NCBI RefSeq assembly: GCF_002863005.1
Contig: NZ_PKDG01000013.1
Span: forward strand, 62,001-126,000
Length of the DNA: 64,000 nucleotides
Direction: 5' to 3'
Source of the DNA: Pseudoxanthomonas sp.
Lineage (GTDB): Bacteria; Pseudomonadota; Gammaproteobacteria; Xanthomonadales; Xanthomonadaceae
The position numbers were made by a program, and so were the translations under genes. Positions within the stretch are counted from its first letter, which is position 1. Every line of letters starts with the position of its first letter. Shown in pieces: positions 1-64,000 of the stretch. A model generated the notes under the pieces. It did no database searches. It was not told where the DNA came from and was given only the letters and a program-made list of their open reading frames with translations.

Positions 1-2295
1 GACGGCGATGGCAACACGCCGCTGCACCACGCTGCCCGCAGTTCCGACCCCGGCGTGGTGGCACTGCTGCGCGACGCGGCGGCGGAACTGGATGCACTGA
101 ACCACGATGGACTGACGCCGCTCGGCGTCGCCTGCGTGGCCGGCAACTGGCGGCTGGCGAAGTTCCTGCTCGAACGCGGTGCGCGCCCCGACCCGCAGGG
201 CGGGCAGCCGGTGCTGCTGGCCGCTGCGTCCACCGAAGAGGACGACCCGGCGGGCGTCCAGTTGCTGCTCAAGCACAAGGCCAAGGTCGACGCGCGCGAC
301 GCGCAGCGCCGTAGCGCCCTGCACGAAGCTGCCTTCGCCGGCCACGCCGAGATCGCCGCAACCTTGCTGGCGGCGGGTGCCGACGTGCATGCGCGCGACA
401 GCCAGCAGCGCACGCCGTGGCTGGAAGCCGCCTGCGGCGGGCATCTGGCCATGCTGGAAAAGCTGGCCGACGCGGGCGCCGATCGCGCCGCCGTCGACGC
501 CGGGCATCGCAACGCCCTGATGCTGGCGTGCACCGCGGACCATGCATCGCCCGCGCTGGTGAGGCGCTTGCTGGAGTGGGGCGTCGATCCTGCCGCTGCC
601 GATGCGGAAGGCCGGCGCGCGGTCGATGCCGCGGCCGAAGCCGGACGCTGGGCGCTGGTGTCGGCCCTCGATCCCGGTTACGCGTTGCCCACCGCCGTCG
701 CTGCGGCCGACGACGAAACGCCGCCCGACCGTGCCCCCTCGGCGCTGCTGCGCGACGGCTTGGCGAGCGGGCAGTTCGATGGTCTGGATGCGCTGGCGCG
801 GCTGTGCTCCCGCGACGAACTGGGTGCACTGCTGCACGACGCCGACATGCAGCGGCCCGCGCGCCTGGCGTGGCTGCTGCGCCACGGCGCCGACCCCGAC
901 ACCCGCAATGAACGTGGCGACAGTCTGGTCTTCGCCTTGCTGGCACAGGGCGTCGCTGGCCAGCCTGCGCTGACCACCCTGCTGGCACGCGGGGTATCGC
1001 CTTCCGGCGCCGGCGGTCTTGCGCGTTTCATGGCGGCCTGCGCGGCGGACGACCAGGCGGCGCGCGCACTCGAATCCTGTGCCCTGGACCTGCTGGAACG
1101 GGGCGCCGATCCGTTCGCGCCGTCGGGGCAGGGCGATCCGGCGTTGTCCCTGGCGGTGCGCCTGGGGTGGCAGCGCGTGCTCGACCGCCTGCTCGACATC
1201 GGCGTGGACCGCGAAGCGCGCGACAGCCACGGCATGACGGCGCTGCATCTGGCCGCCGTGCTGGGCCGCGAGACGGCGCTCAAGCACCTGGTCGCGAAGG
1301 GGGCCTCGCCGGATGCGCGTGCAGCCGATGGCCAGACCCCGCTGGGCGTCGCCCTGGCGTGCGGGCGTCGCGACCTGGCCGACTGGCTCGACTGGCGCAT
1401 CTGGCCGCTGCCGCGCCGCGCGCTGCGTCCCGCCGACCTGCCGGCGGCGGCGATGGCCGGTGATCGCGATGCCGTGCGACGCCTGCTGGATCTCGGCTTC
1501 GATGTCGATTCGCCCGATGCGCAAGGCTGCACGGCGCTGCTGCGCGCCGCGGGGGGCGGCTTCACGGCCGTCGTCGAGCTGCTGCTCGCGCGCGGCGCCG
1601 ACGCGCAGCGTGCCGCCCATACCGGCGCCACGCCGCTGTCGGCTGCGGTGAGCATGCGCCAGGTCGAGATCGTCGGCGCGCTGCTCGCGGCCGGCGCCGA
1701 CATCGAATACCGCCTGCCCGGTGGCGTGACCGTGCTGATGCTGGCCGCGGCGCTCGGCCTGCCGGAGATCGCCGCCCGCCTGATCACCGCCGGCGCCAAC
1801 GTGCAGGCCGGCGATGCGCAGGGCCTCACGCCGCTGCACTGCGCCGCGCTCTACGGATTCACCGCCCGCGAGAAGCCGCGGTTGCTGGCGCTGCTGGATA
1901 CGCTGCTGTTGTCCGGTGCGGAATCCGAAGCGATGGCGGCAGGCGCGGTGACGCCGCTGCTGCTGTTGCTGGGCGCGCGCGCCGAACCGGGGACCGCGTG
2001 CGACGAAGAGGTGGTGCTGGCGGGCCTGGAACGCCTGCTGGACGAAGGCGTCTCGCTGGACGCGCAGGATCCGCGCGGTTTCGGTCCGCTGCACCTGGCG
2101 TCGCTGCACGGCCTGTTGCGCGTCGTCAGCCGCCTGTTGCGGGCAGGCGCAGATCCGGAGCTGCGGGACACGCTGAACCGGACGCCGCGCGAGATCGCGG
2201 TGATGCGCGGCTTCATCGACGTGGCGGCGGAATTCGTTCCCGCCACGCCGGGCGCCGGCGCATCGATGGCCCGCTTCCTCCGCGACCGCGGCTGA
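1..2295 (+). CDS. Ankyrin-repeat protein (5' end missing)
   Basis: The frame is open from the first base, so the start lies outside the window; 764 residues are visible. At least a dozen ankyrin-type repeats can be read, with TPLHxAA-like turns and LLxxGADxxAxD helices (clear around visible residues 30-170, 405-470 and 490-640, and again near 695-740). A poorly matching stretch around residues 225-330 separates two repeat blocks. Ankyrin arrays are protein-binding solenoids. No catalytic domain is seen, and a signal peptide cannot be judged. The stop is only 9 bp from the convergent end of the antiporter gene, with no terminator between. The partner is unknown. Confidence 0.9.
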   Translation, partial: DGDGNTPLHHAARSSDPGVVALLRDAAAELDALNHDGLTPLGVACVAGNWRLAKFLLERGARPDPQGGQPVLLAAASTEEDDPAGVQLLLKHKAKVDARDAQRRSALHEAAFAGHAEIAATLLAAGADVHARDSQQRTPWLEAACGGHLAMLEKLADAGADRAAVDAGHRNALMLACTADHASPALVRRLLEWGVDPAAADAEGRRAVDAAAEAGRWALVSALDPGYALPTAVAAADDETPPDRAPSALLRDGLASGQFDGLDALARLCSRDELGALLHDADMQRPARLAWLLRHGADPDTRNERGDSLVFALLAQGVAGQPALTTLLARGVSPSGAGGLARFMAACAADDQAARALESCALDLLERGADPFAPSGQGDPALSLAVRLGWQRVLDRLLDIGVDREARDSHGMTALHLAAVLGRETALKHLVAKGASPDARAADGQTPLGVALACGRRDLADWLDWRIWPLPRRALRPADLPAAAMAGDRDAVRRLLDLGFDVDSPDAQGCTALLRAAGGGFTAVVELLLARGADAQRAAHTGATPLSAAVSMRQVEIVGALLAAGADIEYRLPGGVTVLMLAAALGLPEIAARLITAGANVQAGDAQGLTPLHCAALYGFTAREKPRLLALLDTLLLSGAESEAMAAGAVTPLLLLLGARAEPGTACDEEVVLAGLERLLDEGVSLDAQDPRGFGPLHLASLHGLLRVVSRLLRAGADPELRDTLNRTPREIAVMRGFIDVAAEFVPATPGAGASMARFLRDRG

Positions 2296-2304
2296 CGCGC
2301 GCGC

Positions 2305-4095
2305 TCACTTCGCCGGCGCGTCCTGGCCGGTCGCATCGGCCTCGAACAGTTTCTCCAGGTCGCTGACCGCATCGCGCGCGGTCTGGATCACCGCGCCGTC
2401 GTCGTCGTACACCAGGTACTGCGCCCGCAGCAGCTTCTCGTCGTGCTGGCGGAACCGCCGCGCGTGTTCGGCGGCGGTTTCCGGCGGCATGCCGAGTTCC
2501 ACCAGCACCTGCTGCGCCATCTCCAGGCTCGACCCCAGCGTTTCGCGATAGGCCTCCGCACTCAGGTCCATCAGCCGCCACGCATGCTGCCGGTTGCGCG
2601 CACGCGCCAGCACGCGCGCGTCTGGGAACATGCGGCGGATCAAGCGGGTCGCCTTGATGTTCGTGTCCGGGTCGTCCATGGCTATCACGAACACCTTCAC
2701 GTGCTGGGCGCCCGCGGACCTCAGCAGGTCCGGCCGGGTCGGATCGCCGTAGTAGAGCCGGATGTTGCCGAACCGCCGCAGGGTGTCCACCGTCTCGGGG
2801 CTGTGCTCCAGCGCGACGAACGGGATGCGCTGCGCGGTCAGCAAGCGGGCAACGATCTGGCCGAAGCGGCCCATGCCCGCGATCAGCACCTGCGGCTGCT
2901 CGTCCGGGATCTCGTCGAACGAGCGCGGCGCGGCCGTCGGCCGTTTCACGTCGGCAAGCAGACGGTGCAGGCCCAGCAACAGCAAGGGGGTCAGCGCCAT
3001 CGACAGGCCCACGATCGCACTCAACTGGTTGCGCAGCGCCACGTCCATCAGCTTCACGCGCGCGGCCTCGCTGAACACCACGAAGGCGAATTCGCCGCCC
3101 AACCACAACGTGCCGGCCAGCATCAGCGCGCCGCGCGGATCGAGCCGGCCCGGCCAGCGGCCGACGCCGAACAGCAGGGCGAACTTCACCGTCAGCAGGA
3201 TCAGCACGCCCGAGGCGATCAGTTCCGGCTGCTCGGCCACCGCATCCAGGTCGATGTCCATGCCGACCGCGATGAAGAACAGCCCCAGCAGCAATCCCTT
3301 GAACGGATCGATCTGCGATTCCAGCTCGTGGCGGAACTCCGAGTCGGACAGCAGCACGCCGGCCAGGAACGCGCCCAGGCCCGCGCTCAGGCCGGCCAGC
3401 TGCATGAACCAGGCGATGCCCAGCACCACCAGCAGCGCCGTGGCGGTGAACACCTCGGGCATGCGCGTGCGCGCGACGATGCGGAACAGCTGCCGCAGCA
3501 CCAGGCGGCCGCCGAGGATGACGATCGCGATGGCACCGACGGCGTGGAACACCATCGTCCATGTCAGCGTTTCGTTCTTCGCACCGCCGAGCAACGGGAT
3601 GGCGGCAAGCAGGGGGATCGCCACCAGGTCCTGGAACAGCAGGATCGCGAAACCGAGACGGCCGTGCTCGCTGGTCAGTTCCTTGTGTTCGGACAGCAAC
3701 TGCAGGCTGACGGCGGTGGACGACAGCGCCAGGCCCAGGCCGACCACCAGCGCGGTCTTCCAATGATGTTCGAACAGCAGCGCGACGCCGCCCAGTACCA
3801 GCGCGCTCAGCAGCACCTGCAGGCCGCCGGCGCCGAACACCGGTTTGCGCATCACCCGCAGGCGCGAAGGCGACAGTTCCAGGCCAATGACGAACAGCAT
3901 CATCACCACGCCGATCTCCGCGGCGTTGAGGATGCGGTCGGCATCGCGCACCAGCGCCAGCCCGTCCGGCCCCAGCACCACCCCGGCCACCAGATAGGCC
4001 AGCACCGCCCCCAACCCGAACCGCTTGAACACCGGCACCGCGATCACCGCGGCCAGCAGGAACACCAGCGCCAACTCCAGACCACTACCGTGCAT
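2305..4095 (-). CDS. CPA2-family monovalent cation:proton antiporter with RCK domain (KefB/KefC-like)
   Basis: A 596-residue inner-membrane protein. The first ~380 residues form many hydrophobic helices of the Na+/H+ exchanger fold (starting HGSGLELALVFLLAAVIAV). A cytosolic RCK/TrkA-N domain follows, with the nucleotide-binding motif GMGRFGQ near residues 405-411 and an acidic strand end (ALEHS). A charged ~100-residue tail follows, as in KefB/KefC. The family exchanges K+ or Na+ for protons and is gated by NAD(H) or glutathione adducts through the RCK domain. No KefF/KefG-type ancillary flavoprotein gene is adjacent, so the gating ligand is unknown. The length is typical for the family. Confidence 0.9.
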   Translation of the reverse strand: MHGSGLELALVFLLAAVIAVPVFKRFGLGAVLAYLVAGVVLGPDGLALVRDADRILNAAEIGVVMMLFVIGLELSPSRLRVMRKPVFGAGGLQVLLSALVLGGVALLFEHHWKTALVVGLGLALSSTAVSLQLLSEHKELTSEHGRLGFAILLFQDLVAIPLLAAIPLLGGAKNETLTWTMVFHAVGAIAIVILGGRLVLRQLFRIVARTRMPEVFTATALLVVLGIAWFMQLAGLSAGLGAFLAGVLLSDSEFRHELESQIDPFKGLLLGLFFIAVGMDIDLDAVAEQPELIASGVLILLTVKFALLFGVGRWPGRLDPRGALMLAGTLWLGGEFAFVVFSEAARVKLMDVALRNQLSAIVGLSMALTPLLLLGLHRLLADVKRPTAAPRSFDEIPDEQPQVLIAGMGRFGQIVARLLTAQRIPFVALEHSPETVDTLRRFGNIRLYYGDPTRPDLLRSAGAQHVKVFVIAMDDPDTNIKATRLIRRMFPDARVLARARNRQHAWRLMDLSAEAYRETLGSSLEMAQQVLVELGMPPETAAEHARRFRQHDEKLLRAQYLVYDDDGAVIQTARDAVSDLEKLFEADATGQDAPAK

Positions 4096-4168
4096 GCGTC
4101 ACCTCGCGGGGATAGTATGCGGCGGACAGGGTCACGACGGACCCGTTTCCAGGGATCGAGGAGAACGT

Positions 4169-5035
4169 ATGAAGCAGCGCATGGCTTGGCTGGTGTGGGT
4201 GCTCGTGGGGCTGGTGGCGTTCGCGCAGGGCGCCCATGCGGAGGGCCCGCGTGCCGTCCGCAAGCAGGTCGAAGGCAGCATGCTGGTCACCGGCATGATC
4301 ACCATCCGCACCGATGGCAGCGTGGCCGCCGTGGACCTGGACACGCCGGACCGGTTGCCGGAGGGCATCGCGCCCTTCGTGACCCAGGTCGCGACGTCGT
4401 GGCGCTTCGAGCCGGTTCTGGTGGAAGGCGTCGTCAGGCAGGTGCGCACGCGGATGAGCGCCCGGCTGGTGGCGAAATCGACCGGAGACGGCAAGATGCA
4501 GGTCACGGTCCGGGGTGCGGACTTCGGGGACTACCAGGCCATGCCGGCGGAGGAGCGCATCAGCAGCATCGGCATGAAGCCGCCGGGTTATCCGATGGCG
4601 GCGGCCCAGGGCGGCGTCCAGGGAACCGTGTACCTGCTGTTGAAGATCGGCCGCGACGGCACTGTCGACGACGTGGTCGCGGAGCAGGTGAACCTGCGCA
4701 TGGTCGCCAGCGAAGGGCAGATGCGCCAGTTCCGCGAACGCTTCGCGCGCGCGGCCATCGGCGCGGCGCAAAAGTGGACCTTCAATACCCCCACCCGCGG
4801 CGATGCCGCGGAGCAGCCGCACTGGGTCGTGCGCGTGCCGGTCGATTTCAACTTCGGCGAGAAGCCCCGCTACGGCAAGTGGGAAGTCTATGTGCCGGGC
4901 CCGCGCGAGCACGTGTCCTGGGCGCAGGACGACGAGCGCCCCGGCTTCTCGCCCGACGCGCTCGCCGAAGGCGGTGTGCATATGGCTGGTGGCAAGCAGG
5001 GCCCGAAACTGCTGACGCCGTTGGACGGCGCATAG
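4169..5035 (+). CDS. Secreted protein with TonB C-terminal-like fold
   Basis: 288 residues. The start is at 4169 because a GAGGAGA Shine-Dalgarno precedes it and a signal peptide follows directly (KQRMAWLVWVLVGLVAFAQGAHA). Two TonB-C-like modules can be read: one around residues 35-105 (GxITIRTDGSVAAVDLDTPD, then WRFEP) and one around 130-230 (PPGYPMAAAQGGVQGTVYL, then IGRDGTVDDV and WTFNTP). There is no TonB N-terminal anchor or Pro-rich linker, so it is probably not a classical energy transducer. It is a paralogue in style of the protein at 21649-22392. Its function is unknown. Confidence 0.75.
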   Translation: MKQRMAWLVWVLVGLVAFAQGAHAEGPRAVRKQVEGSMLVTGMITIRTDGSVAAVDLDTPDRLPEGIAPFVTQVATSWRFEPVLVEGVVRQVRTRMSARLVAKSTGDGKMQVTVRGADFGDYQAMPAEERISSIGMKPPGYPMAAAQGGVQGTVYLLLKIGRDGTVDDVVAEQVNLRMVASEGQMRQFRERFARAAIGAAQKWTFNTPTRGDAAEQPHWVVRVPVDFNFGEKPRYGKWEVYVPGPREHVSWAQDDERPGFSPDALAEGGVHMAGGKQGPKLLTPLDGA

Positions 5036-5144
5036 CGCGCGGCCCCGCTTTTTGCGTGCGGAATCGGCATCCTGATCCACCGTGCGGCCTGCAGTAGGCC
5101 GCGATGGAAGCGGGAGGTCTGGAGGATGCACGCCGCGCCCAACG

Positions 5145-5171
5145 AAAAAGCCCCGCATCGCGGGGCTTTTT
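5145..5171. terminator. Bidirectional intrinsic terminator between the TonB-C-like gene and rho
   Basis: A perfect GC-rich stem (GCCCCGC / GCGGGGC, loop ATC) is bordered by five A on the left and five T on the right. It can therefore terminate transcription on either strand. It serves the convergent ends of the TonB-C-like gene and rho. Confidence 0.9.
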
Positions 5172-5189
5172 CCTGGACGACGCGCCGGA

Positions 5190-6887
5190 TCAGCGCTTCA
5201 TCGAGCTGAAGAACTCATCGTTGGACTTGGTGTTCTTCATCTTGTCCAGCAGAAATTCCATCGCGGCGATCTCGTCCATCGGATGCAGCAGCTTGCGCAG
5301 GATCCAGATCTTCTGCAGCAGTTCCGGTTCGATCAGCAGGTCCTCGCGGCGCGTGCCGGAGCGGTTGATGTCGATGGCCGGATAGACGCGCTTCTCGGTG
5401 ATGCGGCGGTTCAGGTGCACTTCGCTGTTGCCGGTGCCCTTGAACTCTTCGTAGATCACCTCGTCCATCTTGCTGCCCGTCTCGACCAGCGCGGTGGCGA
5501 TGATGGTCAGCGAGCCGCCTTCCTCGACGTTGCGCGCGGCGCCGAAGAAGCGCTTCGGGCGGTGCAGGGCGTTGGCGTCCACGCCGCCGGTCAGCACCTT
5601 GCCGGAGCTGGGCACGACGTTGTTGTAGGCGCGGGCCAGGCGGGTGATCGAGTCCAGCATGATCACCACGTCCTTCTTGTGCTCGACCAGGCGCTTGGCG
5701 CGCTCGATCACCATCTCGGCGACCTGCACGTGGCGGGCGGCCGGTTCGTCGAAGGTCGAAGACACCACTTCGCCGCGCACGGTGCGCTGCATTTCGGTCA
5801 CTTCTTCCGGACGCTCGTCCACCAGCAGCACGATCAGGTGCACGTCGGGGTGGTTGGTCGTGATGGCGGTGGCGATCTGCTGCATCATGATCGTCTTGCC
5901 GGCCTTGGGCGGCGACACGATCAGCGCGCGCTGGCCCTTGCCCTGCGGCGCCATCAGGTCGAGGATGCGGCCGGCGATGTCTTCCGACGACCCGTTGCCG
6001 CGCTCCAGCGTGAAGCGGCGGCGCGGAAACAGCGGGGTCAGGTTCTCGAACAGCACCTTGTTCTTCGACGCTTCCAGCGGTTCGCCGTTGATCGTGTCGA
6101 TCGTCGACAGCGCGAAGTAGCGCTCACCGTCCTTCGGCCAGCGGATGCGGCCGGCCAGGTGGTCGCCGGTGCGCAGGTTGAAGCGGCGGATCTGGCTGGG
6201 GCTGATGTAGACGTCGTCCGGGCCGGCCAGGTAGCTGGCCTCGGCCGCGCGCAGGAAGCCGAAGCCGTCCGGCAGGATTTCCAGCACGCCGTCGGCGGCG
6301 ACGCCTTCACCGTGGCGGGTCAGCACCTTCAGCAGGGCGAAGATGACGTCCTGCTTGCGGGCGCGGGCGACGCCTTCCTGGATGTTCAGTTGCTCGGCGA
6401 TGTCCAGCAGCTTGGGCGCGGGCATGCGCTTGAGGTCGCCCAGCGAATACTGGGGGAAGCCTTCCGGCACGTTCGGCATCGCACGCGGCACGAACTGCTC
6501 CTGCCCCCCGCCATTGCCGTCCTGCGGCATGCCGTCATGGCCCTGGCGGTCGCGATTCCGCTCGCGGCGGTTGCGGAAGCGGTCGCGGCGGTTGTTGTTG
6601 AAGCGGTTGCCGTCGCGCTGCTCGCCGCCATCGTGCTGGCCGCCACCCTGCGCCTGCGGCGGGGCATCGCCCTGGCCGCCTCCGTCCTGGAACGGTGAGG
6701 GAGCAGGGGGCGCCGCGGGAGCGGGTGCGCGTTCGGCCGCGACCGGCGGCAGCGGGAGCGGCGGCGCCATCTCGGGCGCGCGCTCGGCCGGCGCTGCGGC
6801 GGTGTCGGCGGTCGGGGTCTTGGGGGCGCGGGTCTTGCGCACGCGCTTCTCGGCGGGAGCGCCGGTTTCGTTGCTGCTGTCGGACAA
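5190..6887 (-). CDS. rho: Transcription termination factor Rho
   Basis: 565 residues if started at the TTG codon at 6887. That codon is preceded by GAGGA at suitable spacing and gives the expected SDSSNETG N-terminus; in-frame ATG codons further upstream lack support. Rho is the hexameric RNA helicase that ends transcription. Visible parts are an Rho_N/RNA-binding region from about residue 145 (YSLGDLKRM), a cold-shock-like primary RNA site (DGFGFLR), Walker A PPKAGKT near residues 322-328, the Walker B segment VVIMLDS, and the R-loop region. The first ~145 residues are a disordered Ala/Pro/Gln/Asn/Arg-rich extension that E. coli Rho lacks. The gene lies 211 bp downstream of trxA on the same strand. 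Confidence 0.97.
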
Positions 6888-7098
6888 GTTGCGAATCCTC
6901 GCTAGGTGGCGAGCGCCGGCGTTGCGGCGGCGGGGTGAAGTGAAGAGTGGGTATTCAGATGGGTGCGGCGCGTCCCCTGCGCCGGATTTCGGGTCCGACA
7001 CTATCACCGGCCCCGGAAGGCGGCAAGCGGTGGGCAGGCGTCGGGTTCAAGCGGATTCAGCCGGCGCCCCCGGCGGTGCGGGGGCGTGGCGGGGAGAC

Positions 7099-7440
7099 TC
7101 AGGCGGCCTGGGTGCCCAGGGCCTTGTCGATCATCTGGGTCAGCTGGCCCTTGCCGACGGCGCCGATCTGGGTCGCCTGGATCTGGCCATCCTTGAACAG
7201 CAACAGCATCGGGATCGAGCGGACGTGGTACTTGATGGCGGTGGCGCGGTTCTCGTCCACGTTGACCTTGGCGACTTTCAGCTTGCCGTCATAGGTCTCG
7301 GCCAGTTCATCGAGGACCGGCGAGATCATCTTGCACGGGCCGCACCATTCGGCCCAGAAGTCCACCAGCACCGGCTCGCCGGACTGCAGCACGGCAGCAT
7401 CGAAATCGGCATCGCCGACGTGGGTCACTTTGTCGCTCAC
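7099..7440 (-). CDS. trxA: Thioredoxin 1
   Basis: 113 residues starting at the GTG codon at 7440, which has an AGGAGA ribosome site eight bases upstream. The thioredoxin fold is complete, with active-site motif WCGPC (Cys33, Cys36), the cis-proline region RSIPML and the DFWAEW strand. It is a cytosolic dithiol donor for ribonucleotide reductase, methionine sulfoxide reductases and other partners. It sits upstream of rho and diverges from rhlB, an order common in xanthomonads and pseudomonads. Confidence 0.97.
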   Translation of the reverse strand: MSDKVTHVGDADFDAAVLQSGEPVLVDFWAEWCGPCKMISPVLDELAETYDGKLKVAKVNVDENRATAIKYHVRSIPMLLLFKDGQIQATQIGAVGKGQLTQMIDKALGTQAA

Positions 7441-7665
7441 GGGGATCTCCTGCGGGGTCCGCGGGCAGGCGCGGACGGGTTCGGGCCGGGACGGCCACCA
7501 CGATTGGGGTAAACTGGGGCGTTCCGCGACCTTTTCATGGTAACCCAGGTGGTCGCGCAACCCGGCACAGGGGGCGCAGTGTGCGACGCCGGTCAGGCCG
7601 TTGCAAGCACACCCACCGCATTCATACGAGACGCGCGCGGAACACAGCGACGCAAAGAAGAAGGC

Positions 7666-9351
7666 ATGAGCGACAAACCGTTAACCGATATAACTTTCTC
7701 TTCGTTCGACCTGCATCCGGCGCTGCTTGCCGGCCTGGAAGGCGCAGGTTTTTCCCGCTGCACGCCGATCCAGGCGATGACGCTGCCGGTCGCCCTTGCG
7801 GGCCGTGATGTCGCCGGGCAGGCGCAGACCGGCACCGGCAAGACGCTGGCCTTCCTCGTCGCCGTGATGAACCGCCTGCTGACGCGTCCGGCCCTGGCCG
7901 AACGCAAGCCCGAGGACCCGCGCGCGCTGATCCTGGCGCCGACCCGTGAGCTGGCCATCCAGATCCACAAGGACGCCGTGAAGTTCGGTGCCGACCTCGG
8001 ACTGCGCTTCGCGCTGGTCTACGGCGGCGTGGACTACGACAAGCAGCGCGAGATCCTGCAGCAGGGCGTGGACGTCATCATCGCCACCCCGGGCCGCCTG
8101 ATCGACTACGTCAAGCAGCACAAGGTGGTCAGTCTGCACGCCTGCGAGATGTGCGTGCTGGACGAAGCCGACCGCATGTTCGACCTCGGCTTCATCAAGG
8201 ACATCCGCTTCCTGCTGCGCCGCATGCCGGAGCGCACCACGCGGCAGACGCTGCTGTTCTCGGCCACGCTGTCGCACCGCGTGCTGGAACTGGCCTACGA
8301 GCACATGAACGAGCCGGAGAAGCTCGTCGTGGAGACCGAATTCATCACCGCGGCCAAGGTGCGGCAGAAGCTGTACTACCCGGCCGACGAGGAGAAGATC
8401 CCGCTGCTGATCGGCCTGCTGTCGCGCAGCGAAGGCGCGCGCACGATGGTGTTCGTGAACACCAAGGCGTTCGTCGAGCGGGTGGCGCGCGCGCTGGAGC
8501 GTGCCGGCTACCGCGTCGGCGTGCTGTCGGGCGACGTACCGCAGAAGAAGCGCGAGTCGTTGCTGAAGCGTTTCCAGGCCGGCCAGCTGGAGCTGCTGGT
8601 GGCGACCGACGTGGCCGCGCGCGGCCTGCACATCGACGGCGTGTCGCACGTCTTCAACTACGACCTGCCGTTCGATGCCGAAGACTATGTCCACCGCATC
8701 GGCCGCACCGCGCGCCTGGGTGCGGAGGGCGACGCGATCAGCTTCGCCTGTGAGCGCTATGCGATGTCGCTGCCCGACATCGAGGCCTACATCGAGCAGA
8801 AGATCCCGTCCGAGCCGGTCACCGCCGAGCTGCTGACCGCGCTGCCGCGCCCGGAGCGTCCGAAGCCGGCCGCCGGCGAGGTCGACGAGGAAGAAGAGAG
8901 CATCGGGCAGATCTTCCGCGAAGCGCGCGAGCAGAAGGCCGCCGACGAAGAGCGCCGTGGCGGTGGCCGCAAGCCCGGTGGCTCCGGTGGCGCGGGCCGT
9001 CGTGAAGGCGGTCGCCGCGAAGGTCCGCGTTCGGCCGACGGCAAGCCGCGCCCGCCCCGTCCGCCGCGCGCCGCGCGTCCGGAGGGCGAAGCCGCGAAGC
9101 CGCCGGCGCCCCGGCCGGCGAACGACGCGGTCCGCACCGACGCCGTCGCGCTGCCGGAAGGCGAGCGCAAGCCACCGAGGAAGCGTCGTCGCCGTCGCCA
9201 TGGCAAGCCGCTCGAGGGTGCGGAGGGCGCCGTGGCGAATGCCGCGCCGGTCGCCGCGACGCCGTCCGCCGCGCCGAAGCCGGTCGACGACAACGCAGGC
9301 TTCCTGACGAAGTTAGGGCGCAAGATCCGCTCGCTGGTCTCGGGCAACTGA
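7666..9351 (+). CDS. rhlB: DEAD-box ATP-dependent RNA helicase RhlB
   Basis: 561 residues. The start at 7666 ([11 protein letters not shown]) is preceded by a GAAGAAGG ribosome site. Motifs in order are a Q-motif ([10 protein letters not shown]), Walker A AQTGTGKT near residues 53-60, PTRELA, DEAD at 166-169, SAT, and [10 protein letters not shown]. RhlB unwinds RNA for the degradosome (RNase E, PNPase). The helicase core ends near residue 400. A long C-terminal tail, rich in Arg, Gly, Pro and Lys and much longer than in E. coli RhlB (421 residues), is probably disordered and RNA- or protein-binding. The gene diverges from trxA across a 225-bp intergenic region. Confidence 0.95.
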
Positions 9352-9376
9352 CCTGCGCCCTCATGGGTATCGAGAA

Positions 9377-9404
9377 GAAGCCGGGCACGTCCCGGCTTTT
9401 TCTT
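9377..9404 (+). terminator. Intrinsic terminator after rhlB
   Basis: The stem AGCCGGG / CCCGGCT with loop CACGT is followed by TTTTCTTTG. It lies 25 bp after the rhlB stop and separates it from ftsE. Confidence 0.85.
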
Positions 9405-9454
9405 TGCGCATCGGCATCGCCAGCGTCTTGATCGGTCCGGCATAATCGACGCAC

Positions 9455-10141
9455 ATGAGCGTCCTTCGATTCGAAAACGTCAGCAAGCAGTACCCCGGTG
9501 GCCACGCGGCGCTGGAGGACGTCAGCTTCGAGGTGGCCGAAGGCGAGATGCTGTTCGTCACCGGCCATTCCGGCGCGGGCAAGAGCACGCTGCTGAAGTT
9601 GATCCACCTGAGCGAGCGGCCCAGCCGGGGGGCGGTCCTGTTCGCCGGCAAGAACCTGTTGAAGGTGCGCGGTGGCCGCATTCCGCTGCACCGTCGCGAG
9701 GTCGGCGCGGTCTACCAGGACCATCGCCTGCTCACCGACCGCACGGTGATGGAGAACGTATCGCTGCCGCTGATCCTGCGCGGCGACCGCCGCGGCGACA
9801 TCGGCAAGCGCGTGCGCGAAGTGCTGGCGCGGCTGGGCCTGGGTCATCGCGAAAACGCGCTGCCCACGCAGTTGTCCGCCGGCGAGCAGCAGCGTGTCGG
9901 CATCGCGCGCGCCATCGTCGCCGAACCGCGCCTGCTGGTGGCGGACGAGCCGACCGGCAACCTCGATCCCACGCTGGCGGCGGAAATCATGTCGCTGTTC
10001 GCGTCCATGCCCGAGCGTGGCACCAGCGTGCTGGTCGTCAGCCACGACCTGTCGCTGCTCAAGCGCATGAAGAAGCGCGTGCTGATCCTCGACCACGGCA
10101 AGCTGGTCGACGACATTTCCCCCGCGGACCTGGCCGAATGA
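9455..10141 (+). CDS. ftsE: Cell-division ATP-binding protein FtsE
   Basis: 228 residues, the usual size. ABC ATPase motifs are Walker A GHSGAGKST, a Q-loop (VYQDHRLL), an LSAGEQQR signature, Walker B LLVADEPTGNLD and a switch His (SHDLS). FtsE pairs with FtsX at the division septum to activate peptidoglycan hydrolases through periplasmic adaptors. The reading frame overlaps ftsX by the sequence ATGA, indicating translational coupling. Confidence 0.96.
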   Translation: MSVLRFENVSKQYPGGHAALEDVSFEVAEGEMLFVTGHSGAGKSTLLKLIHLSERPSRGAVLFAGKNLLKVRGGRIPLHRREVGAVYQDHRLLTDRTVMENVSLPLILRGDRRGDIGKRVREVLARLGLGHRENALPTQLSAGEQQRVGIARAIVAEPRLLVADEPTGNLDPTLAAEIMSLFASMPERGTSVLVVSHDLSLLKRMKKRVLILDHGKLVDDISPADLAE

Positions 10142-11082
10142 GCGACGCGAAGAACAGCCGGGCGCAGGCGCGCTCCGGGTTCGGCATCTGGCTGGACCAG
10201 CATCTCTACAGTTTCGTTTCCAGCCTTGGCCGCACCGTGCGTCGCCCCTGGGCGACGTTGCTGACGATCGGCGTGATGGCGGTGGCCTTCGTGCTGCCGC
10301 TGGGCCTGTGGCTGGCGTTGCAGAACGTGGGTCACTTCGCCGGTGACGTGCAGCAGTCGCGCGAGATCGATCTGTTCCTGGCCCCGGACACCCCGGTCGC
10401 GCGCGCGCAGGCGCTCGCGGAATCGCTGCGCGCCCGCGACGATGTCGCCCGCGTCGAGCTGCGCACCCCCGAGCAGGGCCTGGCGGAATTCCGCGAGCGC
10501 AGTGGCCTGGCCGATTCGCTGGCGCTGCTGGACGGCAATCCGCTGCCGAGCCTGCTGGTCGTGGTGCCCGAAGGCGACGAGGTGCGGCTCATCGCCGCGC
10601 TGGAAGCCCTGCCCGAAACCGATCTGCTGCAGCACGACGCCGCCTGGCGCGAACGCCTGGCCGGCTGGATGGGCTTCGGCAAGCGGCTGGTGTGGGTGCT
10701 GGCGTCCTTGTTCGGACTCGGCGCGCTGCTGGTGGTCGGCAACACCGTGCGGCTGGACATCCAGTCGCGGCGCGAGGAGATCGGCGTGCTGCAGTTGCTG
10801 GGTGCGAGCGACGGGTTCATCCGCCGTCCCTTCATCTACTTGGGCGCCTGGTACGGGCTGGCCGCCGGCGCACTGGCACTCGGTCTGCTGACGCTGGCGG
10901 CGTGGGCGTTGCGGGATCCGCTGGCCGCGCTGGCACGCAGCTATGGAAGCCCGTTCGTGCTCGCAGGACTGGATCCGGTCGGCGCGGCGATCGTGATGGG
11001 CGTGGCCACGGTGATCGGCTGGCTGGGCGCATGGCTGGTGACGGGGCACTTCTTGCGTCAGACTCGCCCGACCGCCACCTGA
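10138..11082 (+). CDS. ftsX: Cell-division ABC permease FtsX
   Basis: 314 residues. It has a cytosolic N-terminus, a first membrane helix (ATLLTIGVMAVAFVLPLGLW), a periplasmic domain of about 110 residues, and three further helices, the last pair flanking GSPFVLAGLDPVGA. The conserved segment SRREEIGVLQLLGASDGFI connects helix 2 to the ATPase-contacting region. It acts with FtsE in septal wall hydrolysis. The start overlaps the ftsE stop (ATGA). Confidence 0.95.
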   Translation: MSDAKNSRAQARSGFGIWLDQHLYSFVSSLGRTVRRPWATLLTIGVMAVAFVLPLGLWLALQNVGHFAGDVQQSREIDLFLAPDTPVARAQALAESLRARDDVARVELRTPEQGLAEFRERSGLADSLALLDGNPLPSLLVVVPEGDEVRLIAALEALPETDLLQHDAAWRERLAGWMGFGKRLVWVLASLFGLGALLVVGNTVRLDIQSRREEIGVLQLLGASDGFIRRPFIYLGAWYGLAAGALALGLLTLAAWALRDPLAALARSYGSPFVLAGLDPVGAAIVMGVATVIGWLGAWLVTGHFLRQTRPTAT

Positions 11083-11098
11083 CATCCCCCGCATCTTC

Positions 11099-11938
11099 AT
11101 GGCCCAAGAGCTCCGGCATCTGATCAGCGACGCGCCCCGCGTGATGGTGGTGGACGGGTCGAAGCTGGTCCGCAAGCTGATCGCCGATGTCCTGCAACGC
11201 GAGTTGCCGGGCGTGCAGGTGATCGGCTGCGCGAGCATCGCCGAGGCGCGTTCCGCGCTGGCGGCGGGCGAGGTGCACCTGGTCACCACTGCCCTGGCCC
11301 TGCCGGATGGCGATGGCCTGGAGATCGCGCGCAGCGTGCGCGAGGCCGCGGGCCAGGCGTACGTGCCGGTCATCGTGGTGTCCGGCGATGCCCAGCAGCA
11401 TCTCGAAGAACGCCGGTTCACCGAATTCGTCACCGACTATTTCGACAAGGCGCTTGGCCACGAGGCGCTGGCGGCCTTCATCCGCGGCTACGTGCAGCCC
11501 GAACCGGTGGTGGGCGCCACGATCCTCTACATCGAAGACAGTCGCGTCGTCGCCGAGACCACGCGGCGCATGCTGGAACGGCAGTCGCTCAACGTGGTGC
11601 ATGTGATGAAGGCGGAAGACGCGTTCGCGCTGCTTACCGCCGAGTCACTGGGCCTGTCGACGCACAAGTTCGACCTGGTGCTGACCGACGTGATCCTGAA
11701 GGGCGAACTGAGCGGTCGCGACATCGTGCAGCGCATCCGCATCGACTTCGCCTACGGCAAGCGGCGCCTGCCGATCCTGGTGATGACCGGCGACAGCAAT
11801 CGCGACAACCAGGCCGAGTTGCTGCAGGCCGGCGCCAACGACCTGGTGCTCAAGCCCATCGCCGAACGCCTGCTGGTGACCAAGGTGCTCTTCCAGCTGC
11901 GCCTGGCGCGCATGGACGAAACGCGCAGCCTGGTCTGA
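11099..11938 (+). CDS. Tandem receiver-domain response regulator, first receiver degenerate
   Basis: 279 residues consisting of two CheY-like receiver domains and no output domain. The second (about residues 140-279) is canonical, with LYIEDS acidic residues, phosphoacceptor Asp197 in VLTDVIL, the T/S switch VMTGDS, and Lys in VLKPIA. In the first (residues 15-130) the phosphoacceptor position is Ala65 ([11 protein letters not shown]), although a Lys (YFDKAL) remains, so it is probably a non-phosphorylated pseudo-receiver. It begins 16 bp after ftsX, so it may be co-transcribed. The partner kinase is not visible. Confidence 0.88.
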
Positions 11939-11952
11939 GCCACGCGACGCGC

Positions 11953-12660
11953 ATGACCGACGACGACCGCATCAAGCTGGAACCTTCGTGGAAGGCGCGT
12001 ATCGGCGACTGGCTGCAGCGGCCGGACATGCGCGACCTGTCGGCCTTCCTGCGCCAGCGCAAGTCGGCGGGTGCACGCATCTATCCGCCGGGGCCGCAGA
12101 TCTTCGCGGCCTTCGATGCCACGCCGTTCGATGCCGTGAAGGTGGTGATCCTGGGGCAGGACCCTTACCACGGTCCGGGGCAGGCGCACGGGCTGTGCTT
12201 TTCGGTGCTGCCGGGCGTGCCGGTACCGCCGTCGCTGATGAACATCTACAAGGAAATCAACGCCGACCTCGGCATCGCGCCGCCGGATCACGGCTGCCTG
12301 CTGCCTTGGGCGCGGCAGGGCGTGCTGCTGCTGAATGCCGTGCTGACGGTCGAGGAAGGACGTGCCGGCGCACACCAAGGCAAGGGATGGGAAGGCTTCA
12401 CCGACCATGCCATCGAAACCCTGGCGCGCGAACGCGAGGGGCTGGTCTTCCTGCTGTGGGGCAGCTACGCGCAGGCCAAGGGCAAGGTCATCGACACGCG
12501 CCGGCACCGCGTACTGCGCGCACCGCATCCGTCGCCGTTGTCGGCGCACCGGGGCTTCCTGGGGTGCGGGCATTTCTCCGCCACCAACCAGTACCTCGCA
12601 CAACGCGGACAGGCGCCCATCGACTGGCGGTTGCCTCCGCGGGAAAAGCTGGTCCTCTAG
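11953..12660 (+). CDS. ung: Uracil-DNA glycosylase, family 1
   Basis: 235 residues. The water-activating motif [14 protein letters not shown] includes Asp70, and the leucine-loop motif [10 protein letters not shown] includes His192; both match family-1 UDG. It removes uracil from DNA in base-excision repair. It starts 14 bp after the receiver-protein stop. The convergent DUF2059 gene follows beyond a palindromic repeat. Confidence 0.97.
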
Positions 12661-12703
12661 CGTGCGCCGTGCGCACGAACCATGATCCATCCATTTGGGG
12701 TGT

Positions 12704-12770
12704 TGTGGGAGCGACGTAAGTCGCGATGAGGCATTACTGGCGAATCATCGCGACTTACGTCGCTCCCACA
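12704..12770. repeat. Inverted GTGG-type REP pair (BIME-like)
   Basis: Two perfect 26-bp arms (12704-12729 and 12745-12770) face each other across a 15-nt loop. Each arm contains the unit GTGGGAGCGACGTAAGTCGC, itself a hairpin GCGAC-GTAA-GTCGC headed by GTGG. The pair lies between the convergent ends of ung and the DUF2059 gene and could act as a bidirectional 3'-end structure. Related copies are at 49577-49710, 51711-51737, 56202-56270, 63185-63207 and 63785-63808. Confidence 0.93.
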
Positions 12771-12792
12771 GCCGAGGATCTTGGGTCCGGCG

Positions 12793-13353
12793 TCAGCGCG
12801 TACGGCGACGCTTCTGCGGCGGTGAGACGGGCGGGGGCGGGGTGACCGGGATGTTCTTGATCTCGCCCTGAAGCTCTTCCAGCATCGGCACCATCTTCTG
12901 CTGCACGGCGGTCAGGATGTTCTGCATCAGGGCCGGATTCTTGTCGAGCATGCGCTTGCCGGCGGCGCTCTCGTAGAACTTGGTGATGGCGCGCACGTCC
13001 TCGCGCGTGTAGGTCTTCTTGTAGACGTCCAGGTAGACCGGCCGCATCTCTTCCCACGACAGCGCCTTTCGCACGATCTCCCGGGTCTTGGCCTGGATGC
13101 GCGCGACCTCGGCCTTCTGCTCTTCCGTCATCGCCTGACCGGCGAAGTGCTTGTCGAACTCCTGCTGCTGCACCGCCTCCATCTGGGGCACCACGCCCGC
13201 GAGCAGGCTTTCGGCACGCGAGGCCTTCAGCAGGCGATCGATGTCGGCATCGGAGGGCTCGGCCGCGAAGGCCGCACTTGCGCAGGCCAGGGCCGCGGTG
13301 GCGAGAAGCAGCAGGGAAAGACGGCGGGCCGCGGTCAGCGAGGCAGCGATCAT
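12793..13353 (-). CDS. Secreted DUF2059 family protein
   Basis: 186 residues with a clear signal peptide (LSLLLLATAALACASAAFA). The mature protein has the helical DUF2059 pattern: a LLKASRAESLL segment, then EEMRPVYLDVYKKTYTREDV and ITKFYESAAGKRMLDKNPAL. The tail is Pro-rich and ends KRRRTR. The family is periplasmic and uncharacterised. The gene runs towards ung; nothing regulatory is evident. Confidence 0.85.
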   Translation of the reverse strand: MIAASLTAARRLSLLLLATAALACASAAFAAEPSDADIDRLLKASRAESLLAGVVPQMEAVQQQEFDKHFAGQAMTEEQKAEVARIQAKTREIVRKALSWEEMRPVYLDVYKKTYTREDVRAITKFYESAAGKRMLDKNPALMQNILTAVQQKMVPMLEELQGEIKNIPVTPPPPVSPPQKRRRTR

Positions 13354-13476
13354 GCGATGCGGTGGCGTGGAACGGGGCCACAGGGTGCCTGTCGACGGGT
13401 AAAACTGCCGTTAACGGGCGGCCATCCTGCGGCAGCACGCTACGAACCGTCGCCCATCCTGACTACAATCCGCCGC

Positions 13477-13911
13477 ATGGGGAGCACCGCACTCGAGATC
13501 ACGCCGACACTGGCGATTCCGGACGACGAACTGGTCGAACGTTTCGTGCGGGCGAGCGGTGCCGGCGGGCAGAACGTCAACAAGGTCGCCACGGCGGTGG
13601 AGCTGCGCTTCGACGTGGCGGGGTCGCCATCGCTGCCGGATGTGCTGCGGGAGCGCCTGCTGGCCAGGCGCGACCGCCGCCTGACCGACGAGGGCGTGCT
13701 GGTGATCGATGCGCAGCGGTTCCGCACGCAGGACCGCAACCGCCAGGACGCGCGCGAGCGCCTGGCGGCGATCATCGCCGCCGCGCTGGTGGTGCCGAAG
13801 ACGCGCGTCGCCACCAAGCCGTCGCGTGCGGCGAAGGCGCGGCGCCTGGACGCCAAGCGCGAGCGCAGCCAGGTCAAGCGCGGCCGTTCGCAGAAGAACC
13901 AATGGGAGTAA
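13477..13911 (+). CDS. arfB: Ribosome-rescue peptidyl-tRNA hydrolase ArfB
   Basis: 144 residues, close to the usual ~140. The start at 13477 gives MGSTALEITP; longer upstream readings are not supported. The catalytic GGQ is at residues 30-32 in SGAGGQNVNKVAT. The C-terminal tail is Lys/Arg-rich (KRERSQVKRGRSQKNQ), as needed to enter the empty mRNA channel. ArfB releases stalled peptides on non-stop ribosomes. The acyltransferase gene starts 4 bp after its stop. Confidence 0.94.
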   Translation: MGSTALEITPTLAIPDDELVERFVRASGAGGQNVNKVATAVELRFDVAGSPSLPDVLRERLLARRDRRLTDEGVLVIDAQRFRTQDRNRQDARERLAAIIAAALVVPKTRVATKPSRAAKARRLDAKRERSQVKRGRSQKNQWE

Positions 13912-13915
13912 CCGT

Positions 13916-14512
13916 TTGAGCCACGACATCGTTCCGCGCATCCCGCCCAACATGCCGCAGGTACCGCCCAACCGGTTCACCCGCTGGATGGGGCGGACGT
14001 TCCTGCGGATGTTCGGCTGGAAGATCGTGGGCACGCTGCCGGACATCCCCAAGCTGGTGATGATCGTCGCCCCGCATTCGTCCAACTGGGACGGCATCTG
14101 GGGCATGGCGGCGAAGATCGCCATGGGCTTCCAAGTGCGCGTGCTGGGCAAGGCGCAGCTGTTCTGGTGGCCGCTGTCGCCGCTGTTGCGCAAGCTGGGC
14201 GTGGTACCGGTGGATCGCAGCTCGCCGCAGGGCACCGTCGAACAGGCGGTGCGGATGATCCGCCAGTCCGACCGGATGTGGTTCGCGCTGACGCCCGAAG
14301 GCACGCGCAAGCGCGTGGACAAGTGGAAGGGCGGGTTCCTGAAGATCGCGCAGCAGGCGCAGGTGCCGATCCTGATGGCCTACTTCCACTACCCCGACAA
14401 GGTGGTCGGCATCGGCGATGTCTACTACCCCACGGGCGACATGGAGACCGACATGGCCGCGATCCGCGCGTGGTACCAGCCGTGGCAGGGCAAGAATCGC
14501 GGGACGGTATGA
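13916..14512 (+). CDS. PlsC-type 1-acyl-glycerol-3-phosphate acyltransferase-like protein
   Basis: 198 residues from a TTG start at 13916, chosen because GGGAG precedes it; an ATG 33 bases later is the alternative. The acyltransferase motif H-x4-D appears as HSSNWD near residue 47. A second motif, TPEGTRKR, follows with the downstream P-I-L-M segment. The family acylates lyso-lipids at the inner membrane. No long transmembrane helix is evident, so it may be peripheral. It is probably translated with arfB. Confidence 0.82.
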   Translation: MSHDIVPRIPPNMPQVPPNRFTRWMGRTFLRMFGWKIVGTLPDIPKLVMIVAPHSSNWDGIWGMAAKIAMGFQVRVLGKAQLFWWPLSPLLRKLGVVPVDRSSPQGTVEQAVRMIRQSDRMWFALTPEGTRKRVDKWKGGFLKIAQQAQVPILMAYFHYPDKVVGIGDVYYPTGDMETDMAAIRAWYQPWQGKNRGTV

Positions 14513-14615
14513 GGCGCGCGGTGATGGGCCTGATCGCCGGCGTGTCGCACGCAAGACGCCAGGTCCAGGCCTGACCAGCCTTCGCCGGTTGAATGCCGCC
14601 GGGATGATGAAGCAA

Positions 14616-14646
14616 CGTCGTCCCCGCGTGCGCTGGGATGACGGGG
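14616..14646. repeat. Degenerate CGTC-type palindrome
   Basis: An imperfect inverted sequence (CGTCGTCCCC, spacer, CTGGGATGACGG) sits in the 229-bp stretch between the acyltransferase and TonB-receptor genes. It resembles common proteobacterial intergenic palindromes, but the arms pair imperfectly and no second copy is seen in the window. Otherwise this gap holds only the terminator at 14693-14720. Confidence 0.35.
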
Positions 14647-14692
14647 TGAGGTGCCACGTCGGCTGCGTCGTCAGGGATTTCCACCTGCAAGT

Positions 14693-14720
14693 AAAAGGCC
14701 CACCTTGCGGTGGGCCTTTT
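14693..14720. terminator. Bidirectional intrinsic terminator
   Basis: Perfect 12-bp arms AAAAGGCCCACC / GGTGGGCCTTTT with a TTGC loop. The flanking A and T runs let it work on both strands. It ends the TonB-receptor transcript on the minus strand and any read-through from the acyltransferase gene. Confidence 0.92.
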
Positions 14721-14741
14721 CGCTGATGCGGCGGAACAGGC

Positions 14742-17700
14742 TTACAGCGCTTCGCCGCCCAGTTTCCACGTGACCTGCAGGTAGTAGCTGCGGCCCATGG
14801 AATCGAACCACGAGGTGTCGTAGTACGGATAGTTCGCCCAGGTCGCATCCTTCGGCGGCATCTTGTCCATCAGGTTGTTGATGCTCAGCGACAGGCGCAG
14901 GTGGTCGGTGATGTCGTAGCGCGCGCCCGCGTTGAAACGCCAGGTGGAACCGGTCCAGGCATCGTTGTTGTAGTTCGCCACCCGCCCCAGGTAATTGCCG
15001 AACAGGCTCACGCCCAGGTTGTCCCGATCCCAGCTGGCACCCAGGTTGCCCTTATGGCGAGGCAGGGTGGTGGCGCTGAAGCTGAGGTCCAGCATGTCCT
15101 CTTCGGGATCGCCGGGATACTGCTGGCGCGTGTGCGTGTCCGTCCACGTATAGGTGCCGGTGAAGCGGAAGTCACCGGCGCTGGCGGTCTGCAGCCGGTA
15201 GTTGGCGGTCAGGTCGACGCCCGTGGTTTCCTCGTTGGCGATGTTGATCGGTGCGAAGCGGACGCTGGTGATGTTGCCGTCCGCATCGCGGATGACGCGG
15301 GCGATGGCATCCACGCAGGTCGGCGAGTTGATGTCGACGGGGTCGCCGTTCTCGTTGGTGCCGAGGCGACAGTTGGCCTCGTCGATGCGCAGCTGCTCGC
15401 GGCTCTGGCTCTGCACCTGGTTCTCCACGCGGATCTTGTAGTAGTCCAGCGCCAGGTCGAAGTTGGCGAAGGGCGACCACACGATGCCCGCCGAGAACGA
15501 CTTGCTGGTCTCGACGTCCAGGTCCATGTTGCCGGTGTACACGTCGAACGTGTTGATGTCCCACGTGCCGTCGTCGTAGCAGTCGGCATCGCTGAAGGTG
15601 GGTTCATCGGTGCGGCACTGGTAGTAGTCGGTCGACAAGGTGCGGTAGTAGTCGTCGCCGGCGAACAGGTAGTGCATGTCGGGCGCACGGAAGCCGGTGC
15701 CGTAGGAGCCGCGCACCAGCAGCGTGTCGACGGGGCGCCATTCCAGGCCCGCGCTGTAGGTGAACTTGCCCGGGTTCTTGTCGCCGTACTCGTAGCGGTC
15801 GTAGCGGCCGGCCAGGCTGGCCTGCAGCGAGGACAGCAGCGGCAGGCGGAACTCGCCGGCCACGCTCCAACGGTCGCGGTCGCCGCTGCCGTCGCCATAG
15901 CGCGGGCCGTAGTAGGCGTCGGCGGTCAGGGCGAGCGGATCGGGGTTGATCTCGTACGACTGCTGGCCGTACTCGATCGCGCCCGCGAAGCCGACATCGC
16001 CGGCCGGCATGGTGAACAGCGCCGGCGTATCGACGGTGAAGCTGAGGTTGTCGTTGTCGGCCTTGGGGCGGAACGTGGACATCGCGGCGATCGATGCGAA
16101 CTCGGCCTGCGTCAGCGGCGTGAACAGGCGGTCCGGATCCGGACTGAAGATCGCATAGCCATCCGCGTCATAGCCCTGCTGTTCGCCCAGGAACAGGCGG
16201 TTGGCGGCCGCGGCCCGGATGCGGGGCATGCCCACGTCGGCCTTGTACTGCGAGTGGTTGTAGGCGGCTTCCCAGTTCCAGTTGTCGCCGAACGCGCCCT
16301 GCAGGCCCGTGGTCACCGCGAACGTCTTCTGGGTGGTGACGTTCATGCGGTTGCGCAGGCCGCCGATTTCCTCGGGCGTGAACTGGCGCGACCAGATTTC
16401 GTAGTGGCCGGTCACCGCGTTGTAGAAGATCTTGTCGTTGTTGTCGGTGGAGTTGGGGTCGTGGAACTCCCAGCCCATGACATCGCTGACCACGTCGTTG
16501 CCGTTGGTGCCGGTCAGCAGCCGCACTTCCTGGCGCCCGAGCTGGACATCGGCGAACCAGGACAGGCTGTCCGAGAAGCGGTATTCGAACGAACCGTACG
16601 CGGTGAAGCCCTTGCGCTCGTTCTGGATCGTGCGATACGCGATGGCGCGCTCGCTGCCGCAGTAAGGTTCGCCGAAGCGGTCTTCCGCCAGCACGGTGGT
16701 GCCGTCGTTCAGGCCCGCCATCGCTGCGCAATCGTCGTCGGGGGCGATGTTGACGTCGTCGTCCCAGTCGTAGCGCTGGGCGGTCAGGCGCGGCAGCTGG
16801 TGGCGGGTGGTCGGCGCGTCGAGGGTCGAATCCTGGTTCTTGCGCTCGTAGCCCCACAGCGGGCGCTTGTCGAGCAACTCCAGGCCGACGATGCCGCTGA
16901 AGGCATCGCGTTCGAAGCCGGACGTCACGGTCAGCCGGTGCGATTCGCCGCCGCCGCGCTCGGTGTTGCCGTAGCGGTAGTCGAGGATGGTGCCGTCGGT
17001 GGACTTCTTGAGGATGAAGTTGATGACGCCGGCCATGGCGTCGGAGCCGTAGACCGCCGATGCGCTGCCGGTCAGCACTTCGATGCGGTCGATCATGCCG
17101 AGCGGAATGTTGCCGATGTCGGTGAAGTTGCTGCGGCCGTTGAGCGGCAGCGGGAAGTCCGCCGTGCGGCGGCCGTTGATCAGCACCAGCGTGTGGTTGG
17201 GTCCCAACCCGCGCAGGTCGACCGCCTGTGCACCTGGCGTCGACTGGGCGCTGGTGGTGTTCTGCTGTCCCTGCACGCTGCCGCTGTTCTGGCTGAGCGA
17301 GCGCAGCACGTCGGGCACGGAGGTGAAGCCGGCCGCCTGGATCTGTTCGGCGGTCACCACCGTGATCGGTGCCGGGCCTTCGATCTGCGCGCGCGGGATG
17401 CGCGAGCCGGTGACCTGCAGCGTTTCCAGCTGGGTCACGGGTTCTTCGGCCTGGGCGGCACCGCCCCCGGGAGGCGCCTCCTGGGGCGCGGGACGCGGCG
17501 CCGGTGCGCGCCGCGGCGTGGCCTCCGCCTGCACGATGAGCACGGCGCCGGACGCGTCGCGCCTGGCCTGGAAACCGCTGCCCTGCAGCAGGCGGTCGAG
17601 GGCCTGGTCGGTGGTGGCGGCGCCCTGCACCCCGCGGGTGCGCCGTCCCTTCAGCTGGTCGGCGCGATAGACCAGCTGCGTGCCCGACTGCTTGGCCAGC

Positions 17701-17825
17701 GTGTTGAGCGCCGTCGTCAGTTCGCCCGCAGGCAGGTCGATGCGGCCCGGGGCCGCCTGGGCCTGCGCAGCGAGCGCCACGCTACAGGCCGTACTCAACA
17801 ACAGGACGCGCATCGGATACCGCAT
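14742..17825 (-). CDS. TonB-dependent outer-membrane receptor with signalling (STN) domain
   Basis: 1027 residues. It has a signal peptide (MRVLLLSTACSVALAAQAQA), then an STN secretin/TonB short domain (about residues 27-100, IDLPAGELTTALNTLAKQSG), a Pro-rich linker, a plug with TGSRI and a TonB-box-like LETLQVTG near residues 135-145, and a long beta-barrel ending in the aromatic-rich SYYLQVTWKLGGEAL. The STN domain marks it as a cell-surface signalling receptor that reports ligand to FecR. It is last in a sigma-fecR-receptor set on the minus strand, 98 bp after fecR. The ligand is unknown. Confidence 0.92.
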   Translation of the reverse strand: MRYPMRVLLLSTACSVALAAQAQAAPGRIDLPAGELTTALNTLAKQSGTQLVYRADQLKGRRTRGVQGAATTDQALDRLLQGSGFQARRDASGAVLIVQAEATPRRAPAPRPAPQEAPPGGGAAQAEEPVTQLETLQVTGSRIPRAQIEGPAPITVVTAEQIQAAGFTSVPDVLRSLSQNSGSVQGQQNTTSAQSTPGAQAVDLRGLGPNHTLVLINGRRTADFPLPLNGRSNFTDIGNIPLGMIDRIEVLTGSASAVYGSDAMAGVINFILKKSTDGTILDYRYGNTERGGGESHRLTVTSGFERDAFSGIVGLELLDKRPLWGYERKNQDSTLDAPTTRHQLPRLTAQRYDWDDDVNIAPDDDCAAMAGLNDGTTVLAEDRFGEPYCGSERAIAYRTIQNERKGFTAYGSFEYRFSDSLSWFADVQLGRQEVRLLTGTNGNDVVSDVMGWEFHDPNSTDNNDKIFYNAVTGHYEIWSRQFTPEEIGGLRNRMNVTTQKTFAVTTGLQGAFGDNWNWEAAYNHSQYKADVGMPRIRAAAANRLFLGEQQGYDADGYAIFSPDPDRLFTPLTQAEFASIAAMSTFRPKADNDNLSFTVDTPALFTMPAGDVGFAGAIEYGQQSYEINPDPLALTADAYYGPRYGDGSGDRDRWSVAGEFRLPLLSSLQASLAGRYDRYEYGDKNPGKFTYSAGLEWRPVDTLLVRGSYGTGFRAPDMHYLFAGDDYYRTLSTDYYQCRTDEPTFSDADCYDDGTWDINTFDVYTGNMDLDVETSKSFSAGIVWSPFANFDLALDYYKIRVENQVQSQSREQLRIDEANCRLGTNENGDPVDINSPTCVDAIARVIRDADGNITSVRFAPINIANEETTGVDLTANYRLQTASAGDFRFTGTYTWTDTHTRQQYPGDPEEDMLDLSFSATTLPRHKGNLGASWDRDNLGVSLFGNYLGRVANYNNDAWTGSTWRFNAGARYDITDHLRLSLSINNLMDKMPPKDATWANYPYYDTSWFDSMGRSYYLQVTWKLGGEAL

Positions 17826-17923
17826 CGACTCTCTCCCCGGGGTGCTCGGTATGGCACCTATTGGCTATCAGGACGAACGAACCGCGCAAATCCCCCCATG
17901 ACCTTCGTCGTGGCGCGGGCGAC

Positions 17924-18970
17924 CTACCGCGTGTGCAGCACGATGCGGTCCGCATGCCGCTCCGCGCGTACCGGGAACCCCTGTTCCAGCAGGTGCGCGA
18001 ACCCTTCGGCGTTGGACCAGCGGAAATTGCCGCCCACGCGCAGGTCGGCGACGGTGGCGTCGCCCAGCTCCAGCTTGCGCGTGTTGAACCGGTTGAATTC
18101 GGCGGCAGCCTCCGCCAGCGAGGTGTCGTCGAAGGTCAGGAAGCCGTCGCGCCATTCCAGATAGCGTTCGGCGTCGGCCAGCGGCAGCGACCGCACCAGC
18201 ACGCCATTGCGGCCGGCCGTCGCCACGCTGCCGGCGGGCAGCAGCGACACCGGCTGCGCGCGGCCGTCGGGGCCGGCGCGGCTTTCCAGGCGTACCTTGC
18301 CCTCGGTGACCACCACGCGGATCTCGTCCGGATCGCGGCGCACGGAGAAGCGGGTGCCGACGGCGGCGACGCGGCGCCCGTCCGTGTCCACCACGAACGG
18401 ACGCCGGGTGTCGTGGGCCACGTCGAAGAACGCTTCGCCGCGCGCCAGCGCCAGGTGGCGCTCGCCCCGGCTGATGCGCACGTCCAGCCGGCTGTCGCTG
18501 CTCAGCGTCGCCGTGGAGCCGTCCGGGAGCGTGACCGTCCGGATCTCGCCTACGGTACTGGCGTAGGTGGCCTGTTCGCGGCCGGTCAGTTGCCAGCTGC
18601 CCCAGGCGAGCGAGCCCAGCGCCAGCACGGCCAGCGTCGCCGCCAGTCCCTGCTGCCAGCCACGTCGCCGGGGGGTGCGGCGCGCGCGCGGCGCGAAGGT
18701 GACCTCGCTCAGGTCGGGTCGTGCATCCGGACGCGCGGGCGTCGACATCCTGCGCGGCGGTGTCACGCCCGCCGGCAGGCCGGCGGCGAGCGCCTGCAGG
18801 CGGCCGGTTTCCGCCCAGGCCGCCTGCAGCCGCAGGTAGGCGACCTTGTGGCGCGCCGATGCGGCCAGCCAGGCCTCCAGCGACTGTTGCTCGCCCGCCG
18901 TCCAGCCCTCCGCGTCGCGGCGCGCCAGCCAGTCGGCGGCCTGCTCTTCAATCTGTCTGCTGTCGGCCAT
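17924..18970 (-). CDS. FecR-family anti-sigma regulator
   Basis: 348 residues. It has an N-terminal cytosolic anti-sigma domain (EEQAADWLARRDAEGW), one membrane helix near residues 105-130 (LAATLAVLALGSLAWGSW), a FecR beta-domain (VTLPDGSTATLSSDSRLDV, GEAFFDVAHD, VGTRFSV) and a C-terminal domain (WRDGFLTFDDTSLAEAAAEFNRFN) that contacts the receptor STN domain. Its start overlaps the end of the sigma gene by 23 bp, indicating coupling. It transmits receptor occupancy to the sigma factor. Confidence 0.93.
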   Translation of the reverse strand: MADSRQIEEQAADWLARRDAEGWTAGEQQSLEAWLAASARHKVAYLRLQAAWAETGRLQALAAGLPAGVTPPRRMSTPARPDARPDLSEVTFAPRARRTPRRRGWQQGLAATLAVLALGSLAWGSWQLTGREQATYASTVGEIRTVTLPDGSTATLSSDSRLDVRISRGERHLALARGEAFFDVAHDTRRPFVVDTDGRRVAAVGTRFSVRRDPDEIRVVVTEGKVRLESRAGPDGRAQPVSLLPAGSVATAGRNGVLVRSLPLADAERYLEWRDGFLTFDDTSLAEAAAEFNRFNTRKLELGDATVADLRVGGNFRWSNAEGFAHLLEQGFPVRAERHADRIVLHTR

Positions 18971-19541
18971 GTCCGTCGTCCTCGTCCGTGACGGGCCGGG
19001 CGCGTCGCCCCTCCAGCGCGGGCACGGCGTCGCCGCCGTACAGGTGGTCGGCGATCAGGCGCATCCCCTTGGCCAAATGCTTTTCCACGGTCTTCTCGCT
19101 GATGCCCAGTTGGCGGGCGACATCCTTCTGCGGCAGTTCCTCCACGCGCCGCAGCCACACCACTTCGCGGCAACGGTCGGGGAGCCGGTCCAGGGCCTCG
19201 ACCACGCGCTTGAGCGCCTGGCGGGTCCCGGTCCACCGCTCGGGCGACACCTCGTCGATCAGGTAGACGTTCGAGGACTCGAAATCACCCACTGGCTCGA
19301 TCGACACCACCCGGCTGCGACGCAGGCGGTCGGTCATCAGGTGCCGTGCGGTCGCGAACAGGAAGGCCTTCGGCGCGTCCGGACGCACGCGGCCCGCCGC
19401 TTCGTAGACGCGCGCGTAGACCTCCTGGCGAAGGTCGTGCCACTCGTCGCGGTGCGGCCAGCTGCGTTGCAGGAACAGCGCCAGCGCGCGCTCGTGGACG
19501 AGCACTTCGCGAACGAACCAGTCGTCGAATTCGGTGGGCAT
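18948..19541 (-). CDS. ECF RNA polymerase sigma factor, FecI-like
   Basis: 197 residues. Region 2 (DLRQEVYARVYEAA, APKAFLFATARHLMTDRLRR) and region 4 with its helix-turn-helix (LPDRCREVVWLRRVEELPQKDVARQLGISEKTVEKHLAKGM) are both complete. The last ~25 residues are an acidic tail. It is expected to direct transcription of the adjacent receptor gene once released by FecR. It diverges from the cyanophycinase-fusion gene across 118 bp, so the two could share control. Confidence 0.93.
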   Translation of the reverse strand: MPTEFDDWFVREVLVHERALALFLQRSWPHRDEWHDLRQEVYARVYEAAGRVRPDAPKAFLFATARHLMTDRLRRSRVVSIEPVGDFESSNVYLIDEVSPERWTGTRQALKRVVEALDRLPDRCREVVWLRRVEELPQKDVARQLGISEKTVEKHLAKGMRLIADHLYGGDAVPALEGRRARPVTDEDDGHGRQQTD

Positions 19542-19659
19542 GGCCGCACTCTAGCCCAAGCACGAACGCTTCCGCATGGGGGAACGGTGCCCTCGGTTCG
19601 TCTCCCTACGTCATCGGCGCGTGGCATCCTGCCGCGACCTTCGACTCAGGGAGTACGGC

Positions 19660-21600
19660 ATGGTGTCTGTCTTCGGCATGTTGCGGCGCGGCGCGGTCTG
19701 CGTGGTTGCGCTCGCCTTGTCACTGCCGGCGTTCGCCGCCACACCCGCGCATTACGTGCTGGGCGACACCGCGGCGAAAACGCCGGGACAGGTACAGCCC
19801 GGGCTGCTGCTGATGGGCGGGGGCGACCGCAACTTCGATGCGATGCGCTGGTTCATGAAGAAGGCCGGCAACGGTCACATCGTCGTGCTGCGCGCCTCGC
19901 AGGCGGGCGAGATCGGCGAGGAGTTCTTCAACGAGGTCGGCGGCATCGCCTCGGTGGAAACCTGGGTCTTCAGCGACCGCGAAAGCGCGAGCGATCCGGC
20001 CGTACTGCGCAGCCTGAAGCGCGCCGACGGCATCTTCCTGGCCGGCGGCGACCAGTCGCGCTACGTGCGCTACTGGCGCGGCACGCCGGTAGGCGAGGCG
20101 CTGGATGCGCACGTGCGCGCCGGCAAGCCGCTGGGCGGCACCAGTGCCGGCCTGGCGATGCAGGGCGAATACCTGTACGGCGCGATGGACGGCGGCAGCC
20201 AGATCAGTCCGCGTGCGCTGGCCGATCCGCTCGGCCCGGACAACACGATCGAGACGGGCTTCCTGCAACTGGCGCTGCTGAAGGGCGTGCTCACCGACAC
20301 GCACTTCAGCGAACGCAACCGGCTGGGCCGGCTGATCGCGTTCGTCGCCAAGGCCGAGTCGATGGCGGGTCGCCCGCTCCTGGGGCTGGGCGTGGATGAA
20401 GATGCCGCGGTCGCCGTGGAAGGCGACGGGACGGCGCGCGTGTACGCAACGGCGCCCGGTGCGGGCGCGACGGTGGTGAAGGGCGGGTTCGCACAGAAGC
20501 AGGTCGAAGACGAACCGATGAACCTCGAGCGTGTCGACACCGTCATCGCCGGCGTCGATTCCGTGCTGCACCTGCCGAGTGGGCGCGTCGACAAGCCTGC
20601 CGCCGAGCGCCGTTACGCGGTGCGCAACGGCGTGCTGGCGGCGCTGGATTCGCCGCTGCTGGTGATCCACGGCGGTGCGGGCGTCGAGCGCGCCGGCATG
20701 ACGCCAGCGGACGAGGATGCCGCACGCAAGGCGCTGGAAGCTGCGCTGCGCGCCGGCCACGCGCAGCTGAAGGCCGGCAAGCCCGCGCTCGATGCCGTGA
20801 CCGCGGCGATCACCGTGCTGGAGGATGCGCCGCAGTTCAACGCGGGCCGCGGCGCGGTGTTCACGCACGACGGAAAGAACGAACTGGATTCCTCGATCAT
20901 GGACGGCGCCACCGGCAAGGCCGGCGCGGTCGCGGGCGTGCATCGCGTGAAGAATCCGATCACCCTGGCACGCGCGGTGATGGAGAAATCCCGGCACGTG
21001 ATGATGGTCGGCGGCGGCGCCGAAGCGTTCGCGAAGGAGCAGGGCGTCACCCTGGTCGATCCGTCGTACTTCCGTACCGAGAAGCGCTGGCAGCAGCTGC
21101 AGGATGCGCTGAAGGAAGAGAAGCAGGCGCAGGCGAGCAACACGCCGCTGGAGCTGCCTGGCAAGGCCTACTTCGGCACGGTCGGTGCGCTGGCGCTCGA
21201 TGCGAAGGGACAGCTGGCGGCGGGTACGTCGACCGGCGGCATGACCAACAAGCGCTACGGCCGCGTGGGCGACTCGCCGATCATCGGCGCCGGTACCTGG
21301 GCCGATGACCGTTGTGCGTTCTCCGGTACCGGTTGGGGCGAGTACTACATCCGCGCATCCGCCGCGCACGAGGTCTGCGCGCGCGTACGCCTGGCGGGCT
21401 ACGGCATCGCACGCGCCGCCGAGGGCGTGATCAACCGCGACATTCCGAAAGCCGGCGGCGACGGCGGCGCCATCGCGCTGGGCGCCGACGGCAGCATGGC
21501 GTTCCCCTTCAATACCGAAGGCATGTACCGCGGCTGGATCGGGGCGGACGGCGTGCCGCACGTGGCGATCTACAAGGAAGACGCGCTGCCCGCGCGTTGA
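19660..21600 (+). CDS. Secreted fusion of cyanophycinase (S51) and isoaspartyl peptidase (Ntn hydrolase)
   Basis: 646 residues from the ATG at 19660, which has AGGGAG upstream and leads into a signal peptide (GMLRRGAVCVVALALSLPAFA). Residues ~45-320 are a peptidase-S51 cyanophycinase domain, with LLMGGGDRNF, LAGGDQSRYVRYW, the nucleophile Ser162 in GGTSAG, and DTHFSERNRLGRL. Residues ~332-646 are a plant-type asparaginase/isoaspartyl peptidase, with LVIHGGAGV, FNAGRGAVFT, the autoprocessing site G-Thr507 in YFGTVGALALD, and STGGMTNK. Cyanophycinase releases beta-Asp-Arg and the second family cleaves isoaspartyl bonds, so both steps may be joined in one exported protein. Substrate is inferred. 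Confidence 0.88.
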   Translation: MVSVFGMLRRGAVCVVALALSLPAFAATPAHYVLGDTAAKTPGQVQPGLLLMGGGDRNFDAMRWFMKKAGNGHIVVLRASQAGEIGEEFFNEVGGIASVETWVFSDRESASDPAVLRSLKRADGIFLAGGDQSRYVRYWRGTPVGEALDAHVRAGKPLGGTSAGLAMQGEYLYGAMDGGSQISPRALADPLGPDNTIETGFLQLALLKGVLTDTHFSERNRLGRLIAFVAKAESMAGRPLLGLGVDEDAAVAVEGDGTARVYATAPGAGATVVKGGFAQKQVEDEPMNLERVDTVIAGVDSVLHLPSGRVDKPAAERRYAVRNGVLAALDSPLLVIHGGAGVERAGMTPADEDAARKALEAALRAGHAQLKAGKPALDAVTAAITVLEDAPQFNAGRGAVFTHDGKNELDSSIMDGATGKAGAVAGVHRVKNPITLARAVMEKSRHVMMVGGGAEAFAKEQGVTLVDPSYFRTEKRWQQLQDALKEEKQAQASNTPLELPGKAYFGTVGALALDAKGQLAAGTSTGGMTNKRYGRVGDSPIIGAGTWADDRCAFSGTGWGEYYIRASAAHEVCARVRLAGYGIARAAEGVINRDIPKAGGDGGAIALGADGSMAFPFNTEGMYRGWIGADGVPHVAIYKEDALPAR

Positions 21601-21648
21601 GCCGCGATGGAGCTATGCTCCTTCCCTCGACGGGGAAGGGGCAGGGAT

Positions 21649-22392
21649 ATGAAAGGCAGTGTCGCAGTGGGGTTGCTGGCCGTGTCGTTCACGCTGACGG
21701 CCGGCGAGAAGGCAGCGGAGCCGGTCAGGTTCTACGCCAATGCGCGCGTCGTCCTGGACGAACAGGGCGTGCCGCAGCAGGTGCAGGCGAACGAGAAGCT
21801 GCCGGCCGTGGTGCGTGGCGTCATCGAGGAGCGCGTGCTGCGATGGCGTTTCGAGCCGGCGCAGGTGGGCGGTGTCGCCAAGGCCGGCGTGACCCATGTC
21901 TTCATGGATGCCTGTGCCGTGCCGCTGCCCGATGGCGGCATGCGCATGGCGCTGGACTACCGTTCCAATGGCCCGGCTCTCGCGCAGGGCGCTCTTTTTG
22001 CAGCACCGCCGCGCTATCCGGTGGATGCGGCACGCATGGCACGCGAAGGTAGGTTTCGCGTGGTGATCAATGTCGGCCAGGACGGTACCGCGACGGTTGG
22101 CAGCATCGATCCGTTGGAGGGCTCGCTGAAGCCGTTCGAGAAAACGTTGCGCGACTGGGTGGCCGCGATGCGGTACGTGCCCGAGCAGGTCGATGGGGTA
22201 CCGATCGCCACCCAGCTGGCGATCCCGGTGGATTTCGCCATGGGCGGCGGCATGGGCATGCGGCGCGCGGAGCGGGCGGAAAAGGAACAGGCTGCGCAGT
22301 CGCCCGAGTGCAGGGCCGCCTCCGCCGGCGGCACGGACCCGCAGCGTCCGGTGGTCCTGGATTCCCCGTTCAAACCCCGGGAGACCGGCTGA
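21649..22392 (+). CDS. Secreted TonB-C-like protein
   Basis: 247 residues starting at 21649 after a CAGGGA ribosome site, with a short signal peptide (KGSVAVGLLAVSFTLTAG). Two TonB-C-like modules are seen: residues 25-105 (NARVVLDEQGVPQQ, LRWRFEPAQVGG) and 118-205 (PPRYPVDAARMAREGRFRVVINVGQDG, MRYVPEQVDGVP). It lacks the transmembrane anchor of real TonB. It resembles the 4169-5035 protein in size and plan. It lies 48 bp after the cyanophycinase fusion, so co-transcription is possible. Function unknown. Confidence 0.72.
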   Translation: MKGSVAVGLLAVSFTLTAGEKAAEPVRFYANARVVLDEQGVPQQVQANEKLPAVVRGVIEERVLRWRFEPAQVGGVAKAGVTHVFMDACAVPLPDGGMRMALDYRSNGPALAQGALFAAPPRYPVDAARMAREGRFRVVINVGQDGTATVGSIDPLEGSLKPFEKTLRDWVAAMRYVPEQVDGVPIATQLAIPVDFAMGGGMGMRRAERAEKEQAAQSPECRAASAGGTDPQRPVVLDSPFKPRETG

Positions 22393-22471
22393 TCCGGCCG
22401 GACGGGCTGCAACGGCGGGATGTCGCCGTGGCCACCGGCCTGTCCGGGGAGGGCCCGCCATTCCGGAACAG

Positions 22472-22525
22472 TGTGACGTGGATCGCAAATGTGAATTCCG
22501 TAAGCTAAGATACGGATCACATTTG
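22472..22525. promoter_or_regulatory. CRP/Clp-like half-sites and a long hairpin upstream of the DUF11 gene
   Basis: TGTGA-N6-TCGCA at 22472-22487 matches the CRP consensus with one mismatch. Directly after it, 22486-22525 forms an inverted repeat: CAAATGTGA(AT)TCCGTA pairs with TACGGATCACATTTG around an 8-nt loop. The block lies 130-183 bp before the DUF11 start. It may be a Clp operator array or a structured leader; it has no T-run, so it is not an obvious terminator. Confidence 0.45.
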
Positions 22526-22654
22526 CAGTCCGCCCCTCCTTGCCTGGACGGCGTCTTGGGTCGGCGTGCCAGCAGGGGCAGGCGGGAAAGTCGGTGAGTC
22601 GGACGAACCCGGGGAACGCCTCTTCCACAGAAGCGTCAGGGGATCCGTCCATCG

Positions 22655-24385
22655 ATGTCGTACCGCGCCAGTGATGTGCTGCGCCCGCAGGGCGCGCGTT
22701 CCGTCCGTCCGTCTTCCCGTTCTTGTTCCGATGCCGCGACGTCGCGCCGCGGGCTGCGCCGTGCCCTCCAGGCCGGACTGCTGCTGGCCATGCTGCTCGC
22801 GGCCGGCTCGGCGCTGGCGTTGATCACCGGGGTGTGGACGCTCAACGGCGCGACCTCGGCGACCACCACCCTCGACGGCATCACCGTGACCTGGACCGGC
22901 ACGTCCGACCAGGCCTATGCCAACGGGACGTTCAACACCACCAATGCGAGCCGCTGGAGCGATCCCTACGGCGAGACGGTCGCCGGTGGCCGCTCGCTGA
23001 CGCTGCTGCACGAAACGGCCAGCCGCACCTACACGATCACCTTCAGCAAGCCGGTGGACAACCCGGTGCTGCATGTCGATCGCCTCGGCGGCGCACTGGG
23101 CAACGATCCGAACAGTTCGCGCTGGACGCTCAGCAATTCGGTGGCCCAGGGCGGTGCGGTGTCGCTGACGCGGCTCAGCGGCAATACGCAGTTCCAGGTA
23201 TCCGGCAGCACGTTCGTGCGTTCGACCGGCACGGCCTTCTCCGGCACCGCGAATGCCGAGTGTCTTTCGGGCAACGCGGCCACCGTCGCCAGCGGTACCG
23301 CCTGCGGTTCAGTGCGCTTCAACGGCACCGGCATCACCAGCCTGACCTTCACCACCACCCAGGTCGGCCCGGCGGGCGGCGACGAAGTGGAACTGCGCTG
23401 GAGCTTCCAGGGCAGCAACGTCATCGTGCGAAAGCAATCGGTCGGCGGTACCGGCACCTTCGGCATCACCGCCAGCAACGCACTGGCGCAGGCGTTCAAC
23501 CTGGTGACGACCGCGCAGAACACGCCCGTGTCGTCCACGACGTACCCGGTGACGAACCACGCCGGCGCGATCACGCTGACCGAGACCACGGTCCCGACGG
23601 GCTACGCGCTGACGGGCGCCACCTGTACGGACCAGAACAACGCCGCCGTCACCGCGACCGTCAACACGGCCGCGCGCCAGGTCACGATCGCCGCGGGCGA
23701 CTACCGCGCCAACCAGACCCTCACCTGCACGCTGACCAACAGTGCGACCGCGACGCTCGCGTTGGCCAAGACGTGGATCGACGCCGCGATCAACGACACC
23801 GCGACGCTGTCCGCGACCGGCGGCGCCAATGCCGCATCGCTGGCCTCCACCGCGAACAGCGCTGCCGAGACCGACACCGGCTCCGCCGTGCAGGTCGTGC
23901 CGGGCAACGTCATCACGCTGGCCGAAACCCTGGCGGCCGGCAACGCACGCACGTATACCGCCAGTGCCTGGACCTGCTCGGGTGGCAACCTCAGCGGCAA
24001 CACGTTGACGCTGACCGCCGCGCACGCGGGCCAGGCCATCGTCTGCACGATCACCAACCGGGCGCGCGTGACGGATGTGTCGGTGGTGAAGTCGAGCGCG
24101 TCCGCCACCGCCACCAGCGGACAGGTGACCAACTTCACCGTGGTCGTGTCGAACGCGGGTCCCACCGCGGCCGATGGCGCGGTGGTCAGCGATACGCCGG
24201 GCGCAGGCCTGAGCTGTCCGGTATCCGGCAGCCCGATCAGCTGCGTCGCCAGCGGTGGCGCGGCGTGTCCGGGGGCGGCGGCGTTGCTGACGCTGGTCAG
24301 TGGCGGCGTGGCCGTGCCGACTTTGCCATCGGGCGGCACCGTGACCTTCACCGTGCCCTGCCAGGTCACGGCCAGCGGACTCTGA
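22655..24385 (+). CDS. Exported DUF11/prealbumin-like surface protein
   Basis: 576 residues. After a basic N-terminus, a membrane helix or signal (LRRALQAGLLLAMLLAAGSALA) ends near residue 55. Then comes a lectin-like beta region (residues ~58-250), two prealbumin-like repeats with VTNHAGAITLTETTVPTGYALTGATC and VITLAETLAAGN, each ending in CTLTNSA / CTITNRA, and a C-terminal DUF11 domain (VVKSSASATATSGQVTNFTVVVSNAGP). Thr and Ala are abundant. No sortase motif, barrel or type-specific anchor follows. Such proteins are usually adhesin-like; this role is inferred. Confidence 0.75.
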   Translation: MSYRASDVLRPQGARSVRPSSRSCSDAATSRRGLRRALQAGLLLAMLLAAGSALALITGVWTLNGATSATTTLDGITVTWTGTSDQAYANGTFNTTNASRWSDPYGETVAGGRSLTLLHETASRTYTITFSKPVDNPVLHVDRLGGALGNDPNSSRWTLSNSVAQGGAVSLTRLSGNTQFQVSGSTFVRSTGTAFSGTANAECLSGNAATVASGTACGSVRFNGTGITSLTFTTTQVGPAGGDEVELRWSFQGSNVIVRKQSVGGTGTFGITASNALAQAFNLVTTAQNTPVSSTTYPVTNHAGAITLTETTVPTGYALTGATCTDQNNAAVTATVNTAARQVTIAAGDYRANQTLTCTLTNSATATLALAKTWIDAAINDTATLSATGGANAASLASTANSAAETDTGSAVQVVPGNVITLAETLAAGNARTYTASAWTCSGGNLSGNTLTLTAAHAGQAIVCTITNRARVTDVSVVKSSASATATSGQVTNFTVVVSNAGPTAADGAVVSDTPGAGLSCPVSGSPISCVASGGAACPGAAALLTLVSGGVAVPTLPSGGTVTFTVPCQVTASGL

Positions 24386-24455
24386 TTCCCGGCGAGCTTC
24401 CCAAGCGAGGGGCGAATCTCCATGATGCGGCTCCGTTCTTCGCCCCACTGATGCA

Positions 24456-26555
24456 ATGAGCCGTACCGCCTGGCTGTGGGTGGTGGTGCTGTCGACCGCC
24501 ATCGCGCTGGCCGCGACCTTCCTGGTCACGCCGCGTTTTCCCGTTCCCGTCCCCGAGGCCGGCCCGCCGGTCACGCCGTTCGGCTGGACCGGCCAGTTGT
24601 CGCTGGCGGCCGGTGACGGCGTGCGTGGCGCGAGCGACGGGCTGGGCGCGAACGCGCGCTTCGACGACCCCTGGGGCATCGTCGTGATGGAAGACGGCAC
24701 GCGCTACGTCGCCGATGCCGGCGATAACAACCGCATCCGCCGCATCGCGCGCGATGGCAGCGTGGCGACGCTGGCCGGGGGGCGCGAGGGGTTCATCGAC
24801 GGCGCCGGCACCGTGGCAGCCTTCCATACGCCGTCGGCGCTGGCGCGCGATGCGCAGGGCAATCTCTACGTGGCCGATACCGGCAACCACGCCATCCGCA
24901 AGGTCACGCCGCAGGGCGTGGTGACGACGGTGGCCGGCACGGGCGAGCCGGGCTTCCGCGACGGCGCGGCGATGCAGGCGCAATTCAACGGACCCATCGG
25001 GGTCGCGGTGGATGGCAGCGGTCGCGTCTATGTCGCCGACACCTACAACGACCGCATCCGCCTGATCTCCCGGGACGGCGTGGTCACCACGCTCGCCGGC
25101 GGCGATGCGCCCGGTTTCGTGGATGGCACCGGCGGCGAAGCGCGCTTCGACACGCCGACCGGCATCGCCGTGGATGCCACCGGCGTTGCGTGGGTCGCGG
25201 ACCTGCGCAACGACGCCATCCGCAGGATCGGGCCGCAGGGCGGGGTCAGCACCTTGCCGCTGCAGCCGGACCTGCCGACGCAGGCAGGCCCGCGCAGGCC
25301 GTTGTCGCTGGCGCTCACGCACGATGGCCATCTGTATGTCGGCGAACTGTTCACCGGTCGGGTGATGCAGGTGATGCGCGATGGACGTTGGCACGTGTTG
25401 GCCGGCCATCTGCCGGGGCAGCGGCTGTCACGCACGGCGGGGCTGGCGGTGGATGCGCGTGGCGATGTGCACATCACCGATGCGGGTGCCCATCGGGTGC
25501 ATCGCATCGCGCCGCTGGCGGCCGGCGTCGCGCCTGCCCCCGCGACCGTCGGTCCGTCGGCGGAGGATCCACTGCCCGTCACCGCAGGTCGCTGGCCCCT
25601 GCAGCCGCAGGACCAGTGGCATGAGGTGGTCGGCACGCTCGGCGAAGTCCGGGGCGACTACAGCGGGGAAAGTCGCCACCACCTGCACGGCGGTCTCGAC
25701 ATCCGCGGCGACGTCGGCGCCACCGTGCTCGCCATCGCCGACGGCAAGGTCAGCAGTCCATCCGCCGCCTGGAACTTCGATGGCCTGAGCGAAGGACTCG
25801 GTCTTGGCCCGCTCGACTACATCCACATGCGCGTCGGCCGCACGCCGCGCGGAGAGCTGCTGGATCCGGCGCGCTTCCAGCTGCTCCACGACCTCAGTGG
25901 CGAGCCCAGCCGCATCCGCGTGCGGCGCGGCACGCGCTTCGCCGCGGGCGACCCGCTGGGCACGGTCAACCGCATGGCGCACGTGCACCTGTCGATCGGC
26001 CCTTCGGGCTACGAGCGCAACGCGATCGCGCTCGGCTTCACCGGGTTCACCGACACCTATCCGCCGCGCATCGACGACGTTGCGCTGTTCGACACGCTGG
26101 ACCAGCCGATCGACCAGCGCGAGGACGGACGCGTGCTGGTGCCGCGGGACCTGCAGGGCGTGCGCATCGTCGTGGATGCCTGGGACCAGGTGGACCGCAA
26201 CCTGCCGCGCCGTCGCCTCGGCGTGCATGCCTTGGGCTACCAACTGCTGCACGACGACGGCAGGCCCGTCGCGGGGTTCGAAGCGCCGCGCATGACGCTC
26301 GATTTCCTCCGGTTGCCGTCCGACGATGCGGTGCAGGTGGCGTACGCACCGGGAAGCGGCATCACCGTGCATGGCAGTGCGGTCACCCGGTTCCGGTACA
26401 GCGTCACCAATACCGTCCGCGACGGCCATTGGGCCGAAGGCGCATGGCGGGCCGGCGAACTCCCGCCCGGCGACTACACGCTCAGGATCACCGCCCGCGA
26501 CTACAGCGGCAACGAGGCACAGGGTCGCCGCGACCTGAAGTTGCGGCTCCCGTAG
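24456..26555 (+). CDS. NHL beta-propeller fused to an M23-like metallopeptidase domain
   Basis: 699 residues. An N-terminal signal-anchor helix (AWLWVVVLSTAIALAATFLV) is followed by five to six NHL repeats (residues ~50-365; GIVVMEDGTRYVADAGDNNRIRR, LYVADTGNHAIRKVTPQG). Residues ~390-520 look like LytM/M23: His411 and Asp415 in HGGLD, then His509-x-His511 in HVHLS, exactly the zinc-ligand pattern. A beta-rich C-terminal domain follows (ITARDYSGNEAQGRRDLKL). M23 enzymes cut peptidoglycan cross-bridges or related peptides. The fusion to a propeller is unusual; activity is inferred from the ligands. Confidence 0.78.
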   Translation: MSRTAWLWVVVLSTAIALAATFLVTPRFPVPVPEAGPPVTPFGWTGQLSLAAGDGVRGASDGLGANARFDDPWGIVVMEDGTRYVADAGDNNRIRRIARDGSVATLAGGREGFIDGAGTVAAFHTPSALARDAQGNLYVADTGNHAIRKVTPQGVVTTVAGTGEPGFRDGAAMQAQFNGPIGVAVDGSGRVYVADTYNDRIRLISRDGVVTTLAGGDAPGFVDGTGGEARFDTPTGIAVDATGVAWVADLRNDAIRRIGPQGGVSTLPLQPDLPTQAGPRRPLSLALTHDGHLYVGELFTGRVMQVMRDGRWHVLAGHLPGQRLSRTAGLAVDARGDVHITDAGAHRVHRIAPLAAGVAPAPATVGPSAEDPLPVTAGRWPLQPQDQWHEVVGTLGEVRGDYSGESRHHLHGGLDIRGDVGATVLAIADGKVSSPSAAWNFDGLSEGLGLGPLDYIHMRVGRTPRGELLDPARFQLLHDLSGEPSRIRVRRGTRFAAGDPLGTVNRMAHVHLSIGPSGYERNAIALGFTGFTDTYPPRIDDVALFDTLDQPIDQREDGRVLVPRDLQGVRIVVDAWDQVDRNLPRRRLGVHALGYQLLHDDGRPVAGFEAPRMTLDFLRLPSDDAVQVAYAPGSGITVHGSAVTRFRYSVTNTVRDGHWAEGAWRAGELPPGDYTLRITARDYSGNEAQGRRDLKLRLP

Positions 26556-26668
26556 CGGGAAACCGCGCCCGCGAATGTTCCGGAGCGTCGTGTCGATCCG
26601 CGCCCTCGCGGTTCGTCGTTCTCCTGAAAGCGGCCGGAGTGTCCGGTCCGCACGATCGGGAGGGTGCA

Positions 26669-27094
26669 ATGCGCGTCATGGTCATCGTGAAGGCCAGTGC
26701 CGATTCGGAAGCCGGCCGGATGCCGGATACCGAATTGCTCACGGAGATGGGCAGGTTCAACGAGGCGCTGGTCAAGGCCGGCATCATGCTGGCCGGCGAG
26801 GGATTGCATCCCAGCTCGCGGGGTGTGCGCGTGCGCTTCGACGGCAGGCAGCGCACGGTCGTCGACGGACCCTTCGGCGAAACGAAGGAACTGGTCGCCG
26901 GCTTCTGGCTTTGGCAGGTCCGCAGCCTCGACGAAGCCATCGAGTGGATCAAGCGCGCGCCGTTCGATGGCGGCGCGGAGATCGAACTGCGGCCGGTTTT
27001 CGACGCCGACGATTTCGGCGATGCGCTGACGCCGGAGCTGCGCGAGCAGGAAGCACGGCTCGCCGCGCAGATCTCGCCAGACCATCAACCGTGA
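26669..27094 (+). CDS. YCII-related (DGPF) protein
   Basis: 141 residues with a strong GGGAGGG ribosome site before 26669. The dimeric alpha-beta barrel signature includes RVMVIVKASADSEAG, the DGPFGETKELVAGFWLWQV motif and AIEWIKRAPF. Such proteins often accompany ECF sigma factors or VOC proteins; here a VOC gene starts 10 bp after the stop. The catalytic role is not established. Confidence 0.85.
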   Translation: MRVMVIVKASADSEAGRMPDTELLTEMGRFNEALVKAGIMLAGEGLHPSSRGVRVRFDGRQRTVVDGPFGETKELVAGFWLWQVRSLDEAIEWIKRAPFDGGAEIELRPVFDADDFGDALTPELREQEARLAAQISPDHQP

Positions 27095-27104
27095 GTGGAC
27101 CTTC

Positions 27105-27512
27105 ATGAGCACCCAGATCTTCGTCAACCTGCCGGTCCGCGACCTGGATAAGTCCAAGGCCTTCTTCGCCGCGCTAGGTCATGCGACCAATCCGCAATTC
27201 ACCGACGAGAACGCGGCCTGCGTCGTCATCAGCGACACCATCTACGTCATGCTGCTGGTGGAGCCGTTCTTCCAGGGCTTCACGCGCAAGGCGATCTGCG
27301 ACGCGCGCACGCATACGGAAGTGATCCTCTGCCTGTCCGCCGACAGCCGTGCGGCCGTCGACGCCATGGTCGGCAAGGCCCTCGCCGCCGGCGGCACCGA
27401 ACCGATGGAAGCCAAGGATTACGGCTTCATGTACCAACGCAGCTTCCAGGATCCCGATGGCCACCTGTGGGAGATCGTGCACATGGACGAAGGCGCCATG
27501 CCGGCGGATTGA
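27105..27512 (+). CDS. VOC-family (glyoxalase/bleomycin-resistance fold) protein
   Basis: 135 residues with two beta-alpha-beta-beta-beta modules: IFVNLPVRDLDKSKAFFAALG, then YQRSFQDPDGHLWEIVHMD. The DPDGHLWE segment is the standard second metal-side strand. It is encoded just after the YCII gene, so the two are probably co-expressed. The substrate is unknown, and the metal-binding residues are not all obvious. Confidence 0.87.
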   Translation: MSTQIFVNLPVRDLDKSKAFFAALGHATNPQFTDENAACVVISDTIYVMLLVEPFFQGFTRKAICDARTHTEVILCLSADSRAAVDAMVGKALAAGGTEPMEAKDYGFMYQRSFQDPDGHLWEIVHMDEGAMPAD

Positions 27513-27562
27513 TGTACATGAATGTAGGCGGCCAGACGCCCGGAACCGGCTGCGAAAGCTTG

Positions 27563-27603
27563 CATGCGTCGTGCATCTGTCGTAAATGATGAAGCGACGC
27601 ATG
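27563..27603. repeat. Inverted repeat upstream of the lipoprotein gene
   Basis: Perfect 9-bp arms CATGCGTCG / CGACGCATG are separated by 23 bp, 18 bp before the start at 27621. It could be an operator or a leader hairpin for the lipoprotein/phospholipase pair. There is no direct support beyond the symmetry. Confidence 0.35.
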
Positions 27604-27620
27604 AGGCGAGAGGTGCATGA

Positions 27621-28253
27621 ATGCAGGGCAGGAAGCCGACACTCCCCGGACGTTCTTCGCGCCACGCGCGATCGCTGGCGCTGATATCGGCGATGATCGT
27701 CTCAACCGCAGGATGCCAGGGCATGGCCATGACGCAGGAATCAGGTCTTGAGGGAAGGAAGGCCGGCGACACGGCTGCGTCGGCATGGCCGTTGAAGTTT
27801 TTCCAGCACAACTTCGGCGCGCACTGCTTCGATACCATCGGGTGCAAGATCGTGTACAGCGGTTTCGTCCACGGCGTCGACCGTGACGACGAGGTGAGCC
27901 CTCCCATCTCTTCGTATCGTGCGAGTCACGAGAAGCTCCTCAGCGCTGGGCACATCGCCCGGCGCAACTTTCCGGCACCAGCGAAAGTGCAATGGCGCTC
28001 CAAGGACGGCGTGCCGCATGAGGCCGAGGTCGATATCGGCGAGATCTTCAAGGACCGCATCGTGTTGCACAACGTGCCGCGCGAGGAGATCCATGGAGAC
28101 CTGGGTGATCCGGACATCATCCTCGAAGTGAACGATCGCACCATCAATGTCTACATGCGCGCTTTCGTGCCGACGAAGACACTGCAGGTGCCGGGCAACA
28201 AGTACAGCGGCTTCCGCGACGATCTTGTCCTGGCCTGGACGAGAACCTACTGA
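27621..28253 (+). CDS. Putative lipoprotein, candidate immunity partner of the downstream Tle1-like protein
   Basis: 210 residues. The N-terminus has basic residues, a hydrophobic stretch (SLALISAMIVSTAGC) and Cys32 in TAGC, a weak lipobox. The rest (YSGFVHGVDRDDEVSPPI, KVQWRSKDGVPHEAEVDIGEIF) resembles DUF3304-like lipoproteins that I associate with phospholipase effectors, but I cannot confirm the family. It ends 21 bp before a DUF2235 phospholipase-like gene. Lipoprotein-plus-effector pairs of this kind are known for Tle1-type toxins. Confidence 0.6.
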   Translation: MQGRKPTLPGRSSRHARSLALISAMIVSTAGCQGMAMTQESGLEGRKAGDTAASAWPLKFFQHNFGAHCFDTIGCKIVYSGFVHGVDRDDEVSPPISSYRASHEKLLSAGHIARRNFPAPAKVQWRSKDGVPHEAEVDIGEIFKDRIVLHNVPREEIHGDLGDPDIILEVNDRTINVYMRAFVPTKTLQVPGNKYSGFRDDLVLAWTRTY

Positions 28254-28274
28254 CGCATCTCCAGGGAGTGGAGC

Positions 28275-29609
28275 ATGGGCGGCGAACGGCATCCCGATGG
28301 TGTAAGCACGGTACCGGCGACGGCATCGGATCTGGCGACATTCCCGGACGCCAGCAGGCAACTCGCGAGCTTCTCGGCGCCGTTGCTCCGCGACGCCGAT
28401 GCGCCGGATCACCGGCTGTTCGTCGCTGCCTTCGACGGCACCGGCAACAGCATGCACAAGGATGCGCCGGAGAACCACACCAACGTGGCGCGCATCGCGA
28501 AACAGCTCGAGCAGTCGAAGGACCCGACGGTCGGCTTTGGGTACGTCGAAGGTCCGGGTACGCAGGGTGGACTGGGCGGTGTCATCGACCAGGCCACCGG
28601 CGGTACCTACGAACCCCGCATGGAGGAAATGTATTTCCAGTTCATCCAGCAGGCCTCGGCGTGGTTGCGCGACAATCCCGACGCCGACATCCGCATTGCC
28701 GCCATCGGATTCAGCCGTGGTGCCGAGCAGGCGGCGGGCTTCACGCGCCTGGTAGAGGAGCGGGGTATCCAGGATCCGAGAGGCATGGACGTCGTGCGCG
28801 ACCGCAACGGCCGCATCGAAAGGCTGGAGCCGACCCGCCCCAATCTGCGCGAACCCGGCACCGTCATCCAGGCCGTCGGCCTGTTCGATCCGGTCGGTAC
28901 GGGCGAGCCGCGCGACCACGACCGCCGCCTGCCGCCCTCTGTGGTGTCGGGCTTCCAGATCACCGCCGACGACGAGCGGCGCAACCTGTTCCAGTCCACG
29001 CGCGTGATGGACCCGGGCGTGACCGACGGGGGGCGCTTCCTCAATGTCACCGTCGCGGGCGCGCACAGCGACATCGGCGGCGGGTACACCCAGGACGGCA
29101 TCGGCGTCCGCAGCGGCAACCTGATGATCGACTACCTCAATGCGCTGAGCGACAGGCCCTACCTGGCCAAGCGCGAGGAACCGATGGATCCCGCGCGCAA
29201 CGTCATCCATCGGTCCGAGGAGCACCAGTTCTTCTATCGCACCTCGATCTACGACAGGGCCGGCGTTCGCGGGATGCAGGAAGAACTCGCGCCGGCGTCG
29301 CTGTGCAGGATCGACTGCCTGGACGCGCAACCGCGCAACGAGGCGATGGCCTCGACGCTGGCGTGGCGGCCGGTCGCCATCGGCGCGGTACCCGCGGAAC
29401 CCGTCCGTGACGGCCGCATGGTCGAGCAACTGCTCGACGCCGCACGACGGGGCGATGGCGGAGCGATCGAACGCCTAGCGCGCGAGCAGTTGCACGGAGA
29501 GACGGGACAGGCGTGGTTGCGGTCTGGGCAGCAGCGCTTGCACGAGTTGCCGCCCACCCTGACTGCGCCGGCAGAACCACAGCGCGAGCCTGCCGCGCTA
29601 GCGCGCTGA
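28275..29609 (+). CDS. DUF2235 (Tle1-like) phospholipase/lipase-fold protein
   Basis: 444 residues. The DUF2235 motifs are complete: VAAFDGTGNS (Asp54), nucleophile Ser147 in GFSRGA, and GAHSDIGGGY with His264 and Asp266. In characterised family members this is an alpha/beta-hydrolase phospholipase secreted by the type VI system (Tle1). No signal peptide is seen, as expected for a contact-delivered effector. No VgrG, PAAR or type IV coupling gene is in the window. The ~60-residue tail is Gln/Arg/Pro-rich (GQAWLRSGQQRLHELPPTL) and could be a delivery signal. A ribosome site (GGGAGTGGAGC) precedes the ATG. Confidence 0.75.
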   Translation: MGGERHPDGVSTVPATASDLATFPDASRQLASFSAPLLRDADAPDHRLFVAAFDGTGNSMHKDAPENHTNVARIAKQLEQSKDPTVGFGYVEGPGTQGGLGGVIDQATGGTYEPRMEEMYFQFIQQASAWLRDNPDADIRIAAIGFSRGAEQAAGFTRLVEERGIQDPRGMDVVRDRNGRIERLEPTRPNLREPGTVIQAVGLFDPVGTGEPRDHDRRLPPSVVSGFQITADDERRNLFQSTRVMDPGVTDGGRFLNVTVAGAHSDIGGGYTQDGIGVRSGNLMIDYLNALSDRPYLAKREEPMDPARNVIHRSEEHQFFYRTSIYDRAGVRGMQEELAPASLCRIDCLDAQPRNEAMASTLAWRPVAIGAVPAEPVRDGRMVEQLLDAARRGDGGAIERLAREQLHGETGQAWLRSGQQRLHELPPTLTAPAEPQREPAALAR

Positions 29610-29680
29610 GACATGCTTGTCGCTTCCTGTCGCCCTGCGGTCTAATCCGTCCGGGGAAAACGATGCCACGGGAGGCATCC

Positions 29681-31615
29681 ATGGGGTGGAGAGCAAGGAG
29701 TGTGGGTATCCTGCTGGGATGCCTGTTTGCGCCATGGGCGCACGCGCAGGTGGACCTGGAGCCGTTCCTTAAGCAGGACGTGCTGGAAACCCTGAAGATC
29801 TCGCCCACCGGCGAGTACTACGCGCTGACGGTGCCGCTGGAGGACCAGACCATCCTCGCGGTGCAGCGGCGCAGCGACCGTCAGATCACTGCCAAGATCA
29901 GCGCCGGCGCGGACAGCGTGATCGACGACGTCTGGTGGGTGAGCGACGAGCGCGTCGTCGTGTCGGTGGCGAAGAAGTACGGTTCGCGCGACCAGCCCTA
30001 CGCCACCGGCGAGCTGTATGCGACGAACGTGGACGGCTCCGTGCGTCGGCAGATCTTTGCGCGCTATGGCCTGGACGGAAACGAGGTCCAGCCGCGCGCG
30101 GCCGAGCTGGTCGATCCGATGCCGAATGATCCGCGCAAGGTGCTGATCAGCATGTACGCGCTCGACACGTCCATGCCGAACACGCGGTTGATGAGCCTGG
30201 ATGCCTACAACGGCAGCCTGGACACGCTCGCCACCGCCCCGGTGCGTCGTGCCGACTTCGTCGTCGATGCGACGGGCGAGGTCCGCTTCGCGCTCGGGGC
30301 CGGCGAAGACAACGCCAGCAAGCTTTATCACCGCCCCAGTGGCGGTACCCCGTGGGCGCTGGTCAACGACGAGAACGCGACGCGGCGTGTCGAGGTGCCG
30401 CTGGGTTTCGCGCCCGATGGCCGCACGGCCTACCTGCAGGTCGAGCAGCGCGAAGGGCCGGACGCGATCGTGGCCCTGGATACGGAGACAGGCGAGCGCA
30501 CGCAGGTGCTGCGCGATGCAGTGGTGGATCCCTACCGGATCATCCGCGCACCGGGCGGGCGCACGCCCGTGGGCAGCTTCTTCATGCACGACCGGCTCCG
30601 CACGGTGTTCTTCGACGAAAAATCGGAGACTGCGCGCCTGTATCGCAAGCTGGAGCGATCGTTTCCGGGACATTCGATCCTGATCACCTCCGGCACGCGC
30701 GACGGCAAGCTGAAGATCGTCCATATCTGGAACGACACCAGTCCCGGCGATTTCTATCTGTTCGACACGCAGACCAATGCTGCCGATCTGATCTTCAGCA
30801 GGCGCAAATGGTTGGATCCAGCGACGTTGTCGCCCAGCGAATCAGTGGCGTTGAAAGCGCGGGACAGTCTTCCGCTGCATGGTTACCTGACGCGTCCGCG
30901 CGGTAGCCAGGGGCCGCTGCCGCTGGTGGTGATGCCGCATGGGGGGCCGATCGGCATCTTCGACCGCTGGGAGATCGACGACGAGGCGCAGATGCTGGCG
31001 CGCGCCGGGTACGCGGTGCTACGCCTCAATTTCCGCGGCTCGGGCAATTACGGGCGCGCGCACATGCAGGCCGGTGCGCGCGAGTGGGGCGGCGCGATGC
31101 AGGACGACCTGACCGACGCAACGCGCTGGGCGATCGAGCAGAAGATCGCGGACCCGCAGCGGATCTGCCTGTATGGGGCGAGCTATGGCGGCTATGCGGC
31201 CCTGATGGGCGTGGCCAAGGAGCCGGCGATGTACCGCTGCGCGGCCGGCTATGTCGGCGTGTACGACCTGGAGCTGATGCACCGGCAGAAATCGCGCAAT
31301 GCCAAATGGGTCGGCAACTACATGAACGACTGGGTGGGTGACGATCGCACCGCGCTGGCCGACATTTCGCCCACTTCGCTGGCAGCGAAGATCAGGGTAC
31401 CGGTGTTCCTGGCGGCGGGCGGGAAGGACGAGATCGCACCGCAGGCGCACACAGAGCGCATGGAGAAGGCGCTGAAGGCCGTGGGCGTGCCGGTGGAGAC
31501 GCTGTACGTGCGCACCGAAGGCCACGGCTTCTATGCCGAAGCCAACCGACGCACCTACTACACCAGGTTGCTGGACTTCCTGTCGCGCCACCTGGGCGGC
31601 GCGAAAGCGAAGTAG
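29681..31615 (+). CDS. S9-family prolyl oligopeptidase-type peptidase
   Basis: 644 residues from 29681, chosen for its GGGAGG site; an ATG 18 bases earlier is the alternative. A signal peptide (SVGILLGCLFAPWAHA) directs export. An N-terminal beta-propeller (residues ~25-385) precedes the alpha/beta-hydrolase domain. The catalytic triad is Ser501 in GASYGGYA, Asp583 in GGKDEIAP and His615 in EGHGF. Such enzymes cleave short peptides in the periplasm and are abundant in xanthomonads. No neighbour indicates a specific substrate. Confidence 0.92.
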   Translation: MGWRARSVGILLGCLFAPWAHAQVDLEPFLKQDVLETLKISPTGEYYALTVPLEDQTILAVQRRSDRQITAKISAGADSVIDDVWWVSDERVVVSVAKKYGSRDQPYATGELYATNVDGSVRRQIFARYGLDGNEVQPRAAELVDPMPNDPRKVLISMYALDTSMPNTRLMSLDAYNGSLDTLATAPVRRADFVVDATGEVRFALGAGEDNASKLYHRPSGGTPWALVNDENATRRVEVPLGFAPDGRTAYLQVEQREGPDAIVALDTETGERTQVLRDAVVDPYRIIRAPGGRTPVGSFFMHDRLRTVFFDEKSETARLYRKLERSFPGHSILITSGTRDGKLKIVHIWNDTSPGDFYLFDTQTNAADLIFSRRKWLDPATLSPSESVALKARDSLPLHGYLTRPRGSQGPLPLVVMPHGGPIGIFDRWEIDDEAQMLARAGYAVLRLNFRGSGNYGRAHMQAGAREWGGAMQDDLTDATRWAIEQKIADPQRICLYGASYGGYAALMGVAKEPAMYRCAAGYVGVYDLELMHRQKSRNAKWVGNYMNDWVGDDRTALADISPTSLAAKIRVPVFLAAGGKDEIAPQAHTERMEKALKAVGVPVETLYVRTEGHGFYAEANRRTYYTRLLDFLSRHLGGAKAK

Positions 31616-31622
31616 CCGGGGA

Positions 31623-31997
31623 TCAGGCGCCGACGCGCCTGCGTACCGCCTCGAAATCGCGCACCGGCCGCACCTCGATGCTGCCGGTGCCGATCCACGG
31701 GAATTCCTGCGCGATGCGTACCGCCTCGTCCAGGCTGTCGGCCTCGATCAGGTTGTAGCCGCCGAGGATCTCCTTCGTTTCGGCGAAGGGGCCGTCGACG
31801 ACGTGCGTCTTGCCGTTGCGCACGCGCACGGTACGCGCGGTGCTGCCATGCTCGAGCTGCTGGGAGTCGATCAACGTACCCTCGGCCTTCAGTTCGTCGG
31901 CGTGGGTGATGCAGCCGTGCATCATGCGGTCGAACGCGCCCTCGGGCAGCGCATCCAGCAGCTGGTCATCCGTGTAGATCATCAACAGGAACTTCAT
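31623..31997 (-). CDS. YCII-related (DGPF) protein
   Basis: 124 residues starting at MKFLLMIY (31997) with a GGGAGGG ribosome site. The DGPFAETKEILGGYNLIEADSLDEAVRIA signature is canonical. It is a second family member in the window besides 26669-27094, here without a VOC or sigma partner. Its biochemical role is not known. Confidence 0.87.
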   Translation of the reverse strand: MKFLLMIYTDDQLLDALPEGAFDRMMHGCITHADELKAEGTLIDSQQLEHGSTARTVRVRNGKTHVVDGPFAETKEILGGYNLIEADSLDEAVRIAQEFPWIGTGSIEVRPVRDFEAVRRRVGA

Positions 31998-32078
31998 GCG
32001 CCCTCCCGGCGTGCCGTGCAGGCCGGGATTGTGCCACGCGGGCATGACAGGGCCGTTCAGGCGCGGGCAGCGCCCGGA

Positions 32079-32327
32079 TCACTCGCCCGCAGGCGATCGA
32101 TACCACGCTTCCACGGTGCCCTTGACCTTCATCGTCATCGGGTTGCCGCGGCGGTCCTTCGACTTGCCGACCGGCACGCGGACCCAGCCTTCGCTGATGC
32201 AGTACTCCTCCACGTTGTCGCGCTCCACGCCGTTGAAGCGGATGCCGACGCCGCGGTCCATCGCCTCGGCGTTGTAGAAGGGGCTGCGCGGGTCGGAAGC
32301 CAGGTGGTCGGGAGGCGTGTCGGACAT
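32079..32327 (-). CDS. DUF3297 family protein
   Basis: 82 residues, the normal length. Conserved segments are PDHLASDPRSPFYN, GIRFNGVERDNVEEYCISEGWVRVPVGK and KGTVEAWY. It is a small cytosolic conserved protein without known function. It stands alone on the minus strand between the YCII and DUF6445-like genes. Confidence 0.87.
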   Translation of the reverse strand: MSDTPPDHLASDPRSPFYNAEAMDRGVGIRFNGVERDNVEEYCISEGWVRVPVGKSKDRRGNPMTMKVKGTVEAWYRSPAGE

Positions 32328-32378
32328 GGAAGGCGTCGCGTGGTCGTCGGGGGCGCAAGGATAACCGAAGCGCCCGCC

Positions 32379-33092
32379 TCACCAGGCCACGCGGTTGCGG
32401 CTGCAGACAAGCGTGGCCTGCAGCGTCAGCCGCCCGCGGCGCGGAGCGGTGTCCAGCCGGACGCCATGCGGCACCGCAGGGGCGCGGAATACGTCGGCAT
32501 CGTGCATCACCAGGCGGTTCCAGCGTGCCGGTACCGTGACCGCGTGCGCGAAGCAGGCGATCGTGGACGCGTGCGGATAGCCCGCTGCCACGCCATGGCG
32601 TCGGGAGAACGCGTCCGGCGACAGGGCATCGGCGTCGTGTTCGATCTCCGCCACCTGCTGCGGCGACACGAGGGGCAGGAAGAAATGCGTCCCGCCCAGC
32701 GTGGCGTCCCGGAACAGGAACAGTTCTGCGGCGACGAGGCGCTGGTCGGGTTCGGGCGAACGCTCGCGACGCGGCAGCCAGTGCGACGGCGGCAATGCGT
32801 CGCCTGCCAGGGTCAACAGCGAAAGGCGGCTGGTGCTGCGCAGGATGCGTCGCACGCCGAGCGTGTGGCGGGCATGGTCGCGCATTACGTCATGAAGCAA
32901 GGCGGTGAAGTCGTCCGGCATGCGCAGCCGGAGACCCGGAAACACGTCGGGCGAAGCGGGGTGGAAGTCTTCCCGGTAGGCGTCCGCAAAGGCGGGCAGG
33001 CGTTCCGGCGACAGCAGGGCGTCGTCGAGGACGACGCAGATGCGACCCTGCCCCAGCGGAACCTGCGTCACCGAGGGACGTGGGTTGAACAT
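32379..33092 (-). CDS. DUF6445-like protein
   Basis: 237 residues beginning at MFNPRPSVTQ (33092), preceded by GGGAGG. Recognisable features are SRLSLLTLAGDALPPSHWLPRR, LFLFRDATLGGTHFFLPL and a late VMHDADVFRAPAVPHGVRLDTAPRRGRLTLQATL. His and Asp residues in a beta-helix-like order resemble the DUF6445 family, which often accompanies TonB-receptor or tryptophan-halogenase loci. No metal site is certain. Function unknown. Confidence 0.6.
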   Translation of the reverse strand: MFNPRPSVTQVPLGQGRICVVLDDALLSPERLPAFADAYREDFHPASPDVFPGLRLRMPDDFTALLHDVMRDHARHTLGVRRILRSTSRLSLLTLAGDALPPSHWLPRRERSPEPDQRLVAAELFLFRDATLGGTHFFLPLVSPQQVAEIEHDADALSPDAFSRRHGVAAGYPHASTIACFAHAVTVPARWNRLVMHDADVFRAPAVPHGVRLDTAPRRGRLTLQATLVCSRNRVAW

Positions 33093-33159
33093 GGCACGGC
33101 CTCCCGCGGGCGCCGGCATGCGGGCCGGCGGCGCCACGATAGACCTTCGCGGTGGTGGA

Positions 33160-33202
33160 GACAAAAGAACGCCGGGGCGGCCCACCACGACCGCCCCGGC
33201 GT
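33160..33202 (-). terminator. Intrinsic terminator after the fasciclin gene
   Basis: Perfect 12-bp arms ACGCCGGGGCGG / CCGCCCCGGCGT around a 10-nt loop lie 17 bp after the minus-strand stop. They are followed on that strand by TTCTTTTGT. Confidence 0.85.
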
Positions 33203-33219
33203 GTGCTGCCGTCGAGGAA

Positions 33220-33825
33220 TTACGGCATCAGCACCTTGTCGACCACGTGGATCACGCCGTTGCTGGCCTTCAGGTCGGCGGTGGTGACCTTGACGGTGTT
33301 GCCCTTGGCATCGGTCAGGGTGACGCCGCCATCGACTACCTGCGCCTTCAGTTCACCGCCCTGCACGGTCTTCAACGTGGCGGTACCACCGCTGGCCTGG
33401 ATCTGCTGCGTCAGCGTGGCGGCGTCCACCATGCCGGGCACCACGTGGTAGGTCAGCACGGCGGTCAGGTCGGCCTTGCTCTCCGGCTTCAGCAGCGTGT
33501 CGACGGTGCCGGCGGGCAGCGCTTCGAAGGCGGCGTTGGTGGGTGCGAACACCGTGAACGGGCCTGCGCCCTTCAGCGTATCGACCAGGCCCGCGGCCTG
33601 CACCGCACTGACCAGCGTGGTGTGGTCCGGCGAACCGATGGCGGTATCCACCACGTCCTTCTGCTCGACGGCCGGTGCGGCGGCATCGGCGGGTGCCGGA
33701 TCGCTGGCTTCGGCCACCGGCATCGGGGCGGCGCCGGCGTCGGCTTCGGCTTCGGCGGTCTTCGGCGAGCACGCAGCAGCGGTGAAGGCGGCGAGCAGGG
33801 CGACGGAAAGGACGGTACGGTTCAT
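33220..33825 (-). CDS. Fasciclin-domain lipoprotein
   Basis: 201 residues. The signal and lipobox (VALLAAFTAAAC, Cys19) predict an outer- or inner-membrane lipoprotein. An Ala/Pro/Glu-rich linker to about residue 55 is followed by one FAS1 domain (TLVSAVQAAGLVDTLKG, GPFTVFAPTNAAFEALP, VLTYHVVPG, NGVIHVVDKVLMP), the full set of FAS1 boxes. FAS1 proteins mediate adhesion or matrix interaction. It stands alone, with a terminator directly after. Confidence 0.9.
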   Translation of the reverse strand: MNRTVLSVALLAAFTAAACSPKTAEAEADAGAAPMPVAEASDPAPADAAAPAVEQKDVVDTAIGSPDHTTLVSAVQAAGLVDTLKGAGPFTVFAPTNAAFEALPAGTVDTLLKPESKADLTAVLTYHVVPGMVDAATLTQQIQASGGTATLKTVQGGELKAQVVDGGVTLTDAKGNTVKVTTADLKASNGVIHVVDKVLMP

Positions 33826-33985
33826 GGGTATCTCCTGGGTGGATGAGGGTGTGGTTGTTGCGCTTGCGGACTCATGTACGCCACGGCCTCACGCGCGGAT
33901 GCATCACGTGGCCTTAATATTCAGCCAACCTTGACATCGCCCGCGCCGCGCAGCGCGACGTCATGCACCCACACGAAGACGCCCC

Positions 33986-34540
33986 ATGACCCAGCCCGAC
34001 CACGAATTCGATCCCGACGACAACTTCCGCCATGCCTTCGACGACGAAGACGACATGGATCTGGACGACACCGAGGCACTGGTCTGGAACCTGCTGGTGC
34101 TGATCAATCCCGGCGATGAAGAAACCGCACTGCGGCAGTTCGCGGCCTATCGCGACGCGAGCAGCGAAGACGGCGTCGAGCCGGACCAGGTGCTGTGGAC
34201 GCTGAAGGACGCCATCGACTGGACGTCGGGCTTCTACGTGGACTGGAAGGACACAGAGTCCTTCATCGACTGCGTCAACCAGCTGGCCGCGCGCTATGCC
34301 GTCGAGATCGACTGGGGGGGCGATACCAGCGACGAGGATTTCCTCGACGGGACCGACGTTCCCGCCTTGATGTCCACGGCCTACGACCGCCTGCGCGAGC
34401 ATGGCTACACGCTGTGGAACTGGAACACGGGGGGCGACGCCTACGCCGGATGGATCGCGCTGCGTCGCGACGACGACGGCATGCAGCAGCTGGCCGCGGT
34501 GATGGGCGTGGAGATCCGGCCGGGCAGCGACGCATTCTGA
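33986..34540 (+). CDS. Acidic DUF6630-like protein
   Basis: 184 residues. The N-terminal 30 residues are extremely acidic (DPDDNFRHAFDDEDDMDLDD). The conserved core reads LLVLINPGDEETALRQFAAYRDAS, VLWTLKDAIDW and DAYAGWIALRRDDDGMQQLAAVMG, which I associate with DUF6630. It has no signal peptide or membrane segment, so it should be cytosolic. It lies 65 bp before the large mechanosensitive channel gene. Function unknown. Confidence 0.65.
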   Translation: MTQPDHEFDPDDNFRHAFDDEDDMDLDDTEALVWNLLVLINPGDEETALRQFAAYRDASSEDGVEPDQVLWTLKDAIDWTSGFYVDWKDTESFIDCVNQLAARYAVEIDWGGDTSDEDFLDGTDVPALMSTAYDRLREHGYTLWNWNTGGDAYAGWIALRRDDDGMQQLAAVMGVEIRPGSDAF

Positions 34541-34605
34541 CCGCGACCGCGCGACGGCGCGCACGCTAGACTCGCATCGTCGCCTCCGTTCCGGGATCGT
34601 CCGTC

Positions 34606-37083
34606 ATGCGCGTGCTGCTCGCCTGCCTTGCCTGCCTGGTGCTGTCGGTGGCGAATGCCGCGAAGGCGCAGGACGTCACCACGCTGCTGTCGCCTTCCAA
34701 GCCGAAGGCGCCCGAAGCGATCGCGCTGGCCGACATCCCCGGTCGCGCCGATGCCGACGAGCGCTACGCGGAGGAAGTGTCGCTGCGCGCGGCGCGCGCC
34801 GATCCGCTCGGCCGACTTGTGCCGCGGCTGACGACCATCGAGAAGTCGGTGGCGGAGAAGAACGGCCTGTTCGCCTACGGGGAACTGCGCACGCTGCCCG
34901 TGCTGCGGCTGGAAAGCATGGAGCGCCACTGGAAGTTCGATGCGCGCCAGTACGCGCGCTGGCGCGGTGACATGCAGGCATCGGTGGCACCGTATGCGCA
35001 GGATGCGGCGGAACTGGCGCTGCGCCGCGCCGACTGGGAACTCACCCGGCAGGGCATGGCCGCGGACGGCACGCCGGATGCGCTGCGCTCGCGCGTGGAA
35101 GGCGTGTCCGCGCGGCTGCAGGCGGCCGAGCAGGCGCTGTCCACGCCGCTGGCGGGGCAGATCCGGCTGGGGCAACGCGCCAACCTGCTCGCCGCACGCA
35201 TCCAGGCCGGCCAGCAGGCGGTGGACGATGCCATCGCCTACGCCGACCGGCGCCTGTTCCGCCTGGATGCGTCGCCCTTGTGGCAGGTGCAGGACCGCAC
35301 GGTCCTGCGGCAGGACGTGGCCGACAGCCTGAAGCGTGAGGTCCAGCAGGAGAACAGCTTCGTCGCCCAGTACACCGCGGCGGATGTCGGCAACCAGCGG
35401 TTGCTGCATCTGCTGCAGTTGATGTTGCTGCCGGCGCTGCTGTGGATCGCGTGGCGGCATCGGCGCCGCCGCCTGGATCCGACAGCGGCGCTGGCGACGG
35501 ATGCGGAGTCGCGCGTGGTGGGACGTCCGTTCTCCACCTGGTTGCTGCTGTCCATGATCGGCGTGCTGGTGTTCGAACCGAACGCGCCGCTGTTCCTGCA
35601 CCAGCTGGCGATGCTGGTCGCGCTGGTGCCGGTGTTGCGGCTGATGCCGCAGCAAGGCCGTCGCCTGCTGGGACCGTGGCCCTACCTGGCGACCGCGTTC
35701 TACCTGCTGCAGCATTTGGCTGTCTTGCTGATGGCCAGCGATTACCTGTACCGGCTGTACTATCTGGTGCTCTCCCTGCTGGCGCTCGCGGCCACCGGCT
35801 GGCTGCTGTGGCGTTCGCGCGGCGAGCGCTACGCCGGCGTGGCCGGTCGTGCCGGACAGCTGGTCCACGGCCTGGCCTGGGGCGGCGTCGCGATCCTGTC
35901 GACGGCGATCGTCGCGAACGTCGTGGGCAACGTGTCGCTGGCGGAAATGCTGACGGCCGGCATCATCGAGAGCGGCTACTTCGCGCTGGTCCTGTATGCG
36001 GCGGTGACGGTGCTGGAAGCCTTGTTGCGCCGGCTGGGCGCGCGCCCCGAAGTGCGTCGGCTGTGGTTGATGCGCCGGCATGGCGGCCGCCTGCTCGACA
36101 CGCTCGCGCGGTGGGCGCGCGTCGCGGCGGTGATCGGCTGGATCGTCTACACGATGATCCGCTTCCGCATCTTCCGGCCGGTGTACGACGTCGCCAGGGC
36201 CATCGTCACGCACCGCTTCGAGTACGGCGAACTCTCGCTCAGCCTGGGCCACGTGCTGGTGTTCTGCATCGGCGTGGTGCTGGCGGTCTGGGTGGCGCGC
36301 ACGCTGCGCGCGCTGCTGCGCGAAGAAGTCCTGCCGCGCATGTCGCTGCCGCGCGGCGTGGACAACAGCATCGCCTCGCTCAGCTACTACGTGCTGCTGT
36401 TGCTGGGATTGCTGGCCGCGCTGTCCGCCGCGGGCTTCAAGATCGGGCAACTGGCCTTCATGTTCGGCGCACTCGGGGTGGGGATCGGCCTGGGCCTGCA
36501 GGACGTGGTGAAGAACTTCGTCTCCGGCCTGATCCTGATGTTCGAGCGTCCGGTGAAACCCGGCGATGCGGTCGACATCAGCGGTACCGCCGGCCGCGTG
36601 CGCGCCATCGGCATGCGCGCCACCACCGTGCGCACGTTCGAAGGCGCCGACGTCATCGTGCCGAACGGCATGCTGCTGTCCGACAAGGTGACCAACTGGA
36701 CGCTGATGGACCAGAACCGCCGCGTCGACGTCGACGTGGGGGTGGCCTACGGCAGCGACGTGACGCGGGTGATGCAGCTGCTGCAGGAGACCACGCGCGC
36801 GACGCCCGGCATCGCCGACGACCCCGTGCCTGCCGTGCTGTTCACCGGCTTCGGCGCCAGTTCGCTGGACTTCGCCATCCGTGCATGGAGTCGCCGCTAC
36901 GACGACTGGTCCACGATCCGCAGCGACCTGATGATGCGGCTGCACGCCGCACTCGGCGCAGCGGGCATCGAGATCCCCTTCCCGCAGCAGGACCTGCATG
37001 TGCGCACCGTGCCGGACGACTTGGTGCGCTCGCTGGCGCGGCCTGCTTCGCTGCCGCAGGGAGACACCGATGGCGGCGCCTGA
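34606..37083 (+). CDS. Large MscS-family mechanosensitive channel (DUF3772/MscK-like)
   Basis: 825 residues. A signal peptide ([19 protein letters not shown]) leads to a ~240-residue helical periplasmic domain with coiled-coil character. Roughly ten membrane helices follow (residues ~270-600). The MscS pore and beta domain begin near residue 580: [27 protein letters not shown], then [13 protein letters not shown] and [23 protein letters not shown]. Such channels release osmolytes on hypo-osmotic shock. The stop overlaps the start of the acetyltransferase gene by 14 bp. Confidence 0.9.
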
Positions 37084-37537
37084 GCCGGAGGTCGCGATCC
37101 GCGCGCTGGGCCCCTCCGACTTGGGGCTGATGCGGGGCATGCTGCGGATGTTCGGCCGTGAGTTCGACGACATGCCGACCTACACCGCTGCCCCGCCGGA
37201 TGACGCTTACCTGGGCCGCCTTCTCGCGCGCGACACGTTCATCGCGGTGGCGGCGGTGCAGGGCGATGCGGTGGTCGGCGGGCTGGCCGCCTACGTGTTG
37301 CCCAAGTTCGAGCAGGCACGCAGCGAGGTCTACCTCTATGACCTTGCCGTGGCGGACGCATACCGCCGCCGCGGCATCGCGACCGCGCTGATCGCCGAGT
37401 TGCGAAGGATCGCCGCCGCGCAGGGTGCATGGGTGGTGTTCGTGCAGGCGGACTACGGCGACGACCCGGCGGTGGCGCTGTATACCAGGCTGGGCACGCG
37501 CGAGGACGTGATGCACTTCGACATCGCGGTGGACTGA
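37070..37537 (+). CDS. GNAT acetyltransferase of the AAC(3)-I type
   Basis: 155 residues from 37070 with a GGGAGA site. Long segments match, from memory, the integron-borne gentamicin 3-N-acetyltransferase AAC(3)-I: LFGREF-like [36 protein letters not shown] (the acetyl-CoA P-loop), [15 protein letters not shown] and [11 protein letters not shown](3)-I transfers acetyl from acetyl-CoA to the 3-amino group of gentamicin-type drugs. The gene is chromosomal, shares the codon style of its neighbours and overlaps the channel gene, so it is probably a native housekeeping homologue. Substrate not proven. Confidence 0.85.
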
Positions 37538-37580
37538 GTCGGGTCGGGCATCGGCGTGGCGACGCCGCCGTGCAGGCGCC

Positions 37581-38570
37581 TCAGCGAATGGCGGAATCCT
37601 GCGCCGCCGCAGGCGTCAACGCGGCGGTCGCCTGCGCGGGAGCGCCCGGCATGGCGGTGTCGGCATCGGGCTTGGGCGCGCCCGGGGCGAGCAGCTTGCC
37701 TTCGCCCTGCAGCGCTTCTTCCGCCGCTTTCGTCATAACCACGATGCTGATGCGGCGGTTGATCGGATTCTGCGGATGTTCCTTGTCGAACAGGACCGAC
37801 GACGACAGGCCGACCACGCGCGATACCTTGTCCTCGTGCATGCCGCCCACCACCAGCGCGCGGCGCGCGGCGTTGGCGCGCTCGGCGCTGAGTTCCCAGT
37901 TGGTGTAGCCGCGGTTCGACGAGTACTGGGTGACGTCGGTATGCCCGGTGATGCTGATGTGGTTCGGCACCTGGTTGATGAAGCCGGCCAGCTCGCCCAG
38001 GATCGCCTGCGTATAGGGTTTCAGCACCGTGCCGCCCAGGTCGAACATCGGCCGGTTCTGCTGGTCGACGATCTGGATGCGCAGGCCTTCCGGGGTGAGG
38101 TCGAGCAGCAGCTGGTCCTTGAACGGCTCCAGCGCCTGGCTCTTGCCGATGGCTTCCTCCAGCGCCTGCATCAGCGTCTCCAGGCGCTGCTTCTCCTGCG
38201 CTTTCTGCTGTTCTTCGGACACCTGGTCCGCATCGCCCGGCGGCTTGTCGAACGGGTTGTCGCTTTCGCCCTTCGGCAGGTCCATCGTGCCGCCCAACTT
38301 GATCATGGACGTACTCGCGCCGCCGGGACCGGCAGGACCCGGGGCAGGCGAGAAGCTCTTGCCGCTCAGCGGGCTGGGATTGCGGAAATATTCCGAGATC
38401 GCCGCGCGTTCCTTGTTGGTGGTGGCGCCCATCAGCCACATCACCAGGAAGAACGCCATCATCGCGGTCACGAAGTCCGCGTAGGCGACCTTCCACGAGC
38501 CGCCATGATGGCCGCCGCCGGCGACCTTCTTGACCCGGCGGACGATGATGGTGGGACGTTGCTCGCTCAT
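37581..38570 (-). CDS. motB: Flagellar motor protein MotB
   Basis: 329 residues. It has a basic N-terminus (IIVRRVKKVAGGGHHGGSW) and one membrane helix carrying the proton-binding Asp (KVAYADFVTAMMAFFLVMWLMG). A plug/linker follows (SEYFRNPSPLSGK), then an OmpA-like peptidoglycan-binding domain (ISITGHTDVTQYSSNRGYTNWELSAERANAARR). It anchors the stator to the cell wall. It lies 10 bp downstream of motA. Confidence 0.96.
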   Translation of the reverse strand: MSEQRPTIIVRRVKKVAGGGHHGGSWKVAYADFVTAMMAFFLVMWLMGATTNKERAAISEYFRNPSPLSGKSFSPAPGPAGPGGASTSMIKLGGTMDLPKGESDNPFDKPPGDADQVSEEQQKAQEKQRLETLMQALEEAIGKSQALEPFKDQLLLDLTPEGLRIQIVDQQNRPMFDLGGTVLKPYTQAILGELAGFINQVPNHISITGHTDVTQYSSNRGYTNWELSAERANAARRALVVGGMHEDKVSRVVGLSSSVLFDKEHPQNPINRRISIVVMTKAAEEALQGEGKLLAPGAPKPDADTAMPGAPAQATAALTPAAAQDSAIR

Positions 38571-38580
38571 CGCCGCAGGC

Positions 38581-39435
38581 TTACTTGTTGGCCTTCAGGT
38601 GCGCCTCGAACTCGGCGAATGGCGGGCGCACGTCGGAGGGCAGCGTCTTGCGGGCGAATTCCAGCGCGACGGCCGGGTTGTAGCCGCGCAGGCAGGCGAG
38701 CAGGGCGGTCTTCACCGACTCGTACATGCGGCTGTCCTGTTCGACCTGGGCCTCGATGGCGGCGGCCAGCGGCGAGACGAAACCGTACGCCAGCAGGATG
38801 CCGAGGAAGGTACCGACCAGCGCGGCGGCGACGTGCGCGCCGACCGCGGCGATGTCGCCGCCGATCGAGCCCATCGTCACGATGATGCCGAGCACCGCGG
38901 CCACGATGCCGAAGCCCGGCAGGCCGTCGGAGACTTTCTGCAGCGCATGCGCCGGCGCCATCGCTTCATGGTGGTGCTTCTCCAGCTCCAGCTCGAGCAG
39001 CGGTTCCAGTTCGTGCGGTTCGATGTTGCTGCCCACCATCAGGCGCAGGCACTCGGTCAGGAAGTCGAGCAGGTGGTGGTCGGCGAGGATCTTGGGGTAC
39101 TTCTGGAACAGCGGACTGTTGGCCGGGTTCTCGATGTGCTCTTCCAGCGACATGAAGCCGTCGCGGCGCGCCTTGTTGAGCATCTCGTGGATCAGCGTGA
39201 GCACGTCGAGGTAGTCGGACGACTTGTACTTCGCGCCCTTGAACACCGACAGCGTCGCCGAGATCGTGCCCTTGACCACCTTGGTCGGGTTGCTGGCCAT
39301 GAAGGCACCCAGTGCCGCGCCGCCGATGATGACCAGCTCGAAGGGCTGCCACAGGGCGCCGAGCTTGCCGTGCGAGCCGAGGTAGCCGCCGATCACGCTC
39401 AGGGTGACGATGATGAAGCCGACGATGATGAGCAT
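38581..39435 (-). CDS. motA: Flagellar motor protein MotA
   Basis: 284 residues, the usual length. The start at 39435 (MLIIVGFIIVTLSVIGGYL) is chosen by the family N-terminus; its ribosome site is weak. Four membrane helices, the cytoplasmic loop (LARs such as HIENPANSPLFQKYP) and the proline-glycine-rich PGFGIVAAVLGIIVTMG segment are present. MotA-MotB forms the proton-driven stator. No other flagellar genes are in the window, so motAB stands apart from the main clusters. Confidence 0.95.
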   Translation of the reverse strand: MLIIVGFIIVTLSVIGGYLGSHGKLGALWQPFELVIIGGAALGAFMASNPTKVVKGTISATLSVFKGAKYKSSDYLDVLTLIHEMLNKARRDGFMSLEEHIENPANSPLFQKYPKILADHHLLDFLTECLRLMVGSNIEPHELEPLLELELEKHHHEAMAPAHALQKVSDGLPGFGIVAAVLGIIVTMGSIGGDIAAVGAHVAAALVGTFLGILLAYGFVSPLAAAIEAQVEQDSRMYESVKTALLACLRGYNPAVALEFARKTLPSDVRPPFAEFEAHLKANK

Positions 39436-39542
39436 GGCGACGCGGGCGCAGGGTGGGGTCACCCAAGGATCGGCCCGGCCGGCCGTTTCTTGAGCCGCGA
39501 CCGTTCGTCGGCCGCGCGCGGGGAATGACCTTCGGCAGGGTT

Positions 39543-39585
39543 GACTACAGTTGTCGTCACAGGCAAGTTGACGACAACTGTAGTC
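39543..39585. promoter_or_regulatory. Twin BlaI-type operator
   Basis: Two 16-bp dyads, 39543-39558 and 39570-39585, each fit GAC-N-ACA-NN-TGT-N-GTC and are mirror images of one another, 27 bp centre to centre. TACA/TGTA-type dyads are the recognition sites of BlaI/MecI repressors. They end 13 bp before the BlaI-like start, so they should autoregulate the blaI-M56 pair, and they could also affect motA, which begins 108 bp away on the other strand. Confidence 0.88.
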
Positions 39586-39598
39586 ATGAGGCGATCCC

Positions 39599-39994
39599 AT
39601 GCCCGGCAAGGCCCGCAAGTCGATCGGCGACCAGGAACTGGCGCTGCTGCAACATCTCTCCGAGCACGGCGAGGCCAGCGTCGGCGAAGTCGCCGCCGCC
39701 TTCGGCGAGGCACGGGGCCTAGCGCGGTCCACGGTCCTGACGATGATGGAGCGCCTGCGCGCCAAGGCCTTCCTGCGCCGCCGCCAGGTCGACGGCGTGT
39801 ACCGCTACGCCGCGGTCGCCCAGCACGACGACGTCATGCGCGGCGCGGTCGGCAGCTTCGTCGAGAAGACCCTGCAGGGCTCGCTGTCGCCGTTCGTGGC
39901 CTGGATGTCCCAGCGCACCGAGGTGAGCGACACCGAACTGGCCGAACTGGAAGCGCTGGTCGCCACCCTGCAATCGAAGCGGAAGGAGGGCTGA
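39599..39994 (+). CDS. BlaI/MecI/CopY-family transcriptional repressor
   Basis: 131 residues. The winged helix occupies residues ~5-80 (ISxQELALLQHLSEHGEAS-like, ARSTVLTMMERLRAKAFLRRRQVDGVYRYAA), with a helical dimerisation tail. Repressors of this family are cleaved after a signal reaches a partner M56 metallopeptidase. That partner starts 1 bp after this stop, and a twin operator lies immediately upstream. No beta-lactamase gene is nearby, so the regulon is probably different from classical bla control. Confidence 0.92.
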   Translation: MPGKARKSIGDQELALLQHLSEHGEASVGEVAAAFGEARGLARSTVLTMMERLRAKAFLRRRQVDGVYRYAAVAQHDDVMRGAVGSFVEKTLQGSLSPFVAWMSQRTEVSDTELAELEALVATLQSKRKEG

Positions 39995-39995
39995 C

Positions 39996-41810
39996 ATGGA
40001 CATCGTCGCCCTGGCCGATGACCTGCTGTCGCGCGTGCTTGCCGTGGGCCTGCAGTCGCTGGTGCTCGCCGCGCTGGTATGGGCGCTGTGCCGCTACCTG
40101 CCGCGCCTCGATGCGCGGACGCGCGCCTGGCTGTGGTGGCTGGTCGCCACGCAGATGGTGGTGGGCCTGGTCTGGCACGCCCCGGTGGGGTTGCCGCTGT
40201 TGCCGGCGGAGCCCGCCGTCGCGCCCGTGGTGATGGCGATGACGGCGGAACCCTCGGCGTCTGCCGGAGCCACGATGACGGTCGTGCCGACGGCAACGAC
40301 GCAGGCATCGCAGATCGACACCGGCGTGCTGCTGCTTGCGGCCTGGCTCGCCGGCATCGCGGTGATGCTGGCCACCACACTGCGCCACGCCTGGCGGCTG
40401 CATGGGCAGATCGCACGCGCCCGTCCGTGTCGCGACCGCCGGGTACGCGCGGTGTACGACGTGCTGGTGGGCCGACTCGACATCGCGACAGCGCCCGAAC
40501 TGATGGTCAGCGACGAGATCGATTCGCCGATGCTGGCCCGCCCCTGGCGCCCCGTGCTGATGCTGCCGGCCACCGGCATCGCCGCGATGAGCGACAACGA
40601 CCTGCACATGTCGCTGCACCACGAACTCGCGCACCTGCAGCGCCGTGACCTGTGGTGGGCCTGGATGCCGGCGCTGGCGCAGCACCTGTTCTTCTTCCAT
40701 CCGGTCGCGCACCTGGCCGCGCGCGAATACGCCTTCGCCCGCGAGGTCGCCTGCGATGCCGCCGTGCTGCAGGACGAACAGCACGCCGCCCACGACTACG
40801 GACGCCTGCTGGTGAAGCTGGGCGTCTCCCACACCCCGACACCGGCACTCGCCGGCGCGTCCCCCACGTTCCGCATCCTCAAGAGGAGACTGCTGATGCT
40901 GCAGCACACCGCTTCCCCCCTGCGCGCCAGCGCGCTGGCCCTGACCCTTGGCATCGTGCTGTTGGGTGTAGTGCCGTACCGCGTGATCGCCAGCGGCACG
41001 CCGGCCGCGCCTCCGTCGCCCCCCGCACCGGTGGCGCCGATCGTCGTCGCGCCCGCGCCACCGGCCACGCCCACCGTGGCGCCGTCGCCGCGTGCCGCGC
41101 CCCGCGCCGTCGTGGTCGCCGACGCGCGCGACATGCCGGCCCCTCCGGCCCCGCCCGCTCCCCCCGCAGCGCCGACCATCGCGCCGCCGGCACCGCCGCC
41201 GCCGCCCACGCTCCGCACGCGGGGCACCTTCAGCATCAGTGATACGCGCGGCGGCGATGCCTACGTGCTGATCGAAGGCGACGACGTGACGATGGCGGGC
41301 CACAGCGACGACATCCGCACCGCCCAGCGCCTGCGGCAGGGCAAAGCCCCGGTGCTGTGGGTGCGGAAGAACGGCAAGCAGTACGTGGTGCGCGATGCCG
41401 CCACGGTGCAGCGGATGAAAGACGCGCATGCACCGGTCCATGCGCTGGGCGAGCAGCAGGGCAAGCTCGGCGAACAGCAGGGGGCGCTCGGCGAACGCCA
41501 GGGCGAGCTGGGCTCGAGACAGGGCGAGCTGGGCGTGAAGATGTCGGAGATCGCGCAGCATCAGGCCGCCGCCGCGCTGCGTGGCGACGACACCCGCGAT
41601 GCCGCCAACGACCGCCGCATGAAGGCGCTGCAGGACGAACAGGAGGCCTTGGCCCGCCAGCAGGAGGTCCTCGCCCGCCAGCAGGAGCCGCTCGCGCGGC
41701 AGCAGGAGGCGTTGGCGCGCAAGCAGATGGCGGCGACGGACAGGCTGCAGCGCGACGTCGATCGCCTGCTGGACGAGGCGATCCGCAGCGGCAAGGCGCA
41801 ACAGCTCTGA
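39996..41810 (+). CDS. M56-family (BlaR1/MecR1-like) membrane metallopeptidase sensor
   Basis: 604 residues. Membrane helices lie near residues 10-35, 48-62, 108-128 and 312-328. The cytosolic loop between them carries the zinc motif HHELAHL (HExxH 209-213) and a following EVACDAAVL. After the last helix comes a Pro/Ala-rich linker (~335-410), a small globular part (RGTFSISDTRGGDAYVLIEGDDV), and two blocks of seven-residue repeats, GEQQGKL-type (484-520) and LARQQE-type (552-580). No penicillin-binding domain is present, so the stimulus is not a beta-lactam in the usual way. Coupled to the BlaI-like gene. Confidence 0.88.
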   Translation: MDIVALADDLLSRVLAVGLQSLVLAALVWALCRYLPRLDARTRAWLWWLVATQMVVGLVWHAPVGLPLLPAEPAVAPVVMAMTAEPSASAGATMTVVPTATTQASQIDTGVLLLAAWLAGIAVMLATTLRHAWRLHGQIARARPCRDRRVRAVYDVLVGRLDIATAPELMVSDEIDSPMLARPWRPVLMLPATGIAAMSDNDLHMSLHHELAHLQRRDLWWAWMPALAQHLFFFHPVAHLAAREYAFAREVACDAAVLQDEQHAAHDYGRLLVKLGVSHTPTPALAGASPTFRILKRRLLMLQHTASPLRASALALTLGIVLLGVVPYRVIASGTPAAPPSPPAPVAPIVVAPAPPATPTVAPSPRAAPRAVVVADARDMPAPPAPPAPPAAPTIAPPAPPPPPTLRTRGTFSISDTRGGDAYVLIEGDDVTMAGHSDDIRTAQRLRQGKAPVLWVRKNGKQYVVRDAATVQRMKDAHAPVHALGEQQGKLGEQQGALGERQGELGSRQGELGVKMSEIAQHQAAAALRGDDTRDAANDRRMKALQDEQEALARQQEVLARQQEPLARQQEALARKQMAATDRLQRDVDRLLDEAIRSGKAQQL

Positions 41811-41817
41811 GGGCCCC

Positions 41818-41899
41818 GTAGAGCGGAGCTTGCTCCGCTGCTCTCCGGCTCCACCACCGGGGATTGAAAGACCAAGGAGCCGAGCAAGCTCGGCTCTAC
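41818..41899. repeat. Inverted pair of GTAG-type palindromic elements
   Basis: Element 1 (41818-41839) reads GTAG followed by a stem AGCGGAGC/GCTCCGCT. Element 2 (41876-41899), on the opposite strand, reads GTAG then AGCCGAGC/GCTCGGCT. GTAG-headed palindromes of this form resemble the SMAG elements of Stenotrophomonas. The pair sits between the convergent ends of the M56 and DUF4031 genes, so it may form a large hairpin in either transcript. Confidence 0.85.
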
Positions 41900-41903
41900 G
41901 GCA

Positions 41904-42194
41904 TCAGGGGTCTGCCGCGTGGCCGCTCCACTGCGCGCGCGCGATGCGGATGACCGCACGGACCTGCTCGCGGTCGCGGTGGCGTGAAATGGCCCGGGCC
42001 CCCAGCCGCAGCGCGTCCTCGCGCAGTTCTTCGGTCAGGTCGTAATGCGCGCCGCTGCGCTTGTCCTGGAACGCGTGCCGCGGCACGCCCAGCCGTTCCG
42101 CCATCGCGTGCAGTTCGTCCAGGGTGTCCGCCATCAGGTGGGCCCAGCGGCGGCCGCGCCACACGGTGACCGCATCGTCCACATAGACGCTCAT
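41904..42194 (-). CDS. DUF4031 family protein
   Basis: 96 residues from the ATG at 42194, which overlaps the upstream DUF3037 stop (ATGA). The DUF4031 signature is MSVYVDDAVTVWRGRRWAHL, MADTLDELHAMAERLGVPR and FQDKRSGAHYDLTEELR. It is a small protein, likely cytosolic, without assigned function. It is third in the HipA-like / DUF3037 / DUF4031 operon. Confidence 0.85.
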   Translation of the reverse strand: MSVYVDDAVTVWRGRRWAHLMADTLDELHAMAERLGVPRHAFQDKRSGAHYDLTEELREDALRLGARAISRHRDREQVRAVIRIARAQWSGHAADP

Positions 42195-42598
42195 CGGGGC
42201 GTGGTGGCCTTCGGCGGCCGCACCATGCGGTCCATCAGGTGCTCCAGCGTCGCCGGCAGATCGCCGCAGCGCCCCATGTGCACGGGCGAGGTCTGGATGA
42301 TCGAACTGCGCTTGGCGGTGAGCCAGTGGAAGCGCGCGCGCGGGGGCAACAGTCCGATCGGCGCGGCCGCTTCGCCGCCGCGGCAGATCGCGGGAATGGT
42401 CTGCAGGTGGCGACGCAGCGATTCGATATCCATCGCGGGATCGAGCGCGCGCAGGCGCGTCTCGTCCAGTTCGATGCGCGCCTCGAGGAAGCCCGCGCGC
42501 TCGCACGACAGGATGATGCCGACGTTGACGAACTCCTCGCGCTCCACGCGCGGGACCACGCGAATCACCGCGTAATCGTACGTGTCAGCCGCGTGCAC
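42191..42598 (-). CDS. DUF3037 family protein
   Basis: 135 residues from a GTG at 42598, chosen because an AGGAGG site lies seven bases upstream; no ATG is better placed. Conserved features are YDYAVIRVVPRVEREEFVNVGIILSC, RALDPAMDIESLRRHLQTIP and the late RFHWLTAKRSSIIQTSPVHMG. It overlaps the HipA-like gene by 14 bp and DUF4031 by 4 bp, so all three are translationally coupled. DUF3037 genes are recurrent neighbours of HipA-like kinases; function is unknown. Confidence 0.88.
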   Translation of the reverse strand: MHAADTYDYAVIRVVPRVEREEFVNVGIILSCERAGFLEARIELDETRLRALDPAMDIESLRRHLQTIPAICRGGEAAAPIGLLPPRARFHWLTAKRSSIIQTSPVHMGRCGDLPATLEHLMDRMVRPPKATTPR

Positions 42599-43358
42599 GG
42601 ATCGCCTCCTGCACGAAGGCGCCACGCTGCGCCACCCGACGGACCAGGTACTCTACGTAGGCGGCGCGCTGCGTCGCGGGGTCGCCGAAGCCATCGGGGC
42701 CTTGCAGCCAGGCGTCGGGCACCTCGGTCACGATCGTTGCGATCACGTCGTCCGCCAGGGCCGATGCCAGCTCGCCATCGACATCGGCCAACCGGGAGGC
42801 CCAGCGCAGCAGCACGTGGTCGCGGATCAGCGGAAACGGCTTGCCGGCTCCGGTGGTATCGCCATCCCAGCCGTGGTGGAAATACAACGCCGCCCCATGG
42901 TCGATCAGGTAGAGCCGGCGGTGCCACATCAGCAGGTTGGTGTTGCGTGCCGTGCGGTCGACGTTGCTGATGAAGGCGTCGAACCAGACGATCCGCGAGG
43001 CGAGGTCCGCGTCGGGCTGTTCCGCCACTGGATCGAAATTGACGGCGCCGGGCAGGTAGTCCATCGCCAGGTTGAGCCCTGCACTGGCCTTGATCAGGTC
43101 CTGGATCTCCGGATCGCCTTCGGTGCGGGCGAGGTCGGCATCCAGGTCCATCAGTGCCACGTGGGGCATCGGCAACTTCAACGCCTTCGCCAGACCGCCG
43201 GCGATCACTTCCGCCACCAGCGCCTTCGGTCCCTGGCCGGCGCCGCGGAACTTCAGGACATACAGGCCGTCGTCGTCGGCCTCGACCACGGCAGGCATCG
43301 AGCCGCCTTCGCGCAGCGGGGTGACGTAACGGGTGGCGATGCGGAGGGGAAGCGTCAT
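42585..43358 (-). CDS. HipA-like kinase domain protein
   Basis: 257 residues from 43358 (MTLPLRIATRYVTPLREGGSMP). Kinase-like motifs are YVLKFRGAGQGPKALVAEVIAGGLAKAL (nucleotide-binding lysine region), a catalytic-loop-like FDAFISNVDRTARNTNLL with Asp and Asn, and LIDHGAALYFHH replacing DFG. It lacks the N-terminal HipA_N subdomain of true HipA, and no HipB antitoxin is adjacent. The protein may phosphorylate a protein or be a pseudokinase. It heads the coupled operon with DUF3037 and DUF4031. Confidence 0.8.
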   Translation of the reverse strand: MTLPLRIATRYVTPLREGGSMPAVVEADDDGLYVLKFRGAGQGPKALVAEVIAGGLAKALKLPMPHVALMDLDADLARTEGDPEIQDLIKASAGLNLAMDYLPGAVNFDPVAEQPDADLASRIVWFDAFISNVDRTARNTNLLMWHRRLYLIDHGAALYFHHGWDGDTTGAGKPFPLIRDHVLLRWASRLADVDGELASALADDVIATIVTEVPDAWLQGPDGFGDPATQRAAYVEYLVRRVAQRGAFVQEAIRARG

Positions 43359-43392
43359 CAGGCCGCTAGGATAGCGCGGCCGCACGGGACGC

Positions 43393-44448
43393 TCAGGTCG
43401 AGCGCGCCACGCCCATGCGCCGCAGCAGCCCGTAGACCAGCGCGCTCGAGGCCACGCCCAGCAGCAGCGCGAACGCCAGCCCGTGGGAGCTGTGCGCGAA
43501 CGGCAACCCCGGCAGGTTCATGCCGAACAGGCCGGCGACCAGGCTCGGCGGCAGCAGCAGCGCGGTGATCATCGACAGCACGTAGAGATGCCGGTTGGTG
43601 CGTTCGGCGAGCTTGGCGGCCACTTCGTCCTGCAGCAGGCGCGCACGCTCCTGCAGGGTGCCGACATCGCCGTCGAGGTCGTCGAAGCGCTGGTTGAGGC
43701 GCGCGATGGCGGACAGCAGTTCGTCGTCGGCATCCCCCGCGTGGCGTTGCTCGAACGGCTTCAGCACGCGCCGCATCGCGGTGAGCGGCCGATGCAGGCG
43801 CACGGTCTGGTGGCGCAGCTGGGCCAGGTCGCGTCGCTCTTCGCCGATGCTGTCCGCCAGCACGCGGTCCTCGATGCGGTCCAGCCGGGTCGACAGCCCG
43901 TCGCTGCTGCGCTCGACCGTGTCCGCGAAGCGACTGGCCACCAGCTCAAGCAGGCGCACCGGCGTCTCCGCAGGTGCGCCGGCGATCAGCGCGCGGCGCG
44001 CCGCTTCCACCGACCGCAGGGCTTGGCGGCGCGCGGTGACCAGCAGGTGTTCAGTCATCGCGAAGTGCAGCCAGCCGATGCCGTCGTCGCCCCGCAGCTG
44101 GCCCTCGGCCGCCAGGTCGACGCCACGCTGGTGCACCCAGTCGACGAAAGCCCCATGGATCGCGCGGCCTTCGCGCTGCAGGTTCACGTGCGAATCCGGC
44201 GACAGCAGCGTCTCGCGCGCGTCGTCGGGGATCGGCAGGCACGCCACCACCTGCGCGCTGCGCACGTCGCTGAGGTCCAGGTGCACCCAATGCCAGCCCG
44301 CATCGGGCGCGCCCAGCGCACCGAGGCCGGTGGACGCGGCGTCGAGCGCATGCGCGCACCCTTCGCCATCGAACCGGTACAGCCAGAGTGCAGCCGGCAG
44401 CCCGCCAGGGGGCGCCGGGGATACGTGCGTGTCGAAAGATGCGGCCAT
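43393..44448 (-). CDS. CorA-family divalent-cation transporter (ZntB-like)
   Basis: 351 residues. A large cytosolic alpha/beta domain precedes a long helical stretch (RLNQRFDDLDGDVGTLQERARLLQDEVAAKLAERTN) and two C-terminal membrane helices joined by the signature GMN (309-311, FGMNLPGLPF). CorA proteins form pentameric Mg2+/Co2+ channels and ZntB moves Zn2+. The loop after GMN (LPGLPF) suits ZntB better than CorA, so zinc is possible. Ion choice is not certain. Confidence 0.88.
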   Translation of the reverse strand: MAASFDTHVSPAPPGGLPAALWLYRFDGEGCAHALDAASTGLGALGAPDAGWHWVHLDLSDVRSAQVVACLPIPDDARETLLSPDSHVNLQREGRAIHGAFVDWVHQRGVDLAAEGQLRGDDGIGWLHFAMTEHLLVTARRQALRSVEAARRALIAGAPAETPVRLLELVASRFADTVERSSDGLSTRLDRIEDRVLADSIGEERRDLAQLRHQTVRLHRPLTAMRRVLKPFEQRHAGDADDELLSAIARLNQRFDDLDGDVGTLQERARLLQDEVAAKLAERTNRHLYVLSMITALLLPPSLVAGLFGMNLPGLPFAHSSHGLAFALLLGVASSALVYGLLRRMGVARST

Positions 44449-44523
44449 GCGTGACCGCCGGACGACGGTGGGATGACGGTCAGGCTACCGCCGTCATGTG
44501 CCCGTCCCGTGACAGCGGCCGCG

Positions 44524-44991
44524 CTAGCCGGCCGGTTGCGCTTCCGCGCCGCCACGCTGCAGCGGATCCGGGAGCGGCTCGCCTTGTGGCGTGAAGGCCA
44601 GCGAGACCGAATTCAGACAGTGCCGCTCGCCGGTGGGCGGGGGACCGTCCGGGAACACGTGGCCCAGGTGCGACTGGCAGCGCGCGCAGACGATCTCCGT
44701 CCGGACCATGCCATAGCTGGCGTCGCGGATGCGGCCGATGTGCGCCTCGTCCACGGGCTGGAAGAAACTCGGCCAGCCCGTGCCGGAGTCGAACTTCGCG
44801 CTGGAACGGAACAGCGGCAGGCCGCACAGGCGGCAGGTGTAGGTACCGTCCTGCTTGTTGTCCAGGAACACGCCGCAGAACGGCGCTTCGGTACCGTGCT
44901 GCAGCAGCACCCGACGCTCGTCTTCGCTGAGGCCGGCGATCAACGCCGTGCGCTGGGCATCGGAGGGCGGGGTGAGGTCGAAGGTCGTCAT
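44524..44991 (-). CDS. msrB: Peptide methionine-(R)-sulfoxide reductase
   Basis: 155 residues from 44991, with GGAG upstream. Four zinc cysteines (Cys53, 56, 102, 105) and the catalytic Cys125 in GERHCLNS are present, together with [10 protein letters not shown] and [11 protein letters not shown]. It reduces methionine-R-sulfoxide in proteins, usually with thioredoxin. There is no signal peptide, so it is cytosolic. The gene diverges from the secreted protein at 45091. Confidence 0.95.
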
Positions 44992-45090
44992 GGACGTGCT
45001 CCGCGGGAGGGATGTCCCCGATATGGTGCCGCCACCCGCACGCCACAACCCTGGTTTACCATCGCCGCGTTCCCCGGGGAGATGGCACGG

Positions 45091-45909
45091 ATGCGATGGA
45101 GCTTGGCCTTGTTGATGGCGCTGGTGCTGCCCGCGCATGCGCATGCGCAGGCCCCCGACGCGCCGCCGCGCGTTCCGCCCGCCCCGGGCTGCCTGGATGC
45201 CCGTCAGATGGCGGAAGTGCGCCAGGCTTCGTCGACGGAACTGGCCGTGCAGGGCCGCGACGGGCAGCGTTTCCGCATCGCGCTGTCCAGCGGCTGTCCG
45301 GGCGCCGGCGGGGACGATGCCGTCCTGCTGGCCCGCGAGGGCTGGGTGTGCGGCACCGGGAAGGAATATGTGCGCATCGGCGAAGCGACCTGCGCGGTGA
45401 CGGCCATCGCCACCATCGATGCACGCGAATACGCCGCGATGGCACGTGCCGCGACGGTGCCGGCGGACGATGGCCTGACCACGCTGGAGACGGTGGAAGT
45501 GCGTGCGCCGAAGCGGCGCGGTTTCGCCGGTTCTTCGAGCTTCTGCTTCAACCCGCGCTACCTGCGCGCGTGGTCGGAGGACAGCCAGGGCATGCTGGTG
45601 GAGCTTTCGCCGCGACGTTCGGGTGGACACCGTTACTACCGGGTCGAGCTCGCACAGAGCTGCCCGGATCTGGATTCGGCACCGGCCATCACCTTCCGCT
45701 CCGGCGTGGGCATCGGCCTCATCTGCGGCAATCCCGGCGACCGCGTCGTCGCCCAGGACAGCGGCGGCAACAGCCTTTTCGATTCGGGCAACGCGGATGC
45801 GTGGATCCCCGGCGACGAGCGGCGCTGGTCGCGCCGTGGCATACGGGTGCAGTGTTCGGTATCGGCTGTCTATCCGCACGAACCGGCGCCGCGCGATGCG
45901 GCGCCGTGA
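45091..45909 (+). CDS. Secreted protein with two DUF6491-like repeats
   Basis: 272 residues starting at 45091 ([20 protein letters not shown]), chosen because GGGGAG is well spaced; another ATG lies 9 bases earlier. After the signal peptide two related modules are read. One starts with [14 protein letters not shown] and has [14 protein letters not shown] and GWVCGTG. The second starts with [13 protein letters not shown] and has [14 protein letters not shown] and [11 protein letters not shown]. Each keeps a C...C...C pattern typical of DUF6491. The duplication is probably internal. Function unknown. Confidence 0.7.
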
Positions 45910-45918
45910 GCCCCGGGA

Positions 45919-46491
45919 TCAGGGCGTCGAGGTCAGCGCCGCGTTGGCCTTGAACTCGCGGCGCAACCAGTCGTCGACCATGCGCTTCTCGTAGCGCAGC
46001 GCATCACTGCTGTTGAGGTTGGATCCGGTCAGGAAACCATGGTCGACGAGCTTGCGCTCGCCCTCGGCGATCACCTGTCCATCGGGACCCTTCACCACGA
46101 AGTTCAGCTTCATGCGCGGCGGGTAGATGTCCTTGACGATGCGGATGTGGTCCATCCCCGTGCGCACGACCGGCTCATAGCGGCCGGCACGCTCGATGTC
46201 GGTGATGGTGATGTCCAGGGTCTGGCCACGGGCGAGACGCTGGCCGGCTTCGTCGCGCATATAGGTCGCCAGATCCGTGACCCACGTGCCGCGCTCTGCT
46301 TCCCAGCGGTTGCCGCTGTACTTGAGCTCGCTGAAGGCGGCCGGATCGGTCCAGCTGACGCTCACTGCGCCGCCTTCGGTGGGTACGCTGCGCGGCAGGC
46401 CAGGATCGGTGACGTTCCTGGATCTGGCCATGCCGGGAACGGCGATGGCCAGGGCGACGACGGCGGTAAGCAGCAGGGCAGGCGCCTTCAT
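45919..46491 (-). CDS. Secreted DUF3016 family protein
   Basis: 190 residues from 46491 (MKAPALLLTAVVALAIAVPGMA signal). The DUF3016 pattern is VSVSWTDPAAFSELKYSG, LARGQTLDITITDIERAGRYEPV and IVKDIYPPRMKLNFVVKGPDG. The protein should be periplasmic. It ends 10 bp from the convergent DUF6491-like gene. Function unknown. Confidence 0.85.
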   Translation of the reverse strand: MKAPALLLTAVVALAIAVPGMARSRNVTDPGLPRSVPTEGGAVSVSWTDPAAFSELKYSGNRWEAERGTWVTDLATYMRDEAGQRLARGQTLDITITDIERAGRYEPVVRTGMDHIRIVKDIYPPRMKLNFVVKGPDGQVIAEGERKLVDHGFLTGSNLNSSDALRYEKRMVDDWLRREFKANAALTSTP

Positions 46492-46599
46492 GGCGGGTCC
46501 TCCGTAGGTGTCACATGAGAGTGTGCGCCCGGGCAGGAGGGGGAACAACCGGCCTGCCCCGCGTCGTGGCGCGACGTTCAGTCACGGTTTCCGGACGGT

Positions 46600-47508
46600 T
46601 CAGAGGTTGCGCAGGCGCTCGACATCGCGCACCGGCGGAGCACCGAACATGCGGCTGTACTCGCGGCTGAACTGCGACGGGCTTTCGTAGCCGACGCGGT
46701 GCCCGGCGCTGGCGGCATCCAGCACTTCGCTGAGCATCAGCCGGCGCGCTTCCTGCAGGCGCAACTGCTTCTGGTACTGCAGCGGGCTCATCGCGGTGAC
46801 CGCCTTGAAGTGGTGGTGCAGGGCCGAGGCGCTCATGTGCACCTCGCGGGCGATGTGGTCGATGCGCAGCGGCTTGGCGTAATGCTCGCGCAGCCAGTGG
46901 ATCGCTTTCGCCACGCGCTGGCCCTGGCTGTCGGCGATACCGATGTGGCGCAGCATCGCGCCCTGCGGGCTGCACAGCACGCGGTACAGGATTTCGCGTT
47001 CGACCAGCGGTGCGAGCAGCGGAATGTCGCGCGGCGTATCGAGCAGTTTCACCAGCCTGGTCGCCGCATCCAGCATCTCCACGCTGCTGGGCTGGAGGAA
47101 CAGCCCGCGCGACGGCGGCGGCAGCGGTGCCTGCGCCGATTCGGCCTCGGTGACCATTTCGGCGATGGTGGCGGCCGACAGCTTCAGGATCAGGCACAGG
47201 TACGGCGCCTCGGCGGACGCTTCGACCACCTGGCCGGTCACCGGCAGGTCGACCGAAGCCACCACGAAGCGGCTGGCGTCGTACTCGTAGACCTCGTCGG
47301 CCAGGATCGCGCGCTTGGCGCCCTGCACGATCAGGCACAGCGCGGCTTCCTGCACGCCACGCATCGGCAGCTGCATGGGCGCGCTCAGCCGCGAGAAGTT
47401 CAGGGCCGGGATCGCCGTGGTGTGGAAACCGTCCTTGCCGGTGGATCGTTCAATCAGCGCGGCGAGTTCGCGGACGCGGTCATCGAGCGGGGTGGGCGAA
47501 TCGGGCAT
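46600..47508 (-). CDS. AraC-family transcriptional regulator
   Basis: 302 residues from 47508 (an ATG 30 bases earlier is the alternative). The N-terminal AraC_N-type domain (IPALNFSRLSAPMQLPMRGVQEAALCLIVQGAKRA) is followed by two helix-turn-helix motifs near the C-terminus (IDHIAREVHMSASALHHHFKAVT and AASAGHRVGYESPSQFSREYSRMFG). It diverges from an SDR gene and an aldo/keto reductase gene, which it probably controls. The effector is unknown. Confidence 0.92.
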   Translation of the reverse strand: MPDSPTPLDDRVRELAALIERSTGKDGFHTTAIPALNFSRLSAPMQLPMRGVQEAALCLIVQGAKRAILADEVYEYDASRFVVASVDLPVTGQVVEASAEAPYLCLILKLSAATIAEMVTEAESAQAPLPPPSRGLFLQPSSVEMLDAATRLVKLLDTPRDIPLLAPLVEREILYRVLCSPQGAMLRHIGIADSQGQRVAKAIHWLREHYAKPLRIDHIAREVHMSASALHHHFKAVTAMSPLQYQKQLRLQEARRLMLSEVLDAASAGHRVGYESPSQFSREYSRMFGAPPVRDVERLRNL

Positions 47509-47706
47509 GGGAACGCCTGTGGGGTGGACGTGGGGCATGCAGCGAGTCTACGCAGTGGATCCGGCGATGGAATGGGATAGACCGGGCACTCGCAGGATCA
47601 GGCAAGGATCGTGGAGGAACCGGATATCGACGCATCGGCAGCGGCGCCCAGACTGCGCCCCGTCCCGGCGCACCCCGCGCCGTGTTTCCCCCCAACGAGG
47701 TATCCC

Positions 47707-48441
47707 ATGTCCGGAATCGAAGGAAAAGTCATCGCCATCACCGGTGCCAGCAGCGGCATCGGTGATGCCACCGCACGCGAACTCGCCCGTCGCGGTGCGA
47801 AGGTCGTGCTGGGCGCACGCCGCACCGACCGGCTGGAAAAGCTGGTCGCCGGGATCGAAGCCGCCGGCGGCACCGCCCGCCAGCGTGCGCTCGACGTCAC
47901 CCGACTCGACGACGTGCAGGCCTTCGTCGACTTCGCCCGCAGCGAGTTCGGCCGGCTCGACGTGATCGTCAACAACGCGGGCGTGATGCCGCTGTCGCCG
48001 CTGGCCGCGCTGAAGATCGACGAATGGAACCAGATGATCGACGTCAACATCCGCGGCGTCCTGCACGGAATCGCCGCTGCGCTGCCGGTGATGCAGGCAC
48101 AGGGCGGTGGCCAGATCATCAACGTCGCGTCGACCGCCGGCCATCGCGTGTGGCCCAGCGCGGCGGTCTACTGCGCCACCAAGCACGCGGTGCTGGCCAT
48201 CTCCGAAGGCCTGCGCCAGGAGCATGACGATCTCCGCGTCACCGTGGTGTCGCCGGGCGTGACCACCAGCGAACTGGCCGAGACCACCAGCGATGCCGGC
48301 ATCAAGGCGTGGCTTGAGGATTTCCGCCAAGTCGCGATTCCCGCCGAGGCCGTCGCGCGGGCCATCGCCTATGCGGTGGAGCAGCCGGACGACGTCGATG
48401 TCAGCGAAGTCATCGTGCGGCCTGCCGCGAGCGCGAACTAA
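47707..48441 (+). CDS. Short-chain dehydrogenase/reductase
   Basis: 244 residues from 47707, with GAGG upstream. Classical SDR motifs are TGASSGIGDATA (cofactor), NNAGVMPL, the catalytic Tyr/Lys YCATK and Ser in VASTAG, and SPGVTTSEL. An Arg in LGARRTDRL suggests NADP(H). It is divergent from the AraC regulator and 77 bp before the aldo/keto reductase. Substrate not predicted. Confidence 0.94.
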   Translation: MSGIEGKVIAITGASSGIGDATARELARRGAKVVLGARRTDRLEKLVAGIEAAGGTARQRALDVTRLDDVQAFVDFARSEFGRLDVIVNNAGVMPLSPLAALKIDEWNQMIDVNIRGVLHGIAAALPVMQAQGGGQIINVASTAGHRVWPSAAVYCATKHAVLAISEGLRQEHDDLRVTVVSPGVTTSELAETTSDAGIKAWLEDFRQVAIPAEAVARAIAYAVEQPDDVDVSEVIVRPAASAN

Positions 48442-48518
48442 GCGTTCCATCGCGAGGGCTTGCCGTTGCAGTGGAGGGGGAGTGCAATGGCGCACTCCCC
48501 CGTTTCAGGACCCTCGTC

Positions 48519-49553
<1,035 letters not shown>

Positions 49554-49576
49554 TCGTGCCGCGCAACGGAATCCCC

Positions 49577-49710
49577 GTGGGAGCGACGTAAGTCGCGACC
49601 GCGCCAACACCCCGTGCAGAAGCAAGAACGCGCAGCAGCGCGCCCTGATGAAGAACCATCGGCTTTCCGTGAGCGGCCAGGCGCGTGGTCGCGATTTACG
49701 TCGCTCCTAC
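49577..49710. repeat. Spaced inverted GTGG-type REP pair
   Basis: The plus-strand unit is 49577-49600 and the opposing unit 49687-49710, with 86 bp between. The right unit differs at two positions (TTTACG and CTAC), so it is a diverged copy. It occupies most of the 207-bp gap before the amidohydrolase gene. Confidence 0.85.
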
Positions 49711-49761
49711 AGGGTGGGCTTGCTACATTCGCCTTCTCTTCATTCGACTTCCGGGTCCTCC

Positions 49762-51039
49762 ATGCGCCTGTGTGTCCTCGCCGCCATCCTGTCCGTCGCC
49801 TGCGCGCCTGCGTTCGCAGCCACCACCTACGTCAAGGCCGGGCGCCTGCTCGATGTCGAGTCCGGTCGCCTGCTGACCGACCAGGTCGTCGTCATCGAGG
49901 ATGCGCGCATCACCGCCATCGGTCCGGCCGCGACCACGCCGGTGCCGGCGGGCGCAACGGTGCACGACCTGTCGACGAAGACCGTGCTGCCCGGCCTGAT
50001 GGACGCGCACGTGCACCTGCATGGCGATGCGGACCTGCAGGGCTACCGGCGGCTGGCGATCTCGCTGCCGGCCGCCGCCATCAAGGGCGCGAAGAACGCG
50101 CGCACCACGCTGCTGGCCGGCTTCACCACCGTGCGCGTGCCGGGTTCACCCGGTTACGCGGACGTCGCCCTGCGCGATGCGATCGCCACGGGCGAAGTAG
50201 AAGGCCCGCGCATCCTCGCGGGTGGCGTGTCCATCGGCATCACTGGCGGGCACTGCAGCGACAACAACCTGCTGCCGGCCGAATACAAGGCGGTGGGCGA
50301 GGGCGTGGCCGACGGTCCCTGGGCCGCGCGGCAGAAGGTGCGGCAGAACGTCAAGTTCGGGGCAGATTTCATCAAGACCTGCTCGACCGGCGGCGTGCTG
50401 TCCAAGGGCACCGAGGTCGGTGCGCCGCAGTATTCGCTCGAGGAGCTGAAAGCACTCGTCGATGAAGCGCATGCGTTGGGCCGCAAGGTCGCCTCGCACG
50501 CGCATGGCGCCACCGGCATCCGCAATGCACTGCTGGCCGGCGTGGATTCCATCGAGCACGCCAGCTTCATCGACGACGAAGGCATTGCACTGGCGAAGAA
50601 GAACGGCACCGTGCTGGTGATGGACATCTACAACACCGAATACATCCTGGGCGAAGGCGAGAAGGCCGGCTTCCTGCCCGAATCGCTGGAGAAGGAACGC
50701 CGCGTGGGCGCCACCCAGCGCGAGAACTTCCGCAAGGCGCACCAGGCCGGCGCGGTCATGGGCTTCGGCACCGATGGCGGCGTGTATCCGCATGGCCTCA
50801 ATGCGCGCCAGTTCTCGCGCATGGTGCAGTTCGGCATGACGCCGCTGCAGGCCATCCGCTCGGCCACCGTGGTGAACGCACGCCTGTTCGGCATCGACAA
50901 GGACGTGGGCGTGCTGAAGCCGGGCTATTCCGCTGACCTGATCGCCGTCGACGGCGATCCGCTGCAGGATGTTTCCGTGCTGGAGAGGGTCGGCTTCGTG
51001 ATGAAGCAGGGCCGCGTGTACAAGAACGCTAACGAGTGA
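49762..51039 (+). CDS. Secreted metal-dependent amidohydrolase (prolidase-like)
   Basis: 425 residues from 49762, with a signal peptide (LCVLAAILSVACAPAFA). The amidohydrolase metal motifs are MDAHVHLHGD, a probable bridging Lys in FIKTCSTGG, HAHG, IEHASF and Asp in GFGTDGG. The group includes Xaa-Pro and Xaa-Arg dipeptidases. The export signal places it in the periplasm. It ends 10 bp before a DsbA-like gene. Confidence 0.9.
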   Translation: MRLCVLAAILSVACAPAFAATTYVKAGRLLDVESGRLLTDQVVVIEDARITAIGPAATTPVPAGATVHDLSTKTVLPGLMDAHVHLHGDADLQGYRRLAISLPAAAIKGAKNARTTLLAGFTTVRVPGSPGYADVALRDAIATGEVEGPRILAGGVSIGITGGHCSDNNLLPAEYKAVGEGVADGPWAARQKVRQNVKFGADFIKTCSTGGVLSKGTEVGAPQYSLEELKALVDEAHALGRKVASHAHGATGIRNALLAGVDSIEHASFIDDEGIALAKKNGTVLVMDIYNTEYILGEGEKAGFLPESLEKERRVGATQRENFRKAHQAGAVMGFGTDGGVYPHGLNARQFSRMVQFGMTPLQAIRSATVVNARLFGIDKDVGVLKPGYSADLIAVDGDPLQDVSVLERVGFVMKQGRVYKNANE

Positions 51040-51049
51040 GCCCCGCCGA

Positions 51050-51710
<661 letters not shown>

Positions 51711-51715
<5 letters not shown>

Positions 51716-51737
51716 CAGCGACGTGAGTCGCGACCGC
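51711..51737 (+). repeat. Solitary diverged GTGG-type REP
   Basis: GTAGCAGCGACGTGAGTCGCGA matches the REP unit with three differences and overlaps the TAG stop of the DsbA-like gene. No opposing partner is nearby. Nothing else is seen up to 51884. Confidence 0.7.
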
Positions 51738-51884
51738 GGGGCGTGCGAGTCCGGATCCGGAAAGCGCGCCGCCCGACAGATGGCAAGGCGTCAGGCGGGG
51801 GCGCGATGGGCGCATGCGCTGGCACGACGCTCTTTCATGTCCTGGAGGTCGCGACGGGCGCCGCCGCGGGAGGCCGCCGGATGC

Positions 51885-52097
51885 TCAGCCGTGCCTCGCC
51901 AACAACACGGATTCGTTGCTGGGCATCTCGACGACGACGGCGGTCTGGATGCCGTGGTGCTGGTGCAGCGTGGCGGCGAGCAGCTTGGCGCTCTCGCGGG
52001 CATCGCCGAGGTTGTCGAACCAGTCACGGCCGAACTGGCCTTCGTAGAGTTGCCAGCCTTTGTCATTGGCGGCGATGGTGAACAGCAGGCGGGGCAT
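51885..52097 (-). CDS. Small DUF2188-like protein
   Basis: 70 residues from 52097 with a CCGGAG site upstream. The pattern WQLYEGQFGRDWFDNLGDARESAKLLAATLHQHHG followed by an AVVVEMPSN strand resembles DUF2188-type small proteins. There is no signal peptide. A strong CRP/Clp-like dyad lies 54-73 bp upstream, so it may be catabolite- or c-di-GMP-responsive. It is a single gene. Function unknown. Confidence 0.68.
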   Translation of the reverse strand: MPRLLFTIAANDKGWQLYEGQFGRDWFDNLGDARESAKLLAATLHQHHGIQTAVVVEMPSNESVLLARHG

Positions 52098-52150
52098 GAT
52101 GGACTCCGGTCAACGCGCCGGGCAGGGAACCGGCGAGCGCACTGTGCGCG

Positions 52151-52170
52151 AATGTGCCAGCTCTCACATT
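52151..52170. promoter_or_regulatory. CRP/Clp-like binding site
   Basis: AATGTGC-N6-TCACATT has the CRP/Clp geometry (two 5-bp half-sites separated by six). With flanking G and C it forms perfect 7-bp arms GAATGTG / CACATTC. It lies upstream of the small DUF2188-like gene. Confidence 0.65.
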
Positions 52171-52188
52171 CGGCGGATGCCCCGGATC

Positions 52189-52210
52189 CGCGTAGGAAAA
52201 ATCCTACGCG
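52189..52210. repeat. Perfect 9-bp hairpin CGCGTAGGA / TCCTACGCG
   Basis: The loop is four A on the plus strand (TTTT on the minus strand). It lies 22 bp after the tesA stop and upstream of the DUF2188-like gene. It lacks a trailing T-run on either side, so it is an operator or a non-standard terminator. Confidence 0.55.
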
Positions 52211-52231
52211 AGGGTAGGAAGGCGGCCGGAG

Positions 52232-52918
52232 TCAGCGCAGGAGTGGTTCCAGCGCCTTCCACACGTGGTCGCGCAGCTTGGGTTGCGCGCTGGCGACGGG
52301 GTGCAGGTTGTCGGCCTGATAGGCATTGCGGTCCAGCGCGATGGGCTCCAGCAGGAAGGGCAGCAGGGCCGTGCCGTACTGCCTGGACAGGGCACTGAAG
52401 TTCTGTTCGAAACCGCGCGTGTACTCCGGGCCGTAGTTCGGCGGCATGCGCATGCCGACCAGCAGGACCTTCGCCTTGCGGGCCTGCGCGGCCTTGATCA
52501 TCTTCTCGAGGTTGGCGCGCGTCTGCGCGAGCGGCAGCCCGCGAAGACCGTCGTTGGCGCCGAGCGCGATGACGACGATGGCGGGCTGGTGGCGTTGCAG
52601 CTCCGCGGCGATACGCGACGCCCCGCCTGCGGTGGTCTCGCCGCTGATGCTGGCATTGACCACGCGCCAGCCCGGCCTGGTCTTGGCGATGCGGTCCGCG
52701 GTCAGTGCGACCCAGCCCTGCGCGGGCGCAAGCCCATAGGCGGCCGACAGCGAATCGCCCATCACCAGCACGGTGCGTGCGCCCTGTGCCGGCGCGGCCG
52801 ACGGCGCCTGCGCTGCGGCGGGCCGTGCGGATAATGCGACGAACAGCAACAGGGCCAGGCCCACGGCCCATTGCATGCGCACGCCCGCAACCCCATACCT
52901 GGTCAAATTAAGAAACAT
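52232..52918 (-). CDS. tesA: TesA-type arylesterase / lysophospholipase (SGNH hydrolase)
   Basis: 228 residues from 52918 (GGGAG upstream; a second ATG 42 bases later gives a more compact signal peptide). After the signal (LALLLFVALSARPAAA) the SGNH blocks are VMGDSLSAAYGL (Ser), ISGET (Gly), LGANDGLRGLP (Asn) and DNLHPV (Asp/His). TesA is a periplasmic esterase/thioesterase/protease I. It diverges from ybbA-ybbP, the same order as in E. coli. Confidence 0.93.
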   Translation of the reverse strand: MFLNLTRYGVAGVRMQWAVGLALLLFVALSARPAAAQAPSAAPAQGARTVLVMGDSLSAAYGLAPAQGWVALTADRIAKTRPGWRVVNASISGETTAGGASRIAAELQRHQPAIVVIALGANDGLRGLPLAQTRANLEKMIKAAQARKAKVLLVGMRMPPNYGPEYTRGFEQNFSALSRQYGTALLPFLLEPIALDRNAYQADNLHPVASAQPKLRDHVWKALEPLLR

Positions 52919-52964
52919 TTAATCCGTGCTCCCGATGATTCACGAAACGACCGACGAGACGATC

Positions 52965-53687
52965 ATGGCCGACGCCAGCAGACTCCACACTGAAGCCCCC
53001 GCCGCCGCGCGCCACGCCGTGCTCGACGTGCAGGGACTGGGCAAGCAGGTTCCGTTGCCCGAAGGCGCGCTGACCATACTCGACGATATCGGGTTCCGCA
53101 TCGAACACGGCGACACGGTCGCCATCGTGGGCGCCTCGGGCTCGGGCAAGAGTACGTTGCTGTCGCTGCTCGCCGGTCTGGACGTGCCCAGTGCGGGCAG
53201 CGTGACGCTGGATGGCGAGCGTTTGTCGGACATGGACGAGGACGGCCGTGCCCGCGTGCGCGGCGAGAAGGTCGGCTTCGTCTTCCAGAGCTTCCAGCTG
53301 CTGCCGTCGCTGACCGCGCTCGAGAACGTCATGCTGCCCCTGGAACTGCGCGGCGATGCCGATGTGGAGGGTCCCGCGCGGCAGATTCTCGAGAAGGTCG
53401 GCTTGGGCAAGCGCCTGGGCCACTATCCGCGCCAGCTGTCCGGCGGCGAGCAGCAGCGCGTGGCGCTGGCGCGCGCCTTCGTCACCCGTCCCTCGCTGCT
53501 GTTCGCCGACGAACCCACCGGCAATCTCGACACCCACACCGGGCAGGCGATCATCGAGCTGCTGTTCGCGCTGAACGCCGATGCCGGTACCACGCTGGTA
53601 CTGGTGACGCACGACGACCATCTGGCGGCGCGCTGCCAGCGGTTGCTCCGGCTCGATGCCGGGCGGCTGCAGGGCGCCGCCGCATGA
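52965..53687 (+). CDS. ybbA: ABC transporter ATPase YbbA
   Basis: 240 residues from 52965, the start that fits homologues best; ATGs at 52926 and 52935 are alternatives. Motifs are Walker A GASGSGKST, the MacB/LolD-type FVFQSFQLLPSLTALENV, LSGGEQQRVALARA and LLFADEPTGNLD. It overlaps ybbP by ATGA. Together they form a MacB-like mechanotransmission ABC system thought to work with TesA at the envelope. Confidence 0.92.
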   Translation: MADASRLHTEAPAAARHAVLDVQGLGKQVPLPEGALTILDDIGFRIEHGDTVAIVGASGSGKSTLLSLLAGLDVPSAGSVTLDGERLSDMDEDGRARVRGEKVGFVFQSFQLLPSLTALENVMLPLELRGDADVEGPARQILEKVGLGKRLGHYPRQLSGGEQQRVALARAFVTRPSLLFADEPTGNLDTHTGQAIIELLFALNADAGTTLVLVTHDDHLAARCQRLLRLDAGRLQGAAA

Positions 53688-56185
53688 GGACCCTCGCCCT
53701 GGCCTGGCGCCAGTTGCGCCGTGACTTGGTGGCCGGCGACGTGCGCATCCTGTTCGCCGCCCTCGTGCTCGCAGTCGTGGCGGTGACGGCCGTCGGTTTC
53801 GTCACCGACCGCGCCGAACGCGCGCTGGCCATCGAAGCGAACCGCCTGCTGGGGGGCGACGTGGTCGTGCGCGGCGACGCGCCGCCGACGGAGGCATTGC
53901 GTGCCCTGGGGAACGCGCCCGGCCTGCGCGTGACCGAGACGCAGGAACTGCAGAGCATGATCCGCGCCGGCGAATCGCTGTCGCTGGGCGACCTGCGCGC
54001 GCTGGGCGAGGGCTTCCCGCTGCGGGGCAGTTTCCGCGTGATCGACGCCTCCGGCGCTGCCGAGCGCAATGCGACCGGCATTCCCGCGCCGGGCACGGTC
54101 TGGATCAGCCAGGCGGGCGCCGAGACGCTGGGCGCCAGGCTCGGCGACGGGATCGGCATCGGCACGCGCACGTTGCAACTTGCGGCGCTGGTGACGCAGG
54201 AGCCCGACGCGGCGCTGGATTACTTCAATGTCGCCCCGAAGGTTTTCCTCAACCTCGCCGACCTGCCTTCAACCGGCCTCGTGCAGGAAGGCAGTCGCCT
54301 GCGCTACCGCCTTGTCGTGGCCGGCGATGCAGCCGCGGTCGAAACCTTCACCGTCGCCGTCAAACCGCAACTCGCGCGCGGCCAGCGCATGGAAACGATC
54401 CAGGACGCGCGACCCGAGGTGCGCTCCGCGCTGGATCGCGCCAGCCGCTTCCTCGGCCTCGCCGCGCTGGTGTCGGTGGTGCTGGCCGCGGTCGCGGTCG
54501 CGATGGCGGCACGCCGCCACAGCGAGCGCCATCTCTCCGGCACCGCGGTGATGCGCTGTCTCGGCGCACAGCAGAGCACGCTGGTAGGCATCCACGTAGG
54601 CGAACTGGTGCTGCTGGGCCTGGCCGCGTGCACGGTGGGCGTGCTGATCGCCTTCGGCCTGCAATGGGGTATCGGCAGCTGGCTGCAGCAATCGTTGAAG
54701 ATCGATATCCCGCCGGCGGGCATGTTGCCGGCCCTGCAGGGCTATGGCGTGGGCATGATCGTGCTGCTCGCCTTCGGTGCGCCGCCGGTACTGGCGCTGC
54801 GGCGCGTGCCCGCGCTGCGCGTGCTGCGTCGCGACCTGGACCGCACGGAGCCCAGCGCATGGCTGGTCGCGCTGACAGGCTTCGTCGGACTGGGCGCGCT
54901 GTTGTGGTGGAAGGCGGGCTCGCCCACCTTGGGCACCGCGATGCTCGTAGGCATCGTCGGTACGCTCGCCGTGCTGGCCCTGCTGGCGTGGCTGCTGATC
55001 CTGCTGGTCCGGCGCGTGCGCTCGCGCCTGCGCGGCAGCCTGCGCTACGGGCTGGCCAACGTCAGCCGTCGCGCGGGCACGTCGATCGCGCAGGTATCCG
55101 CGCTGGGACTGGGCCTGATGGCGCTGCTGCTGCTGACCTTCGTGCGCACCGACCTGCTGGACCGCTGGCAACTGGCGCTCTCGGCCAGTGCACCCAACCG
55201 CTTCATCGTCAACGTGCAGCCGGACCAGGTCGACCCGGTGAAATCCTTCATGCAGTCGCGCGGGCTGTCGGCGGTGGACCTGTATCCGATGATCCGCGGT
55301 CGGCTGGTCGAGCTCAACGGCAAGCCCGCCAGCGGCGCCGACTACGAAGGGGCCGACGCGCGCGCGCAGCGGCGCGCCGACCGCGAGTTCAATCTGTCGA
55401 TGGCGGCGACCTTGCGCGACGACAACAAGGTGACCGCGGGCGCGTTCTGGACCGGGCATACCCCGACGTCGCCGGAGTTGTCGGTGGAAGAGGGCTTCGC
55501 CGAAGACCTGGGCTGGAAGCTCGGCGACCGCGTCGCCTTCGATATTGCCGGCCAGCGCTTCGAAGGTCGCATCACCAGCCTGCGCAGCGTGGACTGGGAA
55601 AGCTTCCGGCCGAATTTCTTCGTCGTCGCCTCGCCGGGCGCACTCGACGGCTACTCCGCCAGCTACATCACCGCGGTCAGCGTGCCCTCCGGCGATGCCG
55701 CCTTCACCCGCGAACTGGTCAATCAGTTCCCCAATCTGTCGGTGATCGACGTGGAGGCGGTGCTCAAGCAGGTACGCAGCACGGCCGAGCAGGTCTCGCA
55801 GGTGGTGCAGGTGGTGTTCTGGTTCTCGCTGGCGGCCGGTCTGCTGGTGCTGATGGCCGCCGTGAGCGCCAGCCAGGACGAACGGCTGCTGGAAGGCGGC
55901 GTGATGCGCGTGCTGGGTGGCAGCCGCCGCCAGCTGCGGCTGGCACAGGCCTCGGAGTTCGCCGCCATCGGGTTGTTGGCAGGGTTGGTCGCCGCCATCG
56001 CGGCCTCGGTCTTGTCCGGCGTGGTCGCCACGCAGGTGTTCGATCTGCCGTGGAAGGCCAACTGGCAGCTGGCCGCCATCGGCGGTGGCCTGGGCATGCT
56101 GGCAGCGCTGGGCGCCGGCCTGTTCGCCACGCGCAAGGTGCTGGATGCGCCGCCGTCGGTGACGCTGCGCGAGCTGCAGGGCTAA
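53684..56185 (+). CDS. ybbP: ABC transporter permease YbbP (FtsX-like)
   Basis: 833 residues. The first membrane helix (DVRILFAALVLAVVAVTAVGFV) is followed by a periplasmic domain and then FtsX-domain helices near residues 255-275, 300-330 and 350-375. A second set follows later, including LAAGLLVLMAAVSASQDERL and a closing pair. The plan is a duplicated FtsX architecture. It is last in the tesA-divergent ybbAP operon; a REP pair and the convergent rtcB gene follow. Confidence 0.93.
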   Translation: MRTLALAWRQLRRDLVAGDVRILFAALVLAVVAVTAVGFVTDRAERALAIEANRLLGGDVVVRGDAPPTEALRALGNAPGLRVTETQELQSMIRAGESLSLGDLRALGEGFPLRGSFRVIDASGAAERNATGIPAPGTVWISQAGAETLGARLGDGIGIGTRTLQLAALVTQEPDAALDYFNVAPKVFLNLADLPSTGLVQEGSRLRYRLVVAGDAAAVETFTVAVKPQLARGQRMETIQDARPEVRSALDRASRFLGLAALVSVVLAAVAVAMAARRHSERHLSGTAVMRCLGAQQSTLVGIHVGELVLLGLAACTVGVLIAFGLQWGIGSWLQQSLKIDIPPAGMLPALQGYGVGMIVLLAFGAPPVLALRRVPALRVLRRDLDRTEPSAWLVALTGFVGLGALLWWKAGSPTLGTAMLVGIVGTLAVLALLAWLLILLVRRVRSRLRGSLRYGLANVSRRAGTSIAQVSALGLGLMALLLLTFVRTDLLDRWQLALSASAPNRFIVNVQPDQVDPVKSFMQSRGLSAVDLYPMIRGRLVELNGKPASGADYEGADARAQRRADREFNLSMAATLRDDNKVTAGAFWTGHTPTSPELSVEEGFAEDLGWKLGDRVAFDIAGQRFEGRITSLRSVDWESFRPNFFVVASPGALDGYSASYITAVSVPSGDAAFTRELVNQFPNLSVIDVEAVLKQVRSTAEQVSQVVQVVFWFSLAAGLLVLMAAVSASQDERLLEGGVMRVLGGSRRQLRLAQASEFAAIGLLAGLVAAIAASVLSGVVATQVFDLPWKANWQLAAIGGGLGMLAALGAGLFATRKVLDAPPSVTLRELQG

Positions 56186-56201
56186 TCCCGGCTAGCCGCT
56201 G

Positions 56202-56270
56202 TTGTGGGAGCGACGTAAGTCGCGATGAAGCGTCACCGATAAGCCATCGCGACTTACGTCGCTCCCACAA
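56202..56270. repeat. Inverted GTGG-type REP pair (BIME-like)
   Basis: Perfect 26-bp arms (56202-56227, 56245-56270) face each other around a 17-nt loop. The arms are the same unit as at 12704-12770. It lies between the convergent ends of ybbP and rtcB. Confidence 0.93.
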
Positions 56271-56278
56271 GAGCGGTC

Positions 56279-56310
56279 AAAAAAAAGGGGCGAGCCGAAG
56301 CTCACCCCTT
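56279..56310 (-). terminator. Intrinsic terminator overlapping the rtcB stop
   Basis: On the minus strand AAGGGGUGAGC pairs with GCUCGCCCCUU around a UUCG tetraloop, followed by a U-run. The hairpin contains the last codons and the UGA of rtcB. Confidence 0.85.
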
Positions 56311-57519
56311 GATGCACACCACCTGGCGCAGCGTGTGGACGACCTCCACCAGGTCGCTCTGCGCCGACATCACCGCGTCGATGTCCTTGTAGGCCGCCGG
56401 CGATTCGTCGATCACGCCGGCATCCTTGCGGCATTCGACGTGCGCCGTCGCCTCGCGGTGCTGCGACAGCGTGATCTGCTGGCGCGCCGCGGTACGGCTC
56501 AGTACGCGGCCGGCGCCGTGGCTGCAGCTGTGGAAGCTGTCCGCGTTGCCCTTGCCGCGCACGATGAAGCTCTTTGCGCCCATGCTGCCGGGAATGATCC
56601 CCAGCTCGCCTGCGCGCGCGCTCACCGTGCCCTTGCGGGTCACCAGCAGGTCCACGCCGCCATGCGTTTCCTTCTGCACGTAGTTGTGGTGGCAGTTCAC
56701 CGCCATCTTCTCCAACTGGAACTTCGGCAGACGGTGGCGCATCTCCGCCAGTACGCGCGACATCATCGCTTCGCGGTTCTCGCGGGCGTAGTCCTGCGCC
56801 CACGAGACCGCTTCCACGTAGTCGTCGAACAAGGGCTCGCCTTCCATGAAGAAGGCCAGGTCCTTGTCCGGCAGGTGGAAGCCCAGCACACGATGCGCCA
56901 GTTGCTCGCGCGCCCGCTCGATGAAGTAGTTGCCGATCAGGTTGCCGGTGCCGCGCGAACCGCTGTGCAGCATCACCCACACGGCATCGGCCTCGTCCAG
57001 GCAGATCTCGATGAAGTGGTTGCCGCCGCCCAGCGTGCCGATCTGGCGATCCAGCTTGTCGGTACGGATCTTGCGGTGCTTCTGCTTGATCGCCTCCAGG
57101 CGTGCTTCCAGTCCCGACTGCGTGATGCGCGTGCGGATGCTGTCCGGCAGCTTCCAGTGCTCCCCGCCGCGCCCGTTGCCGACCGGCACGCTGCGCTCGA
57201 TGCTCGAGCGCAGTTGCGCCAGGTTGTCCGGCAAGTCCTTCGCGCGCAGCGTGGTCCGCACCGCAGCCATGCCACAGCCGATGTCCACGCCGACCGCCGC
57301 CGGAATGATGGCGCCGCGCGTCGGGATGACCGAGCCCACGGTCGCGCCCTTGCCCAGGTGCACGTCGGGCATCACCGCGACCCACGGGCCGACGAAGGGG
57401 ACGGCCGCGATGTTCCGCAGCTGCTCGTGGGCGCCCTGGTCCAGGGGTACGCCGCGCACCCAGCCCTTGATCGGCGTGGTGCTGCCCTCGGCGTGCAGCA
57501 GTTCAAACGTAGTGCTCAT
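56302..57519 (-). CDS. rtcB: RNA-splicing ligase RtcB
   Basis: 405 residues from 57519, with AAGGAAC upstream. Active-site motifs are VMPDVHLGKG, the metal Cys82 in GVDIGCGMA, GGGNHFIE, HSGSRGTGN, and the guanylated His334 in SCSHGAGR. RtcB joins 2',3'-cyclic phosphate or 3'-phosphate RNA ends to 5'-OH ends with Mn2+ and GTP. Broken tRNA anticodon loops are a main substrate class. It is the last gene of the minus-strand series: tRNA-like RNAs, slipin, uncharacterised gene, rtcB. No rtcA or rtcR is in the window. Confidence 0.96.
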   Translation of the reverse strand: MSTTFELLHAEGSTTPIKGWVRGVPLDQGAHEQLRNIAAVPFVGPWVAVMPDVHLGKGATVGSVIPTRGAIIPAAVGVDIGCGMAAVRTTLRAKDLPDNLAQLRSSIERSVPVGNGRGGEHWKLPDSIRTRITQSGLEARLEAIKQKHRKIRTDKLDRQIGTLGGGNHFIEICLDEADAVWVMLHSGSRGTGNLIGNYFIERAREQLAHRVLGFHLPDKDLAFFMEGEPLFDDYVEAVSWAQDYARENREAMMSRVLAEMRHRLPKFQLEKMAVNCHHNYVQKETHGGVDLLVTRKGTVSARAGELGIIPGSMGAKSFIVRGKGNADSFHSCSHGAGRVLSRTAARQQITLSQHREATAHVECRKDAGVIDESPAAYKDIDAVMSAQSDLVEVVHTLRQVVCIKG

Positions 57520-57568
57520 GTTCCTTTTCCTTTCGTCCGCGAGCATCGGCGCCCCGGACGGATCTCTT

Positions 57569-58324
57569 TCATTGCGTGTTGTGGAGTCGATGCACGCGCA
57601 GTTCGCGTGTACCGAGCTGTCGCTTGTGGCGCGCGTAGACCTCGCCACTGCCATAGAGCGCGCGGTCGCCCTGGACGACGTGCCGCCCTGCGCCGCGATG
57701 GCCGTGGGCCACGACGGTGCAGCCTCGCACCACGTCGGTGACGCCTCGGCCACGACCGGCGGGCGGGATCAAGGCCAACTCGACCTCGTACCAGATGCCC
57801 TGCAGGCGGTGCAGCTGACGCAGCGGCCCCAGGTCGATGCGGTCCGGCGTCTGTTCGAGCATCGACCACGTTACCCGTTCCTGCCGACGAAGCTGCTCGC
57901 GTTCGCGATTGCGGCGCAGAAGTCCCGTCGCGGGATCCACGTAGAGCTTCGGTGCCCAGCGGTCGGCCAACGGCGTCGGTTGTCCCCAGCCCTTGAGCCA
58001 GTGCAGCCGGCCATCGATGATCGACAGCCGCATCGCCACGAAATCGGCCAGGTGCTGGTGGATGTGCTGCTGCACGGTGCTTCGCCGATCAATGCCGGCA
58101 CAGATCTCCGAATACACCTTGTCCCACGGCCTGCCGACCTGTCCGTGCAGGTAGCGTTCCAGCGGTCGCAGATTCTCGTTGAGCCATTTCCGGTGCTGGT
58201 GGCGCCAGCGCAGGCTTTCCTGCATCGGCGCGCCCTCATCGTTGGCGTGCGGCGCACGCTCGCGGGCGTAACTTCCTCCGCGTCGCGGCCGCTCCACGAT
58301 GACTTTGAACATGTCGTTGCGCAT
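57569..58324 (-). CDS. Uncharacterised basic protein encoded between slipin and rtcB
   Basis: 251 residues from 58324, with an AAGGACG site. Arg and His are abundant. The best-preserved part appears to be NENLRPLERYLHGQVGRPWDKVYSEI followed by DRRSTVQQHIHQHLADFV (residues ~49-95), then KLYVDPATGLL and an Arg-rich segment. There is no signal peptide or membrane helix. I do not recognise a named domain. Its position between slipin and RtcB suggests an RNA-binding or adaptor role in RNA repair; this is inference. Confidence 0.8.
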   Translation of the reverse strand: MRNDMFKVIVERPRRGGSYARERAPHANDEGAPMQESLRWRHQHRKWLNENLRPLERYLHGQVGRPWDKVYSEICAGIDRRSTVQQHIHQHLADFVAMRLSIIDGRLHWLKGWGQPTPLADRWAPKLYVDPATGLLRRNREREQLRRQERVTWSMLEQTPDRIDLGPLRQLHRLQGIWYEVELALIPPAGRGRGVTDVVRGCTVVAHGHRGAGRHVVQGDRALYGSGEVYARHKRQLGTRELRVHRLHNTQ

Positions 58325-58384
58325 GTGTCGTCCTTTCATCCTTGTGGACCGCGAAGGCCGCGTCCATGCGGCCGCCACGGTTTG

Positions 58385-59503
58385 CTACTTCAATGTCACC
58401 AATTGCTTCAGCACGCCATCCAGGCCGCCGAACACGGTGAGCTTGTCGATCTTCTCGGTGACCTTCTCCAGGGCCTCGAGCTCCTTCAGGCGCATCAGCA
58501 CTGGCGACTCGTCGATCAGCTTCGCGGTGTTGAGCAGGGAACGCGTGGCGTTCGCCTCCTCGCGGCGACGGATGACGTTGGCTTGCGCCGTCTTCTCCGC
58601 CTGCACCACCCCGTTGAGGATCTCCTTCATCTCGCCCGGCAGGATCACGTCCTTCACGCCCACGCCCAGCACCTCGACACCGAGCCCGGCCATCTGACCG
58701 CGCACGTAAGCGAAGATGTCGGCGTCCAGCGAGGCCTTGTCGCCCAGCAATTCGTCCAGCGTCTTGGCAGAGACCGCCTTGCGCAGGCCGTACTGCAGCT
58801 CGCGGTAGACGAAGTCGCCGACCTTCGCGACCTTGGTGCGCGCCGCCACCACGTCGGTGACGCGGGTGCTGGCGGCCAGGTTCACGCGCAGGCTGACCTT
58901 GTCGCGGGTCAGGAGCTCCTGGCCCGAGACCTCGATCGCCTGCACGCGCAGGTCGACGATGTCCACGACCACGTTCTTCTGGAAATTCCAGAAGGCGTAG
59001 CTGCCCGGGGCGAGCGTGCGCTCGAGCTTGCCGTCGATGAACACCAGGCCGGCGAACTCCGCCGGCACATCGGCCACCACCGCCAGCTTCGACAGCGCGC
59101 CCAGCTGGCGCAGGCGCCGCGCGACGGCGGCGTCCACGTCCGGCGTGGCGAGCGCCACCGCCTGCACGTCGACCTTCACCAGGCCGATCCAGTACAGGCG
59201 CCGTGTGCCGGGTGGCAGCACGTCTTCCAGCTTGCCGTTCTTCAGCACCAGGCCCACCTCGTCCACGCCGATGTCGGCGAGGACGAAGGTGTCGCCCAGG
59301 CGCTCGCCGAGGCGCGCGATCAGCGCGTCGACGTCGTGGCCGGCGTATTCCGGTGCCGCGATGTTGAAGGTGCGCACCTCGATCCGACCCATCGGGTCGA
59401 ACCAGCGGTACACGCCGGGCGCGAGCAATTGCTCGAACCGACGGTTGCGATACACCAGGCAGCGCTCGCCGTCACCGATCACGACCCTCTTGGTCCAGAA
59501 CAT
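58385..59503 (-). CDS. Slipin / SPFH (band-7) family protein
   Basis: 372 residues from 59503 with an AAGGAG site nine bases upstream. It has no standard N-terminal membrane helix. The region VVIGDGERCLVYRNRRFEQLLAPGVYRW and the later LAPGSYAFWNFQKNVVVDIVDLRVQAIEVSGQELLTRDKVSLRVNLA are SPFH strands; a helical coil (GEMKEILNGVVQAEKTAQANVIRRREEANATRSLLNTAKLI) follows. Slipins are frequent partners of RtcB in RNA-repair operons. The first ~150 residues repeat the PGxYR/W-type motif, so a tandem arrangement is possible. Confidence 0.9.
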   Translation of the reverse strand: MFWTKRVVIGDGERCLVYRNRRFEQLLAPGVYRWFDPMGRIEVRTFNIAAPEYAGHDVDALIARLGERLGDTFVLADIGVDEVGLVLKNGKLEDVLPPGTRRLYWIGLVKVDVQAVALATPDVDAAVARRLRQLGALSKLAVVADVPAEFAGLVFIDGKLERTLAPGSYAFWNFQKNVVVDIVDLRVQAIEVSGQELLTRDKVSLRVNLAASTRVTDVVAARTKVAKVGDFVYRELQYGLRKAVSAKTLDELLGDKASLDADIFAYVRGQMAGLGVEVLGVGVKDVILPGEMKEILNGVVQAEKTAQANVIRRREEANATRSLLNTAKLIDESPVLMRLKELEALEKVTEKIDKLTVFGGLDGVLKQLVTLK

Positions 59504-59821
59504 GGCGTTGTTCTCCTTGTTGGCTCTGGTGGTTCGATCCGGATCCAATGGATCGCCGCGGTGGATCGAATCCCGCGACGAACGGTGCCCATCGCGATTC
59601 GCGATCGGCGGAAGAAGGTGGAAACGCCCCTGGACGGAGGCGATGCGGGCGATCGGCGCTGTCGGCGGAAGCATCGCAACGAGGGCGCGGTCCATGGACT
59701 GCGTCGAACGCTGCGCGCTTCCGCGTCGAGGGCGCGGTGCCGGCGTCGTCCCCGCTGCGTGCGTCGCCCGACCGCAATCCATCGCGAAGGGACGACACGC
59801 CGCACGGGGCGTTTCCTGGGT
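59504..59821. other. 318-bp spacer between slipin and the tRNA-like modules
   Basis: I see no convincing gene. On the minus strand this could be the leader of slipin: it holds short self-complementary pieces (ATCGCGA-AT-CGCGAT near 59590) and a GGATTCGATCC T-arm-like string near 59560-59575. No recognisable sigma-70 or sigma-54 promoter was found. Confidence 0.5.
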
Positions 59822-59857
59822 GGGACTCGCGTCCCTGATTCCAGATTTACAGTCTGG
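59822..59857 (-). ncRNA. tRNA-like module c: isolated tRNA-Tyr-type anticodon arm plus GNRA hairpin
   Basis: On the minus strand CCAGA-CTGTAAA-TCTGG (59857-59841) is a perfect anticodon stem-loop with U33 and anticodon GUA. Five bases later GGGAC-GCGA-GTCCC (59835-59822) forms a GNRA-capped hairpin. There is no D- or T-arm, so it is not a complete tRNA. Its first CCA coincides with the CCA end of module b. Confidence 0.7.
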
Positions 59858-59928
59858 TGTTGGAGCGGGATTCGAACCCGCGACTCTCGGATTAACTGTC
59901 CGATGCTCTACCCATCTGAGCTATCCAG
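59855..59928 (-). ncRNA. tRNA-like module b: tRNA-Asn(GUU)-like with A33 and weak acceptor stem
   Basis: 74 nt on the minus strand. It has a D-arm GCTC/GAGC with a GG-containing 9-nt loop, anticodon stem TCGGA/TCCGA with loop CAGTTAA, and T-arm GCGGG-TTCGAAT-CCCGC, and ends in encoded CCA. The anticodon would be GUU, but position 33 is A instead of the near-universal U. Only four acceptor pairs (TGGA/TCCA) form. It abuts module a without spacing. These defects argue against translation and for a mimic. Confidence 0.75.
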
Positions 59929-59998
59929 TGGTGGACGAACCGGATTCGAACCGGTGGCCAACGGCATGCGCCGCTGCTCTGCCTCTGAGCTTCCGTCC
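59929..59998 (-). ncRNA. tRNA-like module a: CCA-ended, short anticodon loop
   Basis: 70 nt on the minus strand. It has a 6-bp acceptor (GGACGG/TCGTCC), AA, D-arm GCTC/GAGC with a 7-nt loop, stem AGCGG/CCGTT closing a 6-nt loop CGCATG, T-arm ACCGG-TTCGAAT-CCGGT, then A-CCA. The missing loop base and G at the position of U33 make it unlikely to decode; the loop contains CAU. It is the first of three modules read towards slipin and rtcB. Confidence 0.75.
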
Positions 59999-60338
59999 GC
60001 TCGAGGAGCACCGTCTCCCACGCTTCGGCATACGCCACGGCAGCGCCGCGCGCACCGGACGGGACGCTAGCCCGTACCGCTGTAGCGTGTTCGATCGATG
60101 TTCCCCATTGCCGGCTGTCGCCAACCGGCAATCCGTTCGGGCGCGACGCGCCCTTGTGGGTGTTCTCTCCATGTGCAGCCCGCGTCGGGGCATCACGACG
60201 CAGCGCACATGCGCCAGTCGCAGCCGCGCCCCTGCATCGGGGCGCACACGCGCGCTACCCGGATGCCCCAGGGCGGAAAGGAACTTCCGTGGTGGAAAGA
60301 AACGAACCTCGATGCATGCGCATCCTCCGCGAACGCTG
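59999..60338. other. 340 bp with no gene recognised, upstream of the tRNA-like modules
   Basis: This should contain the promoter of the tRNA-like/rtc unit on the minus strand, but no clear -10/-35 or -24/-12 box could be picked. One hairpin is evident at 60107-60132 (ATTGCCGG / CCGGCAAT, 10-nt loop). Short readings on both strands lack ribosome sites and family-like sequence. Confidence 0.5.
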
Positions 60339-60412
60339 AAAACAAAACGCCCCCGGGTATGGCGACCCGAGGGCGTTCGCGTTCCTCGGGAGATCGGGGT
60401 GGCCGATCTCCC
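60339..60412 (-). terminator. Terminator pair after the small minus-strand ORF
   Basis: On the minus strand a 10-bp hairpin (60412-60388, GGGAGATCGG/CCGATCTCCC) is followed by a strong 13-bp stem (60377-60346, one mismatch) and then TTTTGTTTTC. This is a convincing intrinsic terminator for a transcript from about 60.6 kb. Confidence 0.8.
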
Positions 60413-60429
60413 AGGGAGTCAGCCGGATG

Positions 60430-60552
60430 TCAGAAGTCCAGGTGCCGTGCGCGTTCGATATCGCGCAGGTCGCTGCCGTTCGCACGCAGCGCCAGGCCGC
60501 AGCGCGATGGCTGCAGGGCGGGCTTGCTGTCGAAGGAATAGGCGGGCTTCAT
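60430..60552 (-). CDS. Possible 40-residue protein of unknown function
   Basis: Reads MKPAYSFDSKPALQPSRC and ends RDIERARHLDF. A 30-codon upstream extension to 60642 is also open. The ribosome site is weak in both versions. Support comes from the terminator placed 18-90 bp after the stop on the same strand and from codon use like the neighbours. No family is recognised. It could instead be part of a small RNA. Confidence 0.4.
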   Translation of the reverse strand: MKPAYSFDSKPALQPSRCGLALRANGSDLRDIERARHLDF

Positions 60553-60700
60553 GGGAAGAATTCGATTGCTGAAAAAACGGCCACGTGGCCGACGGGCGCG
60601 GACAATACGCCGCTTGTTTGCGATGCGCAACACTTTTTTCATTTTATTTTCGATGCCCGACCAGCGGCGGCGAAATCAGTGGCGAGTGGCTGCCGTTAGA

Positions 60701-61786
60701 ATGACGCCTCATTCCCTGCCTGCGCGTCGCATCGTGGCCTCTCCTTTCTCCGATCCCGCTCTCGATGCCCTGATGCTGCCCTTCGCACAGGGCGTGCTCG
60801 CCTGGCCGTCCGGGCCGGTGCTGTTCCTGCGCGCGCGCGATGGCGCCGCGTTGCGCCAGTTCCCGCTGTCGCAGCTGGTATGCGAACAGAGTTTCCGTCC
60901 CGACGCCGAACTGCTGGAACGCACTGGCCTGCGCGTCGTCGCCGATGCAGCGGTCGAACCGACGCGCTACGCCCTGGTGCTGGTGTTGCCGCCGCGCCAG
61001 CGCGAAGAAGCGCGCGCGTTGCTTGCGCGCGCCGTGCAACTGGCGGCGCCGGATGGCGTCGTCGTCGCCGCGATGACCAACAACGAGGGCGCCAAGTCGG
61101 GCGAAACCGACCTGAAGCAACTCGCGGGACTGGCGGGCACGCTGACCAAGTTCCATTGCCGCACGTTCTGGACGCGCAAGCGCGCGGACAGCGTCGACGA
61201 GGCGTTGCTCGCGCAATGGTCGGCGCTGGATGCGCCGCGCCGGATCGAGAGTGGCCGCTACCTCAGCCGTCCGGGCGTGTTCGCCTGGAACCGGATCGAT
61301 CCGGCCTCTGCGCTGCTGGTCGAATGTCTGCCGACGGATATCGCCGGACACGGCGCCGACCTGGGCGCGGGATGGGGATTCCTGTCGCTGTCGCTGCTGG
61401 CGCGCAATCCCGGCATCACCGCGCTCGACCTGTACGAGGCCGAGGCGCGTGCGTTGTCGCTGGCCAGGGAGAACCTCGCGGATGCCGGTGCGAGCGCAAC
61501 GCTCGATTTCCACTGGCACGACGTCACTGCGGGATTGCCGCAGCGCTACGACTTCATCGTCAGCAATCCACCGTTCCACACGCAAAGCCGTGCGGACCGT
61601 CCGGACATCGGCCAGCGTTTCATCACTGCCGCGGCCGCCGCACTGAAGCCGGGCGGCCGGTTGTGGCTGGTGGCCAATCGCCATTTGCCGTACGAGCAGA
61701 CCTTGAATGACAGCTTCGGCGACGTGCGCGTGGCCGGCGAGCGTGACGGTTTCAAGGTGATTGCCGCCACCAAGGCGAGGCGGTGA
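60701..61786 (+). CDS. rsmC: 16S rRNA (guanine-N2)-methyltransferase, RsmC-like
   Basis: 361 residues from 60701; a GTG at 60733-60735 is a possible shorter start. The N-terminal half is a degenerate methyltransferase domain. The C-terminal half has the SAM motif ADLGAGWGFLSLSLLA and the catalytic NPPFHTQ. This two-domain plan is that of RsmC (m2G1207) and RlmG; RsmC is preferred by length. The rsuA gene follows 4 bp later, so two 16S rRNA-modifying enzymes are adjacent. Confidence 0.88.
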   Translation: MTPHSLPARRIVASPFSDPALDALMLPFAQGVLAWPSGPVLFLRARDGAALRQFPLSQLVCEQSFRPDAELLERTGLRVVADAAVEPTRYALVLVLPPRQREEARALLARAVQLAAPDGVVVAAMTNNEGAKSGETDLKQLAGLAGTLTKFHCRTFWTRKRADSVDEALLAQWSALDAPRRIESGRYLSRPGVFAWNRIDPASALLVECLPTDIAGHGADLGAGWGFLSLSLLARNPGITALDLYEAEARALSLARENLADAGASATLDFHWHDVTAGLPQRYDFIVSNPPFHTQSRADRPDIGQRFITAAAAALKPGGRLWLVANRHLPYEQTLNDSFGDVRVAGERDGFKVIAATKARR

Positions 61787-61790
61787 CCGC

Positions 61791-62498
61791 ATGAAGATCG
61801 TCAAGCACATCGCCAACCTCGGCTATGGCAGCCGCAAGGACGTGCAATGGATGTTCCGCGAAGGCCGGATCACCGACGCCGCGGGCGAGGTGCTGTACGC
61901 CGATGATCCGGTCGATCACGACGCCATCCGCGTGGATGGCGAGCCGCTCGACCCTGCACCGGGCGTCGCGATCCTGCTGCACAAGCCGGTGGGCTACACC
62001 TGCTCGACCAAGGACACCGGACGCATCGTCTACGACCTGTTCCCGCCCCGGTTCCGCGATCGCTCGCCGGTGCTGTCCACGGTCGGGCGCCTGGATCGCG
62101 AGACCAGTGGCCTGCTGCTGCTCACCGACGACGGTGGCCTGCTGCACCGGATCATTTCGCCCAAGGCCAACCTTCCCAAGGTCTACGACGCGACGCTGGC
62201 GCAGGACCTGCGCGGCGACGAAGGCGCGCTCTTCGCCAGCGGCACGCTGATGCTGGAATCGGAGCAAACGCCGCTTGCGCCAGCCGGCCTGCACGTCATC
62301 GATCCGCGCCATGCGCAGCTGACGCTCACCGAGGGCCGTTACCACCAGGTGCGCCGCATGTTCGCCGCCGTCGGCAACCACGTCGACGCGTTGCATCGCA
62401 GCCGCATCGGCGGACTGACGCTGGACGATCTCGCGCCGGGCCAGTGGCGCGTGCTCGCCGAGGAGGACCTGCGCCGGCTCTTCGAGGCGGGCGCGTGA
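61791..62498 (+). CDS. rsuA: 16S rRNA pseudouridine synthase RsuA-like
   Basis: 235 residues from 61791. It has an N-terminal S4-like RNA-binding part (MKIVKHIANLGYGSRKDVQWMFREGRI) and the catalytic Asp in VGRLDRETSGLLLLTDDG, then TLTEGRYHQVRRMFAAVGNHV. The family converts U516 of 16S rRNA (RsuA) or other rRNA uridines. The stop overlaps the GTG start of the phosphatase gene (GTGA). Confidence 0.9.
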   Translation: MKIVKHIANLGYGSRKDVQWMFREGRITDAAGEVLYADDPVDHDAIRVDGEPLDPAPGVAILLHKPVGYTCSTKDTGRIVYDLFPPRFRDRSPVLSTVGRLDRETSGLLLLTDDGGLLHRIISPKANLPKVYDATLAQDLRGDEGALFASGTLMLESEQTPLAPAGLHVIDPRHAQLTLTEGRYHQVRRMFAAVGNHVDALHRSRIGGLTLDDLAPGQWRVLAEEDLRRLFEAGA

Positions 62499-63184
62499 GT
62501 CCTCCATCGCTGCCCTTCGCGCCGGCCGCGGTGATCTTCGACATGGACGGGCTGATGCTGGACAGCGAACGCGCCATCATCGCGTGCCTGGCGGAGGCGG
62601 CGCGCGAGCGCGGCCACGACCTGCCCGAGCTGTTGTGGTTGTCGATGGTCGGGCATAGCGAAGCCGTCTGCCGCCACTTGCTGGACGAAGCGGTCGGCGA
62701 AGTGGAGCGCGAACAAATCCTGCAACGCTCGCACGTGCTGTACGACGCCGTCGTCGCGGCCGGCGTGCCGCACCGTCCCGGGATCCTGGCGATGCTGGAC
62801 TTCCTCGACGCCCGTCGCATTCCGCGTGCGGTCGCCACGTCCACGCGACGCCCGCTCGCACTGCGCAAGCTGGAAGCGGCCGGCCTGCTGTCGCGCTTCG
62901 ACGCCGTCTGCACCAGCAGCGACGTCGAACACCCCAAGCCCGCACCCGACGTCTACCTGCTCGCGGCGCGCTCGCTCGGTGTGGATCCCGCGCGTTGCCT
63001 GGTGTTGGAGGATTCCCCCACGGGCGTGCGTGCCGCACTGGCAGCCGGCATGTATCCGATCCAGATTCCCGACCTGCTGGAACCCGATGACAGCGTCCGC
63101 GCGCTGGGTCACACGATCCTGCCGTCGCTGGACGACGCGCGCGTGCTGCTGGAGCGGCGGTTGGCGGCGCCACTGCGCGACTGA
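62495..63184 (+). CDS. HAD-superfamily hydrolase (beta-phosphoglucomutase/sugar-phosphatase-like)
   Basis: 229 residues from a GTG coupled to rsuA by GTGA. HAD motifs are VIFDMDGLMLDSE, ATSTRR (motif II Thr/Ser), KPAPDVYLLAA (motif III Lys) and LEDSPTGVRAA (motif IV). The cap is helical. It probably removes phosphate from a sugar phosphate or nucleotide. The stop codon directly abuts a REP unit. Confidence 0.92.
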   Translation: MSPPSLPFAPAAVIFDMDGLMLDSERAIIACLAEAARERGHDLPELLWLSMVGHSEAVCRHLLDEAVGEVEREQILQRSHVLYDAVVAAGVPHRPGILAMLDFLDARRIPRAVATSTRRPLALRKLEAAGLLSRFDAVCTSSDVEHPKPAPDVYLLAARSLGVDPARCLVLEDSPTGVRAALAAGMYPIQIPDLLEPDDSVRALGHTILPSLDDARVLLERRLAAPLRD

Positions 63185-63207
63185 TGTGGGAGCGACGTAA
63201 GTCGCGA
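63185..63207 (+). repeat. REP unit on the left side of the RAYT gene
   Basis: GTGGGAGCGACGTAAGTCGC with an added leading T and trailing GA; it starts right after the HAD-gene stop. It points inward to the transposase gene, about 100 bp away. Confidence 0.9.
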
Positions 63208-63305
63208 AGCTTCTGGCCTGAATTCCGAGATCCTGTCGGGAAAAACTCCGATGGCGATTCCTTCGGTACTTGCCATGCTCGTCTCTTTCGCGGGAGCGTT
63301 TTGGC

Positions 63306-63758
63306 ATGTCGGGATACTCTGAATTGAGGAAAGGCCGCTTCTCCGAGCCGGGCCAGGCCTATCTGGTGACATTCACCACAGCAGAGCGACGACCGCTGTT
63401 CGAGCAATCCGACCTCGCGAACTACGCTTGCCAAACCCTCACCGCAACGCGGCTCTGGTATCGGTCGCGGCTGCTCTGCTGGGTACTGATGCCGGATCAT
63501 TGGCATGGTGTGATCGAACTGGGATCGATGGACGATCTGTCGACCACTATCCAGCGATTGAAATCCAACAGCGCCAGGATGATCCGCCTTCAATATCCCG
63601 ATGCCGGACATGTCTGGGAGAAGGGTTTCCACGATCGCTCGTTGCGCAGCGGTCCCGCCGTCCTGGCGGCGGCACGCTACATCGTGGCCAATCCGCTGCG
63701 CGCGGGTCTTGCGCGAAGCGTGGGGCAGTATCCGTGGTGGGATGCGGTCTGGCTTTGA
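63306..63758 (+). CDS. REP-associated tyrosine transposase (RAYT), Y1-HUH family
   Basis: 150 residues from 63306, with GGGAG upstream. It has the HUH motif His65-Trp-His67 in MPDHWHGV and the catalytic Tyr125 in RYIVANPLRAGL; the N-terminal RKGRFSEPGQAYLVTFTTAERRPLF is typical of the family. RAYTs nick single-stranded DNA at GTRG-headed palindromes. Inverted REP units flank the gene at 63185 and 63808, so gene and target are together. It appears intact. Confidence 0.93.
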   Translation: MSGYSELRKGRFSEPGQAYLVTFTTAERRPLFEQSDLANYACQTLTATRLWYRSRLLCWVLMPDHWHGVIELGSMDDLSTTIQRLKSNSARMIRLQYPDAGHVWEKGFHDRSLRSGPAVLAAARYIVANPLRAGLARSVGQYPWWDAVWL

Positions 63759-63784
63759 CCATCCTGGAGATGGAGACGCAGAAG

Positions 63785-63808
63785 CATCGCGACTTACGTC
63801 GCTCCCAC
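63785..63808 (-). repeat. REP unit on the right side of the RAYT gene
   Basis: A minus-strand copy identical to the core unit, inverted relative to 63185-63207. The two enclose about 620 bp containing the transposase. Confidence 0.9.
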
Positions 63809-63836
63809 GTCACTTCCCCATCCTGCAGCCTCGTCC

Positions 63837-64000
63837 TCACTCCGCAAACAGCTTCGCCCAGCCCGCATGCCCCAGCGCATCCAGCGTCTTCACGTTGCGC
63901 TCGACGATGATGTCGGGGTCCGGAAAGGCTTCCACCGCGCGATCGATGCTGGCTTCGCGCAGGAGGTGCAGGGTGGGGTAGGGCGAACGGTTGGTGTAGT
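63837..64000 (-). CDS. DUF1415 family protein (C-terminal part only)
   Basis: The gene runs off the right edge; 53 residues plus the stop are visible. The sequence YTNRSPYPTLHLLREASIDRAVEAF followed by NVKTLDALGHAGWAKLFAE matches the end of DUF1415 proteins, which are about 190 residues long. Function unknown. Confidence 0.85.
   Translation of the reverse strand, partial: YTNRSPYPTLHLLREASIDRAVEAFPDPDIIVERNVKTLDALGHAGWAKLFAE

What the first reader, a model, noticed from the sequence alone, without database searches (positions are those of the whole stretch)
56302..59998. RtcB RNA-repair locus headed by an array of tRNA mimics
Seen: on one strand, two CCA-ended tRNA-like modules and an isolated anticodon arm precede slipin, an uncharacterised basic protein and rtcB, with a terminator after rtcB. 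Known: RtcB seals broken RNA such as cut tRNA anticodon loops, slipins recur beside it, and some rtc operons elsewhere carry Y-like RNAs with tRNA-like parts. Inference: the modules are decoys, damage sensors or guides for the repair machinery rather than tRNAs. I know of no description of this arrangement.
Basis: partly seen in the sequence, partly recalled or inferred. Interest (0 to 1): 0.92.

Follow-up and report, generated by a model that had tools for sequence, protein, structure and literature searches.

The report
tRNA-mimic RNA in repair operon
A bacterial RNA-repair operon begins with a large structured RNA that contains two tRNA look-alikes whose anticodon loops change unusually fast, which suggests bait or a docking place for attacked tRNAs rather than ordinary tRNA genes.

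Summary
On the minus strand, two head-to-tail tRNA-like modules (59999-59929, 59930-59855) and a free anticodon-like arm precede slipin, an uncharacterised protein and rtcB. They belong to a conserved leader RNA that also has a "J" domain (60082-60023). A covariance model of J alone gave 17 hits outside its order; 15 had slipin downstream, 4 had RtcB within the stretch. In the window's family 97 of 297 genomes carry J; 96 encode RtcB. The second module covaries as a cloverleaf (99.2% of cells paired, 14 of 18 pairs with double changes). It is no tRNA: acceptor stem about four pairs, CCA not conserved, 88 loop forms in 130 RNAs, changing about 2.5 times faster than slipin fourfold sites. Upstream lies a conserved ORF plus attenuator-like hairpins (60552-60338). 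A tRNA-like molecule of SPFH RNA-repair systems was announced in 2016 (abstract recalled; paper not held), so the kind is known; J, the tandem modules, fast loops and attenuator may be new. Best reading: a stress-induced RNA partner of slipin and RtcB; bait or sensor function is inferred.

The parts
60430..60552 (-). candidate leader ORF (40 aa); peptide sequence poorly conserved, position of its stop conserved
   Evidence: coordinates; 90 of 99 loci have an ATG ORF of 25 or more codons stopping 68-92 nt before the terminator stem end, against 10 of 99 (reverse strand) and 14.5 of 99 (shuffles); translation not shown
60388..60412 (-). leader hairpin 1:2
   Evidence: 4 of 8 pairs with changes on both sides in 24 chosen sequences
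60367..60389 (-). candidate antiterminator CCGAGG:CCTCGG, exclusive with the terminator
   Evidence: 116 of 122 loci with the terminator motif carry CCGA(G/A)G within 40 nt upstream; 97.2% of cells paired but no covariation, so it rests on conservation only
60338..60378 (-). intrinsic terminator 3:4 with T-rich tail, upstream of the RNA
   Evidence: the exact pattern occurs once in the host genome
60107..60132 (-). P0 hairpin at the 5' side of the conserved RNA
   Evidence: RNAalifold on relatives; coordinates
60023..60082 (-). J domain (two helices), diagnostic part of the RNA, model R1
   Evidence: 71.4 bits; 14 of 20 pairs with changes on both sides, covariation 0.532 against 0.196 shuffled
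59929..59999 (-). TLS1, first tRNA-like module; 'anticodon' arm closed by tetraloop GCAU
   Evidence: Rfam tRNA 41.6 bits; parser
59855..59930 (-). TLS2, second tRNA-like module; loop CAGUUAA; 4-bp acceptor stem
   Evidence: Rfam tRNA 49.2 bits; cloverleaf covariation
59841..59857 (-). H3, free anticodon-like arm, loop CUGUAAA
   Evidence: a hairpin found in 126 of 140 loci, 99 with a 7-nt loop, of which U33 88 and R37 94 (no shuffle control)
59822..59835 (-). H4, GNRA-capped hairpin
   Evidence: GNRA hairpin within 110 nt in 106 of 140 loci (no shuffle control)
58385..59503 (-). slipin (SPFH/Band_7) gene
   Evidence: PF01145 E=9e-31; model matches stomatin
57569..58324 (-). uncharacterised protein, 251 aa
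   Evidence: no Pfam/NCBIfam match; 11 relatives; no PDB fold match at E<=0.001
56302..57519 (-). rtcB
   Evidence: PF01139 E=3.9e-124; the only RtcB match in the genome
56285..56310 (-). terminator-like hairpin after rtcB

Best explanation
This is the structured leader of a stress-controlled RNA-repair operon. Proposed working: (1) a leader ORF and attenuator let RNA polymerase through when ribosomes stall near the ORF's stop (inferred from conserved anatomy); (2) the transcript carries a conserved RNA made of J, two tandem tRNA-like modules, an anticodon-like arm and a GNRA hairpin (shown by comparison); (3) this RNA, whole or processed, is the RNA partner of the slipin and, with RtcB, forms a particle that handles cut tRNAs (inferred from linkage); (4) the tRNA-like bodies offer anticodon-type loops to the nucleases that cut tRNAs, as bait or sensor, so their loops turn over quickly while the body stays fixed (inferred from rates). 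Step 2 is well supported; steps 1, 3 and 4 are increasingly speculative.
For: Linkage: of the 17 J hits outside the order (all those, fetched), 15 have slipin downstream; of the other two one contig ends 515 nt after J and one is the lowest-scoring hit, 28.9 bits. J in 97 of 297 genomes of the window's family, 96 of them with RtcB against 34 of 200 without J, and rtcB 1.6-4.2 kb downstream in 91 of 97. RtcA lies near the RNA in 3 and RlaP in 2 of the 4 outside loci whose neighbours were scanned. Structure: TLS2 and J covariation. Not tRNAs: 43 of 130 TLS1 arms end in a tetraloop, 22 of them GNRA; TLS2 has 6 or more acceptor pairs in only 23 of 130; U33 in 62 of 103 seven-nt loops. Loop turnover: TLS2 loop 116/306 differences against slipin 4-fold sites 1241/8097 and TLS2 D+T stems 12/792 in 44 pairs, ratio 2.0-3.0. 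Control region.
Against: No transcript, binding or cleavage data. RtcB was within the fetched stretch in only 4 of the 17 outside loci (L106, L109, L114, L118), and 6 of 25 genomes of other families with the slipin, all six of family f8 and 87-99% complete, have no RtcB match, so RtcB is not obligatory. Fast loops may be unconstrained loops: TLS1 variable loops (117/338) and D loops (121/393) are nearly as fast as the TLS1 anticodon loop (121/294); 4-fold sites in GC-rich genomes are codon-biased, so the ratio may overstate. Many TLS1 arms carry tetraloops that are no anticodon loop, and the Burkholderia TLS2 arm is GAAA-closed (by eye), which does not fit a universal bait. In Salmonella no fragments of the related YrlA RNA were detected, so it is not a substrate of the nuclease there (PMC7790460 passage). 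In E. coli only a T-arm-like remnant is visible (by eye). The antiterminator has no covariation. The window's own minimum-energy fold does not show both cloverleaves.
Confidence: 0.45

Rival explanations
1. Cis-acting operator: slipin, RtcB or another tRNA-binding protein binds the tRNA mimics in its own leader and adjusts expression of the operon, as the tRNA-like operator of E. coli thrS does (recalled). The RNA has no role in trans.
For: In the loci examined the RNA lies 5' of slipin on the same strand and, in the window's family, follows an attenuator-like region.
Against: A cis operator explains neither the fast loops nor the size and conservation of J, H3 and H4; anticodon-type operators would be expected to keep the loop (recalled).
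Confidence: 0.25
2. RNP scaffold only: the RNA is a Y-RNA-like structural partner of the SPFH particle; the tRNA-like body is a binding handle and the anticodon loop is simply unconstrained.
For: Subthreshold YrlA similarity across the TLS1 T-arm to TLS2 D-arm junction (30.3 bits, gathering 69); TLS2 D and T stems nearly fixed (12/792); GNRA tetraloops replace the anticodon loop in 22 of 130 TLS1; other TLS1 loops are nearly as fast.
Against: Seven-nt length (103 of 130), Y32 (92 of 103) and R37 (100 of 103) of TLS2 loops and full covariation of the anticodon stem argue for some constraint; the loop outruns 4-fold sites.
Confidence: 0.2
3. Processing or stability signal: RNase P, RNase Z or CCA enzyme recognise the modules and cut the leader from the slipin-rtcB mRNA.
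For: TLS1 keeps 6 or more acceptor pairs in 92 of 130.
Against: TLS2, the more conserved module, has a short acceptor stem; does not explain J or H3.
Confidence: 0.07
4. Ordinary or decayed tRNA genes (extra tRNAs, prophage or integration remnants).
For: Both pass tRNA thresholds.
Against: Recurrent position with variable anticodons, including stop-reading ones (3 of 65 distinct loops), covariation, abutting or overlapping ends; lowest two of 42 tRNA scores in the host; no slipin match in 50,697 phage records.
Confidence: 0.03

Closest known systems
SPFH/Band-7 RNA-repair systems with a 'novel tRNA-like molecule' (Burroughs and Aravind, NAR 2016; abstract recalled, paper not held)
   Same: SPFH gene, RtcB-type ligase, RlaP-type nucleotidyltransferase in some relatives, tRNA-like RNA by the SPFH gene
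   Different: Cannot be compared in detail; J domain, tandem modules, loop turnover, free arm and attenuator could not be checked against that paper
YrlA / Rsr-RtcBA operons (Salmonella; PMC7790460, passages seen)
   Same: noncoding RNA with a tRNA-like domain in an RtcB operon; a competitive-inhibitor role was suggested there for YrlA
   Different: Ro60-type (Rsr) partner instead of slipin; YrlA was not cut by the nuclease there; here two modules in tandem; below the YrlA Rfam cut-off
Leader-peptide transcription attenuators (recalled)
   Same: short ORF, paired hairpins, terminator with competing antiterminator
   Different: peptide not conserved and, by eye, without a run of one amino acid, so general ribosome occupancy rather than one amino acid would be sensed (inference)
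Anabaena TrcR regulon (PMC10272220, passages seen)
   Same: rtcB and a slipin gene are among the genes raised in the trcR mutant; a 26-gene tRNA operon is co-controlled
   Different: rtcB and slipin have separate gene numbers there and real tRNA genes are involved
P. aeruginosa PaFlo8 SPFH gene in the rtc locus (PMC13086221, one passage)
   Same: SPFH gene embedded among rtcA, rtcB, rtcR
   Different: no tRNA is mentioned in that paper (0 occurrences); the locus itself was not examined
tRNA-mimic operators (thrS; recalled)
   Same: tRNA-like leader
   Different: two modules with variable anticodons

Membership tests
functional tRNA gene | cloverleaf | tested here: met
   TLS2: 99.2% of cells paired, 14 of 18 pairs with double changes in 29 sequences
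functional tRNA gene | 7-bp acceptor stem and CCA end | tested here: not met
   TLS2: 6 or more acceptor pairs in 23 of 130, CCA in 28 of 130
functional tRNA gene | 7-nt anticodon loop with U33 and a kept identity | tested here: not met
   TLS1: 36 of 130 have 7 nt; TLS2: 103 of 130 have 7 nt, U33 62 of these 103, 33 different triplets
YrlA (RF02553) | score at or above the gathering cut-off | tested here: not met
   30.3 against 69 bits
YrlA (RF02553) | Ro60/Rsr gene in the operon | not tested
   no TROVE search was run
SPFH-associated tRNA-like RNA of RNA-repair systems (2016) | SPFH gene plus RNA ligase operon plus tRNA-like RNA | tested here: met
   window; family; definition recalled
SPFH-associated tRNA-like RNA of RNA-repair systems (2016) | match to the published RNA alignment | not testable with these tools
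   paper not held
leader-peptide attenuator | short ORF before a terminator | tested here: met
   90 of 99 against 10 and 14.5 of 99 in controls
leader-peptide attenuator | mutually exclusive antiterminator | tested here: inconclusive
   complementarity kept in 97.2% of cells but without covariation
leader-peptide attenuator | regulated read-through | not testable with these tools
   needs expression data
RtcR/sigma54-controlled rtc operon | -24/-12 promoter before the operon | tested here: not met
   0 of 161 loci by regular expression within 250 nt of J; the expression finds sites in E. coli and Burkholderia; by eye there are further ones in Citrobacter, L112 and L114, which it missed, so it is strict
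T-box or other Rfam riboswitch | Rfam match | tested here: not met
   only tRNA at gathering cut-offs in the window

The most novel reading that the evidence does not exclude
The leader is a fuse: tRNA-like modules with fast-changing anticodon loops are bait cut by invading or self anticodon nucleases; cutting severs the leader or releases a signal that turns on slipin and RtcB, which then reseal both tRNAs and the leader, resetting the switch, while the loops diversify in an arms race with ribotoxins. The slipin, which resembles a small vault-like SPFH shell, would hold the RNA.
Probability: 0.22. Interest if true: 0.93.

Novelty: new variant of a known kind. Interest (0 to 1): 0.74.

Why it matters
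RtcB is found in many bacteria, but what it repairs and how damage is sensed are open questions. A conserved RNA with tRNA-like modules in its operon gives a concrete candidate for the sensor or substrate, and fast-changing anticodon loops on a fixed tRNA body would be a readable record of which tRNAs are attacked. The J domain is a searchable tag for finding such systems; no Rfam 15 family matched it at E<=5.

Tried and rejected
Real tRNAs or tRNA debris: rejected. Cis guide: loop complementarity within the leader at 6 and 7 nt is at chance (22 against 20.3, 4 against 3.6 of 111); 5-mers show a small excess (81 against 72.7 of 111, 2 of 200 shuffles as high), not pursued. Kissing between TLS1 and TLS2 loops: 42 against 32.7 of 140 for 3-mers (17 of 500 shuffles as high), 8 against 6.1 for 4-mers (139 of 500). 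Colicin-E5-type GU anticodons as a rule (target class recalled): the window has GUU and GUA, but only 8 of 65 distinct TLS2 loops have GU at 34-35; in H3 48 of 99 loops have UGU at 33-35. Fold search of the middle protein: no match at E<=0.001 (model pLDDT 69.7). Sigma54 control in the window: not found. Literature: ten searches; apart from passages of seven papers I saw listings only, and in what I saw none describes this RNA.

Limits: the module parser selects stems, so its pair counts lean towards the cloverleaf; the fair test is (29 sequences that I chose out of 38 printed; the 9 others were not aligned). The parser ran on 154 RNAs: 135 with two modules, 5 with three, 11 with one, 3 with none; the 14 with fewer than two were left out, and for some loci outside the family the second module (for example L057, L063) looks mis-parsed but was counted. 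Of the 140, 10 were duplicates, removed (130 left) but still in the H3/H4 counts; the 161 loci also hold genomes fetched twice. The first rate run (52 pairs) held such duplicates; one search keeps 44 pairs. The pairs share no RNA but are not free of shared ancestry. The Fisher test ignores phylogeny, the RtcB match list was cut, and the family counted holds genomes that gave sequences to the model. J was not found in 5 of 81 sources: L012 (no slipin), L042, L060, L076, L078. The terminator scan had no shuffle control. J model: 33 chosen sequences; attenuator alignment: 24 chosen sequences.
Full report
Observation. On the minus strand ARAGORN and Rfam both call two tRNA-like modules, 59999-59930 and 59930-59856. 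They are followed by a perfect anticodon-like arm and a GNRA-type hairpin, then slipin, a 251-aa protein without any Pfam or NCBIfam match, and RtcB, and a terminator-like hairpin. The genome has one RtcB match. Among 42 RF00005 matches in the host genome the two modules score lowest.

Conservation. Eleven relatives of the middle protein and the slipin matches at E<=1e-20 in 73 of 299 genomes of the order were examined. Upstream of slipin 69 of 81 rows (the window counted twice) have one or two ARAGORN calls, mostly end to end and 340-970 nt before slipin, but with different anticodons. The alignment shows a longer conserved RNA: a 5' hairpin, a domain here called J, two tRNA-like modules (TLS1, TLS2), an arm (H3) and a GNRA hairpin (H4). 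The single-sequence fold of the window RNA has z -2.24 and does not show both cloverleaves, so the structure rests on comparison.

J domain and blind test. J was modelled from 33 chosen sequences; 14 of 20 pairs have changes on both sides and the covariation score is 0.532 against 0.196 in shuffles. It is found in 76 of 81 sources at hand. Genome searches with J alone gave 12 of 369 genomes of the class and 14 of 398 of the phylum, own relatives included. All 17 hits outside the order were fetched. In 15 of 17 a slipin starts 450-1520 nt downstream on the same strand; L117 ends at its contig end 515 nt after J, and L122, the lowest-scoring (28.9 bits), has none. ARAGORN finds a tRNA-like module 3' of J in 14 of 17. 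RtcB lies within the fetched stretch in only 4 of 17. I scanned ten neighbouring proteins of four of these loci: RtcA is near the RNA in three (L106, L114, L118) and RlaP in two (L114, L118); two L109 proteins had no family.

Link with RtcB. In 297 of its genomes J is in 97 and RtcB in 130: both 96, J only 1, RtcB only 34, neither 166. In 91 of 97, rtcB lies 1.6-4.2 kb downstream of J on the same strand; for the other six no such match was seen in the listed rows, which were cut. Against a strict link: of 25 genomes of other families with the slipin, 6 have no RtcB match, all of family f8 and 87-99% complete; J is present in their loci.

Why these are not tRNAs. TLS2, aligned in 29 sequences, forms the cloverleaf in 99.2% of cells with 14 of 18 pairs changed on both sides (shuffled mean 6.6; slid controls at most 8). 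Yet in 130 distinct RNAs with two or more parsed modules, TLS2 has at least six acceptor pairs in 23, CCA in 28, and 88 different loops with 33 triplets in the 103 seven-nt loops; R37 is kept in 100 and U33 in 62 of these 103. TLS1 has a seven-nt loop in only 36 of 130; 43 have tetraloops, 22 of GNRA type. Some triplets would read stop codons (3 of 65 distinct loops).

Loop turnover. In 44 pairs of family loci without shared RNAs, TLS2 loops differ at 116 of 306 positions, TLS1 loops at 103 of 244, the D and T stems of TLS2 at 12 of 792, and slipin 4-fold sites at 1241 of 8097. The ratio TLS2 loop to 4-fold sites is 2.5 (bootstrap 2.0-3.0); the loop exceeds the 4-fold value in 35 of 44 pairs. 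In the earlier set of 52 pairs, which held some genomes twice, the ratio to the spacer after H4 was 1.5-2.1; there the variable loop (117/338) and D loop (121/393) of TLS1 are nearly as fast as its anticodon loop (121/294), while in TLS2 the D loop (94/466) and variable loop (52/257) are about half as fast as the anticodon loop (142/363). Codon bias may lower the 4-fold value, so I read this as 'faster than its surroundings in TLS2', not as proof of selection. H3, in contrast, is fairly constant: 99 of 140 loci have a 7-nt loop, 53 of these CUGUCAC or CUUUCAC, U33 in 88 and R37 in 94; 48 of 99 have UGU at 33-35.

Control region. 262 nt before J in the window a strong terminator (60378-60345) follows a short ORF (60552-60430) and a hairpin (60412-60388); the two hairpins are the minimum-energy fold (z -4.53). 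A terminator was found within 700 nt upstream of J in 135 of 161 loci by a custom scan without control; the sequence motif is in 122 of 161, CCGAGG before it in 116 of 122, and a hairpin between in 109 of 122. The 39 without the motif are mostly loci outside the family. Hairpin 1:2 and the terminator covary (6 of 18 pairs with double changes, 0 of 500 shuffles as high). The antiterminator pairing is kept in 97.2% of cells but never varies; its GAGG part lies outside the counted pairs of both hairpins yet is nearly invariant, though in the window's fold part of it pairs further upstream. An ORF of 25 or more codons stops at the right place in 90 of 99 loci against 10 and 14.5 of 99 in controls. 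The exact pattern occurs once in the host genome. In E. coli and Burkholderia a sigma54-like site lies just before the RNA instead, and the Citrobacter stretch has rtcR next to slipin. So control seems to differ by lineage while RNA plus slipin stays. Induction by translation stress fits reports seen in passages: rtcB rises 252-fold with tigecycline in Acinetobacter baumannii (PMC7652931), and in Anabaena rtcB and a slipin gene are among the genes raised in the trcR mutant together with a tRNA operon (PMC10272220).

Proteins. The slipin model (pLDDT 82.2) starts with beta strands, has an SPFH domain and long helices; it matches stomatin (E=2.2e-14), HflK/C, prohibitin and also major vault protein (E about 3e-9, TM-score 0.39-0.41 by the query). 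The middle protein has no PDB fold match at E<=0.001. In 36 of 83 rows rtcB follows slipin directly without it.

Mechanism. Shown by comparison: a conserved RNA with tRNA-like modules, tied to slipin and, in the window's family, to RtcB, with a conserved ORF-terminator region. Inferred: attenuation, an RNA-protein particle, and bait or sensor function. Against bait by analogy: in Salmonella no YrlA fragments were detected when tRNAs were cut (PMC7790460 passage). I rate the combined reading at 0.45 and the self-resetting fuse at 0.22.

Known or new. I recall from the abstract of Burroughs and Aravind 2016 that SPFH/Band-7 modules in RNA repair have a cognate novel tRNA-like molecule. The paper is not held and only its reference entry was seen. 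The kind is therefore known. Ten paper searches, seen as listings, and passages of seven papers showed no description of J, of tandem modules with fast loops or of the attenuator; the library lacks most subscription papers, so this is weak evidence of novelty. A jumbo-phage review says that ROT/TROVE proteins form a repair platform with a tRNA-like partner (PMC7824862, passage), and a competitive-inhibitor role was suggested for YrlA (PMC7790460, passage).

Noticed in passing
window 58388-59503 (-): The slipin model has beta strands in front of the SPFH domain, no helix at its N-terminus, and matches major vault protein chains besides stomatin: possibly a small soluble vault-like shell.
   Followed up: partly
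L223:5262-7715, L225:2960-6913: In E. coli a slipin plus nucleotidyltransferase island sits between rluF and lysC; 1620 of 5426 genomes match at least 80% of the 589-nt leader query; Citrobacter has rtcR beside it. The RNA there keeps a T-arm-like piece only, by eye.
   Followed up: partly
L224:4670-4745: Burkholderia cenocepacia: the TLS2 anticodon arm is closed by a GAAA tetraloop and TLS1 looks reduced to acceptor and T-arm (by eye).
   Followed up: no
window 59857-59841 and relatives: The H3 arm has UGU at loop positions 33-35 in 48 of 99 seven-nt loops, as in tRNAs with GUN anticodons; the meaning is unknown.
   Followed up: no
window 57569-58324: The middle protein was found in 11 records only; L016 and L019 have a longer gap with no match to it between slipin and rtcB.
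   Followed up: no
window 56281-56204: An inverted repeat with GTGGGAGCGACGTAAGTCGCGA arms lies just after the rtcB terminator, like REP-type palindromes (by eye).
   Followed up: no
L118:368-2318: One locus carries a second, divergent RtcB and a gene with an RF-1 domain on the same side as RlaP.
   Followed up: no
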